Shown piece after piece: positions 1 to 64,000 of a stretch of DNA of 64,000 nucleotides. The position numbers and the translations under genes are program-made. Within the stretch, counting starts at the first letter, position 1, and every line of letters starts with the position of its first letter. Source of the DNA: Halarchaeum grantii (GTDB lineage Archaea; Halobacteriota; Halobacteria; Halobacteriales; Halobacteriaceae). Location: positions 558,001 through 622,000 of the forward strand of contig NZ_BMPF01000001.1 in NCBI RefSeq assembly GCF_014647455.2, read 5' to 3'. The notes beneath the pieces are model-generated. The model did no database searches. It had not been told where the DNA came from and saw only the letters and a program-made list of their open reading frames with translations.

Positions 1-150
1 GAGCGTCCCGGCGCGGTGATGGGCCCGAAGACCGTCCCGCGACGGGTGAACTGGCTCCTCGAGAACGGCCACGAGGCGGCGGTGGAGCGAGCGCACGTCG
101 AGAGCCCCGACGCCGTCTACGGGATCGACACCGTCGGGACGCTCGAGTAG
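1..150 (+). CDS. C-terminal end of an unidentified protein (partial)
   Basis: The window opens inside a reading frame that runs 49 codons to a TAG at 148-150. The visible residues (a basic patch PKTVPRR, then NWLLENG, ending VYGIDTVGTLE) look like a folded C-terminus, and codon use is haloarchaeal (G/C in third positions). The 5' part lies outside the window and I do not recognise the family. It is followed by 86 nt and then the DUF2150 gene on the same strand, which appears to have its own promoter, so no operon link is implied. Confidence 0.5.
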   Translation, partial: ERPGAVMGPKTVPRRVNWLLENGHEAAVERAHVESPDAVYGIDTVGTLE

Positions 151-236
151 CACGCCGATGAATCGGGGCGTGCGTGCGCCTCGCAGGCGCCGGCGGATAG
201 GAAAGGCATTTGTCCCGCGCTCCGGTCGTATGGGGT

Positions 237-818
237 ATGAGTGATATCGAGGAGGAGTTCTACTCCGATGAGCGCTGGCAGAACTGGCTCGACAGGCTCC
301 GCGACGAGGAACTCGACCCCGAGGACGAGGACTCCGCGCGCCTCCTGTACAACCTGCAGGACGACGTCGCGATCGCGGTCGCGAAGATCGTCTCCGCCCA
401 CCAGAGCGACGAGCTCGAGGAGGAGGAGGCGCTCGACGAACTCGCGTCCATCCGCGAGGTCGTCCTCGCCGAGCCCGAGTTCGACGACCAGGACAAGAAG
501 ATGCTCGTCGAGGGCGTCCAGACGAGCCTCGTCGCGGTCTTCTACTCCGCCGACGTCTACATCTCGAACGGGCCTGCGGAGGACGCGAGCGTCCAAGAGT
601 ACGTCGAGGCGGCGGCCTCGGCCGAGCGCGAGGAGGAGTTCGACCGCGCGCTCGAACTCGCGGCGTGCGCCGGCTCGCAGCTCTTCGACGGCGCCGAGAT
701 CGACCTCGGAATCACCGAAGAGCTCGAGTACGGCCCGCTGACCGACTGGCTGAGCGGCCTCGACAGCCTCCAGAGCGCGCTCGCCGACCCGGAAGTCATC
801 GAAGACGACGAGGAGTAA
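237..818 (+). CDS. DUF2150 family protein
   Basis: A 193-residue, very acidic soluble protein that I recognise as the haloarchaeal DUF2150 family. The N-terminus is MSDIEEEFYSDERWQNWLDR, and the body is predicted alpha-helical with many Glu/Asp residues. There is no signal peptide or membrane segment. I chose the ATG at 237, not an in-frame GTG-type start at 210, because an AT-rich element near 207-213 lies about 27 nt upstream, where a TATA box for a leaderless transcript would sit. The biochemical role of the family is not known to me, and its neighbours give no clear hint. Confidence 0.85.
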   Translation: MSDIEEEFYSDERWQNWLDRLRDEELDPEDEDSARLLYNLQDDVAIAVAKIVSAHQSDELEEEEALDELASIREVVLAEPEFDDQDKKMLVEGVQTSLVAVFYSADVYISNGPAEDASVQEYVEAAASAEREEEFDRALELAACAGSQLFDGAEIDLGITEELEYGPLTDWLSGLDSLQSALADPEVIEDDEE

Positions 819-873
819 CGCCGCGTGTGCCGGCCATCGGTTTTAGGAGAGTGGCGGGGGTCGTCTGCGAACG

Positions 874-2511
874 ATGAGGGACAGGAGGGCCGTCGCCGGC
901 GTCGTCGGAGCCGTCTTACTCTTCGGTATCCTCGTTATCTCGCTCTCGATCTATCAGGCGCAGGTCGTGCCCGCTGAGAACGAGCAACTCGAGTTCCAGC
1001 ACAACGAGCGCATCCACGACCAGTTGACGGACGTCCGAAACGCCGTCCTGCGGACGGCCGGGTCGGGGAACTCCCAGCCGGTCTCGGTGTCGCTCGGACT
1101 GCGTTATCCGACGCGCGTCGCGGCGGTGAACCCACCGCCGGTCACCGGAACCCTTCGCACCGACTCGTTCGCGTCGAACGTCACGATACGGAACGTCGAG
1201 GCGACGAACGCCGAAACCGCCGACTACGTCTCCGGCACGCTCTCTTACTCGACGTCGCGACTCGTCTACAGCGGCGACTACCACGAGTATCGGAACGCGC
1301 CGCGAACGGTCTACGAGAACGGCGTCCTCTACAACCAGTTCGACAACGGCGCGAACCTGACGCTGACCGGGCAGTCGATGCTGTCGGGGAACCGCCTGAC
1401 GCTCGTGACGCTCGCGGGCGACTACGAGGAGTCCGGCATCAGGTCGGCGTCCGTCGACCCGCACCCGTCGAGCGCGCCCTATCACGAGGTGACGGTGACG
1501 AACGAGAGCAACGGGCCGCTCGTCCTCTCGCTCCCGACGACGCTCCCGGACTCGACGTGGGAGGACCTCCTCGCCGAGCAGATATCGAGCGGACGCGTGC
1601 TCGACGTCACCCCCGGCGACAACGGCACCGTCGACGTCCGCCTCGAACCCGGCACGTACGTCCTCCAGCTCTCGCGCGTCGGCGTCGGCTCGGGGGTCGA
1701 GGACCCCGGCCCGCACTACCTCGTGCGGGACGGCGGCGACGGCGCGACCCTGAACCCCGGCGAGTCGCACACCCTCGACGTCGCGGTCCGCGACCGATTC
1801 AACAACCCGTTCGCGGGCCAGACGGTGAACGCGACGGTGACACGCGGGCCGGGGTCCGTCTCGGGGCCGGCCACGACCGGATCGGACGGTGGCGCGTCGT
1901 TCACCTACACCGCGCCGGGAACGGTCAGCGGGAGCGAGGCCGTCGGTGTGACCGTCTGGTTCGGCGCGTCGAACGCGAGCGCGGCCGGCACGCTCGAGCG
2001 GACGACGTTCGACCTCACCGTCACGTCGGGTGGCAGTAGTGGAGGCGGTGGCGGAAACAGCGACCGACAGGTGACGCTGGTGCGTGGGTCCGAAGGAACG
2101 TTCTGGAACGGCATCCAGTTCGACGTCCGAAACACGGGGAGCGGGCCCGTGGACGTCACGGCGGTCCGCGTCGAGAACACCACCAACTCGAAGGTCGACG
2201 GCATCTGGGAGAGCCAAACGGGGTCGTACGCTCGGGGCCAGCACGAGGTGTATATCGACGCAGCGGAGCAGGGCGTCCTCGAGATGGACGGAACCCCGTA
2301 TTCCGAGGATTCCGGGACCGAGCTCCCGATCGGAAGCAGGGAGCCCATGACCGAGGACGCGACACTGAACGGCCAGACGAACGCGACGGTCTACATTGGC
2401 GCGTTCTGGCAAAACAAGAACCAGCGGGCCAACATGCGTGGTGAGACGGTCTACGTCACGCTCTACGTCGACGGCTCGCCGAACACCTACGAGATCACGA
2501 TTCCGAACTAG
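874..2511 (+). CDS. secreted, type IV pilin-like surface protein with Ig-like region
   Basis: A 545-residue protein. It begins with two arginines (RDRRAVAG) followed by a single hydrophobic stretch at residues 7-30. This resembles archaeal prepilin-type N-termini, in which a peptidase cuts before the hydrophobic domain. The rest is an extracellular beta-rich region with many Asn-X-Ser/Thr sequons. A bacterial Ig (Big-1)-like segment lies at about residues 300-375 (NPFAGQTVNATVTRGPGSV and following). A Gly/Ser linker at about residues 383-395 precedes a C-terminal beta domain. It is probably a membrane-anchored surface protein. A TATA-like GTTTTAGG near 840-848 lies about 30 nt before the ATG. 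The exact role is unknown. Confidence 0.7.
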   Translation: MRDRRAVAGVVGAVLLFGILVISLSIYQAQVVPAENEQLEFQHNERIHDQLTDVRNAVLRTAGSGNSQPVSVSLGLRYPTRVAAVNPPPVTGTLRTDSFASNVTIRNVEATNAETADYVSGTLSYSTSRLVYSGDYHEYRNAPRTVYENGVLYNQFDNGANLTLTGQSMLSGNRLTLVTLAGDYEESGIRSASVDPHPSSAPYHEVTVTNESNGPLVLSLPTTLPDSTWEDLLAEQISSGRVLDVTPGDNGTVDVRLEPGTYVLQLSRVGVGSGVEDPGPHYLVRDGGDGATLNPGESHTLDVAVRDRFNNPFAGQTVNATVTRGPGSVSGPATTGSDGGASFTYTAPGTVSGSEAVGVTVWFGASNASAAGTLERTTFDLTVTSGGSSGGGGGNSDRQVTLVRGSEGTFWNGIQFDVRNTGSGPVDVTAVRVENTTNSKVDGIWESQTGSYARGQHEVYIDAAEQGVLEMDGTPYSEDSGTELPIGSREPMTEDATLNGQTNATVYIGAFWQNKNQRANMRGETVYVTLYVDGSPNTYEITIPN

Positions 2512-2579
2512 CCGGCGTTCGTCAGCCGTCGAATCGGCTCATCGACAAACCCATATGCGCGTTTCGTGAAGGAGACGGC

Positions 2580-3917
2580 ATGACAGCCGTCGGTATCGAC
2601 GCGGTCGAGATCTGGACCGGAAAGCTCGCGCTCGACCTCGCCGAGACGTTCGCCCCGCGGAAGGGCGACGACCCCGAGAAGTACACGAAGGGCCTCGGCC
2701 TCTACGAGAGTTCGTTCCCCGACGCCTACGAGGACATCGTGACGATGGGCGCGAACGCCGCCTATCGCCTGATGGAGCGGAAGGACCTCGACCCGGAGGA
2801 CGTCGGCCGCATCGACGTCGCGACGGAGTCCGCCTTCGACAACTCGAAGCCCGTCTCCACCTACATCGCGGGCTGTCTCGAGGAGGTCTACGACGACGAC
2901 TTCCACCACGCGAACAAGGGCGAGCGGAAGTTCGCCTGCATCGCTGGGACGCAGAGCCTCGACGACGCCTGCAACTGGATCCGCGCCGGCCGCAATCGGG
3001 GCCGGGGCGCGCTCGTCATCGCGAGCGACACGGCGCTCTACGCGCGCGGTGACGCCGGCGAGGCGACGCAGGGCGCGGGCGCGGTGGCGATGTGGGTGAC
3101 GGAGGACCCGAGTCTCGTCGAGCTCTCGACGGAGCAGGGCTACGGGAGCGCGGACGAGACGGACTTCCTGAAGCCAAACCAGCAGTTCCCGAGCGTGGAC
3201 GGCAAGCGCTCCATTCAGGTGTATCTCGCGCGGATGCGCGAGGCGCTCGTGGACTTCGAGAGCGTCGCGGGCAAAGTCGGTCCCGAGGACTACGCGTACG
3301 CGCCGTTCCACACGCCCTACCCGGGGATGGTCCGGAAGGCCGCGCTCCTCGCCTACCGGCACACGATCCGGGGCACCGAGGTCGAGGACGCGCTCGCGGA
3401 CGAGATCGGCCGCCAGCCCCGCCGTGCGGACTTCGCGGACGAGGAGGCGTTCGACGCGGCGATCCGCGACTACATGGACGACCTGAAGGAGCAACCCGCG
3501 TACCACGAGTGGTACGACACCCACATCGAGCCGACGCTCGCGGTGAGCGAGCGCGTCGGTAACTGGTACACGGGCTCCGTCCACCTCGCGCGGATGGCGG
3601 CGCTGTACCACGCGGCCGAGGCCGACCGCGACCTCGCGGGCGAGAAACTGCTCGTCGGCTCCTACGGCTCCGGCGCGCAGGCGGAGATCCACGCGGAGAC
3701 CGTTCAGGACGGGTGGCGCGAGGAGCTCGACGCGCTCTCGATCTTCGACCGAATCGCGGAGCGCTACGACCTCTCCTTCGAGGAGTACGAGCAGGTTCAC
3801 GACCGGCACAACCACGAGAAGCAGTCCGAGCTCGAGCCGTTCACGACGCCCGAGGACGAGTTCGTCTTCGACGGCTGGGGGCCGATGAACGAGCGGAAGT
3901 ACCGGTACGTGGAGTAG
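2580..3917 (+). CDS. hmgB: hydroxymethylglutaryl-CoA synthase
   Basis: Condenses acetyl-CoA with acetoacetyl-CoA to give HMG-CoA, the first committed substrate of the mevalonate route to archaeal isoprenoid lipids. The 445-residue protein has the thiolase-fold layout of the family. The catalytic residues can be placed: Glu83 in ATESAFD, the acyl-carrying Cys120 in FACIAGTQSL, and His244 in APFHTPYPGM. Length is close to other archaeal and bacterial HMGS proteins. A CATATG-type AT-rich element near 2551-2558 and a GGAG eight bases before the start support the ATG at 2580. It is transcribed alone; the next gene is convergent. Confidence 0.95.
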   Translation: MTAVGIDAVEIWTGKLALDLAETFAPRKGDDPEKYTKGLGLYESSFPDAYEDIVTMGANAAYRLMERKDLDPEDVGRIDVATESAFDNSKPVSTYIAGCLEEVYDDDFHHANKGERKFACIAGTQSLDDACNWIRAGRNRGRGALVIASDTALYARGDAGEATQGAGAVAMWVTEDPSLVELSTEQGYGSADETDFLKPNQQFPSVDGKRSIQVYLARMREALVDFESVAGKVGPEDYAYAPFHTPYPGMVRKAALLAYRHTIRGTEVEDALADEIGRQPRRADFADEEAFDAAIRDYMDDLKEQPAYHEWYDTHIEPTLAVSERVGNWYTGSVHLARMAALYHAAEADRDLAGEKLLVGSYGSGAQAEIHAETVQDGWREELDALSIFDRIAERYDLSFEEYEQVHDRHNHEKQSELEPFTTPEDEFVFDGWGPMNERKYRYVE

Positions 3918-4035
3918 GTGGGGTCGACCGGCGGGTGGGCCCGCCACACGCCGAGCGGGGCGCACGCGACCCGCGGGTTGGCGACGGTGCGGAACGACTA
4001 GTCCGGAGCGCCGGGCGCGTTTTCGCGCGAGCGGA

Positions 4036-4746
4036 TTATTCTGCGAGCGCTTGGAGCGCGGCGAGCATCTCGTCGATGGGCGTGTTGCAGATGGCGAGCG
4101 AGAAGCCGTCGCGCTGGGCGAGCGCGGGGGCGTGCTCCCAGAGGTCCTCCTCCTCGAGACCGTGGAGGAGGACGGCGTTCGGCGTGGGGTTGACGACGCG
4201 GAGCGCGACGAGCGGGGACTCACCGCGGGAAACCCCGGTGAAGCCGAGGACGCGGTTCGTGGACTGGCCGTAGAGGCGGTAGAACTCGTCGCTGGAGAGG
4301 CGGGAGATGGCGCGGATGCTGTCGATGATGGTGTGGCCGCTGACGCGGTCGCGGTCGCCCTCGACGACTTCGGTGGCGTCGATGGCGTCGTAGACGTCCT
4401 GGAGGGGGACGGCGGTCGGGTACTCGCGGAGGTCGAGGACGATGTCGCTCTCGAAGCCCGCGGAGAGGACGCGGGCGTACTGCCGGATGCGGTCGCCGCC
4501 GCGGCGCTCGTCGATGTCGAGGAGGCCGGTGACGAGTCGGGAGACGAGGCCGATGCCGGGGCTCTCGCGGCGGCCGCTCTCGTAGTCGGAGATGACCGAG
4601 GAGGAGACGTCGAGTTGGTCGGCGAGCTCGGTCTGCGAGACGTCGAAGTCGGTGCGCCACTTGCGGAGGGTGGCGCCGGGGTCGTCGCTGAGCGTGATCT
4701 CGCCGGCGATGCGTTCGGCGAGGCCGGCGCGCGCGTCCGAGTCCAT
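4036..4746 (-). CDS. XRE-type helix-turn-helix transcriptional regulator (COG1709-like)
   Basis: A 236-residue cytoplasmic regulator. Residues about 26-70 form an XRE/Cro-like helix-turn-helix (LRKWRTDFDVSQTELADQL, then SSSVISDYESGRR). The C-terminal part is a conserved alpha/beta region found in archaeal COG1709 regulators (for example LDLREYPTAVPLQDVYDAID). Its ligand is unknown. The second Met of the frame (4746, MDSDARAG) is preferred because the first would add only four residues (MGVG). It lies convergent to hmgB, with 118 nt between the two stop codons. No target operator could be identified from the sequence. Confidence 0.8.
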   Translation of the reverse strand: MDSDARAGLAERIAGEITLSDDPGATLRKWRTDFDVSQTELADQLDVSSSVISDYESGRRESPGIGLVSRLVTGLLDIDERRGGDRIRQYARVLSAGFESDIVLDLREYPTAVPLQDVYDAIDATEVVEGDRDRVSGHTIIDSIRAISRLSSDEFYRLYGQSTNRVLGFTGVSRGESPLVALRVVNPTPNAVLLHGLEEEDLWEHAPALAQRDGFSLAICNTPIDEMLAALQALAE

Positions 4747-4833
4747 ACCCACCCCCATCCGCCGCGGGGCCTAAGGCGTATCGAAGCCCCGAGGTCGGGG
4801 AGCCGTCGCGTGCGGACGCGGTGCGAGTGGCGG

Positions 4834-5403
4834 TCAGTCGCCCGTGGCGGCGGCGACTGCGCCACCAACGGCGCCGAAGACGACGGGGTAGACGACGCCG
4901 GCGAGGACGATACCGGTGACGAGGTCGGGCCCGAGCCAGTTGCTCTCGGCGGTGATGCGGAAGGCGAAGACGCCGACCCACGCGGGGATGGCGTAGCCGA
5001 GCGAGAGGACGGTCCCGCAGAGCGCGCCCTCGGTGGGGTCGACGAGGCTCACGGAGCGCACGAGGAGGTAGCCTCCGACGAGGAGGAAGAGCGGCGGGAG
5101 GACGTAGAGCAACTGGGGGGCGTTCCCGCTCGCGATGAGGTTCGTCGCCGTCCGCCCGCCGCCGAGCGACGGGTAGGTGAAGGAGACGAAGTGGGCGTTG
5201 TAGAAGAGCCAGCCGACGGCCTGCCACGCGGGGATGGCCTGCCCGCCGAGGAACTGGATGACGGCGTTCAGCCCGGCGAGCTGCTCACGCACCCGGTTGG
5301 CCTGCCAGAGGTAGACGACGAGATATTGGAGGACGTAGGCGGCGATACCGACGACGGCGGCGGGGACCCAGGGGACGTCGCGGCCCGTACTCGATTCGGA
5401 CAT
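4834..5403 (-). CDS. haloarchaeal integral membrane protein, unknown function
   Basis: A 189-residue membrane protein with about five hydrophobic segments: roughly residues 11-33, 45-70, 95-120, 125-150 and 160-185. There are no recognisable catalytic motifs. I chose the start at 5403 (MSESSTGRD), because the upstream extension of the frame has Cys/Arg-rich non-coding character. It is divergent from the Tat-exported protein at 5503 (99 nt apart) and follows the HTH regulator gene in the same direction. The family is widespread in haloarchaea as a hypothetical transporter-like protein, but nothing here identifies a substrate. Confidence 0.7.
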   Translation of the reverse strand: MSESSTGRDVPWVPAAVVGIAAYVLQYLVVYLWQANRVREQLAGLNAVIQFLGGQAIPAWQAVGWLFYNAHFVSFTYPSLGGGRTATNLIASGNAPQLLYVLPPLFLLVGGYLLVRSVSLVDPTEGALCGTVLSLGYAIPAWVGVFAFRITAESNWLGPDLVTGIVLAGVVYPVVFGAVGGAVAAATGD

Positions 5404-5502
5404 ATGGGTCCGGTTCGCGTGTCGGGTGCAAATCGCTTGTGGCGGCACGCGGGACGAGCGGCCACCATCCTGAAACGCCACGCCGCACATCTCTCGGGGA
5501 CG

Positions 5503-6507
5503 ATGCCCGAACTCTCACGTCGCGACGTTCTGCGGACCGTCGGTGTCGGCCTCGCGGCCGGTACCGCGAGCGCGGGTAGTGTGAGCGCCGACGGCGGGTG
5601 GCACGCCGTCGCGTCCCCGACCGATAGCGACCTCGCGGACGTCGCACACACCGCGAGCGGGGCCTACGCCGTCGGCGGCGGCGGTGTCGTCCTCGAGCGT
5701 CGCGGGAGCGGGACGGACGACGGCGCGGAGTGGCACACCCTGACGACAACCGGGCCGGACGGAAACGGCTCCAACCTCCACGCGTGCGCCCCGACCGCCG
5801 ACGGCGTGCGCCTCTGGGTCGCGGGCGCGAGCGGCGCGCTCGCCGAACTCGACGTGGAGACGAACACGGTCGCGTCACATAGCGCCCCCGACGACGTGAC
5901 CGACCAGTTCACGAGCCTCGTCGTCGCCGGGTCGGGCGACGACGCGACCGTGTTCGTCGCCGACAGCTCCGGGCACGTCCACGTCTCGACGGGGACGGAG
6001 CGCAGCGAACCGGGTGAGCGAACGTGGACGCACGCGACGCCCGGGAGCGGGGCGGCGATCCGCGCGCTCGCACGCGGCGACGGCGGCCGCGTCGTCGCGG
6101 TCGACGCGAACGGCGACGTCTTCGCACGGGGGAGTGAGGGGGCGTGGGCGCGCATCGGTATCGAGGACGCCGACGCCGGCCTCTACGACGCCACGGTCGT
6201 CGGCGGGCGGGCCCGCGTCGCCGGTGGGACGCTCTACCGTGAGGGCGACGACGCGTGGGACGCCACCGACCCGACCGAGCGGACGCTCTACGACATCGCG
6301 ATGGGGTCCTGTGGGTGCATCCACGCCGTCGGCGCGAGCGGCACGGTACTGCATCGCCCCGGCCACGACCTCCCCGGTGGCGTGACCGTCGCGCGGTGGC
6401 TCGGCCTCTGGGAGGAGACGCATCCCGTCGAGGCGGACTTGCGGGGCGTCACGCTCGGCGACCCGCACGTCGCGGTCGGCGCGAGCGGCACCGTCGTCGA
6501 GGCGTGA
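5503..6507 (+). CDS. Tat-exported propeller-like protein
   Basis: A 334-residue protein whose N-terminus is a twin-arginine signal (SRRDVLRTVGVGLAAGTASA, residues 5-24), with probable cleavage after a GSVSA-type site. The mature part has repeated short blocks of the form GG-VVLERRGSG, ASGALAELD, GDVFARGSE and ASGTVLHRP, spaced about 40-60 residues apart. This is typical of beta-propeller blades of the YCF48/photosystem-assembly-factor-like or sialidase-like class. No enzyme motif is evident. It is probably exported folded and may bind a partner at the cell surface. The start at 5503 is set by the Tat signal; the open frame extends far upstream only as a shadow. Confidence 0.7.
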   Translation: MPELSRRDVLRTVGVGLAAGTASAGSVSADGGWHAVASPTDSDLADVAHTASGAYAVGGGGVVLERRGSGTDDGAEWHTLTTTGPDGNGSNLHACAPTADGVRLWVAGASGALAELDVETNTVASHSAPDDVTDQFTSLVVAGSGDDATVFVADSSGHVHVSTGTERSEPGERTWTHATPGSGAAIRALARGDGGRVVAVDANGDVFARGSEGAWARIGIEDADAGLYDATVVGGRARVAGGTLYREGDDAWDATDPTERTLYDIAMGSCGCIHAVGASGTVLHRPGHDLPGGVTVARWLGLWEETHPVEADLRGVTLGDPHVAVGASGTVVEA

Positions 6508-6549
6508 GCGGACCGTATCGTTAACTCGCGTCCCGCCCTAGTGGGGCGT

Positions 6550-7011
6550 ATGGACACCGACCTCGACACGGTCGTCATCGCACTCGGACCGGACGTCAGC
6601 GACGCCGCCGCGGACCGGCTCGTCGAGACCGCGATGCAGGTCGCCGGTCCCACCGACGCGACGGTCGTCCTCGCGTACGTCTTCTCCGGCGAGCAGTTCA
6701 TCGACGCCGCGAAGCGCCTCGGCCATCCGGACGCGAGCCGCGAGGACGTCGACGACGTGCTCGCCGACCACGAGACCGTCGAGCGGCTCGGCGCGACGCT
6801 CGCCGACCACGGCATCACCTACGCCGTGCGCGGCGCCGTCGGGAAGGTCGCCGAGGAAGTCGTCGCCATCGCCGACGACGTCACGGCGGGGCGCGTCATC
6901 GTCTCCGGGCGGCCGCGCTCGCCGACCGGGAAGGCCGTCTTCGGCTCCACCGCCCAGTCCGTCATCCTCGACGCGTCCTGTCCGGTGACGTACGTCGCCG
7001 TCGAGGAGTGA
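6550..7011 (+). CDS. universal stress protein family (UspA)
   Basis: A 153-residue single-domain Usp. The N-terminal strand is DLDTVVIALGPDVS. The C-terminal nucleotide-binding loop is seen as VSGRPRSPTGKAVFGSTAQS followed by VILDASCPVTYVAVEE. This corresponds to the Gly-X2-Gly-X9-Gly-(Ser/Thr) ATP-binding motif in modified form, with a Pro-rich GRPRSPTGK loop. It probably acts as a cytoplasmic stress or nucleotide-sensing protein. A TATA-like GTTAACTC near 6518-6526 lies about 28 nt upstream of the ATG at 6550, so the transcript is probably leaderless. It stands alone between the Tat protein gene and rfcL. Confidence 0.85.
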   Translation: MDTDLDTVVIALGPDVSDAAADRLVETAMQVAGPTDATVVLAYVFSGEQFIDAAKRLGHPDASREDVDDVLADHETVERLGATLADHGITYAVRGAVGKVAEEVVAIADDVTAGRVIVSGRPRSPTGKAVFGSTAQSVILDASCPVTYVAVEE

Positions 7012-7054
7012 CCGAACGGAACCACTAAACGCGTCTCGCGCCTCTCATCCGCTA

Positions 7055-8521
7055 ATGGTTGACTGGACGGAGAAGTACCGCCCGAGCACGCTCTCCGAGG
7101 TTCGCGGGAACAACAAGGCCCGCGACGCCCTGAAGGAGTGGGCGGAGACGTGGGAGGACCACCGCGAGGCGGTCATCGTCCACGGGAGTCCGGGCGTCGG
7201 GAAGACGTCGGCGGCGCACGCGCTCGCGAACGACATGGGCTGGGAGGTCATCGAGTTGAACGCGAGCGACACCCGGACGAAGGACGTCATCGAGCGGGTC
7301 GCGGGCGAGGCGGCGAAGTCGGGGACGCTCGTCGGCGGCTCCGGCGGGCGGAAGCTCGTCGTGATGGACGAGGCGGACAACATCCACGGGAACGCCGACC
7401 GCGGCGGCGCGCGCGCCGTCACGCGCCTCGTGAAGGAGGCGACGCAGCCGATGGTGCTCATCGCGAACGACTACTACGAGATGTCGAACGCCCTCCGGAA
7501 CGCCTGTCAGGAGATCGAGTTCCGCGACGTCTCGAAGCGCAGTATCGTGCCCGTTCTCCGCGACGTCTGCCGGCGCGAGGGCATCGAGTACGAGGACGCC
7601 GCGCTCGACGCGCTCGCGCAGAAGAACTCGGGCGACCTCCGCTCGGCGATCAACGACCTGCAGGCGCTCGCCGAGGAGACCGAGGTCCTCACGGAGGACG
7701 ACATCGTCACCGGGGACCGCGACACCACGGAGGGCATCTTCGACTTCCTCGACGACGTCTTCAAGGAGAAGGGCGCACAGGAGTCGCTCTACGCCGCCTA
7801 CGACGTGGATGAGACGCCGGACGACCTCCTCAACTGGGTGGAGGACAACGTCCCGAAGGACTACGCGGGCGCGGAGTTGGCGGACGCCTACGAGTTCCTC
7901 GCGAACGCCGACAAGTGGCTCGGCCGCGTTCGCGCGACGCAGGACTACTCCTACTGGCGCTACGCGACGGACAACGTCGCCGCCGGCACGGCGGCCGCCC
8001 GGAGCGAGCCGAAGGGCGGGTGGACGCGCTACGGGCCGCCGTCCTTCTGGTCGAAGCTCGGGCGGACGAAGGGCACCAGAAACACCCGCGACTACGTCGC
8101 GCGCAAGATCGCCGAGGCCTCCGGGTGCTCGATGGCGAGCGCGCGCCGCGAGGTGATGCCGTTCCTCGCCGCGATGACGCATCACTGCAAGCCCCGGGCG
8201 CTCACGGTGGCGATGGCCGCGACGTACGACCTCGAGGCCGAGCACGTCGCGTTCGTCACCGGGAGCGGGGAGGACACCAACAAGGTGCAGGACATCGTCG
8301 CCGACGCCGAGGCCGCGAAGGCGGAGGCCGCCGTCGAGCACTCCGGCGGCGCCTTCGAGGGGCAGTCGAGCGTCGACGACGTCGAGGGGGCGGCCGCGAG
8401 CGCCGACGAGGACGAGCAGGACGAGGAGGAGGCGGACGTCTTCGTCGACGAGGAGGAGAGCACCAAGAGCGACGACGCCGAGGACGACGACATGCAGAGC
8501 GGCCTCGACGAGTTCTTCTAG
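7055..8521 (+). CDS. rfcL: replication factor C large subunit (clamp loader)
   Basis: A 488-residue AAA+ ATPase that, with the small subunits, loads the PCNA ring onto primed DNA. Walker A is GSPGVGKT at residues 44-51 and Walker B LVVMDEAD at 101-108. After the AAA+ and collar regions (to about residue 400) comes a long acidic Glu/Asp-rich tail. The protein ends in QSGLDEFF (481-488), a classic PCNA-interacting peptide (Q-x-x-L-x-x-F-F). Length matches haloarchaeal RfcL proteins, and no intein is present. A TATA-like ACTAAAC near 7023-7030 lies about 28 nt before the ATG, consistent with leaderless expression. Confidence 0.97.
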   Translation: MVDWTEKYRPSTLSEVRGNNKARDALKEWAETWEDHREAVIVHGSPGVGKTSAAHALANDMGWEVIELNASDTRTKDVIERVAGEAAKSGTLVGGSGGRKLVVMDEADNIHGNADRGGARAVTRLVKEATQPMVLIANDYYEMSNALRNACQEIEFRDVSKRSIVPVLRDVCRREGIEYEDAALDALAQKNSGDLRSAINDLQALAEETEVLTEDDIVTGDRDTTEGIFDFLDDVFKEKGAQESLYAAYDVDETPDDLLNWVEDNVPKDYAGAELADAYEFLANADKWLGRVRATQDYSYWRYATDNVAAGTAAARSEPKGGWTRYGPPSFWSKLGRTKGTRNTRDYVARKIAEASGCSMASARREVMPFLAAMTHHCKPRALTVAMAATYDLEAEHVAFVTGSGEDTNKVQDIVADAEAAKAEAAVEHSGGAFEGQSSVDDVEGAAASADEDEQDEEEADVFVDEEESTKSDDAEDDDMQSGLDEFF

Positions 8522-8602
8522 GCGAGTCGGCGGTCGTCCCCCCCCGGGCGCCAACTGCTCCCGCCCCTCTGGCTTTAACAGATGGTATGACTACCGTTGG
8601 AT

Positions 8603-10549
8603 ATGGACGCGACGTCACCACGGGAGCGTCTCTACGCCGTCTTCGCCGACGCGGAGCTCGACGTCGAGGAGAAGATCGACCGCGCGCTCGACGTGGGGGC
8701 GGCGCACCTCGGCCTCCCGATCGGGTTCGTCACCCGTGTCGAGGACGACACGCAGCGGATCGTTCACGCGATCGGGGGGCACGACCGGGTGCAGCCCGGT
8801 GAGACCTGCCCGCTACGCGAGAGCTACTGTCGGCACACGCTCGAATCCGACGGGCTGCTCGCGGTACAGGAGGCGGCGGTCTCGCCGATCGACCAGCGGG
8901 CGATCGACGCGTTCGGCCTCGGCGCCTACATCGGCACGAAGGTCGTGGTCGATGGCGAGGTGTACGGGACGGTCTGCTTCGCGAGCCGGGAGCGCCGCGA
9001 CGCCGCGTTCTCGGAGTCCGAGGAGCTGTTTCTGGAGCTGCTGGCGACCCTCGTGGGGAACGCCCTCGAGCGTCGCGCGTACGAGCGCGACCTCAGGGAG
9101 CGCACGGAGCGCCTCGAGCGCGAGAAGCGCCGCTTCGAGGGAATCGCGGAGACCAGCTTCGACGTCCTCTTTCGGGTCGGCCTCGACGCGCGCTTCACGT
9201 ACGTCTCGGCGGCGGTCGAGCGCATCCTCGGCTATCGGCCCGAGGCGCTGACGGGCGAGTACTTCACGGAGTTCATGACCGAGGAGTCGGCCGAGGACGC
9301 GGTGGCGGCCCACGAGCGCCTGCTCGCGGGCGAGTCCGTGGAGAACCTCGAACTCGATTTCCGCGCGCGCGACGGCGACATCGTCGTCATCGCGGTGAAC
9401 GCGACGCCGATAGCCGACGGCGGGACGATCACCGGCATTCAGGGCGTCGGCCGGGACGTCACCGCGCGCAAGGAGCGCCAGCGCGAGTTGCGCGTGAAGA
9501 ACCGCGCGATGGACGAGGCGGACATCGGAATCTCCATCGCCGACCCCAACGAGCCCGACACGCCGCTCGTCTACGTCAACGACGGGTTCGAGCGCATCAC
9601 GGGCTACGACACCGCGGAGGTCCTCGGTCGAAACTGCCGGTTCCTACAGGGCGAGCGCACGGACGACGCGTCGGTCGAGCGCCTCGGGAACGCGATCGAC
9701 GCCGAGGAGTCGGCGGTCGTCGAACTCGTCAACTACCGGCGTGACGGGACGCCGTTCTGGAACCGCCTCCGGGTCAACCCCGTCTACGACGAGCGCGGCG
9801 ACCTCTCGCACTACCTCGGGTTCCAGGACGACGTCACGGAGCGCAAGCGGACCGAGCGCCTGATCGCGCTCCTGAATCGCGTCCTCAGACACAACCTCCG
9901 AAACGACATGACGCTCTTCCTCGCGTGGGGGAGCGGGCTCCGACACGGGGACGTCGACGACCCGCGCGAGATCGGCGAGCGCATCGAGCGCGCCGCCCGG
10001 GAGCTGTCGGCGCTCGGCGAGCACGCGCGGGAGTTGGAGCAGTACGCGCGCCGCGACCGCGACCCCCAGCGCATCGACCCGCGCGCGCTCTGCGAGGCGG
10101 TCCGCGAGACGCACCGCGAGCGCTTCCCGAACGGCGACATCGAGGTGCGCGTGGCGGCCGAGCGGGACATCTGCGCGGGCGCGGAGCTCCGGGAGGCGCT
10201 CGCGGAGCTCGTGGCGAACGGACTGAAGCACGACCCGTCGGACGACCCGCAGGTGTCGGTGTCCGTGTTCGACGCGGGCGACTGGGTGGAACTCGTCGTG
10301 TCGGACGAGGGACCGGGTATCGACTCGGTGGAGGCGGAGGTCGTCGCGACCGGGGAGGAGACGGCGCTGATGCACGGCTCCGGGCTCGGGCTGTGGCTGG
10401 TGAACTGGATCGTCACCCGATACGGCGGGTCGTTCCAGATCGCGGCGGACGACGGCGGCGGGACGACCGCGACCGTCCGACTGCCGGCTATCGGCGCGGG
10501 AGAGGCCGTCGCGGACGCCGAGCGGGGGCCGACGGTGCTCTTCTTCTGA
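8603..10549 (+). CDS. GAF-PAS-LOV sensor histidine kinase (probable blue-light sensor)
   Basis: A 648-residue soluble sensor kinase with no membrane segments. In order: a GAF domain (about residues 18-156), a short coiled coil, a PAS domain (about 178-290) and a LOV-type PAS (about 300-415). The kinase core follows, with phospho-acceptor HNLRND near residue 430, N-box ELVANGLKH near 539, G1 DEGPGI and G2 GSGLGLW. The LOV part carries the flavin motif GRNCRFLQGE with the adduct-forming Cys at about 345. It also has NYRRDGTPFWNRLRVNPV with both flavin-contacting Asn residues, and the switch Gln in GFQDDVTERK. I chose the ATG at 8603 because GCTTTAACAG near 8570-8579 sits 28 nt upstream. No adjacent response regulator exists, which is common for haloarchaeal kinases. 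Confidence 0.88.
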   Translation: MDATSPRERLYAVFADAELDVEEKIDRALDVGAAHLGLPIGFVTRVEDDTQRIVHAIGGHDRVQPGETCPLRESYCRHTLESDGLLAVQEAAVSPIDQRAIDAFGLGAYIGTKVVVDGEVYGTVCFASRERRDAAFSESEELFLELLATLVGNALERRAYERDLRERTERLEREKRRFEGIAETSFDVLFRVGLDARFTYVSAAVERILGYRPEALTGEYFTEFMTEESAEDAVAAHERLLAGESVENLELDFRARDGDIVVIAVNATPIADGGTITGIQGVGRDVTARKERQRELRVKNRAMDEADIGISIADPNEPDTPLVYVNDGFERITGYDTAEVLGRNCRFLQGERTDDASVERLGNAIDAEESAVVELVNYRRDGTPFWNRLRVNPVYDERGDLSHYLGFQDDVTERKRTERLIALLNRVLRHNLRNDMTLFLAWGSGLRHGDVDDPREIGERIERAARELSALGEHARELEQYARRDRDPQRIDPRALCEAVRETHRERFPNGDIEVRVAAERDICAGAELREALAELVANGLKHDPSDDPQVSVSVFDAGDWVELVVSDEGPGIDSVEAEVVATGEETALMHGSGLGLWLVNWIVTRYGGSFQIAADDGGGTTATVRLPAIGAGEAVADAERGPTVLFF

Positions 10550-10555
10550 GCGCCG

Positions 10556-10966
10556 TTAGAGGGTCTCGTCGAGGATGAGGCGGGTCTTCGTAGTGGTGAC
10601 GTCGTCGAGTTCGCGGGTCTTGGTGATGAGTTCGTTGACGCGCGTGGTGTCCTTGGCGTCGACGACGACGACGATGTCGAGCTCGCCGGAGACCTGCCAG
10701 ACGAAGTCGACCTCGCTCCATTCGGCGATCTGGTCGCCGACGGCGTGCGTGTCGACGTCCACGGCGACGTCCACCTCGATCATGGCCTTGACGTTGCCGG
10801 TGCTGGTGGAGACCGTGAAGCGCTCGATGGTGCCCTCCTCCTGCAGGCGCTCGATGCGGTTCCGTATCGTCCCCTCGCTGACGCCGAGCTCGTCGCCGAT
10901 TTCGGTGTACGGCGTCCGCGCGTCTCGTCGGAGGACGTCGAGGATCTGCCGGTCGAGGTCGTCCAT
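10556..10966 (-). CDS. Lrp/AsnC family transcriptional regulator
   Basis: A 136-residue Lrp/AsnC protein. An N-terminal winged helix-turn-helix lies at residues 3-60 (LDRQILDVLRRDARTPYTEI, then VSEGTIRNRIERLQEEG). A C-terminal RAM effector/oligomerisation domain follows (about 62-136), with the GELDIVVVVDAKDTTRVNEL strand-helix unit. Lrp proteins bind palindromic sites as dimers or octamers, often under control of an amino acid. The gene is divergent from carA. The 97-nt shared intergenic region holds a perfect palindrome of the Lrp type, and a close relative stands before carB. I infer autoregulation and control of carbamoyl-phosphate synthesis, possibly sensing glutamine, arginine or a related metabolite. 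Confidence 0.93.
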   Translation of the reverse strand: MDDLDRQILDVLRRDARTPYTEIGDELGVSEGTIRNRIERLQEEGTIERFTVSTSTGNVKAMIEVDVAVDVDTHAVGDQIAEWSEVDFVWQVSGELDIVVVVDAKDTTRVNELITKTRELDDVTTTKTRLILDETL

Positions 10967-10996
10967 ATCGCGACCTAGGGAGCGGCGACGAAAGGA

Positions 10997-11013
10997 GTTA
11001 CGAAATTCGTAAC
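10997..11013. promoter_or_regulatory. perfect palindrome between lrp and carA, probable Lrp operator
   Basis: The 17-nt sequence GTTACGAAATTCGTAAC is an 8-bp inverted repeat (GTTACGAA/TTCGTAAC) around one central A. It lies just upstream of the carA TATA-like element. Seen from lrp it covers the position just upstream of that gene's promoter. A further half-site CTACGAAAG follows at 11018-11026. The same half-site recurs before carB. The adjoining regulator gene makes Lrp binding the simplest reading. Confidence 0.7.
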
Positions 11014-11030
11014 GATGCTACGAAAGCAAG

Positions 11031-11040
11031 CCTTATATTC
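11031..11040 (+). promoter_or_regulatory. carA TATA-like promoter element
   Basis: CCTTATATTC is centred about 28 nt before the carA ATG at 11064, the spacing expected for a transcript that begins at or within a base or two of the start codon. It directly follows the palindrome and half-site, so a bound regulator would compete with TBP/TFB or contact them. Confidence 0.7.
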
Positions 11041-11063
11041 GGCCCGTTCGTTCGTTTCTCGTA

Positions 11064-12122
11064 ATGTCGGACGCCTATCTCGCCCTCGAAACGGGGGACG
11101 TAGTCGAAGCGCGCGCACGCGCCCCGGGCGCCGCCCAGGGCGAACTCGTGTTCACGACCGCGTACACGGGCTACGAGGAGAGCCTCACTGACCCGTCCTA
11201 CGAAGCGCAAGTGCTCACCTTCGCGTACCCCCTCATCGGGAACTACGGCGTCCGAGAGGAGCGCTTCGAGTCCGACCGCGTCCACCCGCACGCCGTCGTC
11301 GCACGCGAGATGACGGACGACGTCGCCGAGTGGCTGGAGGCCGAGGGCGTCCCCGGCGTCGACCACGTCGACACCCGCGACCTCGTGACGGACATCCGCG
11401 ACCGTGGCGCCATGAAGGTCGGCGTCTCCGCCGGCCCCGAGGCCTCCCCCGAGGAGGCGAAGGCGCAACTCGAGAGCTGCCCGCACATGAGCGACATCAC
11501 GGACATCGGCGAGCGCGTCAGCGTGGACGAACCCGTCCACCACGCGGGCTCCGGCCCGCGCGTCGCGCTCGTCGACTGCGGGGCGAAGGGCTCCATCGTC
11601 GACTCGCTCACCGCGCGCAACGCCGACGTCCACGTCCTGCCCTACGACGTCTCGGCCGAGACGGTCGCGGACCTCGACCCGGACGTCCTCTTCATCTCGA
11701 ACGGCCCCGGCGACCCCGCGAACTTCGAGGCCACCGAGGCCCTCGTCACCCACTTCAAGGGCGACCTCCCCATCGCCGGCATCTGCCTCGGCCAGCAGGT
11801 CGTCGCCCGCGCGTTCGGCGGCACCACCGAGAAGATGACCTTCGGCCATCGCGGCGTCAACCAGCCCGTCCTCGACCACGAGTCCGGGCGCGTCGTCATG
11901 ACGACGCAGAACCACGGCTACACCGTCGACGAACCCGGTGACCTCACCGTCACGCAAGTGAACGTCAACGACGACACGCCGGAAGGCATCGACAGCGAGG
12001 AGTACGGCGTCCTCACCCGCCAGTACCACCCCGAGGCGAACCCCGGCCCGCACGACACCCTCGACTTCTTCGACGACGTGCTCGCGCTCGCCGAGGACCG
12101 CGCGGCGCTGACCGTCAACTAG
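11064..12122 (+). CDS. carA: carbamoyl-phosphate synthase small (glutaminase) subunit
   Basis: Hydrolyses glutamine and channels ammonia to CarB for carbamoyl phosphate, the precursor of pyrimidines and arginine. The 352-residue protein has the N-terminal CPSase small-chain domain (to about residue 150). A class I glutamine amidotransferase domain follows, with the nucleophile Cys241 in GICLGQQ and the catalytic His322 and Glu324 in YHPEANPGP. The oxyanion loop is ISNGPGDPANFE near 211-222. The TAG stop at 12120-12122 overlaps the stop of the convergent DUF7504 gene, because CTAG reads as TAG on both strands. carB is not adjacent: it lies about 1.3 kb away on the opposite strand. Confidence 0.97.
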   Translation: MSDAYLALETGDVVEARARAPGAAQGELVFTTAYTGYEESLTDPSYEAQVLTFAYPLIGNYGVREERFESDRVHPHAVVAREMTDDVAEWLEAEGVPGVDHVDTRDLVTDIRDRGAMKVGVSAGPEASPEEAKAQLESCPHMSDITDIGERVSVDEPVHHAGSGPRVALVDCGAKGSIVDSLTARNADVHVLPYDVSAETVADLDPDVLFISNGPGDPANFEATEALVTHFKGDLPIAGICLGQQVVARAFGGTTEKMTFGHRGVNQPVLDHESGRVVMTTQNHGYTVDEPGDLTVTQVNVNDDTPEGIDSEEYGVLTRQYHPEANPGPHDTLDFFDDVLALAEDRAALTVN

Positions 12123-12661
12123 CGCGCGGACACCGTCCTGTCCGTCAGCCCCTCGAGACGCGCGAGCGTGCGCTCCCCGAGGACGCCCTCGGTCGCCGCG
12201 AGCACGCAGTGGGCGTTCCGCTCGCGGGTCGCACTCGTTATCGACTCGACGAAGCGGACCAGTCGCTCCTCGGAGACGTACATCGAGAGGACGCCGAGGT
12301 TGTCGACGACGACCCAGCCGACCCCCGGGCGGACGTGCGCGAACGCCTCCGAGAACCGGATGCTGATGCCCGTGAGGTCGCTCGGGTTCGCGCGCTCGGT
12401 CGTCCACAGCGGCCCGTCGTAGTCCACGGTCGTCCCCGTGATCGGGACGACGCCGACGTGCGCGGGGTCGCCGCCGCGCGCCGCGACCGCGCGTTCGAGG
12501 CGCTCGAGGTCGGCGGACGTCGAGAGCACGAGCAGGTTCTCGAAGCCCGCGCGCGGAATCGCGGATAGCGGGCGCTCACCGGACGGGAGCGTGTAGAGCG
12601 CGACCGCACCCGCCGAGAGGTCCGCGAGAGCCGCGCCGTCGTCGACCCGGTCAGCGTTCAT
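12119..12661 (-). CDS. DUF7504 family protein (RecA-like fold predicted)
   Basis: A 180-residue soluble protein that I recognise as the haloarchaeal DUF7504 family, distantly RecA/KaiC-like but without a Walker A P-loop. Visible landmarks are LYTLPSGERPLS near residue 24, NLLVLSTSADLERLERA and GWVVVDNLGVLSMYVSEERL near 114-133. That last segment sits where a Walker B strand would be in RecA-like proteins. The family is often found near membrane and signalling proteins. Here the start overlaps by 11 nt the upstream membrane-protein gene, so the three genes 13318-12119 form one translationally coupled operon. The function is unknown. Confidence 0.7.
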   Translation of the reverse strand: MNADRVDDGAALADLSAGAVALYTLPSGERPLSAIPRAGFENLLVLSTSADLERLERAVAARGGDPAHVGVVPITGTTVDYDGPLWTTERANPSDLTGISIRFSEAFAHVRPGVGWVVVDNLGVLSMYVSEERLVRFVESITSATRERNAHCVLAATEGVLGERTLARLEGLTDRTVSAR

Positions 12662-13007
12662 TTTCGAACCCCCCGACGTACTCGTCGCTCTCGACGTCGA
12701 CGTGTGCGTCGCCCCCGAAGTCGATGAACTCGCGCGCGAAGCGCCACGTCGCGGCGACGCTGACGGCGCCGCTCGCCGCGTAGAAGACGTACGCGAGGAC
12801 GCGCAGCGTCACGTCGAACACGCGGACGTCGACGAGGAGTTCGAGGAGGGCGCCCGCGCTCAGGCAGGCGAGCGCGACGGTGAAGAGGAGGACGCCCTCG
12901 CGGTAGAGGACGTTGTGCGAGTACGTGAGGAGCGGATACGCGAAGGCGACGCAGAGCGCCACGAGGGCGACGACGGCCACCCCCCAGAGGGCGATTTCGG
13001 GCGTCAC
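12651..13007 (-). CDS. small membrane protein, unknown function
   Basis: A 118-residue protein with three or four hydrophobic helices (about residues 5-25, 35-60 and 68-92). An acidic, probably cytoplasmic tail follows (FAREFIDFGGDAHVDVESDE). It starts at GTG 13007; that GTG overlaps the TGA of the upstream gene as GTGA, a typical haloarchaeal coupled junction that fixes the start. I recognise no family. Its position between another small membrane protein and a DUF7504 protein suggests one membrane-associated unit. Confidence 0.65.
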   Translation of the reverse strand: MTPEIALWGVAVVALVALCVAFAYPLLTYSHNVLYREGVLLFTVALACLSAGALLELLVDVRVFDVTLRVLAYVFYAASGAVSVAATWRFAREFIDFGGDAHVDVESDEYVGGFENER

Positions 13008-13318
13008 GCCGCCACCTCTAGTTCGGCGGTGAGCGAGACGAACCGCCAGCACGTCACCGCGATGGCGGCGACGGCCACGAGCCAACAGACGGAGGCGGCC
13101 CAGCCGCCGTGTGGCGGCGTCGTGGGATGGATTGTGACGGTCGTCGAGACGGTCAGCGCGACGAAGACGACGGGGAGCGGCGCGAGCGTCCGCCCCCACG
13201 GCGTCCCGCGAAAGCCGAGCGCGGCGATGGTCGAGAAGACGGAGGCGACCGTGGTCGCGAGGAGCGTGAAGAGGTTGAGCGCGAACGTGGCCTCGGTCGC
13301 CCACGATTCGAGCGGCAT
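13004..13318 (-). CDS. small membrane protein, unknown function
   Basis: A 104-residue protein with about three hydrophobic segments (residues 10-35, 45-65 and 75-98). It is the first gene of the three-gene membrane/DUF7504 operon. A TATA-like CCTTTAGTG (reverse strand, 13341-13350) lies about 28 nt upstream of the ATG at 13318, so it has its own promoter after the carB stop at 13389. No motif points to a function. Confidence 0.6.
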   Translation of the reverse strand: MPLESWATEATFALNLFTLLATTVASVFSTIAALGFRGTPWGRTLAPLPVVFVALTVSTTVTIHPTTPPHGGWAASVCWLVAVAAIAVTCWRFVSLTAELEVAA

Positions 13319-13388
13319 ATCCCCCGTCTCGCGTGCGGGTCACTAAAGGTTCGTCCCCGCTCCGGGGACGCGACCGGGGCGGGCGCGC

Positions 13389-16300
13389 TTACTCGTCGCG
13401 GCCGCCCCACTTCGCGTTCGTGATGGGGCGCGAGCTGACGGATTCGACGTCGAGGTCGTCGTCGCGGTGGGCGAGCGCCTCGAGGCTCGCCGTCGCGCTC
13501 GCGACCGTGGAGATGTAGGGGAAGTCCTCCTCGACGGCGGTCCGGAGCGCGTCGACGTCGTCACCGACGTAGAGGTCGATTTTGTCCGTGCGGATGGCCT
13601 CGGGGACGTCGTCGAAGGCCTCGACGTCGTAGTACTCCTCGAAGCCCTCGATGTCGAAGTCGACGACCGCGACGCCGCCCTCGGGGAGGTCGTTACCGGC
13701 CGCGGACTGGGCCTTCTCGTAGGCCTTCCCGAAAGTGCGGGCGGTGCCCATGACCTCGCCCGTGGACTTCATCTCGGGGCCGAGGCGCGGGTCGGCGCCC
13801 TCGAGGCGGTCGAACGGCAGGACGACCTCCTTCACGCTGTACTCCTCGGGGATGCCCTCCGCGACGTCGAGGTCGGCGAGGGACTGGCCGGCCATGACCT
13901 TCGCGGCGAGCTTCGCGATGGGGACGCCGGTCGCCTTCGAGACGAACGGCACGGTACGCGAGCTACGCGGGTTCGCCTCCAGCACGTACACTTCGCCGTC
14001 CTTCACGGCGAGCTGGACGTTGAGGAGGCCGACGGTTTCGAGGGCGCGCGCGATCTCCTCGACGACGTCGCGGACGCGGCCGAGCGTCTCCTCGTCGAGG
14101 TTGCGCGGCGGGATGACGCACGCGGAGTCCCCGGAGTGGACGCCGGCGGCCTCGACGTGCTCCATCACGCCACCGATGAGGACGTCCTCGCCGTCCGAGA
14201 CGGCGTCGACGTCGAGCTCGACGGCATCGGCGAGGAACTCGTCGACGAGGATGGGCTTGTCCGGGGAGACGCGGACGGCCTCCTCGATGTACTCCGTCAG
14301 CTCGGCGTCGCTGTGGACGACCTCCATCGCGCGCCCGCCGAGGACGTAGGACGGCCGGACGAGCACGGGATAGCCGAGGTCGTGTGCGAGGTCGAGCGCC
14401 TCGGACTCGCTGAACGCCGTCCCGCCGTCGGGTTGGCTGATTCCGAGGGAGTCCATGAGGACGTTGAAGCGGTCGCGGTCCTCCGCCAAGTCCATCGCCT
14501 CGACGCTCGTGCCGAGGATGGAGGCGTCGAGGCCGCGACGGTCGATCTCGGCCTCGAGTTCGTCCGCGACGTTGACGGACGTCTGGCCGCCGAACTGGAC
14601 CATCACGCCGTCCGCGCCCGTCGCCTCGACGACGTCCGCGACCTCCTCGGCGGTGATGGGTTCGAAGAACAGCCCATCAGAGGTGTCGTAGTCGGTGCTG
14701 ACCGTCTCGGGGTTGTTGTTGACGACGTGGGCCTCGACGCCCTCCTCCCGGAGCGCGCGCACCGCGTGGACGGAGCAGTAGTCGAACTCGACGCCCTGCC
14801 CGATGCGGATGGGGCCGCCGCCGACGACGACGACGGAATCGGTGTCGTGGTTCACTCGGAGCTCGCCGCCCGCGGCTTCGCCCTCGAAGGGGCCGCTGAA
14901 CCACTCGGGTGCGCGCGAGGAATAGTAGTACGGCGTGCGCGCCTCGAACTCGCCCGCGCAGGTGTCGACCTGCTTGTAGGTGCGGCCCGGGACGTCGGCC
15001 TCGACGTCGTCGATGGTGACGCCCGCGCCGTCCGGGCGCGCCTCCGGCTCGTCCTCGTCGGGGCCGTGGTCGACGTCGGCGGGCAGCCACGACTCGTGGG
15101 TGTCCGCGAACTCGCCGCCCGCGAGCGCCGTGATCTCGTGGTTCGTGAAGCCCTCGATGGCGGCGTCCGTGAACTCGCCGTGCTTCGCGCCGTCGGCGGC
15201 GTCGGCGACCCGCGCGAAGCGCTCGACGTACCACTCCTCGATGCCCGTCAGCTCGACGATCTCGTCGACGGAGTAGCCACGGTCGAACGCCTCGAAGAGC
15301 GCGTACGGGCGGTCGGGGCTCGGGCGCGCGACGTAGCGCTCCTCGAGCTCCGCGTCGCTGAGGCCCGCCCAGTCGACGTCGGGCTCGTACTCGCTGGAGC
15401 GCATCGCCTTCAGGAGCGACTCCTCGAAGGTGCGCCCGATGGCCATCGCCTCCCCCGTGCTTTTCATCGCGGTGCCGAGCGTGAAGTCGACGTCGTCGAA
15501 CTTGTCCTTGGGCCAGCGCGGCACCTTCGTGACGACGTAGTCGATGGCGGGCTCGAAGGCGGCGGTGGTCTCGCCCGTGATCTCGTTCGTGATCTCGTGG
15601 AGGCGCTTGCCGAGCGCGACCTTCGCGGTGACGCGCGCGATGGGGTAGCCCGTGGCCTTCGAGGCGAGCGCGGAGGAACGCGAGACGCGCGGGTTCACCT
15701 CCACCACTCTGTATTCGCCGCCCGGGGTGCCGTCGTCGTGCCACGCGAACTGGATGTTACAGCCGCCCTCGATTCCGAGGTCGCGGATGACTTCGAGCGC
15801 GGCGTCGCGCATCTCCTGGTGGCCGTCGTCGGGGATGACCTGACTGGGCGTCACGACCGTGCTCTCGCCGGTGTGGATGCCCATCGGGTCGATGTTCTCC
15901 ATGTTGCAGATGATGACGGTGGAGTCGCCGGCGTCGCGCATCACCTCGTACTCGAGTTCGACCCAGCCGGAGATGGACTCCGTGATGAGCACTTCCGAGT
16001 TCCGCGAGAGGCGCAGGCCCTTGCGGACGCGCGACTTCAGCTCGTCCATCTCCTCGACGACGCCGGAGCCCGACCCCCCGAGCGTGTACGTCGTGCGGGA
16101 GATGACGGGGAGGCCGCCGACCGCGTCGACGGCGTCCTCGACGCGCTCGGCGATGTCGTCCTCGTCGAGCGCTTGGACGGACTCGCCCTCGTCGAGCGAG
16201 ATGGTGGTCGAGCGCGGGACGGGCTGGCCGAGGTTCTCCATGCGCTTGCGGAAGAGGTCGCGGTCCTCGGTCGCGTAGATGGTGTCGAGCGGCGTCCCCA

Positions 16301-16637
16301 TGATCTCGACGTCGTACTCGTCGAGGACCCCCTCCTCGGCGAGTTCGGCGGTGACGTTTAGCCCTGTTTGCCCGCCGAGGCCGGCGATGACGCCGTCGGG
16401 GTTCTCCTTCGCGATGACCTCCGCGATGGCCTCGACGGTGATGGGTTCGATGTAGACCTCGTCCGCCATCTCGGGGTCCGTCATGATGGTGGCGGGGTTG
16501 GAGTTGACGAGGACGACTCGGGCACCCTCCTCTTGGAGGGCGCGACACGCCTGCGCGCCGGAGTAGTCGAACTCTGCCGCCTGGCCGATCTGTATCGGGC
16601 CGCTCCCGATGAGGAGGACGGTCCGGTCGTCACTCAT
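13389..16637 (-). CDS. carB: carbamoyl-phosphate synthase large subunit
   Basis: The 1082-residue synthetase makes carbamoyl phosphate from bicarbonate, ammonia delivered by CarA, and two ATP. Both homologous halves are present: N-terminal GSGPIQIGQAAEFDYSG at the start and the second-half GGGPIRIGQGVEFDYC near residue 610. Two ATP-grasp domains and a C-terminal allosteric (MGS-like) domain are present. Length agrees with the bacterial enzyme (about 1073). The gene is convergent to carA, separated from it by the three-gene DUF7504 operon. Its upstream region carries the same palindromic element as the lrp/carA region, so the two subunits are probably co-regulated despite not being an operon. 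Confidence 0.97.
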   Translation of the reverse strand: MSDDRTVLLIGSGPIQIGQAAEFDYSGAQACRALQEEGARVVLVNSNPATIMTDPEMADEVYIEPITVEAIAEVIAKENPDGVIAGLGGQTGLNVTAELAEEGVLDEYDVEIMGTPLDTIYATEDRDLFRKRMENLGQPVPRSTTISLDEGESVQALDEDDIAERVEDAVDAVGGLPVISRTTYTLGGSGSGVVEEMDELKSRVRKGLRLSRNSEVLITESISGWVELEYEVMRDAGDSTVIICNMENIDPMGIHTGESTVVTPSQVIPDDGHQEMRDAALEVIRDLGIEGGCNIQFAWHDDGTPGGEYRVVEVNPRVSRSSALASKATGYPIARVTAKVALGKRLHEITNEITGETTAAFEPAIDYVVTKVPRWPKDKFDDVDFTLGTAMKSTGEAMAIGRTFEESLLKAMRSSEYEPDVDWAGLSDAELEERYVARPSPDRPYALFEAFDRGYSVDEIVELTGIEEWYVERFARVADAADGAKHGEFTDAAIEGFTNHEITALAGGEFADTHESWLPADVDHGPDEDEPEARPDGAGVTIDDVEADVPGRTYKQVDTCAGEFEARTPYYYSSRAPEWFSGPFEGEAAGGELRVNHDTDSVVVVGGGPIRIGQGVEFDYCSVHAVRALREEGVEAHVVNNNPETVSTDYDTSDGLFFEPITAEEVADVVEATGADGVMVQFGGQTSVNVADELEAEIDRRGLDASILGTSVEAMDLAEDRDRFNVLMDSLGISQPDGGTAFSESEALDLAHDLGYPVLVRPSYVLGGRAMEVVHSDAELTEYIEEAVRVSPDKPILVDEFLADAVELDVDAVSDGEDVLIGGVMEHVEAAGVHSGDSACVIPPRNLDEETLGRVRDVVEEIARALETVGLLNVQLAVKDGEVYVLEANPRSSRTVPFVSKATGVPIAKLAAKVMAGQSLADLDVAEGIPEEYSVKEVVLPFDRLEGADPRLGPEMKSTGEVMGTARTFGKAYEKAQSAAGNDLPEGGVAVVDFDIEGFEEYYDVEAFDDVPEAIRTDKIDLYVGDDVDALRTAVEEDFPYISTVASATASLEALAHRDDDLDVESVSSRPITNAKWGGRDE

Positions 16638-16691
16638 GTGTAGCTAGGTCGAATGCGTACATCGTAATAAGCGAAACGAAAGAGTGCAAAT

Positions 16692-16719
16692 CTCGTAATC
16701 GGATTACGAAAATCGTAAC
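16692..16719. promoter_or_regulatory. double palindrome upstream of carB, probable Lrp operator
   Basis: Two overlapping inverted repeats share the half-site ATTACGA. The first is TCGTAAT-CGG-ATTACGA (16693-16709), a perfect 7-bp repeat with a 3-nt centre. The second is ATTACGAAAATCGTAAC (16703-16719), matching the lrp/carA palindrome at 15 of 17 positions. A third half-site TCGTAAT lies at 16663-16669, over a TATA-like element of carB (reverse strand, about 16661-16670), which is 25-30 nt from the start. Confidence 0.65.
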
Positions 16720-16811
16720 GCAGCCGGTGGACGTCCGCGAGTACGCGCGGCGAGCGCGCTACGGGCTATCGACGGCGACAAAGAACCCGAACGGGGAACG
16801 CGGGAGAGCGC

Positions 16812-17369
16812 CTACCGCTCGCGCTCCCACTCGCGTTCGCTCCGATAGGCGTCCACGAACCCTTCGACGTCGAAGTCGAGCATCTGCGTCTCGAACTCGC
16901 CCTGCGCGCCGTCGTCGCGCGTGTGGCTCACCGCGTGCTCCATCAGCTCGACGACGAGCTCGACGACGTGCTCGTGGAGCGTGCGGGCGTCGAACGCGGC
17001 CACCCAGAGGAGCGCGTATCCCACGGTGCCGTCCTCGCTCGCGTCGACGACCACCACCTCCTCGGGGAACTCCTCCATGACGCTCCCCATGAGGTGTGGC
17101 GTGCCGAACTCCTCGAAGGCGTCGTCCTCGCTCGGCGTCACGCTCGCGCGCAACACCTCGACGACGTCCTCCGGGACGAAGCGCGAGGGCGGATGCATGT
17201 CCATCACGACCGCGTGGCGCTCCCCGCACGCGCACTCGTACTCGCGCATCCCGAGGTCGAACTCGCCCCGGTGGACCGACTCGCCACACGGGAGCGTGAC
17301 GGTGCCGTCGTCGGATCCCTCACCGCCGTCGGCGCCGTCGCCGGCGTCGGGAACGCGCGGCCCCGCCAT
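16812..17369 (-). CDS. DUF5815-like conserved haloarchaeal protein
   Basis: A 185-residue acidic protein. A probable zinc-ribbon-like segment lies at residues about 27-52: LPCGESVHRGEFDLGMREYE then CACGERHAVVMD, giving a CxxH-like/CxC pattern. An alpha/beta body with VGYALLWVAAFDARTLHEHV and a helical tail follow. I recall it as DUF5815; its function is unknown. It starts 2 nt after the stop of the upstream gene (17372), so the two are one operon. I rejected the longer open frame upstream because that sequence is the overlapping upstream gene. Confidence 0.65.
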   Translation of the reverse strand: MAGPRVPDAGDGADGGEGSDDGTVTLPCGESVHRGEFDLGMREYECACGERHAVVMDMHPPSRFVPEDVVEVLRASVTPSEDDAFEEFGTPHLMGSVMEEFPEEVVVVDASEDGTVGYALLWVAAFDARTLHEHVVELVVELMEHAVSHTRDDGAQGEFETQMLDFDVEGFVDAYRSEREWERER

Positions 17370-17371
17370 CG

Positions 17372-17791
17372 TCAGGGCCAGTCGTCGCGCTCCGGCTCCC
17401 CGGCCGCCGTCGCGTCCTCGTCGTCCTCGCCGAGCTCCCAGTCCGCGGCCGCCGCCGCGTCCTCGATCGCGAGGTACTCCCAGCCCGTCTCCGCCGCGAG
17501 TTCCTCGTCGGCCTCGCCAGTGCCGACGAAGACGTGGCGGTCCGTCTCGAACTGCGACTTCACGTTCTCGAGGCTCTCGCGCTTCGACTTCGGACCGGAG
17601 AAGAAGTCCTGCCTGATGCGGCGCTTGCGCGTGAAGTTCGTCACGACGTACGTCGGTTCGTCGCTCACGACGCCGACGTACTCCGTCCACTGCCGGGCGT
17701 CGGCGAACGCCGTCCCGGGCTTCGCGAGTCGCTTGAGCGCGGACAACTCGAAGGCGAGCGTCATGTCCGTGCTCCCGCCGCTCATGCTCAT
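17372..17791 (-). CDS. DUF7124-like conserved haloarchaeal protein
   Basis: A 139-residue soluble protein with a conserved core FARQ-type start (TLAFELSALKRLAKPGTAF). A strongly conserved basic segment YVVTNFTRKRRIRQDFFSGP lies near residues 49-68, before an acidic C-terminus. The basic patch could contact nucleic acid, but that is inference from charge only. I recall the family as DUF7124. A second Met (17785) is an alternative start. First gene of a two-gene operon with the DUF5815-like protein. Confidence 0.65.
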   Translation of the reverse strand: MSMSGGSTDMTLAFELSALKRLAKPGTAFADARQWTEYVGVVSDEPTYVVTNFTRKRRIRQDFFSGPKSKRESLENVKSQFETDRHVFVGTGEADEELAAETGWEYLAIEDAAAAADWELGEDDEDATAAGEPERDDWP

Positions 17792-18038
17792 ACCTAGGGG
17801 ATGGGCCGCTCGCGTGGAAAACGGCTTCGGTCGGGGCGATAGGGGGCCGCGACGACGCCCGGCGTGCGGGTCTAGGTCGTGACGGGAACGCGTGCCTCGG
17901 CGCTCACGCGACGCACGGGGTCGGTGCCGAGCGGCGTACTCGTGGGGGACCTACGAGCGCGATCGACAAACGGGGTGTTCGGAAACGAGAGCGGGCGTGA
18001 AGCCGGTTGCTGGTGGGAGGTGACGCGGTCTCGGAGCC

Positions 18039-19283
18039 CTACAGGTCGACGTCGAGCTCTTCGAGCTCGAAGTTCTCCTGCAGGAGGACGTCCGACTGGT
18101 CCGCGACGTCGGCCTCGCCGCGGATGAGCTGCTTGTACTTCGACTGCGGCGCGAGGTTGCCGATGAGGACGCCGCCGATGAGCTTCCCGTCTTCGAAGGC
18201 GAGCCGACGCCACTCGGTCTCCGAGTACTTGCGCTCGACGTGCTCGTCGCCGTCCGTCGGGAAGCCGAAGGAGAGGAACGGGAAGTCGAAGTGCGTGATG
18301 GAGTAGGAGGACACCCAGCGGAACTCGTCAACGCTGTCCTCGACGTCGTCGGCGACCATCGCGTGCCCGGCGACGGAGCCCTGCTGTTTCGCGGAGCCCC
18401 ACGAGCCGTTCTGCGCGCGTGTGTCGCGGATGGTGTCGTAGAACTGGGTGATGTCGCCGGCCGCGAAGACGTCCTCGGCGCCCGTGCGCATGTACTCGTC
18501 GACGACGATGCCGTCGTCCATCTCGACGTCGGTGTCCTGGAGGAACTCGACGTTGAAGTTCAGGCCGATGGCGACGCCGACGAAGTCGGACTCGTAGCGC
18601 TCGCCGTTGCCGCCGATAGTCGCGACGACGTGCCCGTCGTCGTCGGTCTCGAAGCGCGACGCGCCGGAGTCGAAGACCGGCTCGATGCCCTTCTCCGCGA
18701 GCGCGTCGTGGATGATCTCCGCGCCGTCCTCGCTGAGGGCGTAGCGCCACCAGCGGTCCCCGCGCATCAGGTACTTCGCGTCGATGTCTTGGGCGGCACA
18801 GATCGCGGCGAGGTCGATACCGAGCAGGCCCGCGCCGACGATGGCGCCTTCGTCGGCGTCCTCGGCGTGCTCGCGGATGTGGCGGGCGTCCTCGAACGTC
18901 CAGAAGTGGTGAATGCCCTCGGAATCACTGTTCTCGACGGGGAGTTGGGTGGGCGTCCCGCCCGTCGCGACGAGGAGTTTGTCGTACTCGAGGTCGTCGC
19001 CCTCGTGCGTGTGGACGACGTGTCCGTCCACGTCCACGCCCGTGACGAGCGTGTTCAGCTGGAGGTCGATGTCGCGCTCATCGTACCACGACTCGTCGTG
19101 GATGGAGATGGGCGCTTCGGGGAGCTTCCCCTTCGCGAACTCCTTGATGAGGATGCGATTGTACAGGGCTTCGCCCTCGTCTGTGACGACGGTGACGTCG
19201 GCCTCGGGGGCGCGTTCGCGGATGGTCTCCGCAGCGGAACTGCCGGCGACCCCGTCGCCGATTATCACGAACGACTCGCTCAT
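18039..19283 (-). CDS. NAD(P)/FAD-dependent oxidoreductase (rubredoxin/nitrite reductase-like)
   Basis: A 414-residue pyridine-nucleotide disulfide-type flavoprotein. It has an N-terminal FAD-binding Rossmann motif (GDGVAGSSAAE, residues 8-18), an NAD-binding motif near 147-158 (AIVGAGLLGIDLA) and the second FAD motif near 273 (DVFAAGDITQF). The arrangement without a redox-active CxxxxC pair resembles rubredoxin reductase, ferredoxin reductase and the NirB N-terminal domain. It probably moves electrons between NAD(P)H and a small carrier; the partner is unknown. It is divergent from the DUF6149 gene. CTTTAACC (reverse strand, about 19304-19312) is a plausible TATA element 25 nt upstream. Confidence 0.88.
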   Translation of the reverse strand: MSESFVIIGDGVAGSSAAETIRERAPEADVTVVTDEGEALYNRILIKEFAKGKLPEAPISIHDESWYDERDIDLQLNTLVTGVDVDGHVVHTHEGDDLEYDKLLVATGGTPTQLPVENSDSEGIHHFWTFEDARHIREHAEDADEGAIVGAGLLGIDLAAICAAQDIDAKYLMRGDRWWRYALSEDGAEIIHDALAEKGIEPVFDSGASRFETDDDGHVVATIGGNGERYESDFVGVAIGLNFNVEFLQDTDVEMDDGIVVDEYMRTGAEDVFAAGDITQFYDTIRDTRAQNGSWGSAKQQGSVAGHAMVADDVEDSVDEFRWVSSYSITHFDFPFLSFGFPTDGDEHVERKYSETEWRRLAFEDGKLIGGVLIGNLAPQSKYKQLIRGEADVADQSDVLLQENFELEELDVDL

Positions 19284-19411
19284 ACTGGCACTGTGCGTTC
19301 CGGGTTAAAGTGGATTGCTATCCGTCTATGGTCCCGGCACACGTTACCGGAGTGTGGCACGAATCCGCCGACACGGGTAGGACTTTGTATATCGCGGCCG
19401 AATCACCGGAC

Positions 19412-19987
19412 ATGAAACTACGCCAGAACGTCACGCACTTCGCGGCGCGGAAGGCGCTGGAGATGCCGGGCGTCGGTGAGATGGTCCACGAGAAACTCGT
19501 CGACGTTCACGTCTCCGTCTTCGGCGGCTGGGCGGACGACGAGCACACCGACGAGCGCATCCCGCACCTCGAGGCGTTCTTCGACGCCTCCACGGAGATG
19601 TACCTCGCCGCGCTCCAGGCGGGCTACGAGGAGGCCGTCGCGCGCGAGATGACGCACATCGTCGCCACCTTCGACTTCTACAACCACGGCTGGGCGGAGA
19701 TGATGGAGTTCCCCCCCGAGGAAGTCGACGCCCACTACGAGCGCCACCGCGAGTTCTTCGAGGCGCACGACATCACCGTCGAGGACCCCCTCGGCGAGTT
19801 CGCGCCCGAAGGCGGCCTCCCCGACGCGCCGGCGACGCCCGAACGCCTCGACGACGGCGAGTTCCCGCACGCCGAAGGCGGCTTCGCGGACGACGTCTAC
19901 GTCGAGGGCGACGACGGCGAGACACACCAAGGAAGCGCCGAGGAACCGGAGCACGTCGACGTCGAGGACGCCCCCGGCGCGAACTGA
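19412..19987 (+). CDS. DUF6149 family protein
   Basis: A 191-residue soluble protein. The conserved N-terminal two-thirds begin MKLRQNVTHFAARKALEMPG and continue HVSVFGGWADDEHTDERI; a very acidic, Pro-rich tail follows. I recognise the family as DUF6149, restricted to haloarchaea and of unknown function. The start at 19412 is supported by TTTGTATATC at 19384-19393, about 26 nt upstream, and by lack of coding character before it. It converges with the metallo-beta-lactamase-fold gene, 7 nt between stops. Confidence 0.8.
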   Translation: MKLRQNVTHFAARKALEMPGVGEMVHEKLVDVHVSVFGGWADDEHTDERIPHLEAFFDASTEMYLAALQAGYEEAVAREMTHIVATFDFYNHGWAEMMEFPPEEVDAHYERHREFFEAHDITVEDPLGEFAPEGGLPDAPATPERLDDGEFPHAEGGFADDVYVEGDDGETHQGSAEEPEHVDVEDAPGAN

Positions 19988-19994
19988 CGGCCGA

Positions 19995-20657
19995 CTACCC
20001 GAGCGCGCCGGCGAGCGCCTTCTTCCCGCCGGTGACGAGCGGCGTCCCGTGGCCGACGCACGCCACGTCGAACGCGGGGGACTCGCGCACGAGGGAGCCG
20101 ATGCTCTCGCGGACGTCGCCGGTGTCGTAGCTCAACGCCCACGGCGACGGTTCGAGCGCGCCGTCGGCCTCGCGAACGAGGTCGCCGAGGAAGGCGACGC
20201 CCCGCTCTCGCGAGACGTAGGCGACGTGCCCCGGCGTGTGCCCGGGCGTCGCGAACGCGGTGAAGCTCCCGAGTTGGTCGCCGTCCGCGACGTACGCGAC
20301 GTCCGTGAGCGTCGGCGCGAACAGCCCGGTGACGCGCTGAAAGAACCCCTTCCGGTTCGAGAGCGGCGGCCGGCGTCGCCCGGTCAGGAAGTCGGCGTCC
20401 TTCGCGCCGACGTGGACCGGCGCGTCGAGGTCGAGCGAGCGGAGGCCGCCGACGTGGTCGATGTCGTAATGCGTCACGAACACCCGCGTCACGTCCGCGA
20501 GGCCGTAGCCGGCATCGCGGACGCCCGCGCGGACGTCGTCGGCGTGCCACGGCATCCCCGCGTCCACGAGCACGAGGTCGTCGCCATCCTCGACGAGGTA
20601 GGCGTTCGTTCCGCCGAGGTCGAGCCACCAGCAACCGGCGACGAGTTCCTCGGCCAT
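19995..20657 (-). CDS. MBL-fold metallo-hydrolase
   Basis: A 220-residue metallo-beta-lactamase-fold hydrolase. Metal-binding landmarks are THYDIDHVGG near residues 70-79, ATPGHTPGHVAYV near 145-157, LGDLV near 168, and a C-terminal VGHGTPLVTGG. The first motif is a variant: the usual second His of H-x-H-x-D-H is Asp here (H-Y-D-I-D-H). The substrate is unknown. The start is fixed by a one-base TGATG junction with the upstream oxidoreductase gene, so the two are co-transcribed. Confidence 0.85.
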   Translation of the reverse strand: MAEELVAGCWWLDLGGTNAYLVEDGDDLVLVDAGMPWHADDVRAGVRDAGYGLADVTRVFVTHYDIDHVGGLRSLDLDAPVHVGAKDADFLTGRRRPPLSNRKGFFQRVTGLFAPTLTDVAYVADGDQLGSFTAFATPGHTPGHVAYVSRERGVAFLGDLVREADGALEPSPWALSYDTGDVRESIGSLVRESPAFDVACVGHGTPLVTGGKKALAGALG

Positions 20658-21973
20658 CAGTACTCCTCGACGATCCTGTCGGCGACCTCGTAGCCAGCGA
20701 CGATACCGCCGTTCAGCGAGCGCTCGGGGTACTGGGCCTCGCTCGCCATCCCCGCGTAGTAGACGCCGTCCGCGACGGCCTCGGAGAGGTCGTAGGGCAC
20801 CACCATGTCGAGGTAGCCGCGCTCGTAGATCGGCGCCGTCCGGGGGTTGCGCGCCGTCTGCACCCAGTTCACCGACTCGCGATCGAAGTCGGGGAAGAGG
20901 CCCTCGATGCCGTCGAGCCACGTCTCCGCGACCGCCTCGTCGTCCATCTGCCAGACCGGGTCCTCCGGGCTCTGGATGTACTTCGGGACGTAGAGGAGGT
21001 GCTCGCCGCCGTAGTTCGACTGGTGGATGAAGTTCGTGTGCTCGATGAGCGCGCCGAACGGCGCGTCGTCCGCGACGTTCAGCCAGTAGGTGTCCGTCAG
21101 CGACTCCTCCATCGAGATCACCGAGCAGACCGTCCCTTGGAACTCGATGTCACACTCGTAGCCGGTGAGCTCCTCGAGGACGGTCGGCATCGCCGCGACG
21201 ACGACCGCGTCCACGTCATGCGCCTCGGCCGCGCCGTCGGGTCCCTGCGCCGTCAGCGACTCGACGCCGGACTCGCCGTAGGTGACGTCCGTCACGCGCG
21301 TGCTCGTCTCCACGGTGTCGCTCCCGACGTCGTCGAGGAGTTCGTCGAGGAGGCGGCCGAACCCGCCCTTCAGGTAGCCCAGCGGTTCGCCCTTCAGCAG
21401 GTCGCGCTCGCCCCGGAACTTGATGCGCCCGAGGAGCCACGCCGCCGAGACGTCCTCCGCGCGCTCGCCGAACTTCGCCTCCAGGAGCGGCTCGAAGAAC
21501 GTCTCGTAGACGTTCTCGGTGGTGTGCTCGACGCAGAACTCCTTCACGGGGACGTCCTCGTAGTCCTCGAGGTCCTCGTAGGAGTCGAACGACGGGACGC
21601 CGCCGCGAACGTCGACGTCGAGGACGAGCATCCCCAAGCGGAACGTGTCGTAGAGGCTCCAGTAGGGGAACGCGAGGATCTCCCACGGCTTGTCCATCGG
21701 GTGGATCGTCCCGTCGATGTAGTAGGCGTTCTTCCCGATGGGCCACTCCACGTCGTCGCCGAGGCCGAGTTCCTCGATGAGGTCGACGATGGTCCCCTCA
21801 GAGCCCGAGAGGTGGTGATAGAACTTCTCCAGCGGGTCGCCCGCCGTCTCGTACGTCGCCGCGAGCCCCCCGATCTGCTCGGACGCCTCGAACACCGTCA
21901 CCTCGTGGCCGGCGCGCTGGAGACGCCGGGCCGCCGCCAGCCCTGCGATCCCGCCGCCGACGATGCCAATCAT
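20657..21973 (-). CDS. FAD-dependent amine oxidase/protoporphyrinogen oxidase-like protein
   Basis: A 438-residue flavoprotein. The N-terminal GxGxxG FAD motif is GIVGGGIAGLAAARRL (residues 3-18) and is followed by IGGLAAT and KFYHHLSGSEG. A C-terminal FAD-contact segment is GVYYAGMASEAQYPERSLNG. The family (NAD(P)/FAD-dependent oxidoreductase, phytoene desaturase/HemY superfamily) is common in haloarchaea, including genes near surface polysaccharide and lipid functions. The specific substrate is not evident. It is first in a two-gene operon with the MBL-fold hydrolase. GCTAACCC (reverse, about 21997-22004) is a plausible TATA element. Confidence 0.82.
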   Translation of the reverse strand: MIGIVGGGIAGLAAARRLQRAGHEVTVFEASEQIGGLAATYETAGDPLEKFYHHLSGSEGTIVDLIEELGLGDDVEWPIGKNAYYIDGTIHPMDKPWEILAFPYWSLYDTFRLGMLVLDVDVRGGVPSFDSYEDLEDYEDVPVKEFCVEHTTENVYETFFEPLLEAKFGERAEDVSAAWLLGRIKFRGERDLLKGEPLGYLKGGFGRLLDELLDDVGSDTVETSTRVTDVTYGESGVESLTAQGPDGAAEAHDVDAVVVAAMPTVLEELTGYECDIEFQGTVCSVISMEESLTDTYWLNVADDAPFGALIEHTNFIHQSNYGGEHLLYVPKYIQSPEDPVWQMDDEAVAETWLDGIEGLFPDFDRESVNWVQTARNPRTAPIYERGYLDMVVPYDLSEAVADGVYYAGMASEAQYPERSLNGGIVAGYEVADRIVEEY

Positions 21974-22077
21974 GGCACAGAGTGCGTCGCCGGTCCGGGT
22001 TAGCGTTACGGTCGGCGGCGTTCCGGCCGCGCCGCGCGTTCGCTACCCTTTTCCCCCACGGTACGGTACGGGCGCGC

Positions 22078-22959
22078 ATGCTCACGGTCCGTGCCCCCGC
22101 GACGAGTGCGAACCTCGGGAGCGGGTTCGACGTCTTCGGCGTCGCGCTCGACCGGCCCGCCGACGTCGTCAGCGTCGAACGCGCCGACGAGACCACCATC
22201 GAGGTCTCGGGCGCGGGCGCGCAGTACATCCCCGAAGACCCCCGGAAGAACACCGCCGGCGTGGTCGCCCGTGAACTCGACGCGCCCGCGCACATCCGCA
22301 TCGACAAGGGGGTGCGCCCGTCCTCGGGGCTGGGCTCCAGCGCCGCCTCCGCCGCCGCCACCGCCGTCGCGCTCGACGCGCTCTACGAGCGCAATCTCAC
22401 CGGCGACGAACTCGTCCGCGTCGCCGCCGAGGGCGAAGCCGCCGTCTCCGGCGAAGCGCACGCCGACAACGTCGCGCCCTCGATCCTCGGCGGCTTCACC
22501 GTCGTCCGGGACGACGGCGTCTTCAGCGTCGACGCGGACGTCCCCCTCGTGGCGTGCCTCCCCGATATCGCCGTCTCGACGCGCGACGCGCGCGGCGTCG
22601 TTCCCGAGAGCGCGGCGATGGACGACGTCGTCCACACCGTCGGGAGCGCCGCCACCCTCACGGCAGGGATGCAGCGCGACGACCCGGCGCTCGTCGGGCG
22701 CGGGATGGACGAGCGCGTCGTCACGCCCGCCCGCGCGAAACTCATCGACGGCTACGACGACGTCTGTGCGGCCGCGACGGACGCCGGCGCGACCGGCGTC
22801 ACCGTCAGCGGCGCCGGCCCCGCCATCATCGCCGCCTGCTATCCCGCCCGCCAACGCGCCGTCGCCGCCGCGATGGTCGAGGCGTTCGAGGACGCCGGCG
22901 TGGACGCGCGCGCCTACCGCTCGACGGTCGGGTCGGGCGCGGAGATACTCGGCGAGTAA
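22078..22959 (+). CDS. thrB: homoserine kinase
   Basis: A 293-residue GHMP-family kinase that phosphorylates homoserine for threonine and, through it, isoleucine synthesis. The substrate-side N-terminus is MLTVRAPATSANLGSGFDVF. The ATP-binding motif PSSGLGSSAAS lies at residues 81-91 and the C-terminal GHMP motif GVTVSGAGPAIIAACYP near 240-256. Length is normal. TACCCTTTTCC (22043-22053) is a plausible promoter element about 28 nt before the ATG at 22078. It converges with the leu/ilv block, so threonine and isoleucine/leucine/valine functions are neighbours without being one operon. Confidence 0.95.
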   Translation: MLTVRAPATSANLGSGFDVFGVALDRPADVVSVERADETTIEVSGAGAQYIPEDPRKNTAGVVARELDAPAHIRIDKGVRPSSGLGSSAASAAATAVALDALYERNLTGDELVRVAAEGEAAVSGEAHADNVAPSILGGFTVVRDDGVFSVDADVPLVACLPDIAVSTRDARGVVPESAAMDDVVHTVGSAATLTAGMQRDDPALVGRGMDERVVTPARAKLIDGYDDVCAAATDAGATGVTVSGAGPAIIAACYPARQRAVAAAMVEAFEDAGVDARAYRSTVGSGAEILGE

Positions 22960-23055
22960 GCCGCCCGAGCGCGTGTTTCCTCGCTCGATACGTCGACGGA
23001 GAGACGCGTCGCTCGGTGCGCGGGAGAACGAGTAGAAACCGAACGGGTGCGGCGC

Positions 23056-24024
23056 TTAGAGCCGCTCGATGATGTCGTTCGTCACGTCGGCGGTGGACGC
23101 GTCACCGCCGAGGTCGGGCGTTCGCGGGCCGTGCGCGAGGCCGTCCTCGACGGCGTCACGCACCGCGTCGCCCTCCTCCTCGTAGCCGAGGTAGTCGAGG
23201 AGCATCGCCGCCGAGAGCACCGTCGCGCAGGGGTTCGCGACGCCCTGCCCGGCGATGTCCGGTGCGGTGCCGTGCACGGGCTCGAAGAGCGCGCGCTCCT
23301 CGCCGATGTTGGCGGAGGGGAGGAGGCCGAGCCCCCCCACGAGGCCGGCGGCGAGGTCGGAGAGGACGTCGCCCGCGAGGTTCGGGCAGACGACGACCTC
23401 GTACTCCTCGGGGCGCAGACAGAGGTGCATCGCGAGCGCGTCCATCAGCGCGGCGTCCGTCTCGACGCCGTTCTCCTCGGCGACCGACTGCACGGTGTCG
23501 CGGAAGAGCCCGTCCGTCTCGCGCATCACGTTCGCCTTGTGGGCGACCGTGAACCCGTCCGGGGCGTAGTCGCAGGCGTACTCGGCGAGGCGCTCGCTCG
23601 CGGACTTCGAGACGACGCGCGTCAGCGTCGAGACGTCGTCCGTGAGCCGCGACTCGTGGCCGGCGTAGACCCCCTCCGTGTTCTCACGGAGGAAGACGAT
23701 GTCCATGTCGGGCTTCACGGCGTCCACGCCCGGGTACGTGCGCGCGGGCCGGACGTTCACGAAGGAGCCGACGGCGTCGCGAAGCGGGAGGATGACGTCC
23801 GCCGCGCTCTCGCCCGCCGCGCCGAACAGCGTCGCGTCCGCGTCCGCGACGAGCGCGCGCGTCTCCTCGGGGAGCGGGTCGCCGCCCTCGGCGGCGACGT
23901 GGTCGCCGGCCGTCGCCTCCACGAACTCGAAGCCGATGCCCGTGGCCTGCAGGACGTCGACCGCCGCAGGGACGACCTCTTGGCCGATACCGTCGCCGGG
24001 GATGACGACGATCTCCTCAGTCAT
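23056..24024 (-). CDS. leuB: 3-isopropylmalate dehydrogenase
   Basis: Oxidatively decarboxylates 3-isopropylmalate in leucine synthesis. The 322-residue protein has the isocitrate/isopropylmalate dehydrogenase fold: [12 protein letters not shown] at residues 7-18, [17 protein letters not shown] near 110-126, the metal-binding Asp region [19 protein letters not shown], and the NAD-binding [19 protein letters not shown]. It is the last gene of the ilvB-to-leuB run. Its ATG overlaps the leuD stop by 8 nt within GATGACTGA. Some archaeal homologues also act on homoisocitrate, but the location supports leucine synthesis. Confidence 0.95.
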
Positions 24025-24667
24025 CGGCCTCGGCCCCCGGGAGCGAGTCGGACTCGACGTACGGGAGTGACTCGGCCACGTCGCGCGTCGCCGCCGCGTT
24101 CGCCTCCATCAGCGCGGTCGTGTCCCAGACGCCCTCCACGAGCGCCTTGTGCTGTGCCTTGTCGACGTTCGCGCTCATCTCCGTGCCGTCGTACTCGACG
24201 ACTTCGCGCACGACGTCGACGTGCAGTTCCTCGTCCGGGTGGTCGTCCACCCACTGCTGGAGGGCGTTGATGGACTCGTGGTCCGCCGTGAGCGTCGGGA
24301 TGCCGAGCGCGAGGCAGTTGCCCGCGAAGATCTCCGCGAAGGACTCGCCGATGATCGCGTCGATCCCCCAGCGCATCAGCGCCTGCGGGGCGTGCTCGCG
24401 CGAGGAGCCACAGCCGAAGTTCGAGTTCACCACGAGGACGTTCGCGTCCTGGAAGCGCGCCTCGTTGAACGGGTGGTCCTTCTGGTTGTCCTCGTCGTCG
24501 AAACGCTGGTCGAAGAACGCGTACTCGCCGAGGCCGTCGAACGTGACGACCTTCATGAAGCGCGCGGGGATGATCTGGTCGGTGTCGATGTCGTTCCCGC
24601 GAATCGGGATGCCGCTCCCGGTCACTTCCTCGATGGTCTCGGCCGGCCCCTCCGAGAGGTCACTCAT
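24017..24667 (-). CDS. leuD: 3-isopropylmalate dehydratase small subunit
   Basis: A 216-residue swivel-domain subunit that pairs with LeuC to isomerise 2- to 3-isopropylmalate. Family landmarks are [16 protein letters not shown] near residues 24-39 and [19 protein letters not shown] near 82-100. The C-terminus is longer and more acidic than in bacterial LeuD (about 165-200 residues). The ATG overlaps the leuC TGA as ATGA. Its own 3' end overlaps leuB by 8 nt. Confidence 0.95.
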
Positions 24668-26085
24668 GCGAGGCTCACCTCCTTCAGGTCGCGCACGTCA
24701 GTCACTTCCCCGGTGATGGCGGCGGCGGCGACCATGCGCGGGTTCATCAGGACGGTGCGGCCGTCCTTCGAGCCCTGTCGGCCGATGAAGTTCCGGTTCG
24801 AGGAGGACGCACACGCCTCGTCGCCCTCCAGTTGGTCGTCGTTCATCCCGAGACACATCGAACAGCCGGCGTCGCGCCAATCGAAGCCGGCCTCGGTGAA
24901 GACCTCGTCGAGGCCCTCGGCCTCGGCAGCGGCCTTCACGCGCTGGCTACCGGGGACGACGAACGCGCGCACGCCGTCCGCGACCTCCCGGCCCTCGACG
25001 ACCCGCGCGGCGGCGCGCAGGTCCGGCAGGCGGGCGTTCGTACAGGAGCCGAGGAAGGCGACGTCGATGTCGTAGCCCTCCATCGTCTCGCCGGGTTCGA
25101 CGCGCATGTGGTCCTGTGCGCGTCGCGCGACATCCGCGTCGCCGGAATCCATCTCCTCGGGGTCCGGGATGGGGTCCGTGATGCCGATTCCCTGCCCGGG
25201 CGTGGTCCCCCACGTGACGACCGGTTCGAGGTCGGAGGCGTCGATGGTGACGACGTCGTCGTACTCCGCATCGTCGTCCGTGCGGATGGACTCCCAGTAC
25301 TCCTTGTGGCGCTCGAACTTCTCGGGGTCGTCGGCGTACTCGTCGGTCTCCGCGAGCCACTCGTAGGTGGTCTCGTCGGGGTTGACGTAGCCGGCGCGCG
25401 CGCCGCCCTCGATGGACATGTTGCAGATGGACATGCGGCCCTCCATCCCGAGGTTCTCGATGGCCTCGCCGCCGTACTCGTAGACGTAGCCGACACCGCC
25501 GTCGGTTCCGAGTCGGCGGATGATCTCGAGGATGATGTCCTTCGCCTCGACGCCGGGGCCGAGTTCGCCCTCGACCTCGATGCGTCGGACCTTCTGCTTC
25601 TCCATCGCGATACACTGCGTCGCGAGGACGTCCCGAATCTGCGAGGTGCCGATGCCGAACGCGACGGCGCCGAACGCGCCGTGCGTCGCCGTGTGCGAGT
25701 CGCCACAGACGATGGTCTTGCCGGGCGTCGTGATACCCTGCTCCGGCCCGATGACGTGGACGATACCCTGATTGCCCGTCGTCGGGTCGTCGAACTCGAT
25801 GCCGGCGTCCCGGACGTTCTCCTCGAGTTCCTCCATCATCCGCTCGGCGGCGTCGTTCTTGAACGGCCGCGAGCGGTCGTCCGTCGGGACGATGTGGTCG
25901 ACGGTCGCGTGCGTCAGCTCGGGGTAGGCGACGTCGATGTCGCGCTCGCGCAGCATCCCGAACGCCTGCGGGCTCGTCACCTCGTGGATGAGGTGGAGGC
26001 CGACGAAGAGCTGGGTCTGGCCCGTCGGGAGCGTCGTGACGGTGTGCTCGTCCCAGACCTTGTCGTAGAGCGTGCCCTCGCTCAT
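24664..26085 (-). CDS. leuC: 3-isopropylmalate dehydratase large subunit
   Basis: A 473-residue aconitase-family subunit that holds the [4Fe-4S] cluster. Visible motifs are [20 protein letters not shown] near 143-162, the cluster ligands in [19 protein letters not shown] (near 345) and [15 protein letters not shown] (near 410), and [20 protein letters not shown] near the C-terminus. Three cluster cysteines are therefore present. Length fits the family. The start at 26085 overlaps the TGA of a 14-codon mini-ORF as ATGA. GGAGG inside that mini-ORF lies about 8 nt before the leuC ATG. Confidence 0.96.
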
Positions 26086-26118
26086 ACGCGCCCCTCCGTC
26101 GGGACGGCCGTCGCGGCC

Positions 26119-26126
<8 letters not shown>
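26082..26126 (-). CDS. 14-codon bridging mini-ORF between ilvC and leuC
   Basis: An ATG inside the last codons of ilvC opens a frame reading [14 protein letters not shown] and then TGA. Its first 8 nt overlap the ilvC end in GATGACTGA, the same junction type as ilvN/ilvC and leuD/leuB. Its TGA overlaps the leuC ATG. A GAGGT stands about 8 nt before its own ATG, and a GGAGG inside it serves leuC. No peptide function is implied by the sequence. The arrangement suggests it is translated to carry ribosomes across the 33-nt gap between the two enzymes (inference). Confidence 0.5.
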
Positions 26127-27166
<1,040 letters not shown>

Positions 27167-27174
<8 letters not shown>

Positions 27175-27778
27175 CGGTAGTAGTGTCGTCGTATGCGGTG
27201 AACTCGGTGCCGCCGGCGAGCGCGGCGGTGCCCGTGCGGGCGACCTCGCGAACGCCGAACCGTTCGAACGCCTCGACCGCGGCGTCGATCTCTGCTTCCG
27301 TGCCGGTCAGCTCGACCGTCACGACCTCGGGGCCGGCCTCGACGGCCTCGCCGCCGTACATCTCCGCGACGGCCGCGACGCCCGCCGGGTCGTCGTCGCC
27401 GACCTTGATGAGCGCGAGCTCGCGCTCGGTCGCGGCATCGAGCTCGCGGACCGCGTGGACGGGGACGAGCTTTCGCAGCTGGCGCTTGACCTGCTCGACG
27501 CCGGGGTCGGTCTCCTCGACGACGATGGTCATGCGCGCGAGCCCCTCGGCGGCCGTCGGGCCGACCGTGAGGCTCTCGATGTTGAACTGCCGGCGCGCGA
27601 ACAGCCCCGAGACCTCGGCGAGGACGCCGGGCTCGTGGTCGACGAGCGCCGAGAGCACCTCGCGTCGGACCTCGGGTTCGGACTCCGCCTCGGGGTCGAT
27701 GCGGATGCCCTGCTTGTTCCGGCGGCCCGACGGATGCGGGCGCTCCTCGGGCGCGGGGCCGGGGAGTTCGCCGGTCAT
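27167..27778 (-). CDS. ilvN: acetolactate synthase regulatory (small) subunit
   Basis: A 203-residue regulatory subunit with an N-terminal ACT domain (residues about 36-110: [20 protein letters not shown], then [20 protein letters not shown]) and the ALS small-chain C-terminal domain. It activates the catalytic subunit and confers feedback inhibition by valine. The start at 27778 is set by an ATGA overlap with the 14-codon mini-ORF and by GGAGGT 9 nt upstream. The haloarchaeal N-terminal extension ([20 protein letters not shown]) before the ACT domain is longer than in bacterial IlvN/IlvH. The 3' end overlaps ilvC by 8 nt. Confidence 0.95.
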
Positions 27779-27819
27779 CGCGCGACACCTCCGGTCGAGT
27801 CGGTGTACGTCGTGCTCAT
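27775..27819 (-). CDS. 14-codon bridging mini-ORF between ilvB and ilvN
   Basis: The TGA of ilvB overlaps an ATG that opens [14 protein letters not shown] and then TGA; that TGA in turn overlaps the ilvN ATG. GGAGG lies about 8 nt before the mini-ORF ATG. Its own codons GGA GGT form a Shine-Dalgarno sequence 9 nt before ilvN. Length (14 codons plus stop, 45 nt) is identical to the mini-ORF before leuC. The peptide has no recognisable motif. A role in termination-reinitiation coupling is inferred. Confidence 0.5.
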   Translation of the reverse strand: MSTTYTDSTGGVAR

Positions 27820-29546
27820 AGGTGCTCCTCCTGAAGCGCGAAGAGGCCGTTCGCACCGCCGCTTGCGACCATCGGATAGACGTCTTCGCGGGGGTCGATG
27901 TGACAGTCGATGACGCTCGGGCCGTCGTAGTCGCGGGCGGCCTGAATGGTGTCCGCGACCTCGTCGTAGTCGTCGAGCGTGAAGCCCTTCGCGCCGAACG
28001 CCTCGGCAAGCGTCGCGAAGTCCGGCCCCCACGGGTACTCGGAGGCCATCCGGCGGCCCTCGAAGAAGGCGTCCTGCCACTGGCGGACCATCCCGACGGC
28101 CTCGTTGTTCAGCACGCAGACCGTGAGGTCGAGGTTCTCGCGGACGGCGACGGAGAGCCCCTGGACGGTCATCAGGAAGGAGCCGTCGCCGTCGAAGCAG
28201 ACGACCTCCTGCTCGGGGGCGGCGACCTTCGCGCCGATGGCGGCGGGGAGGCCGTAGCCCATCGTCCCGAGGCCGTGACTCGAGATCCACGTTCGGGGCT
28301 CGGTGAACGTCCAGTACTGGACGGCCCACATCTGGTGCTGGCCGACGCCCGTCGTGACGATGGTGTCGTCGTCGGTCGCCTCGCTGAACGCCTCGACGAC
28401 GAACTGCGGCTTGAGCGGGTCGTCCTCGGGGGCGTCGTAGTCCATCGGGTACTCCTCCTTCCAGTGGAGACAGCGGTCGCGCCACCCCTCGGCGTCCGGC
28501 GCGCGCGGCAGCGCGTCGTCGAGCTGGCGCAGGACCGTGCTGGCGTCGCCGACGAGCGGGTAGTCCGCGTGGACGTTCTTCGAGATCTCGGAGGCGTCGA
28601 TGTCGACGTGCGCGATCTCGGCCTCGGGCGCGAACGTGTCGACGCCGCCCGTGAGGCGGTCGTCGAAGCGCGTGCCGACGGCGAGCATGACGTCGCAGTG
28701 CGTGATCGCCATGTTCGCGTAACCGGTGCCGTGCATGCCCGCCATCTCCATGGCGAGGTCGTGGGTCTCGTCGAACGCGCCGACGCCCGGCATCGTCGTG
28801 ACGACGGGAACCCCGTGGTCGACGGCGAACTGCCGGAGCTCCTCGGTCGCGTCGCCCTTGATGACGCCGCCGCCCGCGAGGATGACCGGCCGCTCGGCGT
28901 TCGCGAGCGCGTGCGCGGCACGACTCACCTCGTCGGGGTCGGCCTCGTCGGGGACGACGTGCGTCTCCGGGCCCTCGGCGGGGCCGGGACGGGCGACGTC
29001 CTCCGTGTTCGAGACGTCCTTCGGCAGGTCGACGAGCGTCGGACCCTGCCGGCCGTCGCGAGCGAGCGCGAACGCCTCGCCGACGGTGTCGCCGACGGTG
29101 TCGGGGTCGCTCGCGAAGTAACTCGCCTTCGTGACGGGGCGCGTGATGCCGGTGGTGTCGGCCTCCTGGAAGGCGTCGTTGCCGACCATGTCGGTCGCGA
29201 CCTGCCCGGTGAGCGCCAACATCGGCTCGGAGTCCATGTCGGCGTCCGCGATGCCGGTCACGAGGTTGGTCGCGCCCGGACCGGAGGTCGCGAGGCAGAC
29301 GCCGGGGTCGCCGGTGACGGCGCCGTAGGCGTCTGCGGCGTGCGCGGCGCCCTGCTCGTGCGCCATCGTGATGTGCTCGATATCGCTCTGGTAGAGCGCG
29401 TCGTAGATCGGCATGATCGCCCCGCCCTGGACGCCGAAGGCGGCCTCGACGCCGGCGTCCTCGAGCGCGGCGACGACGGACGCCGCTCCGGTGGGGAGCG
29501 TGTCGTCGCCCTTCTCCGTGGTTCGTTCGGTTTCGCTCTCGCTCAT
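27816..29546 (-). CDS. ilvB: acetolactate synthase catalytic (large) subunit
   Basis: A 576-residue thiamine diphosphate enzyme that condenses two pyruvates (or pyruvate and 2-oxobutyrate). The N-terminal pyrimidine-binding domain contains FGVQGGAIMPIYDAL and the catalytic Glu in TMAHEQGAAHAADAYG near residues 80-95. The central FAD-binding domain follows, and then the ThDP-binding GDGSFLMTVQGLSVAVRENL ending in a conserved LNNEAVGMVRQWQ. Length matches AHAS catalytic subunits. The start is 235 nt downstream of leuA on the same strand. A run of alternating CA/GT dinucleotides immediately precedes the ATG. The stop overlaps the first bridging mini-ORF. Confidence 0.96.
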   Translation of the reverse strand: MSESETERTTEKGDDTLPTGAASVVAALEDAGVEAAFGVQGGAIMPIYDALYQSDIEHITMAHEQGAAHAADAYGAVTGDPGVCLATSGPGATNLVTGIADADMDSEPMLALTGQVATDMVGNDAFQEADTTGITRPVTKASYFASDPDTVGDTVGEAFALARDGRQGPTLVDLPKDVSNTEDVARPGPAEGPETHVVPDEADPDEVSRAAHALANAERPVILAGGGVIKGDATEELRQFAVDHGVPVVTTMPGVGAFDETHDLAMEMAGMHGTGYANMAITHCDVMLAVGTRFDDRLTGGVDTFAPEAEIAHVDIDASEISKNVHADYPLVGDASTVLRQLDDALPRAPDAEGWRDRCLHWKEEYPMDYDAPEDDPLKPQFVVEAFSEATDDDTIVTTGVGQHQMWAVQYWTFTEPRTWISSHGLGTMGYGLPAAIGAKVAAPEQEVVCFDGDGSFLMTVQGLSVAVRENLDLTVCVLNNEAVGMVRQWQDAFFEGRRMASEYPWGPDFATLAEAFGAKGFTLDDYDEVADTIQAARDYDGPSVIDCHIDPREDVYPMVASGGANGLFALQEEHL

Positions 29547-29781
29547 TGTGTGTGCGTGTGTGTGGCTGCGTTGCTTGTCGGTTCGGCGGACGATACGGAC
29601 GGCCGGTTGGAAGGAGGAGAGTGGGGGCTTACGCCCCTACGATGGGCGTGCGTACCGCGGCGATGACACTCACGCGACGTCGGAGAGACTGCGTGGGTGC
29701 TGGTCGCATCGTTGTCGGAGACACGCGATGCATCTATTTGAAGCTTTCCGGCCGTGCAAACGTTGCCGAACGAGGGCATTC
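29547..29781 (-). promoter_or_regulatory. leuA-ilvB intergenic region, probable ilvB promoter and leader
   Basis: This 235-nt gap holds no convincing gene. On the reverse strand TTCAAATAG (about 29734-29742) is a possible TATA element, which would give a leader of roughly 160 nt, unusual for a haloarchaeal gene. A hairpin GGGGC-TTAC-GCCCC lies at 29624-29637, and an alternating CA/GT tract at 29547-29565 abuts the ilvB start. These could be regulatory, but no known riboswitch class is recognisable. Confidence 0.35.
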
Positions 29782-30984
29782 TCAGGCCCTCACTTCGGTG
29801 GACGCGCGCTCGATGCCGACGTCCTCCGCGAACTCGTGGAGGTCGTCGGTCGTGACGCGCCGCTTCTGCGAAGCGTGCTCCTTCACGCGCTTGGTGACCG
29901 CCACCACCTCGTCGTCGGTCGGCTCGTAGCCGGCCTCCTCCAGGTGCTGGCGGACCGCGTTCGTCCCGGTGTGCTTCCCGAGGACGATGGAGCGCTCGGC
30001 GCCGATCATCTCCGGCGTCATCACGCCGGGCTCGAAGGTCTCGGCGTTCTCGATGACGCCCGCCGCGTGGATGCCCGACTCGTGGCTGAAGGCGTTGTCG
30101 CCCACCACGGGCTTGTTCGCGGGCACCGGCACGTCGGCCTTCTCGGAGACGATCCGCGAGAGCTCGGCGATGTAGGTCGTGTCGATGCCGGTGTCGACGC
30201 CGAAGAGGCTCTCGACCGCCATCACGACCTCCTCGAGGGCGGCGTTCCCGGCGCGCTCGCCGATGCCGTTCACGCTCACCTGCGCCTGATGGGCGCCGGC
30301 GACGAACCCCTCGACGGCGTTCGCCGTCGCCATCCCGAAGTCGTCGTGGGCGTGGACGTCCACGCGCGCGTCGGTGTGCTCGCGGACGAAGCGCACGAGG
30401 TCCGCGAACCGACTCGGCGTCGCGACGCCGACGGTGTCGGGGATGTTCACCCAGTTGACGCCGACCTCGTCGACGGCCTCGAGTATCTCCTGAAGGTACT
30501 CGGGGTCCGTCCGGGTGGCGTCCATCGGGGAGTACATGACTTCGACGCCCGCGTCCGTCACCTGCTCGACGGCGGCGACGGAGCGCTCGACGACCTCCTC
30601 GCGCGTGGCGTGCATCGAGTCCTCGATCTGGACGTCGCTGGTGGACGCGAAGACGTGCACCAGGTCGACGCCGGCGTCGAGTGCGGCGTCGATGTCGGAC
30701 TCGACGACGCGCGCCAGCCCGCAGGTCGTGGCGCTCGTGTCGGCCGCGATGTCCTGGACGGCCTCGAACTCCGCCTCGGAGTTCGCGGGGAAGCCCGCCT
30801 CGATGACGTGGACCCCCATCTGGTCGAGCAGCGCGGCTATCTCGCGCTTGTCGTCGTAGTCGAACGACGTGCGTGGCGTCTGCTCGCCGTCTCGGAGCGT
30901 CGTGTCGAAGATCCGTGCGTCGTCGATCTCGTCGTTATTGTGGGCTAAAGTGCCCTGGAAGAACCCGTTCCCCCGGACTCGCAC
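29782..30984 (-). CDS. leuA: 2-isopropylmalate synthase (LeuA family)
   Basis: Condenses acetyl-CoA with 2-oxoisovalerate, the first step of leucine synthesis. The HMGL-like TIM barrel starts at ARIFDTTLRDGEQTPRTSF. The metal-binding VDVHAHDDFGMATANAVEGF and the family signature NGIGERAGNAALEEVVMAV are intact. The protein is about 400 residues and lacks the long C-terminal LeuA regulatory domain, so citramalate or homocitrate synthase activity is an alternative; the neighbouring leuBCD genes favour leucine. The start is uncertain. The promoter element at 31033-31042 rules out the longer Met at 31050. GTG 30984 is the first in-frame start after the expected transcription start, and it lies inside a short out-of-frame ORF. 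Confidence 0.9.
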   Translation of the reverse strand: MRVRGNGFFQGTLAHNNDEIDDARIFDTTLRDGEQTPRTSFDYDDKREIAALLDQMGVHVIEAGFPANSEAEFEAVQDIAADTSATTCGLARVVESDIDAALDAGVDLVHVFASTSDVQIEDSMHATREEVVERSVAAVEQVTDAGVEVMYSPMDATRTDPEYLQEILEAVDEVGVNWVNIPDTVGVATPSRFADLVRFVREHTDARVDVHAHDDFGMATANAVEGFVAGAHQAQVSVNGIGERAGNAALEEVVMAVESLFGVDTGIDTTYIAELSRIVSEKADVPVPANKPVVGDNAFSHESGIHAAGVIENAETFEPGVMTPEMIGAERSIVLGKHTGTNAVRQHLEEAGYEPTDDEVVAVTKRVKEHASQKRRVTTDDLHEFAEDVGIERASTEVRA

Positions 30985-31006
30985 CGGGAATGTCGTTGGA
31001 TGACAT
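30935..31006 (-). other. short out-of-frame ORF at the 5' end of the leuA transcript
   Basis: The first ATG after the predicted transcription start (31006, about 5 nt downstream) opens a 23-codon frame (MSSNDIPGASPGERVLPGHF and three more residues), ending at TAA 30937-30935 inside leuA. It is in a different frame from leuA. It could be an upstream ORF that limits leuA translation, or could mark a one-base indel at the true leuA start. No leucine-codon run is present, so classical attenuation is unlikely. Confidence 0.3.
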
Positions 31007-31032
31007 CGTGTACGTTCGTCCAGACCTGCCAG

Positions 31033-31042
31033 CCATATAAGA
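31033..31042 (-). promoter_or_regulatory. leuA TATA-like promoter element
   Basis: On the reverse strand the sequence TCTTATATGG, with TTATAT at 31040-31035, is a good haloarchaeal TATA box. It predicts a transcription start near 31010-31012. It overlaps the codons that would follow the Met at 31050, which argues against that longer leuA start. Confidence 0.6.
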
Positions 31043-31256
31043 GTGTTCATCGGTCCCGATACTGCCCCGCCCGAAACCCGCCGGACGGCCCCGAGAGCCG
31101 CGAGACCGCCCGATGGGAGAGCCAATAAGGCCGTATTAGGAGATACCCACACCTCATATGTCGACAGTGAGGGGGACCACACGCGGCCCGCGGGGGTGGT
31201 CGAACGTGGAGGTGTCCGGTCACGTGGCGGGCCGTTCTGGACGAACGCCGAGTGCG

Positions 31257-32123
31257 TCAGACGACGCCGAGCGCGACGCTGGCGGCGAAGACGGCGAGCG
31301 CGCCGACGGCGGTGCTGGCGACGGCCTGCGTGCGGAGCCGGTCGAGGAGGCCGTGGTCGTGGCCGTCCGCGTGGCGCGTGACGACGTCGTGTATCTCGCC
31401 GCCGACCTCGCAGTCCGGGAGGAAGTCCATGGCGACGTGGAGGAAGACGCCGGCGGCGAACCCGAAGACGACGGCGTCGACGGCGGGGTCGGCCGGGATG
31501 CGCAGGAGGCCGACGGCGACGGCGGCGATGCCGACGCCGGCGGCGGGCAGGAGGAGCGGGAGGACGGAGCGGTCGGCGAGGCGGAGGCGGCGCGCGGCGG
31601 CGTATCCCGCCGGACCCTTGTGCGAGACGATGGCGAGGCCGAGGACGGCGCCGAGTTCGGGCATCGCGGCGTAGACGGCGCCGATGATGAGTCCGGCGGA
31701 GAGCGCGTGTGCGGTGATCTGTGCGGTGGTGCGGTCCATCGGGAGGTCGAGGTGGGAGAGCCGGTGGCCGATGGTGTGCGCGCCGAAGCCGGTGAGGACG
31801 CCGGCGGCGAGCCCGAAGCCGGCGAGTTTCGGCTGGTAGCCGACGGCTTGCGGAACGAGGAAGACGGCGGCGCTGGTGACCATCGCCCCGCTGGCGAGCC
31901 CGTAGCCCCAGACGAGACCGCGCGCGGCGTCGGCGTCGGCGCGGACGCCGAAGAGGGTCCCGAACGCCATGGCGGCGAAGGCGACCCAGCCGATACCGAC
32001 GACTTTGCCGGCGCGCCCGACGGTGAGCGCGTACGCGGAGAGCGCGACGAGGAGGGCGACGGCGGCGAGGCCGATGACCGTCTCGCCGCGTCGTTCGTAA
32101 ACGAAGGATGGTTCTTGTCCCAC
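31257..32123 (-). CDS. ZIP family metal transporter
   Basis: A 288-residue polytopic membrane protein with about eight hydrophobic helices. The metal-site helices carry TAHALSAGLIIGAVYAAMPE near residue 150 and GVFLHVAMDFLPDCE near 240, which match the His/Glu/Asp-containing TM4/TM5 region of ZIP proteins in modified form. It probably imports a divalent metal such as zinc or iron. I chose the GTG at 32123 because TTAATAAC (reverse, 32146-32153) lies about 27 nt upstream; the upstream Met would run into the promoter. It is divergent from the DUF2071 gene, 91 nt apart. Confidence 0.8.
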   Translation of the reverse strand: MGQEPSFVYERRGETVIGLAAVALLVALSAYALTVGRAGKVVGIGWVAFAAMAFGTLFGVRADADAARGLVWGYGLASGAMVTSAAVFLVPQAVGYQPKLAGFGLAAGVLTGFGAHTIGHRLSHLDLPMDRTTAQITAHALSAGLIIGAVYAAMPELGAVLGLAIVSHKGPAGYAAARRLRLADRSVLPLLLPAAGVGIAAVAVGLLRIPADPAVDAVVFGFAAGVFLHVAMDFLPDCEVGGEIHDVVTRHADGHDHGLLDRLRTQAVASTAVGALAVFAASVALGVV

Positions 32124-32214
32124 TGTTAGTAAAACATATAGTGCAGTTATTAACGCTGTCGGTGTCCGCGACACCGGCCGGCACACGGAAGGGCGCAGGC
32201 GGTGAAGAACCGGT

Positions 32215-32904
32215 ATGCGCGTCATCTCGATGGACTGGCGGGACGTCTGCGTCGCCTCTTACGCCGTCGACCCGGCCGTCGTCGCGGAGACGCTCCCCGA
32301 GGGCGTGACGGTCGACACCTACGAGGGTGACGCCTACCTCTCCGTGGTCCCCTTCGTCATGGGCGACGTTCGTCCCTACGGGTTCCCGCGACGCGTGGGC
32401 CCGACGTTCGGCGAGTTGAACCTCCGCACGTACGTCACCGGGGACGGCGGGCCCGGCATCTACTTCTACAACCTCGACGCCACCGACCGCCTCGGCGTCG
32501 CCATCGCCCGCGCGACCTACCGCCTCCCCTACTACAACGCGAGCCAGCGGGTCGTCCGGCGCGGCGAGACGGTCGAGTTCGAGAGCGAGCGCACCCACTC
32601 GGGCGTTCCGCCCTGCGAGTTCGACGCCGACTACACGTCGCGCGGCGACCTCCGACCCGCCGAGTCCGGGAGCCTGAGCGAGTTCCTCCTCGAGCGCTAT
32701 CGCTTCTACGTCGAGGGGCGCGACACGCTCCTCCGAGGCGAGGTCGAGCACGGCCCGTGGGAGCTCCGGGCGGCCGACTACGACGCCCGGACGAACGACC
32801 TCTTCGACGTCAACGGCTTCGAGACGCCCGACGGCGAGCCGCACGTCGTCTACAGCCCGGGCGTCGAGGTGGCGGCGCACGCGCCGACACGCGCGGAGCG
32901 ATAG
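32215..32904 (+). CDS. DUF2071 (YqjF-like) family protein
   Basis: A 229-residue soluble beta-barrel-like protein of the DUF2071/acetoacetate decarboxylase-like superfamily. It begins MDWRDVCVASYAVDPAVVAE and has the typical LSVVPFVMGDVRPYGFPRRV, GELNLRTYVTGDGGPGIYFY and LPYYNASQRV blocks. Homologues are annotated YqjF; no reaction is established for this protein. The lysine of true acetoacetate decarboxylase cannot be identified with confidence. Single gene, divergent from the ZIP transporter and convergent with the cyclic-DPG-synthetase-like gene. Confidence 0.85.
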   Translation: MRVISMDWRDVCVASYAVDPAVVAETLPEGVTVDTYEGDAYLSVVPFVMGDVRPYGFPRRVGPTFGELNLRTYVTGDGGPGIYFYNLDATDRLGVAIARATYRLPYYNASQRVVRRGETVEFESERTHSGVPPCEFDADYTSRGDLRPAESGSLSEFLLERYRFYVEGRDTLLRGEVEHGPWELRAADYDARTNDLFDVNGFETPDGEPHVVYSPGVEVAAHAPTRAER

Positions 32905-32994
32905 CCGGCGCTCGCTGGCCGTGCGTTCGGCGGAGCGTCGGCGAACTCATCCCGCGCCCCTACTTCGCACCCGCTGCGAACGCCCCCGAGACAC

Positions 32995-34326
32995 TCAGAG
33001 ATCGAGGCCCGCCTCGAGGAGCGCCCCCGCGTCGGTGTCGCGGAACTCGACGTCGTAGTGCGCGCGGACGACGGGCGCGTCGACGTCGACGACGGCGGCG
33101 AGGTCGATGGGCGTCCCGGCGACGACGACGTCCGGGTCGGCGGCGTCGATGGTGGCTTCGAGGTCGGCGACCTGCGCGTCGCTGTACCCCATCGCGGGGA
33201 GCACGCGGTTGAGGTGGTCGTACTCCTCGAGGACGGCCGCGAGTTCGCCGACGGCGTGCGGCGCCGGGTCCACGAGCGACGCCGCGCCGTACCGGTCGGC
33301 GGCGACGTAGCCCGCGCCGTGGGGCGCGCCGCCGTGCGTGAGCGTCGGGCCGTCCTCGACGACGAGGGCGTCCGCGCCCGCGATCCGTTCGCGCTCGGCC
33401 TCGGCGACGGAGACCACCGAGTCGGCGTGGTGCACGGGGGCGTCGTCGGGCGCGAGGCGCGCAGCGACGTCCGTCGCCTCGGCGATCTGGTCGTCGGTCG
33501 CGGCGTTCTCCTTCGTGACGAGGGCGGCGTCGGCGCGCCGGAGGTTCGTCTCGCCGGGGTGATAGCGCTCGCCGTGGTCCGGCCGGAGGGCGTCGACGAG
33601 CACGACGTGGTAGTCGGGGCGGGCGAACGCGAGTTCGTTGTTCCCGCCGTCCCAGAGCACGACGTCGGCCGCCTCGCTCGCCCGGTCGAACACCGCGCGG
33701 TAGTCGACGCCCGCGTAGACGACGCGGCCCGCCGCGACGTGCTGTTCGTACTCCTCGCGTTCCTCCACGGTGAGCCCCGCGAGGTCGGTTTCGTCCGCGA
33801 AGCGCTCGACGCGCTTCTCGACGAGGTCGCCGTACGGCATCGGCTCGCGGACGACGGCGACGTCGAGCCCGCGCGCGTCGAGTTCGTCGGCGAACGCGCC
33901 CGCCACCTGCGACTTCCCACAGCCGGTGCGGACGGCGTTCACGGCGACGACCGGGGCGTCCACGTCCACCTGCACGCTCCGGGGGCCGAGTATCTCGAAG
34001 TCCGCGCCGGCGGCGAGCGCGCGCGACGCCGCGTGCATCACGTGCTCGTGGGTGACGTCCGAGTAGGAGAAGTAGACGGTGTCGACGTCGCGCTCCGCGA
34101 CGAGGTCGGCGAGGTCGGCCTCGGGGACGACGGGGATGGCGCCCCGCCCCTCCGGGGTGAGTTCGGCGGGGAAGTCCGCGATGCCCGCCGCGTCGGTCTC
34201 GCCGAGGTTCTGCCCGGGCGCGCGCGTGAACGCGACGACCTCGCGGTCGGGGTCGTCGCGGAGTTCGACGAAGTAGTCGTGGAAGTCCCGTCCGGCGGCG
34301 CCCATCACGACGACACGTTCGGTCAT
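32995..34326 (-). CDS. COG2403 GTPase / cyclic 2,3-diphosphoglycerate synthetase-like protein
   Basis: A 443-residue protein. The first domain is Rossmann-like (VVVMGAAGRDFHDYF at residues 5-19, including the AGRDFHD signature of the family). A nucleotide-binding P-loop-like segment NAVRTGCGKSQVAGAF lies near 129-144 and LWDGGNNELAF near 223-233. This is the architecture of archaeal COG2403 proteins, related to the methanogen cyclic 2,3-diphosphoglycerate synthetase. Whether haloarchaea make that solute is doubtful, so a different phosphoryl-transfer role is possible. It lies 43 nt downstream of the cation exchanger gene on the same strand and may be co-transcribed. Confidence 0.75.
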   Translation of the reverse strand: MTERVVVMGAAGRDFHDYFVELRDDPDREVVAFTRAPGQNLGETDAAGIADFPAELTPEGRGAIPVVPEADLADLVAERDVDTVYFSYSDVTHEHVMHAASRALAAGADFEILGPRSVQVDVDAPVVAVNAVRTGCGKSQVAGAFADELDARGLDVAVVREPMPYGDLVEKRVERFADETDLAGLTVEEREEYEQHVAAGRVVYAGVDYRAVFDRASEAADVVLWDGGNNELAFARPDYHVVLVDALRPDHGERYHPGETNLRRADAALVTKENAATDDQIAEATDVAARLAPDDAPVHHADSVVSVAEAERERIAGADALVVEDGPTLTHGGAPHGAGYVAADRYGAASLVDPAPHAVGELAAVLEEYDHLNRVLPAMGYSDAQVADLEATIDAADPDVVVAGTPIDLAAVVDVDAPVVRAHYDVEFRDTDAGALLEAGLDL

Positions 34327-34369
34327 ACGTGGGGGTAGCGGCGGGCGCGCGAAAAGCGTACTCGCCGAC

Positions 34370-35287
34370 CTACACGATGAGGAACGCGGGGAGGTAGAGC
34401 GCGGCCACGAGGAGGCCGACCCGTCGCCCCATCGTCGGGCGGAGCGCGAAGTAGGCGACGACGGCGGCGGAGACAGCGAGCATGTAGCCGCCGGCGAGGA
34501 GGACGCGGGAGACGTGTGCGACGTGGAGCGTGCCGACGGTGGCGCCGAAGCCGAGGCTGAACAGCGGGTCGGTGACGTTCGACCCGAAGAGGGTGCCGAC
34601 GGCGATGCCGTCCTCGTCGGCGCGCACCGCTTGGAGGGCGACGGTTATCTCGGGGACGGTGGTGCCGAGACCGGTGACGACACCCACCAGATACGGCGGG
34701 ACGCCGACGGCGAGCGCGAACGCGCGGCCCTCGGTGACGAGGAGGTGGCCGCCCGCGAGGACGAGCACGAGGCCGCAGACGAGCCAGAGCGCGGCCCTCC
34801 GGGGGTCGTGGATGCCGTCGTGGTCGCTCGCGCGGTCGGCGAAGTCAGCGCGCTCGGCGACGACCGCGAGGAAACCGAGGTAGAGCGCGCACATGAGCGC
34901 GCCCTCGACGCGCCCGACGGTGCCGGAGGCGGCGGCGACGAGCATCACGGCCATGGCGACGAGCATCCCGCCGCCGTAGGCGGGGAGGCGCTCGCGCGGG
35001 ATGGTGAGCGTGGAGACGGCGGCGACGAGCCCCACGCCCAGCGTTATCTGGGAGGTCGCGGAGCCGACGACGTGGCCGACGGCGAGCGTGCCGGCGCCGT
35101 AGACAGAGGCGTACGCGGTGGTGGCGATCTCGGGGACGCTGGAGCCGACCGCGACGACGGTGACGCCGACGAAGAGCGCGCTGACGCCGACGTGGTCCGC
35201 GAGGCCGCTCGCGGCGGCGACGACGCGGTCCGCGCCGTAGACGAGGGTGACGAGGCCGACCGCGAGGAGGGCGAGCGAGGCGAGCAT
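34370..35287 (-). CDS. sodium/calcium exchanger family (CaCA) antiporter
   Basis: A 305-residue membrane protein made of two inverted five-helix halves, as in NCX and YrbG. The alpha repeats are visible as VTVVAVGSSVPEIATTAY near residues 42-59 and VVTGLGTTVPEITVALQA near 203-220. Each has the conserved PE pair. The second half of repeat 2 reads GSNVTDPLFSLG, where canonical members have GSNIFN; the Asn to Asp change may alter ion choice. Predicted substrates are Na+ with Ca2+ or another cation. The gene sits 174 nt after the rhodanese lipoprotein and just before the COG2403 gene. Confidence 0.85.
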   Translation of the reverse strand: MLASLALLAVGLVTLVYGADRVVAAASGLADHVGVSALFVGVTVVAVGSSVPEIATTAYASVYGAGTLAVGHVVGSATSQITLGVGLVAAVSTLTIPRERLPAYGGGMLVAMAVMLVAAASGTVGRVEGALMCALYLGFLAVVAERADFADRASDHDGIHDPRRAALWLVCGLVLVLAGGHLLVTEGRAFALAVGVPPYLVGVVTGLGTTVPEITVALQAVRADEDGIAVGTLFGSNVTDPLFSLGFGATVGTLHVAHVSRVLLAGGYMLAVSAAVVAYFALRPTMGRRVGLLVAALYLPAFLIV

Positions 35288-35461
35288 CGCGTTACGCGGA
35301 GCGCGGCGCGGCCGGGCGCCCGGCGTGTCGCGCGCTGGGAGCGTCGCTGTCGCCGGTCTCGTCGGCCGCCTCGTCGCGTCGCGCCTCGTACCGACCCGCC
35401 GGTCGTCGATGGCCGTTCACGGCGTGACGTGCGAGTGGGGGGCGGAAAAGTCTCGCGGGCG

Positions 35462-36310
35462 CTACGTCGACGCGTCGACGACGCCTCCGGTTGCGTTTTC
35501 GAGCGTCGTGTGCACGGTGTACGCGGGGGTCTCGACGACGACCGGGGTGTCGGCGGTGACACCGGAGAACGTCGGTTCGAGCGTGAAGTTCCCCGCCGAG
35601 TCGATCTTCGTCGCCTCGCTCTGGTTCGCGCCGGCGACGCGAATCCACGCGGTCGCGTTCGCGTACTGCGCGCTCGTCGTGCCCTCGACGACGTACTCCC
35701 GAGTCGGCGTCCACCCGGGGCGCTCGCCGGCGACGGGGTAGTCGCGGCGGTGCCACTCCCAGTACCCCTCGTCGATGGCGTAGACGTCGTCGTAGCCGGC
35801 GTCGATGAGCGCGGCGGCGCGCAGCGAGGAGAGGTGGTGGGGGCAGCCGCAGTAGCAGATGACGCGGTCGCCCTCCGGCCAGTAGTCCACGGGGTCGCAG
35901 CCGTCGTAGGTGATGCCGGGCGCGGGGCTGCGGACGGCGCCGTAGACGTGCGAGCGGTCGTAGAGTGCGGGGTCGCGGGCGTCGGCGAAGCGCGCGGCAC
36001 CACGGAGCCACCAGTAGTGTGCGACGTCGACGGGAACGAGCGGCACCTCGACGCCGTCGGCGGTGTAGGTGTCGAAGGATTCGGGGTCCACGTCGCGCGT
36101 GGTCGGCGTCCGGGAGACCGCTGGAGGGATGCCGTCGGTCGGGGTGTCGTCGGCGGGGAGCGAGCCGCGATTAGCGGCGAAGGAGGCGGGGGCGCCACAG
36201 CCGTCGGGAGGGCCGTTTTCGAGGAATCGACTCCCGGGGGAGCCCCCGCAGCCGGCAGCGGCGCCGATGCCGGCGGCACCGAGGGCGGCGATGAAGTCGC
36301 GACGGTCCAT
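35462..36310 (-). CDS. Tat-exported lipoprotein with rhodanese domain
   Basis: A 282-residue exported protein. The N-terminus MDRRDFIAALGAAGIGAAAG followed by Cys21 combines a twin-arginine signal with a lipobox, typical of haloarchaeal lipoproteins. A rhodanese-like domain follows (about 80-190). Its active loop reads VICYCGCPHHLSS with cysteines at 152, 154 and 156; Cys154 is in the expected catalytic position. A C-terminal beta domain (about 200-282) has several Asn-X-Ser/Thr sequons. It could handle sulfur or cyanide at the outer membrane face. It lies downstream of the cupin gene with a 203-nt gap, so it probably has its own promoter. Confidence 0.8.
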   Translation of the reverse strand: MDRRDFIAALGAAGIGAAAGCGGSPGSRFLENGPPDGCGAPASFAANRGSLPADDTPTDGIPPAVSRTPTTRDVDPESFDTYTADGVEVPLVPVDVAHYWWLRGAARFADARDPALYDRSHVYGAVRSPAPGITYDGCDPVDYWPEGDRVICYCGCPHHLSSLRAAALIDAGYDDVYAIDEGYWEWHRRDYPVAGERPGWTPTREYVVEGTTSAQYANATAWIRVAGANQSEATKIDSAGNFTLEPTFSGVTADTPVVVETPAYTVHTTLENATGGVVDAST

Positions 36311-36513
36311 GTCGCGGCCTACGTGGAGGCGTGGGAAACCGTTTCTGGACGGGGACTCAGGCGGGGTCGACGGCCGCGACGGCGCCGCGGGACGTCCGGC
36401 CGTCGGCGACCGTGAGGGTGACGGGGTCGGGCGCGCGGTTGTAGACGCGTGTGGCGAGCGCGTTCAGGGAGGGAACCAGACGGGGGGAGACGCGCCGCCG
36501 ACCGCTCGCCGTC

Positions 36514-36891
36514 TCAGAGGCGTTCGAGGTCGGTGACGGTGCGTTCGTCGTCGGCCGCGTCCCCGGTGTTGCGCGTGCCCGCGGGTTCGAAGAGGAGGAC
36601 TTTCGCTTCGCCGTCCGCGACGGGGCGGTGTTCGACACCGGCGGGCGCGACGGTGAGGTCGCCGACGTCGAGGTGGACGGCGTCCGTCTCGCCGTCGTCT
36701 CGTCTGTACTCGACGGTGAGGTCGCCCTCGAGGAGGTAGAAGAGTTCGTCGGCGTCCGCGTGACTGTGCCAGACGAACGTCCCTTCGAGGCGCGCGACCT
36801 TGACGTGCTGACCGTTCAGCTCCGCGAGGACGCGCGGACTCCACGTCTCGTCGAACGACGCGAACGCCTCCGCGACCGACTTCGACTCCAT
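36514..36891 (-). CDS. cupin domain protein
   Basis: A 125-residue single-domain cupin. Motif 1 is FVWHSHADADELFYLLEGDL (metal-ligand His/His/Glu) near residues 39-58; motif 2 is APAGVEHRPVADGE near 82-95, with the fourth ligand His. It probably binds a divalent metal. Members of this group range from isomerases to dioxygenases, and nothing here selects among them. The start codon ATG at 36891 gives MESKSVAEAFAS. It is divergent from the aldo/keto reductase gene, 115 nt apart. Confidence 0.87.
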   Translation of the reverse strand: MESKSVAEAFASFDETWSPRVLAELNGQHVKVARLEGTFVWHSHADADELFYLLEGDLTVEYRRDDGETDAVHLDVGDLTVAPAGVEHRPVADGEAKVLLFEPAGTRNTGDAADDERTVTDLERL

Positions 36892-37006
36892 ACGTTACCG
36901 AGGACGCCCGCGGGGAAAACCGCCTCGGCCGACGCCTGCGGCGGGCATCGACGGGGCAGGCGCGCGGAGCGGAAGGCCGAAGGTGCGTGCCGAGGTAGCG
37001 GGGTGC

Positions 37007-37771
37007 ATGGACGACCTGCCGCCCGTCGGCCTCGGGACGATGGGCATCGACGACCCGGACGCCGTCGCCGCCGCCATCGACGCGGGCTACCGCCATCTGG
37101 ATACGGCGAGCATCTACGAGAACGAGGCCGTCGTCGGCGCGGGCATCGAGCGCGCGGAGACGCCGCGCGAGGAGCTGTTCGTCGCGACGAAGCTCTGGGT
37201 GGACGACCTCGCGGGCGAGCGCGTCCGTCCCGCGACCGAGGCGGCGCTCGAACGCCTCGGCCTCGACGCCGTGGACCTCCTCTACGCCCACCGGCCGCGC
37301 GGCGACTACGACCCGACGGAGACCCTGCCGGCGATGGACGCCGTGGTGGACGACGGCCTCGCGGCGCGCGTCGGCGTCTCGAACTTCCTCCCGGGCGACC
37401 TCGAACTCGTCCGCCAGCACCTCGACGCGCCGCTGTTCGCGAACCAGATCGAGCACCACCCCTACTGGGTGGAGGCGGAGACCGTCCGGGACGCCCGCGA
37501 GCACGACTACGCGCTCGTGGGGTACTCGCCGCTCGCGAACGGCGACGTCTTCGACGACGAGGTCCTCGCGGCGGTCGCGAGCGAGCGCGGCGCCTCGGTC
37601 GCGCAGGTCGCGGTCGCGTGGTGTCTCGAGCGCGCGGACGCCGTCATCCCGAAGGCGTCGTCGCTCGCCCACCAGCGCGACAACCTCGGGGCCGCCGACC
37701 TCGAGTTGACGGCCGACGAACTCGCGCGCATCGACGCCATCGAGCGCGAGAACGAGGTCTTCCCGGAGTAG
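37007..37771 (+). CDS. aldo/keto reductase
   Basis: A 254-residue NAD(P)H-dependent TIM-barrel reductase. It is shorter than the usual 270-320 residues but has all core motifs. GLGTMG comes first, then the catalytic tetrad Asp/Tyr in AIDAGYRHLDTASIYENEAV, Lys in VATKLWVDD, and His in LYAHRPRGDY. The nucleotide-binding IPKASSLAHQRDNL near 220 completes the set. It probably reduces 2,5-diketogluconate-like or other carbonyl substrates; the physiological one is unknown. I chose the second Met (37007, MDDLPPVG); the frame before it lacks coding character. Confidence 0.9.
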   Translation: MDDLPPVGLGTMGIDDPDAVAAAIDAGYRHLDTASIYENEAVVGAGIERAETPREELFVATKLWVDDLAGERVRPATEAALERLGLDAVDLLYAHRPRGDYDPTETLPAMDAVVDDGLAARVGVSNFLPGDLELVRQHLDAPLFANQIEHHPYWVEAETVRDAREHDYALVGYSPLANGDVFDDEVLAAVASERGASVAQVAVAWCLERADAVIPKASSLAHQRDNLGAADLELTADELARIDAIERENEVFPE

Positions 37772-37841
37772 GTACGCCATCGAGTGCCACGCCAGCGTCC
37801 TTCAGAAGACCATTTAGGCCGCGATAGCCTTCGAGTGGCTA

Positions 37842-39026
37842 ATGAGCTACAAGATCGGTCTCGTGGGGAAGCCCAGCGTGGGCAAGTCCTCCTTCTTCAA
37901 CGCGGCGACGATGAACGACGTGCCCGAGGGGGCGTATCCGTTCACGACCATCGACCCCGCAGTCGGCGAAGCGTACGTCCGCACGTCTTGTGCGGCCCCC
38001 GAGTTCGATTCGGAGTGCTCGCCGAACCTCGGGTACTGCGAGGACGGCGAGCGCTTCGTCCCGACACAGCTCGTCGACGTCGCCGGCCTCATCCCGGGCG
38101 CACACGAGGGGAAGGGCCTCGGGAACCAGTTCCTGACCGACCTGAACGAGGCGGACGTCCTCGTCCATATCGTCGACTTCTCCGGGAAGACGGACGCCGA
38201 GGGCGAGCCCACGGAGGGCCACGACCCCCGCGAGGACATCGACTTCCTCGAGGAGGAGCTCGACCAGTGGTACCTCGGCATCCTCCGGAAGGGCATCGAG
38301 CGCTTCGAGACGGCGCACACCACCGAGACGGAGCTCGAGGTCGAGCTCGCGGAGCAGATGAGCGCCTTCGGCACGAACAAGGACGAGATCAAGCAGATCA
38401 TCCTCGGTCTCGGCCTCGACCTCGACCCGGAGACGTGGGACGACGCGGACGAACTCGACCTCGCGCGCGCGATCCGCGAGCGCACGAAGCCGATGGTCGT
38501 CGCCGCGAACAAACTCGACACCCCGGAGGGGCAGGCGAACTACGCGGAGATCACCGACGACCCCGAGTACGAGGACGTCACCATCGTCCCGTGTAGCGTG
38601 CACGCGGAGAAGGCGCTGAAGAACGCCGCCGAGCAGGGCGTCGTCGACTACACGGCGGGCGACTCGGACTTCGACATCGTCGCGGACATCAGCGAGGAGC
38701 AGGAGGAGGGCCTCGAGCAGATCCGCGAGTTCGTCACCGAGTTCGACGGGACGGGCGTGCAGGACGCCCTCGAGACGGCGCTCTTCGAGGAGCTCGGCCT
38801 GAAGGCCATCTTCACGGGCGACGCGAGCCTCAACTGGACGCAGGGGCCGTTCCCGGACGTCTTCCTCCTCCCGGAGGACGCGACGGCGGAGGACTTCGCC
38901 TACCACATCCACTCGGACATCGGCGAGGGCTTCCTGCACGGGATCGACTGCCGCTCGAAGCGCCAGCTCGGCAAGGACACGGTGCTCGACCACAACGACG
39001 TGGTCGAGGTCGTCACGACGAACTAG
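37842..39026 (+). CDS. ychF: YchF/OLA1-like Obg-family P-loop NTPase
   Basis: A 394-residue Obg-family protein. G1 is GLVGKPSVGKSSF (residues 6-18), G3 is VDVAGLIPGAHEGKGLGNQF near 86-105, and the G4 position is VAANKLDTPEG near 222. A C-terminal TGS domain ends ...CRSKRQLGKDTVLDHNDVVE. YchF/OLA1 proteins typically hydrolyse ATP more readily than GTP and associate with ribosomes. Archaeal members are slightly longer, as here. CCATTTAGG at 37809-37817 is a TATA-like element about 28 nt upstream. It converges with the NUDIX gene across an unusual hairpin-rich spacer. Confidence 0.93.
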   Translation: MSYKIGLVGKPSVGKSSFFNAATMNDVPEGAYPFTTIDPAVGEAYVRTSCAAPEFDSECSPNLGYCEDGERFVPTQLVDVAGLIPGAHEGKGLGNQFLTDLNEADVLVHIVDFSGKTDAEGEPTEGHDPREDIDFLEEELDQWYLGILRKGIERFETAHTTETELEVELAEQMSAFGTNKDEIKQIILGLGLDLDPETWDDADELDLARAIRERTKPMVVAANKLDTPEGQANYAEITDDPEYEDVTIVPCSVHAEKALKNAAEQGVVDYTAGDSDFDIVADISEEQEEGLEQIREFVTEFDGTGVQDALETALFEELGLKAIFTGDASLNWTQGPFPDVFLLPEDATAEDFAYHIHSDIGEGFLHGIDCRSKRQLGKDTVLDHNDVVEVVTTN

Positions 39027-39050
39027 TCAGTCACGGTTGGCGCCGTTCGC

Positions 39051-39158
39051 CTACTGGCGGCGTCCTCGGTGACGCTCGGTTGTCGCCGCCGTCGCTCGCG
39101 GGTCGCATCGCTCCCCGCTCGCGTATTGGTGGCGCCCTCACGTCGTTCGGTTGCCACC
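39051..39158. repeat. two imperfect direct copies of a hairpin between convergent ychF and NUDIX genes
   Basis: Copy A has stem GGCGGCG (39056-39062) and CGCCGCC (39084-39090) with a 21-nt loop. Copy B has GGTGGC (39128-39133) and GCCACC (39153-39158). The flanks and loops are similar (CTCGGTTG and TTCGGTTG in the loops; GTCGCTCGCGG and GTCGCTCACGG after the stems), with a spacing of about 72 nt. The stem differences are paired (C-G replaced by T-A), so both still fold. They lie in the spacer between two stop codons and may act as a bidirectional transcription end or RNA-stability element. Confidence 0.45.
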
Positions 39159-39632
39159 TCAGTCGCTCACGGCGAGCGGGGCGGTGCTCGCGGGCCGGTC
39201 GCGCCCGCGCGGAATCGTGTGGAGGTAGTCGTCGAGGTCGAGCGCGAACGCCGCGGCGTCGGCGTTCGCGAGGTCGAGCCACCGGTAGTCGAACTCGGCG
39301 CCGACCTCCGCGCCCTCGCCGGTGACGGTATGGGTCCACGCGTCGCGGTGCTCGTGGACGGGGACGTGGTAGAAGTTGCGCACGTAGCGTCTGGCCTCGC
39401 GGCGCCGCCAGACGTCGGTCGTGAGGTGCCGGACGCCCTGGAAGGTCGCGAGTCCGCTCTCCTCGATGACCTCCCGAAAGAGCGCCTCGCGCGGGTCCTC
39501 GCCGGCCTCGACGGTCCCCTTCGGGACCTGATAGCCCGCGTGGCCGGGGCCCTCGAAGACCAGCAGCTCCGTGTCGTTCCGAGTGATGTACGCGCACGAC
39601 TTCTTGACGTACGTTACGTCCTCGTCCCTCAT
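39159..39632 (-). CDS. NUDIX hydrolase
   Basis: A 157-residue NUDIX pyrophosphohydrolase. The Nudix box GTVEAGEDPREALFREVIEE SG is intact at residues 39-60 and has the usual Gly, Arg-Glu and Glu-Glu residues. The preceding strand (DTELLVFEGPGHAGYQVPKG) and short length resemble dinucleoside polyphosphate or MutT-like members; the substrate is not determined by sequence. TATA-like CTATATG (reverse, 39656-39662) is centred 27 nt before the ATG at 39632, fitting a leaderless start. Confidence 0.9.
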   Translation of the reverse strand: MRDEDVTYVKKSCAYITRNDTELLVFEGPGHAGYQVPKGTVEAGEDPREALFREVIEESGLATFQGVRHLTTDVWRRREARRYVRNFYHVPVHEHRDAWTHTVTGEGAEVGAEFDYRWLDLANADAAAFALDLDDYLHTIPRGRDRPASTAPLAVSD

Positions 39633-39655
39633 ATCAGATCCTCATGCAGTAGTGA

Positions 39656-39721
39656 CATATAGTACTGTCCAAATACCCACCTAAAACAATACTAGGTACT
39701 GGTATCCACTCTCGGACAGTA
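39656..39721 (-). promoter_or_regulatory. NUDIX promoter with upstream inverted repeat
   Basis: The TATA-like CTATATG at 39656-39662 is followed upstream by the inverted 8-mers TACTGTCC (39663-39670) and GGACAGTA (39714-39721), 43 nt apart. The interval is AT-rich and contains CTAGGTACTGG. The left arm abuts the TATA box, so a protein bound there could control the NUDIX gene. Confidence 0.35.
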
Positions 39722-39752
39722 GTCCGTGTGGACGGGCGTGCAGCGAGTCGCC

Positions 39753-40100
39753 TCAGAGTTCGCGGTTCGCGTACGCGCCGAACCAGCCGCCGGCCGCGCC
39801 GAGGGCGATGGTGTACGCGACGAGGAAGACGACGACGACGAGGACGGCGACGATGCCGGCGGCGGCGACGTGAAGTGGGACGAACGGGACGAAGAGGGCG
39901 GCGACGAGGACGAGGAGGATGATGGGGAGGGAGGCGATGACGCCGGAGAGCGCGCCGACGCGGAGGCCCTCGCGCTCGTCGGGACCCTGGAGGTAGCCGG
40001 CGACGGCGCCACCGAGGGCTGGCGAGAGGAGCGTGAAGGAGAGGACGACGGACACGACCGCACCGAGGAGGGCGTTGAGGAGGGGACTTCGCTGTGCCAT
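39753..40100 (-). CDS. DUF5518 family small membrane protein
   Basis: A 115-residue protein with three hydrophobic regions (about residues 8-37, 48-72 and 76-105). The first is followed by the Gly-rich GGAVAGYLQGPDEREGLRVG that marks the haloarchaeal DUF5518 family. The function is unknown; several paralogues usually occur per genome. The gene stands alone between the NUDIX gene and a small soluble-protein gene on the same strand (44 nt upstream). Confidence 0.82.
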   Translation of the reverse strand: MAQRSPLLNALLGAVVSVVLSFTLLSPALGGAVAGYLQGPDEREGLRVGALSGVIASLPIILLVLVAALFVPFVPLHVAAAGIVAVLVVVVFLVAYTIALGAAGGWFGAYANREL

Positions 40101-40144
40101 ACGCTACGCATGGTGGCGCGAGCGCCTAAGCGTTTGTCCCCGAT

Positions 40145-40465
40145 TCAGGCGGACGCCGTCTCCGGGGCGGCGTCGACGCGGCGGAAGCCACGGGTTTCGG
40201 CAGCGGCGACGACGTCGCGCGGGTCCGCGTGCGGGAGTTCGTAGTGGCGTTCGCGCCCGGCGGGCGTGCGAACGAGGACGACGACGGCGCGGCCGGCGAC
40301 GTCATGGACGCGCGCGGTCACGCGGACGTCGTCCGCGCGAAGCGTGTGCGTTTGGGGCGCACGGGTCGTGATTTCGTCTCCGAGGTCCCAGCTCAGCCGG
40401 TTCGCCTCCGACGCGTCGAACGGAAGAGAGAGGTGTGACGCGCCGACCGATTCGCGGGAAGCCAT
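40145..40465 (-). CDS. small conserved haloarchaeal protein, unknown function
   Basis: A 106-residue soluble protein with alternating beta segments (DDVRVTARVHDVAGRAVVVL then RTPAGRERHYELPHADP) and no cysteine or membrane helix. I do not recognise a family with confidence. A TATA-like AATTATACC (reverse, about 40485-40494) lies about 25 nt upstream of the ATG at 40465. The start region is unusually AT-rich, including CCATGG near 40472. It may be co-transcribed with the DUF5518 gene 44 nt downstream. Confidence 0.6.
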   Translation of the reverse strand: MASRESVGASHLSLPFDASEANRLSWDLGDEITTRAPQTHTLRADDVRVTARVHDVAGRAVVVLVRTPAGRERHYELPHADPRDVVAAAETRGFRRVDAAPETASA

Positions 40466-40664
40466 ACCAACCCATGGTTATTCGGGAGGTATAATTGTGA
40501 CTGTTTCCTCGCGCGGCGGGCGAACCGCTGGACGGCGTCGAGAAAGGCGGGGAACGTGCGGCGAGCGTCGAAGGCGCGGACCGGCGTGACGGACGGCCGG
40601 AGAATGGCCGGGAGAACGGCGGTGGAGGTAGAGAACGGGGCGCGCTCGGCCGCGCGTGGCGCGT

Positions 40665-41273
40665 CTAGACGAGGCGGGCGAACGCGAGGTCGCCGCTCGT
40701 GTTCTTGATGTACGCGCGGACGGTCTGGCCCTCGCGGGCGCCGGGGACGAAGATGGTGTAGCGGCCGCGTTCGGCGACGCCGTCGCCCTTCCGGCCGGTG
40801 CCGGTGATCTCGAGCTCGTAGGTCTGGCCGGACTCGACGGTCTCCCGGACCGTGTGCGTGCTCTTGGGCTTCTTCTGGACGGGGCGGAACGCACCGCAGG
40901 CCGTACAGCGCAGGCGGTCGACGCCGTCCTCGGTGACGAGGCGGGTGTCGGGGAGGCCGCACTCCGAGCAGGTGACGAACTCGGCGACGTAGGCGTCGAT
41001 CGCGTCTTCGAAGTCGGCGACGGAGAACGAGCCGTTGTAGCGGGCGCGCTGGCCGTCGAACTGGCCGTTCGTCCCGAGTTCGCGCTGGACGTTCCGGAAG
41101 AGGTGCTCGGGGTCGCGCGAGACCGCGGTAGCGATCGCGCGGACGTTCGTCAGGCGGGTGAACGCGCCGTCCGTCTCCCCCTCGGGGTCGGGAATGGTGA
41201 GGCGGGCGTCGGCTTCGGCGGGGCGCTCGGGGAGGGCGTCGAACGCCCGGTCCAGCGCGATGGCGTAGTCCAT
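40665..41273 (-). CDS. eif2b: translation initiation factor aIF2 beta subunit with TRAM domain
   Basis: A 202-residue beta subunit of the archaeal initiator-tRNA carrier aIF2. The central alpha/beta domain (about residues 20-100) contains FRNVQRELGTNGQFDGQRAR. A zinc ribbon follows with cysteines at 102, 105, 123 and 126 (TCSECGL and RCTACGA). Residues about 143-202 form a TRAM domain (VESGQTYELEITGTGRKGDG, ending VRAYIKNTSGDLAFARLV). The TRAM fusion, which adds RNA binding, is the known haloarchaeal form, about 60 residues longer than other archaeal aIF2 beta. TATA-like GCTTTACG (reverse, 41298-41305) fits a leaderless start. It is divergent from the TIM-barrel gene. Confidence 0.95.
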   Translation of the reverse strand: MDYAIALDRAFDALPERPAEADARLTIPDPEGETDGAFTRLTNVRAIATAVSRDPEHLFRNVQRELGTNGQFDGQRARYNGSFSVADFEDAIDAYVAEFVTCSECGLPDTRLVTEDGVDRLRCTACGAFRPVQKKPKSTHTVRETVESGQTYELEITGTGRKGDGVAERGRYTIFVPGAREGQTVRAYIKNTSGDLAFARLV

Positions 41274-41375
41274 ACGGAACTGAGACGCGGGCGACGTAAA
41301 GCACCTCCGTGGGTCGTGTTATCGTCCGGTTGCCGGTGGGCGCGTCTTTTTGCCCGCCGAGGCGGAGTGGAGGGT

Positions 41376-42119
41376 ATGCGCGACTACGACGTCGCCGTCC
41401 AGACCGTCGTCTACCAGGACTACGACCTCGACGGCCTACTCGCCGAACTCGCGGAAACGCCGGTCGACACGGTCGAGCTCTGGGGCGCACACCTCTCGCC
41501 GGCCGACGACGAGGCCGCGATCGAAGCGGGCGAGGCCGCGCTCGCCGAGGCGGGCGTGAGCATCTGTGGTTACGGCGTCGCGGACCTCGAAGGGACCGAG
41601 GAGGCCGAGGCGCACGTCGCGTTCGCCGACCGCCTCGGCGCGGACTACGTCACCGTGAACTACCCGCCGGCGCGCGACGACATCACCGAGGCGCTCTGCG
41701 GCCTCGGCGAGACGTACGGCGTCGACGTCGCCATCCACAACTACTCGAGCGTTCACCACGACGACCTCGACGCGGTGTTCTCCTCGGTCGCGGACGTCCG
41801 GGACGTCCTCGCGCGCCACGACCACCCGCGTCTCGGCGTCTGCGTCGACACCGGTCACTTCCTCGTGATGGACGAGTCGCCCGAGGAGGCGGTGCCGGCG
41901 CTCGGCGAGCGGATACGCGCCGTCCATCTGAAGGACACCTCCGAGGCCGAAATCGAGGACGCGCCCGGCGCGGGCGTCCTCGACCTCCGCGAGTTCGTGG
42001 GGCTGCTCGACGAACACGCCACACTCGCCCAACCGCTCGTCGTCGAGTACGAACTGGACGAGGACGTCACGGCGGAACTCGTGGAGGCCTACGGGCGGAT
42101 TCGGGCGGCGATGGCCTGA
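41376..42119 (+). CDS. sugar phosphate isomerase/epimerase-like TIM-barrel protein
   Basis: A 247-residue AP-endonuclease-2-type TIM barrel (xylose isomerase-like superfamily). Metal-ligand candidates can be seen at barrel strand ends: VELWGAHLSP near residue 33, VAIHNYSSVHH near 120, GVCVDTGHFLVMDESPEEA near 155, AVHLKDTSEAE and a final VVEYELDEDV. The VDTGH motif is typical of the superfamily. The true reaction is unknown; homologues include hydroxypyruvate and tagatose isomerases. TCTTTTTGCC at 41344-41353 is a promoter candidate about 28 nt upstream. It is convergent with the permease gene. Confidence 0.82.
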   Translation: MRDYDVAVQTVVYQDYDLDGLLAELAETPVDTVELWGAHLSPADDEAAIEAGEAALAEAGVSICGYGVADLEGTEEAEAHVAFADRLGADYVTVNYPPARDDITEALCGLGETYGVDVAIHNYSSVHHDDLDAVFSSVADVRDVLARHDHPRLGVCVDTGHFLVMDESPEEAVPALGERIRAVHLKDTSEAEIEDAPGAGVLDLREFVGLLDEHATLAQPLVVEYELDEDVTAELVEAYGRIRAAMA

Positions 42120-42198
42120 ATCGGCGGGGGCGGAGGGATGAACGAGCGCGCCGGCACCGGACGGGACGACCACCCGGGGCGTCGCGTCGTCGCGTCGC

Positions 42199-43596
42199 TC
42201 AGTCGGTGGAGACGGCGTCGGCGTCGCGGTCGCCGGCGGGCACCTCGGGGTCGTCGAAGAGCGGGCTCTGCTCGCCGGGGACGAACGTGTTGAGGAGGAG
42301 CGCGGAGAGCGCGGTGACGATGACGGGTTCGCCGAAGAACGTCTCGGCGGCCCGCGGGAGGCCGGAGAGGGCTTCGGGCGTGGTGGCGACGCCGAGGCCG
42401 AGGCCGAGCGAGACGGCGAGGATGACCATGTTCCGTCGGTCGAGCGTCGTGTGGAGGGTGATGAGGCGCGCGCCGGAGGCGGCGACCATGCCGGCCATGA
42501 GGAGGACGGCGCCGCCGAAGACGGCGCTCGGGATGGTGGTGACGACGGCGCCGACCTTCGGGCTGAGGCCCAGCACCGCGAGCATGACGCCGGCGATGCC
42601 GACGACGTGGCGGCTCATCACGCCGGTGAAGTTGATGACGCCGGCGTTCTGCGAGAAGGACGTGACGGGGAACGCGCCGAACGCCCCGCCCAGCGAGCTC
42701 ATGAGGCCGTCCGTGAAGAGGCCGCCGCGGAACTCCTCGTCGGTAGGGGTGCGGCCCTCGGCGGACGTGACGCTGGACATGTCGCCGACCGTCTCCATCG
42801 CGGAGACGAGGAAGAGGAAGGCGAACGTGATGACGGGGACCGGCTGGATGGAGAAGCCGAAGCGCCCGGGCTGGGGGACCGCGAACCACGCGGCGGCGCC
42901 GACGGGGCCGAAGTCGACGAGGCCGGGCGCGACGCCCGTGACGGTGAGGGCGGCGGCGCCGACGTAGCCGGCGCCGATGGCGATGAGGGTGCTGAGGAGG
43001 CGGGTGACGCCGTCGGTGAACATGTTGAGGACGACGGCGACGCCGAGGACGAGCGCGGCGAGCGCGAGGTTGTAGAGCGCGCCGTAGTGCTCGGTGCCGG
43101 CGCCGCCGGCGGCGTTGTCCATCGCGGCCGGGACGAGGTAGAGGCCGATGATGACGACGACGAGGCCGGTGACGAGCGGCGGGAAATATTTTTGAATGCG
43201 CTTGAACTGCCAGCCGATGAGACCCTCGACGAGCCAGCCGGTGACGAGGATGGCGCCGAAGACGGCGCCGAGGCCGTAGTTCACGCCGATGGTGGCGGCG
43301 GCGCCGACGAAGGTGAAACTCGTCCCCATGACGACGGGGAGTTTCGCGCCGACCGGGCCGACCGTGTAGGCCTGCACGACGGTGGCGAGGCCGGAGAAGA
43401 GCAGGACCATCTGGACGATGTACGCGGTCGTGGCGGCGTCGAGTCCGACGGCGCCGGCGACGATGTACGCGACGGCGGTCGCGGGCACGATCATGACGGC
43501 GACGTGCTGGAGGCCGAGCAGTATCGCCTTCAGCCACGGCGGGCGGTCGTCGAGTCCGTATTCGAGGTCGATTTCGGTGTCCGTCTCGGACGCCAT
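42199..43596 (-). CDS. xanthine/uracil permease (NCS2 family)
   Basis: A 465-residue NCS2 nucleobase:cation symporter with about 14 hydrophobic helices. The signature region is VTSFSQNAGVINFTGVMSRHV near residues 302-322, and the substrate-binding Glu region reads LVSAMETVGDMSSVT near 254-268. The family imports uracil, xanthine or uric acid. It lies directly downstream of hpt on the same strand, which favours a purine. I chose ATG 43596 (MASETDTEID) because CCTTTATC (reverse, 43624-43631) places transcription start near 43600. The GTG at 43608 used by the longest frame would lie upstream of it. Confidence 0.92.
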   Translation of the reverse strand: MASETDTEIDLEYGLDDRPPWLKAILLGLQHVAVMIVPATAVAYIVAGAVGLDAATTAYIVQMVLLFSGLATVVQAYTVGPVGAKLPVVMGTSFTFVGAAATIGVNYGLGAVFGAILVTGWLVEGLIGWQFKRIQKYFPPLVTGLVVVIIGLYLVPAAMDNAAGGAGTEHYGALYNLALAALVLGVAVVLNMFTDGVTRLLSTLIAIGAGYVGAAALTVTGVAPGLVDFGPVGAAAWFAVPQPGRFGFSIQPVPVITFAFLFLVSAMETVGDMSSVTSAEGRTPTDEEFRGGLFTDGLMSSLGGAFGAFPVTSFSQNAGVINFTGVMSRHVVGIAGVMLAVLGLSPKVGAVVTTIPSAVFGGAVLLMAGMVAASGARLITLHTTLDRRNMVILAVSLGLGLGVATTPEALSGLPRAAETFFGEPVIVTALSALLLNTFVPGEQSPLFDDPEVPAGDRDADAVSTD

Positions 43597-43687
43597 CTTG
43601 TCCACCACGAACCCGCTCGCCCCGATAAAGGTTCCGTGTCCGCGCCTATTTCACCGCTCTACAGACACGAGATATGCACGACTGTGC

Positions 43688-44236
43688 TTAGTCGTGGATT
43701 GTGACGCCGTCCTCGTCGACCGTGATGTCGAGGAGGCTGGTGGCCTCGTAGTCGGTGTCGTCGAGCGCGGAGGGGCCGACCTTCCGGAGGGCGACGACGA
43801 TGTCCGTGACCTCCGCGCCGATGTCGTCCAGCGCGTTCACGATGGCGGCGAGCGTCCCGCCCGTCGAGAGCAGGTCGTCCACGATGAGAACGCGGTCGCC
43901 CGCCTCGACGTCGTTGATGTACATCTCGGACTCCGAGTAGCCGGTCGTCTGGTGGAGGTCGACCTCGCCCTCGAGACCGTACTCGCGCTTGCGGATGACG
44001 ACGAGGGGAACGTCCGTCTGGAGCGAGACGGCGGTCGCGATGTGGATGCCCATCGCTTCGGGGGCGACGATCTTGTCGACGTCGAGGGAGGCGGCGCGCG
44101 TCACGCCGACGACGACCTCGCGCAGGAGCGCGGGTTCGAGCATCGGCACGCCGTTGCTGATCGGGTGGACGAGGTACTGGTAGCCGTCCTTGTCGATGAT
44201 CGGGGCGTCGTGGAGCGACTCGCGGAGGCGGTCCAT
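43688..44236 (-). CDS. hpt: archaeal hypoxanthine/guanine phosphoribosyltransferase
   Basis: A 182-residue type I PRTase that salvages purine bases with PRPP. The PRPP loop is [20 protein letters not shown] near residues 117-136. MGIHIATAV and [15 protein letters not shown] precede it, as in archaeal HGPRT rather than bacterial Hpt. An adenine specificity cannot be excluded, since archaeal hpt/apt are close. It precedes the NCS2 permease by 91 nt, giving an uptake-plus-salvage pair. TTTAGC (reverse, about 44255-44260) is a possible TATA element. Confidence 0.9.
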
Positions 44237-44480
44237 GTCGCGTATTCAGCTAAACGCGGGAAAAACCGTTCGTTCCCGGTTCGCGCGCCGAGCGCGAGCG
44301 GTGGTCGCGACGCCGCCGACGAGGACGGGGACTGCGACGGTGTCGTCGAGCATGGCGGTGGCGAGGGGGGGAACGCCGCGATGCCGACGGCGGCACATAT
44401 CCGGGTGACACCGGCGGGGCGGCGGTCCGACGCGCGGGTCTCGGAGTGGGGTTTTTCCACCCGGGGTGCGAAGGGCGCGC

Positions 44481-44921
44481 ATGACCGAGTATCGCGGCGC
44501 GGGGGACGCCGAGGGGGTCGCGGACTTCCTCGCGGAGACGGCGGTCCCGATGCGCCTCACGACCCACCGGCCGGACGAGACGCTGTGGACGGTCGCGCTC
44601 TGGTACCGCTACGAGGACGGGACGATCGCGTGCGCGACCGGCGCGGACGCGGACGTCGTCTCCTTCCTCCGCGCGGACGATCGCGTCGCCTTCGACGTCT
44701 CCGTGAACGACCCGCCCTACCGTGGCGTGCGCGGGAGCGGCGTCGCGACGGTCGAACGCGACGTCGGGAAGTCGCTCCTCCGCTCGCTGCTCGAGCGCTA
44801 CCTCGGCGGGACGGACTCCGAGCTCGCCCGCTCGCTGCTCGCGGACGACCGCGAGGAGGCCCGCATCGAAATCCACCCCGAGGACGTCTACAGCTGGGAC
44901 TACACCGAGCGAATGGGCTAG
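44481..44921 (+). CDS. pyridoxamine 5'-phosphate oxidase-like flavin-binding protein
   Basis: A 146-residue split-barrel protein of the PNPOx/FMN-binding superfamily. The order of strands matches: MRLTTHRPDETLWTVALWYR, then DGTIACATGADADVVSFLRA, RVAFDVSVNDPPYRGVRGSG, and a helix with LLRSLLERYLGGTDSELARS. It probably binds FMN or F420 as a dimer. True vitamin B6 oxidase activity is not implied, because the B6-binding Arg/His set is not evident. Start ATG 44481 was chosen over a start five codons upstream (MRRAR) as the better-placed one. Confidence 0.8.
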   Translation: MTEYRGAGDAEGVADFLAETAVPMRLTTHRPDETLWTVALWYRYEDGTIACATGADADVVSFLRADDRVAFDVSVNDPPYRGVRGSGVATVERDVGKSLLRSLLERYLGGTDSELARSLLADDREEARIEIHPEDVYSWDYTERMG

Positions 44922-44992
44922 CGCCGCCCCGACGCCGCGGCCCGGGTACCGGAAACGCAAGCGTTGTCCCTCCCTCCCCGGTACGACGGGCC

Positions 44993-46201
44993 GTGAGCGA
45001 CGACGGCAGCCTGTACGGGCGGGGCGCGGTGTTCGCGAGCGTCTGCTGTTTCGCCTACCTCGTCAACTTCAGCCGCGTCGGGTTCGCGCCGCTCGTCGAC
45101 ACGTTCATGGACGTCTTCGGCGTCCAGCCCGGGACGGCGGGGCTCGTCGCGACGATGGTGTGGCTGGGGAGCGCGCTCACGCGCCTCCCGACCGGCTACC
45201 TCCTGACGCGCGTCGCGCGCCGCCACGCCATCCTCGGCACCGGCCTCCTGCTCGTCGTCGCCGCCGGATTCACCGCGCTCGCGCCGACCATCACCGTCGT
45301 CGCGGCCGGCGCGCTCCTGATCGGCTGTGCGACCGGCGTCTTCTACATCGCCGCGAACCCGCTCGTCACCGAGCTCTACCCGGAGCGCGTCGGCTGGGCG
45401 GTCGGCATCCGCGGCGGGAGCTCGCAGCTCGCCGCCGTCAGCGCCCCGCTCCTCGTCGGCGCGCTCGTCCTCGCGTTCGGGTGGCGCGGCGTCTTCGTCG
45501 GCGTCGCCGCCGTCGGCGTCCTCCTCACCGCCGTCTTCGCGCTCACGAGCCGGCACGCGACGATGCCGAGCGCGGGCGTCGCGGACCGCGACCTGCTCGG
45601 CGCCGTCCGCGAGCAGTGGCGGCTCGTCCTCACCGGCATCGCCGTCGTCGGCGTCACCGGCTTCGCCTGGCAGGGCCTCTTCAACTTCTACATCCCCTAT
45701 CTCACGGGGCGCGGCTTCGGCGACGGGACGGCGCGCACCCTCCTCACCGTCGTGTTCGCCGCCGGCGTCCCCGCGTTCTTCCTCTCCGGGCGCCTCGCCG
45801 ACCGCGTCCGGCGCGTCCCGCTCGTCCTCGTTATCCTCGCGGCGTTCGTCTGCTGTCTCCTCGCGCTCACCGCCGCCGAGGGCGTCATCGCCGTCGCCGC
45901 CGTCTCCGCCGTCCTCGGCTACGTCATCCACAGCCTCTTCCCGACGATGGACGCCTTCCTCCTCGGAACGCTCCCGGACGACAGCCGCGCGAGCGCGTAC
46001 TCCGCGTACAGCGCGGTGATGATGCTGATGCAGGCGCCCGGAAGCCTCGCCGTCGGCGTCCTCGTCGAGTACGGCGTCAGCTACGGCGACGTCTTCCGAA
46101 CGTACGCACTCGTCCTCGCGGGCGTCGTCACCGTCCTCGCGGCGCTCTACGTCGACGGGCGGCTCCCGACGGACGCCGCCTCAATCGACCGCCGAGAGTG
46201 A
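44993..46201 (+). CDS. MFS transporter
   Basis: A 402-residue major facilitator protein with 12 predicted helices in two halves. The loop 2-3 motif reads GSALTRLPTGYLLTRVARRH near residues 60-80 (compare G-x-x-x-D-R-x-G-R-R/K). A similar GRLADRVRRVP occurs near 260. The substrate is unknown; the closest general group is nitrate/oxalate or sugar-type MFS. It starts with GTG at 44993, 71 nt after the PNPOx-like gene. The last 21 nt overlap the 3' end of the convergent histidine kinase gene. Confidence 0.88.
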   Translation: MSDDGSLYGRGAVFASVCCFAYLVNFSRVGFAPLVDTFMDVFGVQPGTAGLVATMVWLGSALTRLPTGYLLTRVARRHAILGTGLLLVVAAGFTALAPTITVVAAGALLIGCATGVFYIAANPLVTELYPERVGWAVGIRGGSSQLAAVSAPLLVGALVLAFGWRGVFVGVAAVGVLLTAVFALTSRHATMPSAGVADRDLLGAVREQWRLVLTGIAVVGVTGFAWQGLFNFYIPYLTGRGFGDGTARTLLTVVFAAGVPAFFLSGRLADRVRRVPLVLVILAAFVCCLLALTAAEGVIAVAAVSAVLGYVIHSLFPTMDAFLLGTLPDDSRASAYSAYSAVMMLMQAPGSLAVGVLVEYGVSYGDVFRTYALVLAGVVTVLAALYVDGRLPTDAASIDRRE

Positions 46202-47827
46202 GTGGTCGGCGTCTCGCGGCGCGTCGCGCGCCACCCCGCGAAACTCGAAGCGCGCACCGCCGTCGGCGCTCTCCGTGAGCGTGACGTCCCACCCGTGTGC
46301 GGACGCGATGCCGCGCACGATGTTCAGCCCGAAGCCCGTCCCGGACTCGTGCGTCGTGTACCCGACGTCGAAGACGTCCGCGCGCTCGCCCTCGGGGACG
46401 CCCGGGCCGTCGTCCGCGACGTAGAACCCGTCCTCGAGGCGACCGACCGTCACCGTCACGTCCGCGCCGCCGTGCTGTCTCGCGTTCCGAAAGAGGTTCT
46501 CGAGGAGCTGACGAAGGCGGCTCCGGTCGCACGCCACCGTCCCGAGGTCGTCCCCGAGGGCGAGCGTCGCCGACTCGCCGCCCGCGACCTCCCACGCGTC
46601 CGCGGCGACCGACTCGAGGGACGCGGTCTCGAGCTCGTCGACGGTCGCGCCCTGTCGCGCGAGCGTCAGGAGGTCGTCGATGAGGGCGTTCATCCGGTCG
46701 AGCGCGTCGCGAACGCGGTCGAAGTGCTCGTCGTCGCCGCTCTCGCGCGCCATATCGAGGTAGCCGTCCGCGACGTTCAGCGGGTTGCGGAGGTCGTGGG
46801 AGACGACCGCCGCGAACTCCTCGAGGCGCTCGTTCTGCCGCGCGAGCTCGCGCTCGCGGGCCGCGAGGAGGTCGACCATCTCGATCGACGCGATGGCGTG
46901 GCCGAGCGACTCGCCGACCTCCGCCAGCACCTCGCTCTCGCGCTCGTCGAAGACGTTCTGCCGACTCGCGTAGACGCTGAAGAACCCGTAGACGGTGTCC
47001 TCGTGAACGATGGGGACGGCGGCGAGCGACTCGACGCCGTAGCGCGCGAACTGCTCGTGCCACGGCTCCATCGTCGGGTCCGCGTAGACGTCCGGGACGG
47101 TCTGTATCTCGCCCGTCCGGATCGCTCGGCCGCCCGCGCCGCCGCCGGTCGCCGTCTCGTCGACCGTCACGGAGATCTCCGCGACGTACTCGTCCGGGAG
47201 GCCCGCCCACGCCACCGGTCGGACGACGCTCTCCTCGGGATCGTATCGGCCGATCCAGATCGCGTCGTAAGGCTCCGATTCGGCGAGGCGCTCGCAGACC
47301 GCCCGTTCGAGCGCGTCGCGGTCGTCCTCCTCGACCATCTCCTGTGTCGTGATGCGGAGCGTGTCGTTGATCCGGCTCAGTTGGGCGATGGCGCGCTGTT
47401 GGGCGAGTCGGCGCGCGTCGTAGACGCCGACGAGGAGGCCGACGAGCACACCGAACGGCGCGACACCGGAGAACGGCGCGAGGACGCCCGGCAGGGCGAC
47501 GCCGAAGACCAGGACCGTCGCGGGCAGGTCGAAGCCGTACGCGACGACGCCCGCGAAGACCCACGCGTCCAGCGCCGCGATCGCGACGACCCCCGTGGCC
47601 GTCCACGCGAGCGCGCGGTCCGCGAACCCGGCCGGGACGAGGCGTCCGCGCGCGACCGCGACGCCGGCCGCGACGACGACCACCGAGATGGCGAGCGGGA
47701 CGGCGCTGAGCGCGGCGAGCGTCACAGTCTCGTGCAGGAGGAGCACGCCGTTGAGGTGGAAGACGACGAGCGCCGCACCGAACGCGGCGATCAGCGCACC
47801 GCCCACTCGTGGGGAGAGTCGCGACAT
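46181..47827 (-). CDS. membrane-anchored GAF sensor histidine kinase
   Basis: A 548-residue kinase. The N-terminal 140 residues hold about five membrane helices (8-30, 35-59, 73-97, 101-119 and 121-137), like the haloarchaeal multi-span sensor domain. A GAF domain follows (about 165-312), then HisKA with His344 in VVSHDLRNPLNVADGY. The ATPase domain has NLFRNARQHGG, DDGPGVP and GTGFGLNIVRG. The ligand is unknown, and there is no partner response regulator nearby. TATA-like ATCATTATC (reverse, about 47852-47860) is about 29 nt upstream. The 3' end overlaps the MFS gene by 21 nt. Confidence 0.9.
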   Translation of the reverse strand: MSRLSPRVGGALIAAFGAALVVFHLNGVLLLHETVTLAALSAVPLAISVVVVAAGVAVARGRLVPAGFADRALAWTATGVVAIAALDAWVFAGVVAYGFDLPATVLVFGVALPGVLAPFSGVAPFGVLVGLLVGVYDARRLAQQRAIAQLSRINDTLRITTQEMVEEDDRDALERAVCERLAESEPYDAIWIGRYDPEESVVRPVAWAGLPDEYVAEISVTVDETATGGGAGGRAIRTGEIQTVPDVYADPTMEPWHEQFARYGVESLAAVPIVHEDTVYGFFSVYASRQNVFDERESEVLAEVGESLGHAIASIEMVDLLAARERELARQNERLEEFAAVVSHDLRNPLNVADGYLDMARESGDDEHFDRVRDALDRMNALIDDLLTLARQGATVDELETASLESVAADAWEVAGGESATLALGDDLGTVACDRSRLRQLLENLFRNARQHGGADVTVTVGRLEDGFYVADDGPGVPEGERADVFDVGYTTHESGTGFGLNIVRGIASAHGWDVTLTESADGGARFEFRGVARDAPRDADHSLSAVD

Positions 47828-47886
47828 CTACGCGGCGATAGGGGTTCGGGGATAATGATACCCGGTACCGTGCCCCGATCTGAAAA

Positions 47887-47902
47887 GCGGCCTCGGCACT
47901 CA
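47887..47902. repeat. 16-bp direct repeat, left copy
   Basis: GCGGCCTCGGCACTCA occurs here and again at 50398-50413 in the same orientation. Between them lie the toxin-antitoxin pair, the ORF remnant and the AT-rich lipoprotein gene. The copy is just upstream of the promoter of the membrane kinase gene. It could be an attachment or target-duplication site, although a 16-mer repeat can arise by chance in GC-rich DNA of this length. Confidence 0.4.
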
Positions 47903-47949
47903 CGACTCGAGATCGATCCATACACGGGCTATCGAACTCGCTCGAACCG

Positions 47950-48423
47950 TTACTGCTCGTCCAGCATCCGGATGCCACGCTCCACCACCGCCTCGGTCAC
48001 GAAGAGGCTCGTCTCGCGCTGGAGCGCCCGCATACGGGACGCCGCGTCGTCTCTGTCGAGCAATCCGCGGCCGTGACCGAGCGCGATGACGCCGATGGAT
48101 CCGTGTACGTCGACACCCACGTCAGATGCTGCCTCTCGGGCGGCGAGGTCGTCGGTCAGAAGAACGATGCCGCGCTCTTCGGCAGCGGCAATCGCGGCGC
48201 GTTCTCCCGCGTCCAAGTCTCCGGGGGGCCGTGCCGAGTCCACGTCGGCGTCGACGAGTCGGTGCGGGAGGTCGGATAGCGCGTCCGGAACGCCACCTGC
48301 AGCGAGTTCCTCGTACACCGTCTCCGGAACGAGAAGCGTATCGAACGTCTCGAGCAGTTTGAGCGACCCGATTTCGGCGAGGTGAATGAGCGGCCCCGCG
48401 TCGGAGACAGCCGCGAGCGTCAC
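47950..48423 (-). CDS. PIN-like toxin (DUF3368 type)
   Basis: A 157-residue PIN-fold protein of the DUF3368 group. The start AVSDAGPLIHLAEIG supplies the first catalytic Asp (residue 8). Further acidic positions expected in the active site are Glu39 (YEEL), Glu74 (DAGERAAI) and Asp91/92 (LLTDDLAAREAA). These proteins are Mg-dependent ribonuclease toxins or are predicted to be. The ATG overlaps the antitoxin TGA as ATGA, the standard antitoxin-first operon. It is a little shorter at the C-terminus than some family members but has all acidic residues. Confidence 0.85.
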   Translation of the reverse strand: MTLAAVSDAGPLIHLAEIGSLKLLETFDTLLVPETVYEELAAGGVPDALSDLPHRLVDADVDSARPPGDLDAGERAAIAAAEERGIVLLTDDLAAREAASDVGVDVHGSIGVIALGHGRGLLDRDDAASRMRALQRETSLFVTEAVVERGIRMLDEQ

Positions 48424-48671
48424 GCGTTCAGGCCCCAGTCGACGTCCTCTTCAACGACCTCACGCTCTCGCTCAACCCGTTCGACTTTCGTCCGACCGAC
48501 GCGCTCGATGGCGTCCTCGCGGTCGAGTTCGCCGTCGAGGTACCGGGCGAGCACGAGGTCCTCCCACAGGTCCTCGAGACCGCGTTCGAGCGCCCGCTCG
48601 AACACCTCGGACTCGGGGAGGCCACGTGCCTCCGCGATCTCTCGAACTCGGTCGGAAATTTCGGCGGCCAT
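48420..48671 (-). CDS. antitoxin of PIN/DUF3368 toxin-antitoxin pair
   Basis: An 83-residue acidic protein starting MAAEISDRVREIAEARGLPE. Its helices, ending VEREREVVEEDVDWGLNA, resemble archaeal antitoxins that accompany DUF3368 toxins (ribbon-helix-helix or UPF0175-like class). I chose ATG 48671; the longer frame upstream is Arg-rich and lacks coding character. ATTTATCACC (reverse, near 48688-48697) is a possible TATA element. It probably neutralises the toxin and represses the operon (family knowledge). Confidence 0.75.
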   Translation of the reverse strand: MAAEISDRVREIAEARGLPESEVFERALERGLEDLWEDLVLARYLDGELDREDAIERVGRTKVERVEREREVVEEDVDWGLNA

Positions 48672-48826
48672 ACGTGTGCTTGTCCGGCAACGGTGATAAA
48701 TCCGTGTCCGCCCACTCGTCGAGGGCCGTTCGTGCCACACTGACCGGCTTCATCAATCGAATGCGGAACCGGGGAATGCCCGGCCTGATGTTGATTCCAG
48801 TGTTTTCCACGTGTCTGTCGGAATAA

Positions 48827-49246
48827 TACAGACCACACTCCCATACTCTTGGAAAAATCAGTACAGACGGTGATGCGGTTCGGATTGCATCTCCGTTACC
48901 GCCACGGCCAAGTGCCGACTCCGGGATCTATACCTGCCTGTTCGGAATGAAACAACACGCCTCGGAATTCCCAGGCAACGATAACCTTGTCTCAGTCTCC
49001 ACAGACTACTACTTCATGGCCGGAACCAACTCAGCAAACTCACCCATCAACGTATTCACAAAACCACAACTGGCAAAAACATGGACACAACTACAAAAAT
49101 ACGCCAGCCAAACACAAAACCTGACCCAAGGAACCCAACCATGGAAAAACTTCCCATACGAAAGATCAAGTTCACTTGGGGATGGAGGAAGAAGATGGAA
49201 CCCTCTCGGATATTACTGTAATATACAATTCCCAAATGCCTGTTAG
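48827..49246 (+). pseudogene. start-less coding remnant, unknown protein
   Basis: The frame is open from just after TAA 48824-48826 to TAG 49244-49246 (139 codons), but the first ATG is only at 48947, leaving 99 codons. The residues upstream of that Met (SADSGIYTCLFG and before) look as protein-like as those after it (DYYFMAGTNSANSPINVFTK). I therefore read it as the 3' end of a gene whose 5' part was lost. Codon use is AT-rich. The C-terminus (LGYYCNIQFPNAC) has no recognised family. Its stop overlaps the convergent lipoprotein gene stop by 4 nt. A genuine 99-residue gene from ATG 48947 is the alternative. Confidence 0.4.
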
Positions 49247-50304
49247 AGTTCGACAGGTTCCCGCATCTTTTTCTCTCCTTCTTCCTGTGAGTAGACCGAA
49301 TCTACTTCGAGGCCGTCTTCTCCGGCGGTAACACCGACGTACCTTTCCGAAGTTCTGATCGGGACAGTAGCCATATCAATCTCCAAAGCCTCCTCCGATA
49401 ACTCGTTTACAGCCTCAGCAGACTCATCATACGCCTCACCAATATAATTCATCGCATCACCATCAAAAATAATGTTTCTATCTGCAACAGACTGACCATC
49501 ATCATTAATAGTAGGGCCATTTATACCGGGAACAATTGACTGTAAACTCAACTTTATGCCCCTCCAATCGTCCTCATCAAAAGTATTGCCGTTTTCTTTT
49601 GCATTCTTTCTAAGCGTATTAAACCCATCTATATCAGTTGCAAGGAAGTTTCCCTCGTCTCCGTCTGTTAGTTCGCTGTTGGGTATGTCTTTGATGTATG
49701 TTTGTGGTCCGGATCCGTCGTCTCTGGCGATGGTGCCGTCGAGGTTCCGACCCTCGCTGTCTTCTGTACTGTAGTTTACTGTGACTTCTTGGCCGGGACG
49801 GCTGTTGTACCGGGTGACAAAGTTGATAATATTGTCTTGGTCCCAGCCCATCCAATCCAGGTTACTGATGGCATCGGCCACCGCATGAGTGCCTTTTATC
49901 ACTTGACCACCGTATTGATCGCCGACAGTCGCCGTAATATCAATTAACTGCTCACGACGCGAATCATTCTCCCGTCGAACCCTCTCATAATCCAAATCAT
50001 AACCCTGTTGCAAAGGCAAACCAGACTGGTAGTGGTCTCGTTTTTCCGTTTCAGTGAGGTTCGCTCGTTTCTGTTTCGCCTCTTCGATTCCGAATTGCTC
50101 CTCGGTGGTGGTCGTGGTTTCGTCGGTGTGTTGGGTCGTAGTCGTTGTGTGTTCTTCAGTCGTTGTTTGCCGTGAGCCGGTATTCTGGGAGCAGCCGGCT
50201 GTCATGGCTACGCCGAGGGCGGCGGTGCCCGTGAGGAATCTCCGCCTCTTGAGAGTATATCCGGTGCTGTCTCCATCGGCCAGAATTTTGTGTACGATGT
50301 CCAC
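49243..50304 (-). CDS. Tat-exported lipoprotein of unknown function, AT-rich gene
   Basis: A 353-residue exported protein. The signal is KRRRFLTGTAALGVAMTAGC with the lipobox Cys at residue 38; a Thr/Glu-rich stalk (about 45-70) follows, typical of haloarchaeal surface lipoproteins. The body has no recognised domain. Landmarks are AVADAISNLDWMGWDQDN near 145 and SIVPGINGPTINDDGQSV near 255. It starts at GTG 50304. Codons ending in A or T are frequent (ATA, AAA, TTA), unlike every gene around it, which points to acquisition from a lower-GC haloarchaeon or a virus or plasmid. It may be cargo of the small island. Confidence 0.7.
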   Translation of the reverse strand: MDIVHKILADGDSTGYTLKRRRFLTGTAALGVAMTAGCSQNTGSRQTTTEEHTTTTTQHTDETTTTTEEQFGIEEAKQKRANLTETEKRDHYQSGLPLQQGYDLDYERVRRENDSRREQLIDITATVGDQYGGQVIKGTHAVADAISNLDWMGWDQDNIINFVTRYNSRPGQEVTVNYSTEDSEGRNLDGTIARDDGSGPQTYIKDIPNSELTDGDEGNFLATDIDGFNTLRKNAKENGNTFDEDDWRGIKLSLQSIVPGINGPTINDDGQSVADRNIIFDGDAMNYIGEAYDESAEAVNELSEEALEIDMATVPIRTSERYVGVTAGEDGLEVDSVYSQEEGEKKMREPVEL

Positions 50305-50397
50305 GGGGATAGTCTCGTAAGTACAACTTCTTGACGTAAGACGTTATAGCTATCGCCCAGCGAGAATGAAGCGTCCGGCGCGACGAACGGTGAGTAT

Positions 50398-50413
50398 GCG
50401 GCCTCGGCACTCA
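50398..50413. repeat. 16-bp direct repeat, right copy
   Basis: Identical to 47887-47902. On the reverse strand this copy begins one base into an ATG (50414-50412) that opens a frame starting MSAEAAYSPFVAPDASFSLG. The left copy likewise follows a GTG, reading (V)SAEAAFQIGARY. Both copies could therefore be remnants of the same gene 5' end. Confidence 0.4.
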
Positions 50414-50555
50414 TAGGGCTCCGCATCGCCCGGGAGCCACCCCGGGCTCGGCCCGGTGGCTTCGTCATCGGCCACCGTGACGTATCGCGCCGTCGCGTAA
50501 AACGCCACCGCCGTCGCGGCGCAACCCTGATTGCGTCCGGCGACGACGCCCGAGT

Positions 50556-51788
50556 ATGACCGTTTCGCGGACCGTCGAGCTGGAGGGCCACATCATCGAC
50601 TCGGGGACGATGCAGCGCTGCTTCGAGGTCATCATGGACCTCGGCGGGGACTTCGACGTCGAGCAGTTCGACGTCGGGCGGGCGAAGGACGAGGAGTCCT
50701 ACGCGCGGTTGCGCGTGCTCGCGCCGGACGCGGACACCCTGCAGTCCATCGTCCACGAGCTCCACCAGTCGGGCGTGAACCCCATCGACCCGGAGGACGC
50801 GACGCTGACGCCCGCACCCGCGGATCGCGTCGTCCCGCAGGGGTTCTACTCGACGACGAACCACCCGACGGAGGTCCGCGTGAACGGGACGTGGGTGCCG
50901 GTCGAGGACATCGAGATGGACTGCGCCATCGTCGTCGAGGACCCGGACGGCGAGCCGACGGCGCGCACGCAGGTGCTGAACGGCATCGAGGCGGAGGACC
51001 TCGTGGTGACGGGCGAGGCGGGGATTCGGGTGCGACCGCCCGAGCGCCCCCGGGATTCCTCGGGGCCCTTCGGCTTCATGCGCGGCGGCGTCTCCGCCGA
51101 ACGCCCCTCTAAGTCGCTCATCCGCGAGGTCGCGGACGCGCTGCGCGAGGTGAAGTGCGCGGGCGGGAACGTCCTCGTCGTCGCCGGCCCCGCCGTCATC
51201 CACTCCGGGGCTGGCGACGCGCTCGCCGAGCTCGTCCGCGAGGGATACGTGGACGGGCTCTCGGCCGGGAACGGCTTCGCGACCCACGACATCGAGCGCG
51301 GCCTCTACGGGACGAGCCTCGGCATGAACATCGAGACCCTCGAGCACCCCCGAAAGGGCCACAAGCACCACATCTACACGATCAGCGAGATCGTCCGCGC
51401 GGGCGGCATCGAGAACGCGGTCGACGACGGCCTCGTCACGGAGGGGGTGATGTACGAGTGCGTCGAGAACGACGTCGACTACGTGCTCGCGGGCTCCATC
51501 CGCGACGACGGGCCGCTCCCGGACACGATCACGGACACGATCGAGGCCCAAGAGGCGATCCGCCGACAGGCCCACGACGCGGACATGGTGGTGATGCTCT
51601 CGACGCTGCTCCACTCGGTCGCGGTCGGGAACTGTCTCCCCTCCTCGACGCGCGTCGTCTGCGTCGACATCAACCCCGCGACGGTCACCCAGTTGCTCGA
51701 CCGCGGGAGCGCGCAGGCCGTGGGGCTCGTGACGGACGTCGGGACGTTCGTGCCGACGCTCGCGGACGAACTCCGCGAGTCGGAGTAA
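50556..51788 (+). CDS. TIGR00300/ornithine cyclodeaminase family protein (LOR/SDH-like)
   Basis: A 410-residue protein with an N-terminal LOR/SDH bifunctional-enzyme-like domain (about residues 1-105, starting RTVELEGHIIDSGTMQRCFE). A C-terminal NAD-binding domain follows, with VLVVAGPAVIHSGAGDALAE near 209-228 and HPRKGHKHHIYTISEIVRAG near 262-281. Archaeal members of this family were shown to have ornithine cyclodeaminase activity, converting ornithine to proline and ammonia; this is family knowledge, not visible here. The same fold also occurs in arginine dihydrolases. It lies to the right of the accessory island and converges with the Mqo-like gene. Confidence 0.85.
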   Translation: MTVSRTVELEGHIIDSGTMQRCFEVIMDLGGDFDVEQFDVGRAKDEESYARLRVLAPDADTLQSIVHELHQSGVNPIDPEDATLTPAPADRVVPQGFYSTTNHPTEVRVNGTWVPVEDIEMDCAIVVEDPDGEPTARTQVLNGIEAEDLVVTGEAGIRVRPPERPRDSSGPFGFMRGGVSAERPSKSLIREVADALREVKCAGGNVLVVAGPAVIHSGAGDALAELVREGYVDGLSAGNGFATHDIERGLYGTSLGMNIETLEHPRKGHKHHIYTISEIVRAGGIENAVDDGLVTEGVMYECVENDVDYVLAGSIRDDGPLPDTITDTIEAQEAIRRQAHDADMVVMLSTLLHSVAVGNCLPSSTRVVCVDINPATVTQLLDRGSAQAVGLVTDVGTFVPTLADELRESE

Positions 51789-51791
51789 GGA

Positions 51792-53156
51792 TTACTCCTC
51801 GTCGCCGTCCGCGTCGTCGAGGCGCGGGAACTCGCCGATGGTGTCGGCGCGGAAGGCGTCCTCGTCGAACTCGTAGTCGTCGTCGAAGAAGTCGATGAGG
51901 GTGTGCGTGTCGCGCATCGCGTTCTTCAGGCACGTCGAGGCGCCGGGCGAGGGCGTGATGTTGAAGATGATGTCGTCGCCGACGATCTTCGCCTCGCCCA
52001 TGTCGAGGCTCTTGTTCTTCGTGTCCACGATCTGCGGGCGGACGCCGCCGTAGCCCTTCGCGCGCTCGATGTCCTCGAGCTCCATCGTCGGGACGACCTT
52101 CTGGACCTCCGGCAGGAAGGAGCGCCGGCCGACCTCGGGGACGTCGTAGACGAGGTTGCGGAGGACGTAGGGGAGGAGGATGCGGTCGGAGAGGATGTTC
52201 GCGTAGCTGAGGAAGGAGGCGACGTTGAGCCCGAAGACGTCGAGGAAGTCGCTGACGGTGTTGAGCCGGCCGCGTTCGAGCGCCGGGACGAGCTTCGCGG
52301 TCGGCCCGAAGCGCGTGATAGAGCCGTCGTGGACGTCCGCGTCGCCGTGGACGGCGGCGAACGGGAGCTTCTTCATCTGGAGCGTGTAGACCTTTCCGTT
52401 CAGCGGGCCGTCGTCCGCGAGGAAGAAGCTCCCGGCGACGGGGAGGAGGACCTTGTCCTCGCCGTAGCCCATCTCCTTCGCGATCTGGAGGCTGTGCGAC
52501 CCGGCGGCGACGACGGCGACGTCGCAGTCGAACGGCCCCTCGTCGGTCGTGAGCGTGTAGCCGCGCGTCGTCTCCGTGATGTCGGTGACTTCCGTGCCGG
52601 TGTAGACGTCGACGCCCGTCTCCGCTTTCGCCTGCTCGACGAAGGACTGGGCGGTCGCGCCGTAGTCGACGACGTAGCCGTCCGGCGTCTGAAGCGCGAG
52701 GAGGTCCTTCTCGGGGTCGCGGCCCTCGACGACCTTCGGTTCGAGTTCGGCGATCTCCTCGCGCTCGATGGGGCGGAGCTTCGGGTAGAGGTCGCCGAAG
52801 CCCTCCTCGTGGTAGCGCTCTTCGAGGGAGGCGACTTCCTCGTCACCCACACCCAGAACCATCTTCGAGCGCTTCGAGTGCATCTCGCGCTCCGGGTCGT
52901 GGTTCTCGAGGTAGCCGGCGAGGAGCTCGGCGCCCTCCTTCACTTCCTCGGCTTTCTCGAGCGTGTAGTTCGTCTCGATGTCGCCGAAGTGGAGGGTCTG
53001 GGAGTTGTTCGTGTGGTGGGAGTTGATCTGCGCGATCTCCGCTTCCTTCTCGACGAGCGCGACCGACTCGACGTCGGTGAACTTCGCGACCGTGTAGAGG
53101 AGCGATGCGCCGCTGATGCCGCCGCCGACGATGACTAGGTCGTACTCTCCGGACAT
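51792..53156 (-). CDS. mqo: malate:quinone oxidoreductase-like FAD protein
   Basis: A 454-residue FAD enzyme. The N-terminal motif is LVIVGGGISGASLLYTVAKF (residues 7-26), followed by VALVEKEAEIAQINSHHTNN and SQTLHFGDIETNY, which closely match malate:quinone oxidoreductase (MQO). The C-terminal FAD segment is GDDIIFNITPSPGASTCLKN. It would oxidise malate to oxaloacetate and pass electrons to menaquinone at the membrane face. The start at 53156 (MSGEYDL) follows a GTTAAG/AAAACAT-rich region. It is 237 nt downstream of cspA on the same strand. Confidence 0.85.
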   Translation of the reverse strand: MSGEYDLVIVGGGISGASLLYTVAKFTDVESVALVEKEAEIAQINSHHTNNSQTLHFGDIETNYTLEKAEEVKEGAELLAGYLENHDPEREMHSKRSKMVLGVGDEEVASLEERYHEEGFGDLYPKLRPIEREEIAELEPKVVEGRDPEKDLLALQTPDGYVVDYGATAQSFVEQAKAETGVDVYTGTEVTDITETTRGYTLTTDEGPFDCDVAVVAAGSHSLQIAKEMGYGEDKVLLPVAGSFFLADDGPLNGKVYTLQMKKLPFAAVHGDADVHDGSITRFGPTAKLVPALERGRLNTVSDFLDVFGLNVASFLSYANILSDRILLPYVLRNLVYDVPEVGRRSFLPEVQKVVPTMELEDIERAKGYGGVRPQIVDTKNKSLDMGEAKIVGDDIIFNITPSPGASTCLKNAMRDTHTLIDFFDDDYEFDEDAFRADTIGEFPRLDDADGDEE

Positions 53157-53342
53157 GGTTAGAGTGTGGGGAAGGCTATCTCGACCCTCTCGCTCCACCC
53201 GCTTAACTCATGTTTTATCGCGGCGCCAGCGGCCGACGACCGTCGGTGTGTGGGTTCGACGTTTGTGATATTCGGTCGGCGGTCGGCAAAACGAACACCG
53301 GCCGGACTCGACGACCGTACACCGGTCGCTCGCGAGTGTGAG

Positions 53343-53379
53343 AAAAACCGCAGTAACGCTCGTGTCGCCGAACGGCGAC
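53343..53379 (-). terminator. possible terminator downstream of cspA
   Basis: On the reverse strand the perfect hairpin GTCGCC-GTTC-GGCGAC (53364-53379) lies 14 nt after the cspA stop. A T5 tract (53343-53347) follows 16 nt further on. Archaeal termination mostly needs the T tract, so the hairpin may instead stabilise the 3' end. Confidence 0.4.
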
Positions 53380-53393
53380 AGTAGTACGTCGAA

Positions 53394-53588
53394 TTACGCG
53401 CGAACGACGTTCGTCGCGCGCGGGCCCTTGGGGGCGTCTTCGATGTCGAATTCGATATCAGTACCTTCAGTCAGGTCCTCACCGCCGACGTCCTCCATGT
53501 GGAAGAAAACGTCCTCCTCAGAGTCCTCAGTCGTGATGAAACCGTAACCGCCCGTGTCGTTGAAGAAGTCAACCTTACCGGATGCCAT
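53394..53588 (-). CDS. cspA: cold-shock domain protein
   Basis: A 64-residue OB-fold cold-shock protein with RNA-binding motifs RNP1 (GGYGFITTE, residues 13-21) and RNP2 (DVFFHME, 26-32). It is acidic, as expected in a halophile. Length equals bacterial CspA minus a few residues. It probably acts as an RNA chaperone and is usually highly expressed. CTTATCC (reverse, 53616-53622) is a TATA-like element about 31 nt before the ATG. The 235 nt upstream hold no other gene I can support. Confidence 0.95.
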   Translation of the reverse strand: MASGKVDFFNDTGGYGFITTEDSEEDVFFHMEDVGGEDLTEGTDIEFDIEDAPKGPRATNVVRA

Positions 53589-53823
53589 TGCAAATAGACG
53601 AACGCTCCGTACACGGATAAGGACACCGTATTTGTTTCCCCTGGCCCGACCACTGGTTTACGAATGGCCGATTTATCCCGTATCTCGCATTCGGCCGACC
53701 ACTTCGGTTGCTTCGGCGTCGGAATCCGACGGAACGTCGCGATTCGGGCGGTCGGTCGACCGTATCGACACCGCCCGGTTCTACTGGTGAGTCCGCGGCC
53801 CACACCGACGATGGTGGTCCCGC

Positions 53824-54870
53824 CTACAGGCGCTCGCGCGTCGCCGCGACGACGAGCGGGAGCGTGATTGTGGCATCACCGACGACCGTCGCGTTCTCCG
53901 CCGTGGGCTTCAGCTTCCCCCACGAGCGCGCCTCGTCGAGCGTCGCCCCCGAGAGCCCGCCCGTGTGCTCGGGGTCCATCGTCAACTGGACCGCGTAGTC
54001 GTACGCCTCGGGGACGACGAGCATCGTCTGGAGGACGTAGTTCTTCGGGACGCCGCCGCCCACGACCATCGCGCCCGCCTTCTCCGCGTCGAACGCGAGG
54101 TCCGTGATGTGCGTCATGTCCGCGAGCGCGTCGAGCGTGAAGTCGCTCGTCTGCGAGTACATCCACGCCTGCAGGCCGAGCACGCAGTCCTGAATCGCCG
54201 GCACGTACACCGGGACATCGTGCTCGTACGCGGCGGCGGCGATGCCGGCGTCCTCCGCGACGTCGTCTTCCTCGTTCACCTCGAGGTTCGCCTTCCCGAG
54301 CGCCTCGGTGAGCTCCTGGATGGAGACGGTGCGCTCGACCTCCGGGAAGACGTTCTCGCGGAGGTGGGCCTCGAAGAGCGCGAAGTGCTCCTGCGGGAGG
54401 TAGACGTTGTAGATGCGGTCCACTTCTTCCTCCCGAAGCGTCTCGTCGTACGCCGTCGGATCCATCCCCGCGTGCTCGTCGTCCGCGCTCATCCGGTGGT
54501 CGTGCGGGCCCGCGTGGCCGTGGTGGTGCTTCCCGCCCACGGCCTCGATGGCGTCGTGCGTCAGGTTCGCACCCGTCGTCACGAGCGCGTCGATGTGACC
54601 GTCCCGGATGAGTTCGACGACCACCTGACGCATCCCCGTCGGGACCATCGCGCCGGCGAGCCCGAAGAAGTTCGTCACGTCGTCGTCGCCGAGCATCTCC
54701 GCGTAGACGTCGACGGCGTGCGAGACGTCCGCCGCGCCGATGCCCGCGTGGCCGTACTGCTCGACGAGCTCGCCGACCGTCATCCCCGCATGCACCTCGG
54801 CGTGTCCGAGGGGGTCGTGGTCGAACTCCTCGCGCGCCGGCTCCTCGTACTCGTCGTGGTCGTCGCTCAT
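53824..54870 (-). CDS. dys: deoxyhypusine synthase
   Basis: Transfers a butylamine group onto the specific Lys of aIF5A. The 348-residue protein has the N-terminal MTVGELVEQYGHAGIGAADV, the NAD-binding VPTGMRQVVVELIRDGHID and ALVTTGANLTHDAIEAVGG. The C-terminal active-site segment is ATLDEARSWGKLKPTAENAT, with the catalytic Lys at about 319. A His-rich insertion (KHHHGHAGPHDHR) near residues 114-126 is larger than usual and may bind metal. The target gene eif5A and agmatinase lie 1.0-2.2 kb upstream on the same strand, a coherent hypusine neighbourhood. Confidence 0.95.
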   Translation of the reverse strand: MSDDHDEYEEPAREEFDHDPLGHAEVHAGMTVGELVEQYGHAGIGAADVSHAVDVYAEMLGDDDVTNFFGLAGAMVPTGMRQVVVELIRDGHIDALVTTGANLTHDAIEAVGGKHHHGHAGPHDHRMSADDEHAGMDPTAYDETLREEEVDRIYNVYLPQEHFALFEAHLRENVFPEVERTVSIQELTEALGKANLEVNEEDDVAEDAGIAAAAYEHDVPVYVPAIQDCVLGLQAWMYSQTSDFTLDALADMTHITDLAFDAEKAGAMVVGGGVPKNYVLQTMLVVPEAYDYAVQLTMDPEHTGGLSGATLDEARSWGKLKPTAENATVVGDATITLPLVVAATRERL

Positions 54871-54917
54871 ACGCACACGTGGGCCGGCGGGCCGCTTGAA
54901 GGGCGCGGATTCGCCCC

Positions 54918-55682
54918 CTACAGACCGGTCGGCACGTCGAGGTACGTCACGTCGGGCCCCCAGCGCTCCGTGAGGTCCATCAGCGAGCGCACGCCGAACG
55001 TCTCCGTCCCGTAGTGCGTCCCGCAGAAGACGTTGATGCCGGCCTCCTTCGCCTCGTGGTAGGTCTTCCCCTTCGGCTCGCCCGTCACGACCGTGTCGAC
55101 GCCCGCCGCGACGGCCTCGTCGAGGAAGTCCGCGCCCGCGCCCGTCACGACCGCGACGTCGGAGACGGTCTCGGGGCCGAACTCGAGCGCGCGCACGCCC
55201 GTCCCGCCGTGGTCGAGCTCGGTCTCGAGGCGCTCGTGGACGGCCGAGCGCGCGAGCGCGCCCGCGTCCCCGCGAAGGCCGATGGTCTCCGCGCCGACGT
55301 GCCCGATGCCCTCGGTGTTCGCGAGGCCGAGCACGTCCGCGACGCCCGCCGCGTTCCCCAGCTCGGGGTGGCCGTCGAGCGGGAGGTGCGAGACGTAGAG
55401 CGCGACGTCGTTCTCGATGAGCGGCGCGATGCGGCCGTACTGCCGGTCGGTGACCCGCTCGATGCCGCCCCACGAGAGGCCGTGGTGCGTGACGAGGACG
55501 TCGGCGTCCGCCTCGGCCGCGCGCTCGGCCGTCTCCGCGACGGCGTCCACCGCGAACGCGACGTGCTCGACGTGCTTCTCGTCGGGGCCGACTTGGAGGC
55601 CGTTCGCCGACGCGTCCACGTCCGCGAAGTCCTCGGTGCGGAGTCGCTCGTCGTAGCGCGAGACGAGTTCGGAGAGTCGCAT
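54918..55682 (-). CDS. Nif3-like dinuclear metal-centre protein (GTP cyclohydrolase I type 2/NIF3 family)
   Basis: A 254-residue NIF3-family protein. Metal-binding segments are DVLVTHHGLSWGG near residues 60-72, YVSHLPLDGHPELGNA near 95-110 and a C-terminal GINVFCGTHYGTETFGVRSL near 214-233. Members form toroidal hexamers around dinuclear metal sites; the enzymatic activity is debated. The gene is 47 nt upstream of dys on the same strand and could be co-transcribed. The Cys in VFCGTHYGTE is a notable variant next to the second metal His. Confidence 0.85.
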   Translation of the reverse strand: MRLSELVSRYDERLRTEDFADVDASANGLQVGPDEKHVEHVAFAVDAVAETAERAAEADADVLVTHHGLSWGGIERVTDRQYGRIAPLIENDVALYVSHLPLDGHPELGNAAGVADVLGLANTEGIGHVGAETIGLRGDAGALARSAVHERLETELDHGGTGVRALEFGPETVSDVAVVTGAGADFLDEAVAAGVDTVVTGEPKGKTYHEAKEAGINVFCGTHYGTETFGVRSLMDLTERWGPDVTYLDVPTGL

Positions 55683-55862
55683 ACGGGAACGCGGACCTCC
55701 GGCGACAAGAAGGATGCGGGAGTTCACGTGGGAGGCCGCGGCCACCACGGGGCGTGCTCTGACCGAACGCCCGTCGGCGGCCACCGCGAAACCGGTGGCG
55801 CGGCCCCGACGGGAAGCGACGCGCCACCCGTCCGCCCTCGTTCCCGGCGCACCCGCTCGCGC

Positions 55863-56684
55863 TCAGCCGTCGACGGCCGTCGCGTCCGCGTGCGCGAAGA
55901 CGAACGCGCGGAGGAGCTTCGCCGCGAGCACCGCCGCCTGCCCGTCGTCGCGGTCGTTCACCTCCACGACGTCGAAGCCCGAGGCGTGCGGCGCGACCGC
56001 GCGCACGACGTCGCGGAGTTCGCGCGACGTGAGGCCGAACGGCTCCGGCGTGCCCGTCCCCGGAGCGTACGCCGGGTCGGCGGCGTCCACGTCAACCGAG
56101 AGGTAGACATCGCGCTCGGCGAACTCGGCCGGCGGCGCCCACGCCGCGACGTCCTCGGGGGCGACGACGGTGACGTCCCCTTCGGCGGCGCGCTCCCACT
56201 CCGCCTCGGACCCGGAGCGCGCGCCGAGGATCACCGCCTCGTCGGCGACGTCGAGCGCGTGTCCGGTGACCGTCGAGTGGCTCCACGGGTCGCCGTCGTA
56301 CGCCTCGCGCAGGTCGAGGTGGGCGTCACAGACGACGAAGACGTCGGGGTCGACGGCGCGCACCGGTGCCACGGAGACGGTGTGCTCGCCGCCGATGGTG
56401 AGGGGTATCGCGTCGTCGCGGACGACGTCGCGGCAGACGCTCGCGAGGTAGTCGACGTACTCTGCGGCGTCGTTCCACGCGTGGACGTCGCCGGCGTCGG
56501 CGACGCCCGATTCGGAAAACAAACGGTCGGCGGCGCGGTCGTAGTCCTCGAACGTCCCCGCGAACCGACGGACGCGATCCGGCCCGAAGCGCGTCCCCGG
56601 CTGGAAGGACGTAGAGACGTCGAGCGGCGCGCCGACGACCACGTAAGACGAAGCAGAGCGGTCCGCCGTCGCGCCGGGGAACAT
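55863..56684 (-). CDS. speB: agmatinase (ureohydrolase)
   Basis: A 273-residue Mn-dependent ureohydrolase. Metal ligands are in GGEHTVSVAP (His), DAHLDLREAYDGD (Asp, His, Asp) and SVDVDAADPAYAPGTGTPEP (two Asp). The final DVVEVNDRDDGQAAVLAAKL is typical of agmatinases. It hydrolyses agmatine to putrescine and urea. In haloarchaea a member of this family has been linked to hypusine formation, where the agmatine-derived side chain on IF5A needs removal of the guanidino group. It starts 4 nt after the eif5A stop, so the two are one operon. Confidence 0.93.
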   Translation of the reverse strand: MFPGATADRSASSYVVVGAPLDVSTSFQPGTRFGPDRVRRFAGTFEDYDRAADRLFSESGVADAGDVHAWNDAAEYVDYLASVCRDVVRDDAIPLTIGGEHTVSVAPVRAVDPDVFVVCDAHLDLREAYDGDPWSHSTVTGHALDVADEAVILGARSGSEAEWERAAEGDVTVVAPEDVAAWAPPAEFAERDVYLSVDVDAADPAYAPGTGTPEPFGLTSRELRDVVRAVAPHASGFDVVEVNDRDDGQAAVLAAKLLRAFVFAHADATAVDG

Positions 56685-56688
56685 CCGA

Positions 56689-57069
56689 TTACTGGAGGAC
56701 CTTGCGCTTGCCTTCCCACTCGAGGTACTCGATCTCGTCGTCGGGGTCGACATCGACGTCCTCGGGGATCTCCATCGTCACCGTCTCGAAGGTCTCGAGG
56801 TCCATGACCTGCACGACGGTGTCGGACTCCTTGGAGACGATCTGGCCGCCCTTGCGGTTGATTATCGGGACCCAGATCTTCGCGTCGACCGGCTGGCTGA
56901 GCGAGCGGCGCTTGCCGTCGAAGACGCCGCGCGCCTCGATGCGGGCCTTCGCGCTGCCGTGCTTGCCGGGCTTTGCCGTCGAGTAGCCGTCGATCTTACA
57001 CGCGGCGTCCTCGACGATGACGTAGTTCCCTTCCTGGAGGTCCCGAACTTCCTTCTGCTCTTTCGCCAT
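56689..57069 (-). CDS. eif5A: translation factor aIF5A
   Basis: A 126-residue IF5A with an N-terminal SH3-like barrel and a C-terminal OB domain (about 72-126). The modification loop [12 protein letters not shown] has the hypusine site at Lys36. The factor relieves ribosome stalling at proline-rich and other difficult stretches. GGTTTATACCC (reverse, 57091-57101) is a TATA-like element about 28 nt upstream. It is first in an operon with speB. The nearness of dys makes one modification cluster. Confidence 0.97.
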
Positions 57070-57216
57070 ACCCGCGATTCTCGCCTGTCGGGTATAAACC
57101 GTTTGGAACGTACCAGTGAGCGGCCGCTGACGGCGATAGGCACGGCGTCGCGGACGCCCCGCGACGGCCCGGCCTCCGCGATGGGCGGGACGACGGAGGA
57201 CCGTGAGTGGACGGCG

Positions 57217-58866
57217 TTACCGGCGGTCGCGGCCGGTCGCGGGCGCGTTCGCGCTCGACGGCCCGCGTCGGCGTCGGAAGGAGCGCCAGCAGAGCAGGCC
57301 GACGACGAGCGTGCCGCCGGCGGCGACGGCGGCGAGTCGGGTGGCGGCCTCCGCGTAGAGCAGGCCGGTGGAGACGACGCCCGCACCGAAGAGGAGGCCG
57401 GTGACGAGACGCCTCGCGAGCGCGTCGACGTAGCCGCCGGAGTCCTCGACGGCGGCGCGAACGTAGAAGTCGTCGCGGTCGACGCGGTCGAGCGCGCGCT
57501 CGAGCTTCGGCGCGAGGCGCAGCGAGGCGCGCGCGGACTCCGAGAGCCGGTCGCCGGTCTCCGTGATGAACTCGCGGGCGCCGCGCTCGTAGTAGCCCCG
57601 TTCGCCGAGGTAGTCGGTGGCGACGGTGACGAAGTCGAAGTCGGGGTCGAGGGTGAGACAGACGCCCTCGACGACGGTGGCGACGCGGAGGACGAGCGCG
57701 AGGTTCGAGGGGAGACGCAGGGGGAACTCGTAGATGGTGTCCTCGACCTTCGAGACGATCTGCTGGACGCGGTACTGGTCGACGGACTCGCCGCGCGCGT
57801 CCGCGATGGCGAGCTCCATCACTTCGGCCATGGTCGCGCGGTCGGCCTCCGGGCTCAGCGTCCCCATCGCGACGAGCGTGTCGAGGATGGCCTCGATGTC
57901 CTGGTTCGCGACGGCGACGTAGAAGTCGACGATGCGGTCCTGAACGGACTCGTCGACGCGGCCGCTCATCCCGAAGTCGTAGAAGACGATGGTGCCGTCC
58001 TCGCGGACGGCGAGGTTCCCCGGGTGGGGGTCGGCGTGGAAGACGCCGTCCTCGATGATCATCTGGAGGTAGGCGCGCTCCAGAGTCTCGGCGACGGCGT
58101 GTCTGTCGACGCCGAGTCGGTCCAGCGACTCGACGTCCGAGATCTTCGTCCCCTCGACGTACTCCATGGTGAGGACGCGCTCGCCCGAGCGCGAGTCGTA
58201 GACGTCGGGGATCGCGACGCCGTCGTCGTCGGCGAAGTTCGCGCGGATCTCGCCGAGCATCGTGGCCTCCCGCGAGTAATCCATCTCCTCGCGCAGCGTC
58301 TTGTCGAACTCCTCGGCGAGGTTCTCGAGGCTGAACGCCCGCGCGTCGTCGACGAAGAAGAGGAGGAGCGGGAGCGCCCACGAGACGACGCGCAGGTCCG
58401 CGTTCACGAGCGGTTCGATGCCGGGGCGGCGAACCTTCACGGCGACGCGCTCGCCGTCGAGGCGGGCGGTGTAGACCTGCCCGAGGCTCGCGCCGCTGAT
58501 CGCCTCCGTGTCGAACTCGTCGAACGCCTCCCCGACCGGCCCAACCTCCGCCTCCAGTACCTCCCGGGCCGCTTCCCACTCCGCCGGCGGTACCTGGTCC
58601 TGTAGCTCCGAGAGCTCCTCGACGTACTCGGGCGGGAGGACGTCCGGGCGCGTCGAGAGCAACTGGCCGAGTTTGATGAACGTCGGCCCGAGCGTGAGGA
58701 GACTCGACAGGAGGCGCTCGGCGCGGCGCGTGCGGCGTTCGCTGGAGACCGAGCGACGGCCGCCGACGAGGAGGAAGCGCCGCCGGTCGCGGGCGTACGA
58801 CCAGACGAGCGGGAGGAACTGCCACGCGACGACGGCGAAGCGCCAGTACGCACGCAGTGACGCCAC
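57217..58866 (-). CDS. ABC1/AarF (UbiB-type) atypical kinase, membrane-anchored
   Basis: A 549-residue UbiB-family protein. The family-specific N-terminal KxGQ extension is LGPTFIKLGQLLSTRPDVLP near residues 59-78. The Ala-rich loop is ISGASLGQVYTARLDG, and the ATP-binding Lys is in VAVKVRRPG. The catalytic loop is DGVFHADPHPGNLAVREDGT near 274-293, with YDFGMSG after it. Two C-terminal hydrophobic helices (about 488-508 and 512-530) anchor it. Homologues support quinone biosynthesis through ATPase activity, so a role with menaquinone or other isoprenoid lipids is plausible. It starts 3 nt after the Hsp20 gene stop. Confidence 0.9.
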   Translation of the reverse strand: MASLRAYWRFAVVAWQFLPLVWSYARDRRRFLLVGGRRSVSSERRTRRAERLLSSLLTLGPTFIKLGQLLSTRPDVLPPEYVEELSELQDQVPPAEWEAAREVLEAEVGPVGEAFDEFDTEAISGASLGQVYTARLDGERVAVKVRRPGIEPLVNADLRVVSWALPLLLFFVDDARAFSLENLAEEFDKTLREEMDYSREATMLGEIRANFADDDGVAIPDVYDSRSGERVLTMEYVEGTKISDVESLDRLGVDRHAVAETLERAYLQMIIEDGVFHADPHPGNLAVREDGTIVFYDFGMSGRVDESVQDRIVDFYVAVANQDIEAILDTLVAMGTLSPEADRATMAEVMELAIADARGESVDQYRVQQIVSKVEDTIYEFPLRLPSNLALVLRVATVVEGVCLTLDPDFDFVTVATDYLGERGYYERGAREFITETGDRLSESARASLRLAPKLERALDRVDRDDFYVRAAVEDSGGYVDALARRLVTGLLFGAGVVSTGLLYAEAATRLAAVAAGGTLVVGLLCWRSFRRRRGPSSANAPATGRDRR

Positions 58867-58869
58867 GCG

Positions 58870-59217
58870 CTACCCCTCGACGGGCACGCGAACGCCGCCG
58901 TCGGCCTTCGGGACGGTGACCTCGAGGACGCCGGCGTCGAGCGTCGCGGCGGCGTCCGCGCCGGCGGCGTCCGGCGGGAGCGGCACCTCGAACTCGAGGA
59001 AGACGGCGCGCTCCTCACGCCGGTAGTCGAAGCCGTCGGGGACGTCCTTGTCGCGGTAGGCGTCCACGTGGAGGGTCCCCTCGCGGACGTCGACGTCGAC
59101 GGTGTCGGCGGTGACGCCCGGCAGGTCGAAGACGAGCCGGTAGGCGTCGTCGCTCTCTGCGAGGTCGGCGAAGACGGCGTCGGGGAGTTCGCGGAGCGCG
59201 TCGCGGAGCCGAGACAT
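58870..59217 (-). CDS. Hsp20/alpha-crystallin family small heat-shock protein
   Basis: A 115-residue small heat-shock protein. The alpha-crystallin domain spans nearly the whole sequence: YRLVFDLPGVTADTVDVDVR near residues 26-45, FLEFEVPLPPDAA near 74-86, and the C-terminal ATLDAGVLEVTVPKADGG. It lacks the long N-terminal arm. The I-x-I/V motif is replaced by VRVPV at the very end. It is third in a same-strand run of four genes ending in the ABC1 kinase. Confidence 0.88.
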   Translation of the reverse strand: MSRLRDALRELPDAVFADLAESDDAYRLVFDLPGVTADTVDVDVREGTLHVDAYRDKDVPDGFDYRREERAVFLEFEVPLPPDAAGADAAATLDAGVLEVTVPKADGGVRVPVEG

Positions 59218-59265
59218 AGGCGGTCGTTCGGGCGCGCGCTCGAAAAAGGCGGTGGTCGCGGCGGC

Positions 59266-59616
59266 TCAGCGCACGGGCACGCCGAGCGGGTCGACGTGCA
59301 GGCCGAGGACGCCGAGCGCGGCGACGGCGAGGGCGGTGACGACCCACGCGAAGCCGCAGACGGCGGCGGCACCCGGCCAACGGAGGGGGTAGCGCCACTT
59401 GACGACGGCGACCCACGCGAGGAGCGCCAACGGAGGGCCGAAGACGGGGACCGCACCGGCCAGCGCGGACGCGACCGCACCGCAGAGCGCGGTCACGACC
59501 GCGTGGTCGTAGCCGAACGGTCGCGAGAGCGTTCGGGCGGCGAACGCGAGCGCGGCGCCGCCGAGCAGGAGGCCGACGGCGAGCGCGACCGCATCACCGC
59601 CGGCAGGGGGTATCAT
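59266..59616 (-). CDS. small membrane protein, unknown function
   Basis: A 116-residue protein with three or four hydrophobic segments (about residues 8-28, 38-62, 63-72 and 82-105). There are no charged catalytic motifs, and I do not recognise a family. It starts 6 nt after the stop of the secreted Ala-rich protein gene and ends 48 nt before the Hsp20 gene, so it is probably part of the same transcript. Confidence 0.65.
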   Translation of the reverse strand: MIPPAGGDAVALAVGLLLGGAALAFAARTLSRPFGYDHAVVTALCGAVASALAGAVPVFGPPLALLAWVAVVKWRYPLRWPGAAAVCGFAWVVTALAVAALGVLGLHVDPLGVPVR

Positions 59617-59622
59617 CGGGCG

Positions 59623-60396
59623 TTAGGCGTCGGCGTTCGCGGCCGCACTCGCCTCGGTGTCAGCGCCGACGAAGCCGTCGATGGCCGCGCCGAGGTTCGC
59701 GAGCTCGCTCTGGACGGCCGACGCGACGCCGCCCTGCGCGGACGCGCCCGCAGCGGCGCTCGCGGACGCACTCACGTCGGCATCGGCGGTCGCGGCGGCG
59801 TCGCCGCGCGTCTCGGCGTCGTCGGACGCGGTGCCGTCAGCCTGTGCGCTTCCGTTCGCGCGAGCGTCGGCGCTCGCGTCAGCCGTGGCGTTCGCGTCGG
59901 CCTGTCCGTTCGCGTCGGCGGAGCCGCCGACGATTCCGCTGACGGCGGCGCCGAGGTCATCGATCTCACCGTTCAGGAACGCGCCGATGGACGAGTGGAT
60001 CTCGGTCACGTGCTCGGGGACGTTGTCGGGCATGTCCGTCGGCGGGCCGGCCGAGGCGTTCGCGTCGGCCGCCGCGTCGGTGGAGCCGCTCGCGGTCTCG
60101 TTCACGTCCGCTTCGGCGCCGTCCTCGGAGGCGCCGGCCTCGACGGCGGCGTCACCGTCGGCATCGCCGTCCGCGGACGCGTTCGCGTCACCGTCCGCGT
60201 CGTCGCCGTCGGTGGTGTTCGCGGACGCGGCGGTGTCCGCGGACGCGTTGCCCGAGGCGGTGGCGGCGTCGCCGTCGGTGGTCACGGTGCCGTCGACGCT
60301 GACACCGGAGTCTGTGCTGACGTTCATCGCGGACGCGCCGCCCGCGGTCACGAGCAGGGCGGCGAGCGCCACGATACCGAGTTGAGTGAGCTTCAT
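59623..60396 (-). CDS. secreted Ala/Asp-rich low-complexity protein
   Basis: A 257-residue protein. It has a clear Sec signal peptide (MKLTQLGIVALAALLVTAGG, cleavage about residue 23). The mature chain is dominated by Ala, Asp, Gly, Asn, Ser and Thr in DGDADGDA-, ASADAN- and SASAAA-like runs. Two non-repetitive islands occur: HVTEIHSSIGAFLNGEIDDL near 135-154 and SAVQSELANLGAAIDGFVGA near 225-244. These two resemble each other (short helix, then DDLGAA or LGAAIDGF), so they may be duplicated interaction modules. GGAGG lies 8 nt before the ATG. Probably surface-associated; function unknown. Confidence 0.7.
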   Translation of the reverse strand: MKLTQLGIVALAALLVTAGGASAMNVSTDSGVSVDGTVTTDGDAATASGNASADTAASANTTDGDDADGDANASADGDADGDAAVEAGASEDGAEADVNETASGSTDAAADANASAGPPTDMPDNVPEHVTEIHSSIGAFLNGEIDDLGAAVSGIVGGSADANGQADANATADASADARANGSAQADGTASDDAETRGDAAATADADVSASASAAAGASAQGGVASAVQSELANLGAAIDGFVGADTEASAAANADA

Positions 60397-60468
60397 CTGT
60401 CTGCCTCCACCCGAGGTCCATGGCCCGATGGGTATTGAACGGGGGAGACCGTTCCCGGCGGTTTGAGG

Positions 60469-60497
60469 CCCGATTAAGCCCAATTAACTCGGGTTAA
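60469..60497. promoter_or_regulatory. inverted repeat between divergent secreted-protein and moeA1 genes
   Basis: The arms CCCGATTAA (60469-60477) and TTAACTCGGG (60484-60493) are imperfect inverted copies. Overlapping the right arm is a perfect TTAAC-TCGG-GTTAA (60484-60497). The site lies about 25 nt upstream of the moeA1 TATA-like GCGTTTTTCGG (60519-60529), a position suited to an activator or repressor of moeA1. Confidence 0.35.
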
Positions 60498-60552
60498 CGG
60501 TTCGACTCGCGGGCGACCGGGCGTTTTTCGGCGGGGCCCACGAAGGAGAGGT

Positions 60553-61773
60553 ATGACCGGAACCCACGACCGCCGGCGCGCGGGGTTCAAGGAGCGCACC
60601 CGGGTCGCCGAGGCGCGGGCGCGACTCCTCGACGCCGTCGCGCCACACGACCGCAGCGAGTCGGTCGCGGTGGCGGACGCGGCCGGCCGGACGCTCGCCG
60701 CACCCGTCGCGGCCGCGCGAGACGTCCCCGGCTACGAGCGCGCGGCGATGGACGGCTACGCGGTGCGTGCCGCCGACACCTTCGGCGCGAGCGAACGCGA
60801 CCCCGCCGTGCTCCGCGCGGACGAGTCGATGGCGCCCGAGACGGCGGTCCGCGTCCACACGGGGAGCGAACTCCCGGAGGGCGCGGACGCCGTCGTGATG
60901 GTTGAGCGAGTCGAAGCGGTCGGCCCCGACGTCGAAGTGCTCGATTCCGTCGCGGTCGGCGAGAACGTCGGCGCGAAAGATGAGGACGTCGCCGCCGGCC
61001 AGCACCTCCACGACGCCGGCCACCGCCTGCGGCCCTCCGACCTCGGCCTCCTGAAGGCGAGCGGCGTCCGCGACGTCACGGTGGCCGACCACCCCGAGGT
61101 CGCCGTGATACCCACGGGCGAGGAGCTCGTCCAAGCGGACCCCGGACCCGGCGAGATGGTGGAGACGAACGGCCTCACCGTCTCGCGCCTCGTCGAGGGA
61201 TGGGGCGGGCGGGCGCGCTATCGGGACGTCGTGACCGACGACGCCGACGCGCTCCGCGCGGCCATCGAGCGCGACCTCGACGCGGACGTCGTCGTCACCA
61301 CGGGCGGGTCGAGCGTCGGCGAACGCGACCTGACGCCGGACGTCGTCGCGGAGCTCGGCCGCCTCTGCTTCCACGGCGTCGCGCTCAAGCCCGGCCACCC
61401 GGTCGCCGCCGGCGTCGTCGATGACACGCCCGTCGTCTGTCTCCCGGGCTACCCCGTGGCGTGCATCGTCAACGCCGTCCAGTTCGTCCGACCCGCCCTC
61501 AAAGCGGCGGGCGGGATGCCCGTCCCCGCGTTCCCCGCCGTCGACGCCGAGCTCTCGGGGAAGCTCCGGAGCGAACCCGGCGTCCGGACGTACGCGCGCG
61601 TCTCGCTCGACGAACGTGACGGGGGGTACACCGCAGAGCCGGTCCACACGAGCGGGTCGGGCGTGCTGTCGAGCGTCGCGCTCGCGGACGGCTGGGTGGT
61701 GGTCCCGGAGTCGGCGGAGGGCATCGCCGCCGGCGAGACGGTCCGCGTCGAGCAGTGGGAGGTCCGGCCATGA
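60553..61773 (+). CDS. moeA1: molybdopterin molybdotransferase MoeA (first paralogue)
   Basis: Inserts molybdate (or tungstate) into adenylylated molybdopterin. The 406-residue protein has the four MoeA domains: YERAAMDGYAVRAADTF near residues 60-76, TGSELPEGADAVVMVE near 104-119, the MoCF-binding GGSSVGERDLTPD near 252-264, and PGYPVACIVNAVQ near 299-311. A C-terminal barrel completes it. Length is normal. TATA-like GTTTTTCGG (60521-60529) is about 28 nt upstream. The TGA overlaps the ATG of a 53-codon ORF that leads to a second moeA. Confidence 0.95.
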   Translation: MTGTHDRRRAGFKERTRVAEARARLLDAVAPHDRSESVAVADAAGRTLAAPVAAARDVPGYERAAMDGYAVRAADTFGASERDPAVLRADESMAPETAVRVHTGSELPEGADAVVMVERVEAVGPDVEVLDSVAVGENVGAKDEDVAAGQHLHDAGHRLRPSDLGLLKASGVRDVTVADHPEVAVIPTGEELVQADPGPGEMVETNGLTVSRLVEGWGGRARYRDVVTDDADALRAAIERDLDADVVVTTGGSSVGERDLTPDVVAELGRLCFHGVALKPGHPVAAGVVDDTPVVCLPGYPVACIVNAVQFVRPALKAAGGMPVPAFPAVDAELSGKLRSEPGVRTYARVSLDERDGGYTAEPVHTSGSGVLSSVALADGWVVVPESAEGIAAGETVRVEQWEVRP

Positions 61774-61931
61774 GCTTCCCACTCGCTCGTCTCACCGGCG
61801 GCGGGTCGGACGTCGACCGACCACGCTGCCGGTCCGACTCGCTCGCGGGACTTCCGGCCGACGACGCGCGCACGGAGACGGCGCTGCGACGGCCGTCGTC
61901 CGTCCGGCGACACGCGGAGGTGTCGCCGTGA
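61770..61931 (+). CDS. 53-codon bridging ORF between moeA1 and moeA2
   Basis: ATG 61770 overlaps the moeA1 TGA (ATGA). The frame is open for 53 codons (MSFPLARLTGGGSDVDRPRC and on), and its TGA overlaps the GTG of moeA2 (GTGA). GGAGGT stands 6-7 nt before both its own ATG and the moeA2 GTG. The peptide is Arg-rich, unlike the acidic proteins around it, so a stable protein is doubtful. The exact double overlap makes translation likely as a coupling device, or it may be the remnant of a small gene. Confidence 0.45.
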   Translation: MSFPLARLTGGGSDVDRPRCRSDSLAGLPADDARTETALRRPSSVRRHAEVSP

Positions 61932-63787
61932 CGGACCGAAAGGAGTTCCGCGACCTCGCATCCCCCGAGGAGGCCCACGAGGCCGTCGCGAGCCTCGACA
62001 TCGAACCCGCGCCCGAGACGGTGCCCCTGCGGGAGTCGCGCGGGCGCGTCCTCGCGGAGCGCGTCGACGCCGGCATCGACGTCCCGGGCTTCGATCGGGC
62101 GTCGATGGACGGCTACGCGCTCCGCGCGCGCGACACCTTCGGCGCCGACGAGGCCGACCCCGTCGTCCTCCCGCAGGTCGGCGTCGTCCACGCGGGCGAG
62201 GAACCCGCCGTCGACGTCGGAGCGGGCGAGTGCGTCGAGATCTCGACGGGCGCCGTGATGCCGCCGGGCGCAGACGCCGTCGTCCCCGTCGAGCGCACTC
62301 ACGACGTCGAGGACGGGGTCGCGTTCGACACGGCGGTCGCGCCCGGCGACAGCGTGATGGCGGCGGGCGCGGACGTCGCCGCCGGCGAACGCGCGCTCGG
62401 CCCCGGCACCGAACTCACGCCGCGCGAGATCGGCCTCCTGTCGGCGCTCGGCGTCGACGAGGTGCCGGTGAGGGGGACGCCGACGGTGGGCGTCGTCTCG
62501 ACGGGCGACGAGCTCGTCCGCCCGGGCGGCGAACTCGACCATCGCGCCGGCCAGATCCACGACGTGAACTCCTACACGGTCGCCGCCGCGGTCGAGGAGG
62601 CCGGCGGCGAGGCCGTCCTCTACCCGCACGCCGGCGACGACTACGACGAGATGGAGCGCCAGCTCCGCGAAGCCGCCGCCGAGTGCGACCTCGTCCTCAC
62701 CTCCGGGTCGACGTCCGCGTCCGCCGTCGACGTCGTCTATCGCGTTATCGAGGAGACCGGCGAGTTGCTCCTGCACGGCGTCGCCATCAAGCCCGGGAAG
62801 CCGATGCTCGTCGGGCGCGTCGGCGAGAGCGCGTACGTCGGTCTCCCGGGCTATCCCGTGTCGGCGCTCACCATCTTCCGGACGTTCGTCGCGCCCGCGA
62901 TCCGCGACGCCGCCGGAAAACCAGAGGGCGAGCGCGCCACCGTCGAGGGGCGGATGGCCGTCCGCGAACGCTACGCGCAGGGCCGCACGCGCCTCATGCC
63001 CGCCGGCCTCCTCACGGACGAAGCCGGCGAGACGCTCGTCTACCCCGTCGACAAGGGCAGCGGCGCCACCACGTCGCTCGTCGAGGCCGACGGCGTCGTC
63101 GAGGTCGACGCCGACACGGACTACCTCGCTGCGGGCGAGTCGGTGACCGTCGAGCTCTTCTCCCCGGACGTCCGCCCGCCGGCGGTGCTCGCCGTCGGCG
63201 AGGACGACCCCGCGTTCGCGCGCGCCCTCGACGGCGTCCGCGGGCCACGGTATCTCGCCGAGGGCACCCGCTCGGGCTATCGCCGCCTCCGCGACGGCCT
63301 CCCGGACGTCGTCGTCGCGAGCGGCCCGCTCGAGGCCGACGAGGAGACGGACGCGCTCGCGTCGTGGACGCGCGAGTGGGGCCTCGTCGTTCCTCGGGGG
63401 AATCCCGCCGGCATCGAGGGCGTCGCGGACCTCGCCGCGGCGGACGTCTCGTTCGTGAACCGGACGACCGCGAGCGGCCTCCGCGCCACGTTCGACGCCG
63501 CCCTCGCCGACGCCGGCGTGGACGCCGAGCGCGTCCACGGCTACGAGCGCACCGTCCGCGCTCACGAGTCGCCCGCGCGGAAGGTGCAGTCGGGCGACGT
63601 CGACGCCGGACTCGGCCTCCGCGCGAGCGCCGCCAAGCTCGGCCTCGGCTTCGTCCCCGTCGGCGAGGAGGCTGTGCGCGTCCTCGCGAACCCGGAGCGC
63701 ACCGAAAAAGACGGCGTGAGAGAACTCGTTCGCGCGCTCGACGGGATCGAAGCCGTGATAGCTGACCTCCCCGGCTACGGCGTCTAG
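61928..63787 (+). CDS. moeA2: MoeA fused to a periplasmic-binding-protein-like domain (second paralogue)
   Basis: A 619-residue protein. Residues about 1-410 are a complete MoeA: FDRASMDGYALRARDTFGAD, STGAVMPPGADAVVPVERTH, the MoCF site TSGSTSASAVDVVYRVIEE and PGYPVSALTIFRTF. The MoCF motif reads GSTSAS where MoeA1 has GGSSVGE. Residues about 415-619 are a substrate-binding PBP-like domain (ending ERTEKDGVRELVRALDG), the known archaeal MoeA-LysR-substrate-domain fusion. That domain may sense molybdate or tungstate. Having two MoeA paralogues may reflect separate Mo and W use. It starts at GTG 61928, coupled to the 53-codon ORF. Confidence 0.92.
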   Translation: MTDRKEFRDLASPEEAHEAVASLDIEPAPETVPLRESRGRVLAERVDAGIDVPGFDRASMDGYALRARDTFGADEADPVVLPQVGVVHAGEEPAVDVGAGECVEISTGAVMPPGADAVVPVERTHDVEDGVAFDTAVAPGDSVMAAGADVAAGERALGPGTELTPREIGLLSALGVDEVPVRGTPTVGVVSTGDELVRPGGELDHRAGQIHDVNSYTVAAAVEEAGGEAVLYPHAGDDYDEMERQLREAAAECDLVLTSGSTSASAVDVVYRVIEETGELLLHGVAIKPGKPMLVGRVGESAYVGLPGYPVSALTIFRTFVAPAIRDAAGKPEGERATVEGRMAVRERYAQGRTRLMPAGLLTDEAGETLVYPVDKGSGATTSLVEADGVVEVDADTDYLAAGESVTVELFSPDVRPPAVLAVGEDDPAFARALDGVRGPRYLAEGTRSGYRRLRDGLPDVVVASGPLEADEETDALASWTREWGLVVPRGNPAGIEGVADLAAADVSFVNRTTASGLRATFDAALADAGVDAERVHGYERTVRAHESPARKVQSGDVDAGLGLRASAAKLGLGFVPVGEEAVRVLANPERTEKDGVRELVRALDGIEAVIADLPGYGV

Positions 63788-63851
63788 GCCTCTCCGTCGA
63801 ACGCGACCGTCTCGGCTCGTCCATCGCGCTCGTCGCGGCGCGTCGTCCGCC

Positions 63852-64000
63852 TCAGTCGTCGGCGGCGTGCGTCACACCGAGGTCGGCGAACGACTCGACG
63901 CGGCGGTCGCCGAGCACGCAGACGCCGCGTCGATGGGGGTCGTGGCGCTCGACGTGGATGGAGTCGAGGCCGGCGTTCGCCGCCGCGCCGACGTCGCTCG
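63852..64000 (-). CDS. C-terminal end of a HAD-superfamily hydrolase (partial)
   Basis: The last 49 codons of a reverse-strand gene are visible, ending in TGA at 63854-63852. The sequence (SDVGAAANAGLDSIHVERHD, then RRGVCVLGDRRVESFADLG) matches the end of haloacid dehalogenase-type phosphatases. In these, a conserved Asp in a (G)D-x-x-x-D-type motif IV precedes GAxNAGxxxIHV, and the protein closes with a ...SFADL segment. The catalytic Asp and cap region lie outside the window. It converges with moeA2, 64 nt between stops. Confidence 0.75.
   Translation of the reverse strand, partial: SDVGAAANAGLDSIHVERHDPHRRGVCVLGDRRVESFADLGVTHAADD

Follow-up and report, generated by a model that had tools for sequence, protein, structure and literature searches.

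In Halarchaeum grantii, the genes for the two subunits of carbamoyl-phosphate synthase, carA and carB, converge on one another and form no operon, and carB has its own promoter. This arrangement, already recognized in the initial annotation, raises the question of how the two subunits are kept in balance. The answer proposed there was an operator common to both promoters and to a neighboring lrp gene. The core idea, that carA and carB share a Trh3-type regulator, is known from work published in 2014: according to the main text of PMC4177876, Trh3 of Halobacterium salinarum was proposed to coordinate the nonoperonic carA and carB as well as itself, and chromatin immunoprecipitation (ChIP) placed it at the trh3, carA, and carB promoters. 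We examined the operator in the window (the whole stretch of DNA analyzed, 64 kb), in the 3.02-Mb genome, and across 59 genomes including this one.

Paired palindromes and a three-site array

The palindrome before carB (ATTACGAAAATCGTAAC, read on the forward strand) lies 5.7 kb from its twin in the lrp/carA spacer (GTTACGAAATTCGTAAC) and differs from it at two positions, exactly as first described. Elsewhere in the window no place matches the palindrome with up to 3 mismatches (0.01 expected from shuffles of the 64 kb). Genome-wide, the exact sequence TTACGAnnnTCGTAA occurs twice, each time at a car promoter, compared with ∼0.03 occurrences expected per 3.02 Mb under a first-order Markov model with the dinucleotide composition of the window. 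The sole place with 1 mismatch (C2:476914) falls within a long open reading frame that we take to be an RNA polymerase subunit gene.

At both carB and the lrp/carA spacer, the palindrome is the first of three sites at 0, +20, and +51/52 bp, approximately 2 and 3 helical turns apart (Table 1). The TATA-like element sits inside the array in each case, at +34/35 between sites 2 and 3 of carA and at +48 under site 3 of carB. A third half-site noted earlier over the carB promoter belongs to this arrangement, being the TCGTAAT at 16662-16668 that forms part of site 3 and covers the TATA-like CTTATTA. The initial annotation had also reported a second perfect inverted repeat overlapping the first. The repeat is present, and ATTACGA is common to it and the site 1 palindrome, but it is not a separate element: since carA also has a half-site (of the TACGA/TTCGA type) at the same +20 distance, the overlapping carB palindrome is a member of the array, namely the +20 half-site facing site 1, and we rejected a separate role for it. 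Ss-LrpB and similar archaeal Lrp regulators likewise use multiple pseudo-palindromic boxes placed at roughly integral numbers of helical turns, with a different spacing and different targets.

Table 1. Positions in the window of the predicted operator sites and the genes they adjoin
Feature	Position	Strand	Basis
carB operator site 1, core 15-mer TTACGATTTTCGTAA at 16704-16718	16703..16719	-	sequence, conservation
Inverted repeat TCGTAAT-CGG-ATTACGA	16693..16709	.	near half of site 1 plus half-site at +20
carB operator site 2 (TTACGAGATTTGCAC), site 1 +20 bp	16684..16698	-	sequence, conservation
carB operator site 3 (TTACGATGTACGCAT), site 1 +51 bp, overlaps TATA box	16653..16667	-	sequence, conservation
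carB TATA-like CTTATTA	16665..16671	-	sequence and conservation; TATA role inferred
carB, carbamoyl-phosphate synthase large subunit	13389..16637	-	
Site 1 in lrp/carA spacer (GTTACGAAATTCGTAAC), core 10998-11012	10997..11013	+	sequence
carA site 2 (CTACGAAAG...), site 1 +20 bp	11018..11032	+	sequence
carA TATA-like TTATAT, site 1 +35 bp	11033..11038	+	TATA role inferred
carA site 3; half TCGTAA (11059-11064) enters ATG start codon	11050..11064	+	sequence
carA, carbamoyl-phosphate synthase small subunit	11064..12122	+	
Lrp/AsnC-family regulator (lrp), position of H. salinarum Trh3	10556..10966	-	domain profiles, synteny

The regulator beside carA

The lrp product combines an N-terminal AsnC-type helix-turn-helix (PF13404, 63.4 bits; cutoff, 27) with an AsnC ligand-binding (RAM) domain (PF01037, 46.7 bits; cutoff, 25), which places it in the Lrp/AsnC family. 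LysM of Sulfolobus acts on target genes other than car. Its equivalog model (NF040947) is the nearest named NCBIfam model and matches the lrp product over the full length, but the score of 116.6 bits falls below the curated cutoff of 180, and the protein is not assigned to LysM. The closest named relatives by regulator identity are Halarchaeum species (96, 94, and 94%).

A single match to the regulator at an E value of ≤1e-20, taken as its orthologue, was found in each of 54 of the 59 genomes; carA was found in all 59 and carB in 57 (E ≤ 1e-200). Regulator and carA are oriented divergently around a common promoter region in the window and in 80/80 named loci, which were chosen by their regulator. 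Synteny and the single match per genome suggest that the lrp gene beside carA is the counterpart of Trh3. In three genomes (G034, G036, and G049) lrp does not adjoin carA; its neighbor is presumably a P-type ATPase-like open reading frame in G034 and a replication-factor-C-like one in G049. In G036 (L219:819-2335), the regulator and a palindrome lie beside a gene of the amino-acid-kinase family (AA_kinase being its only Pfam match), which we assume to encode a carbamate kinase, and carA and carB are located elsewhere without arrays.

Conservation at carA and lrp

Across 81 sequences including the window, the carA-side palindrome is perfect in 69, has 1 mismatch in 11, and has 2 mismatches in 1. 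In 78 of the 80 named loci, site 1 lies at −66/−65 relative to the inferred carA start codon; in the other two, the tblastn match to carA begins at residue 4. The TATA-like element starts at +35 (62/81) or +34 (19/81), and a TCGTAA-like half-site runs into the carA start codon at +61 (67/81) or +60 (14/81). The consensus clearly shows the middle site, CTtCGAA near +20, and a stricter definition counts 27/81 at +20.

In 6/80 loci (L067, L070, L071, L076, L100, and L103) the spacer between lrp and carA is enlarged to 265 to 794 bp, and a palindrome is found at each gene. This supports the prediction, drawn from sequence, that lrp itself is under array control. On the lrp side, the second element 51 bp away is kept in five of the six; the sixth, L103, has no paired +51 element within 3 mismatches there. 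Two of the enlarged spacers (L071 and L076) contain a reading frame of ∼160 codons between the two palindromes.

Arrays at carB follow the regulator

The motif conserved at carA is also conserved at carB across haloarchaea. The element CTTATTACGATG was present with ≤2 mismatches at 50 of 57 carB promoters, with site 1 lying 51 bp upstream of site 3 and a strict site 2 half at +20 in 24/50. We aligned the carB promoters on the TATA element, which selects for site 3, so that the 50/50 at +51 are partly by construction.

The array persists in register regardless of the distance between carB and lrp: in 36/39 genomes with carB within 20 kb of lrp, in 7/7 with carB farther away on the same contig (61 kb to 1.85 Mb), and in 5/6 with carB on another contig, a class in which draft genomes may hide linkage. 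Absence of the element from relatives sharing the gene order had been named in the initial annotation as a ground for refutation, and the outcome of this check favors the shared operator. Each of the three linked exceptions to the fixed register (G033, G039, and G053) has a model match (see below) at another spacing, among the matches listed.

When the 57 carB genomes were classed by regulator, the carB array was found in 0/5 genomes in which the regulator was not found, which supports a shared operator for an Lrp-type regulator. These five represent three lineages, one comprising G026, G042, and G055 (a single genus) and the others G035 and G051. G037, of the same genus as G051, has both the regulator and the array, as does G050, of the same family as G035. 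No pieces of the regulator were detected beside carA in any of the five, and no site better than 3 mismatches was detected upstream of carA. Because G026, G042, G051, and G055 are incomplete (66 to 78%), the result for these genomes is firm for local absence only. Upstream of carA in L214, L215, and L216 (from the small genomes G026, G042, and G055), we observed what looks like the decayed remnant of an array, ACTTGATAC..TTCTTCGAAAT.

Specificity across genomes

The 59 genomes contain 34 exact sites, of which 27 are at lrp, 6 at carB, and 1 elsewhere. We then scanned the genomes (E ≤ 0.5) with a 32-position sequence model built from 30 of the car/lrp operators. The model matched 54/59 genomes, nearly always only at car/lrp places among the matches listed, corresponding to about two operators per genome; in H. 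grantii the four matches are the two operators read on both strands. Matches to the 30 members themselves arise by construction, and only the scarcity of other matches is informative. Weak extra matches among those listed include G048:C1:391096, G033:C28, and two in G046.

Predicted mechanism and alternatives

Based on the conservation of the array, its absence without the regulator, and the Trh3 ChIP data in the main text of PMC4177876, the shared operator first suggested for the two promoters is supported. We consider it likely that the palindrome anchors a predicted Lrp/AsnC operator through which lrp, carA, and carB undergo ligand-gated corepression. The product of the lrp gene next to carA would bind site 1 as an anchor, a ligand-loaded multimer of Lrp dimers may fill the phased sites, and the filled array could bend or wrap the DNA over the core promoter. 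All three genes would be repressed together and freed by loss of the ligand. Arginine, glutamine, and lysine are predicted Trh3 effectors in the accessible part of PMC4236453. G036 is a counter-case, with lrp and the palindrome present and carA and carB lacking arrays. More tentatively, and short of an even chance in our estimation, the rigid unit of three phased sites, set in two promoters at different TATA registers, may act as a two-operator “operon in trans” across most Halobacteria, with a regulator that couples only the two subunits and itself.

The same regulator and operator might instead mainly activate, in that a dimer at site 1 recruits the transcription machinery and the other two sites tune it. 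Site 1 does lie upstream of the TATA element, which begins 34 to 35 bp from the site 1 start at carA and 48 bp from it at carB, and the trh3 level correlates positively, if weakly, with its targets carA and carB (0.45 and 0.40; main text of PMC4177876). Regulator, carA, and carB also drop together in Haloferax volcanii, where HVO_2507 (Lrp/AsnC), carA, and carB change by −3.77, −4.45, and −4.23 log2 in an RNA-seq table of PMC11899642 and by −3.17, −2.56, and −2.04 log2 in a second RNA-seq table, these genes being tied to the circuit by gene annotation only. Table 1 of PMC11899642 has both car genes strongly down-regulated, whereas its text (section 3.5) describes them as up-regulated. Such covariation is, however, equally expected from an autorepressed regulator, and in the sets examined site 3 covers the TATA element (carB) or the start codon (carA), a usual place for repression. 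A mainly activating role appears less likely, although it is the strongest of the alternatives.

It is improbable that the array is read by one or more other Lrp-family paralogues and not solely by the product of the neighboring gene. Eight proteins of this kind, which overlap in their promoters and motifs, are present in H. salinarum, and Trh3 and Trh4 among them are similar (accessible part of PMC4236453), but the array is absent from the 5/57 carB genomes without an orthologue of the adjacent regulator, including G051 as opposed to G037 and G035 as opposed to G050. That an AT-rich promoter merely happens to be palindromic can be virtually dismissed: site 3 of carB does overlap a TATA-like element, but the two exact sites against ∼0.03 expected, the placement of 33/34 exact sites at lrp or carB, the spacing fixed across families, and the way the array follows the regulator (0/5 without it) all contradict chance or core-promoter likeness.

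Relation to the published circuit

The H. grantii locus resembles the Trh3-carA-carB circuit in having an Lrp/AsnC regulator that shares the carA promoter region, a separately transcribed carB, and a motif at both. For 18 species, the main text of PMC4177876 describes a pair of conserved signals at carA/trh3 and a single motif at carB; it also gives 14 predicted Trh3 promoters. Here, in contrast, the same phased three-site array occurs at both promoters, is kept together with the regulator even when carB is distant or unlinked, is absent without the regulator, and amounts to about two operators per genome among the matches listed. In the literature searched, mostly nonsubscription papers and including the main text of PMC4177876, we found neither the three-site spacing nor its absence from genomes lacking the regulator described.

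These arrays provide a clean natural experiment, staying when the target gene moves off and being absent when the regulator is absent, and illustrate how two subunits of one enzyme can be coregulated over long spans of evolution even though they share no operon. They also suggest that the Trh3-type regulon is nearer to two operators per genome, among the matches listed, than to the fourteen promoters predicted earlier. In H. salinarum, carA and carB expression correlates at 0.69 overall, in favor of the corepression model, but the correlation is lost under some stresses (main text of PMC4177876); this loss counts against the model, as does the weak correlation of trh3 with its targets. In the H. 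volcanii table of PMC11899642, uraA1 falls along with carA and carB; although no evidence for binding, this parallel fall hints at a pyrimidine link.
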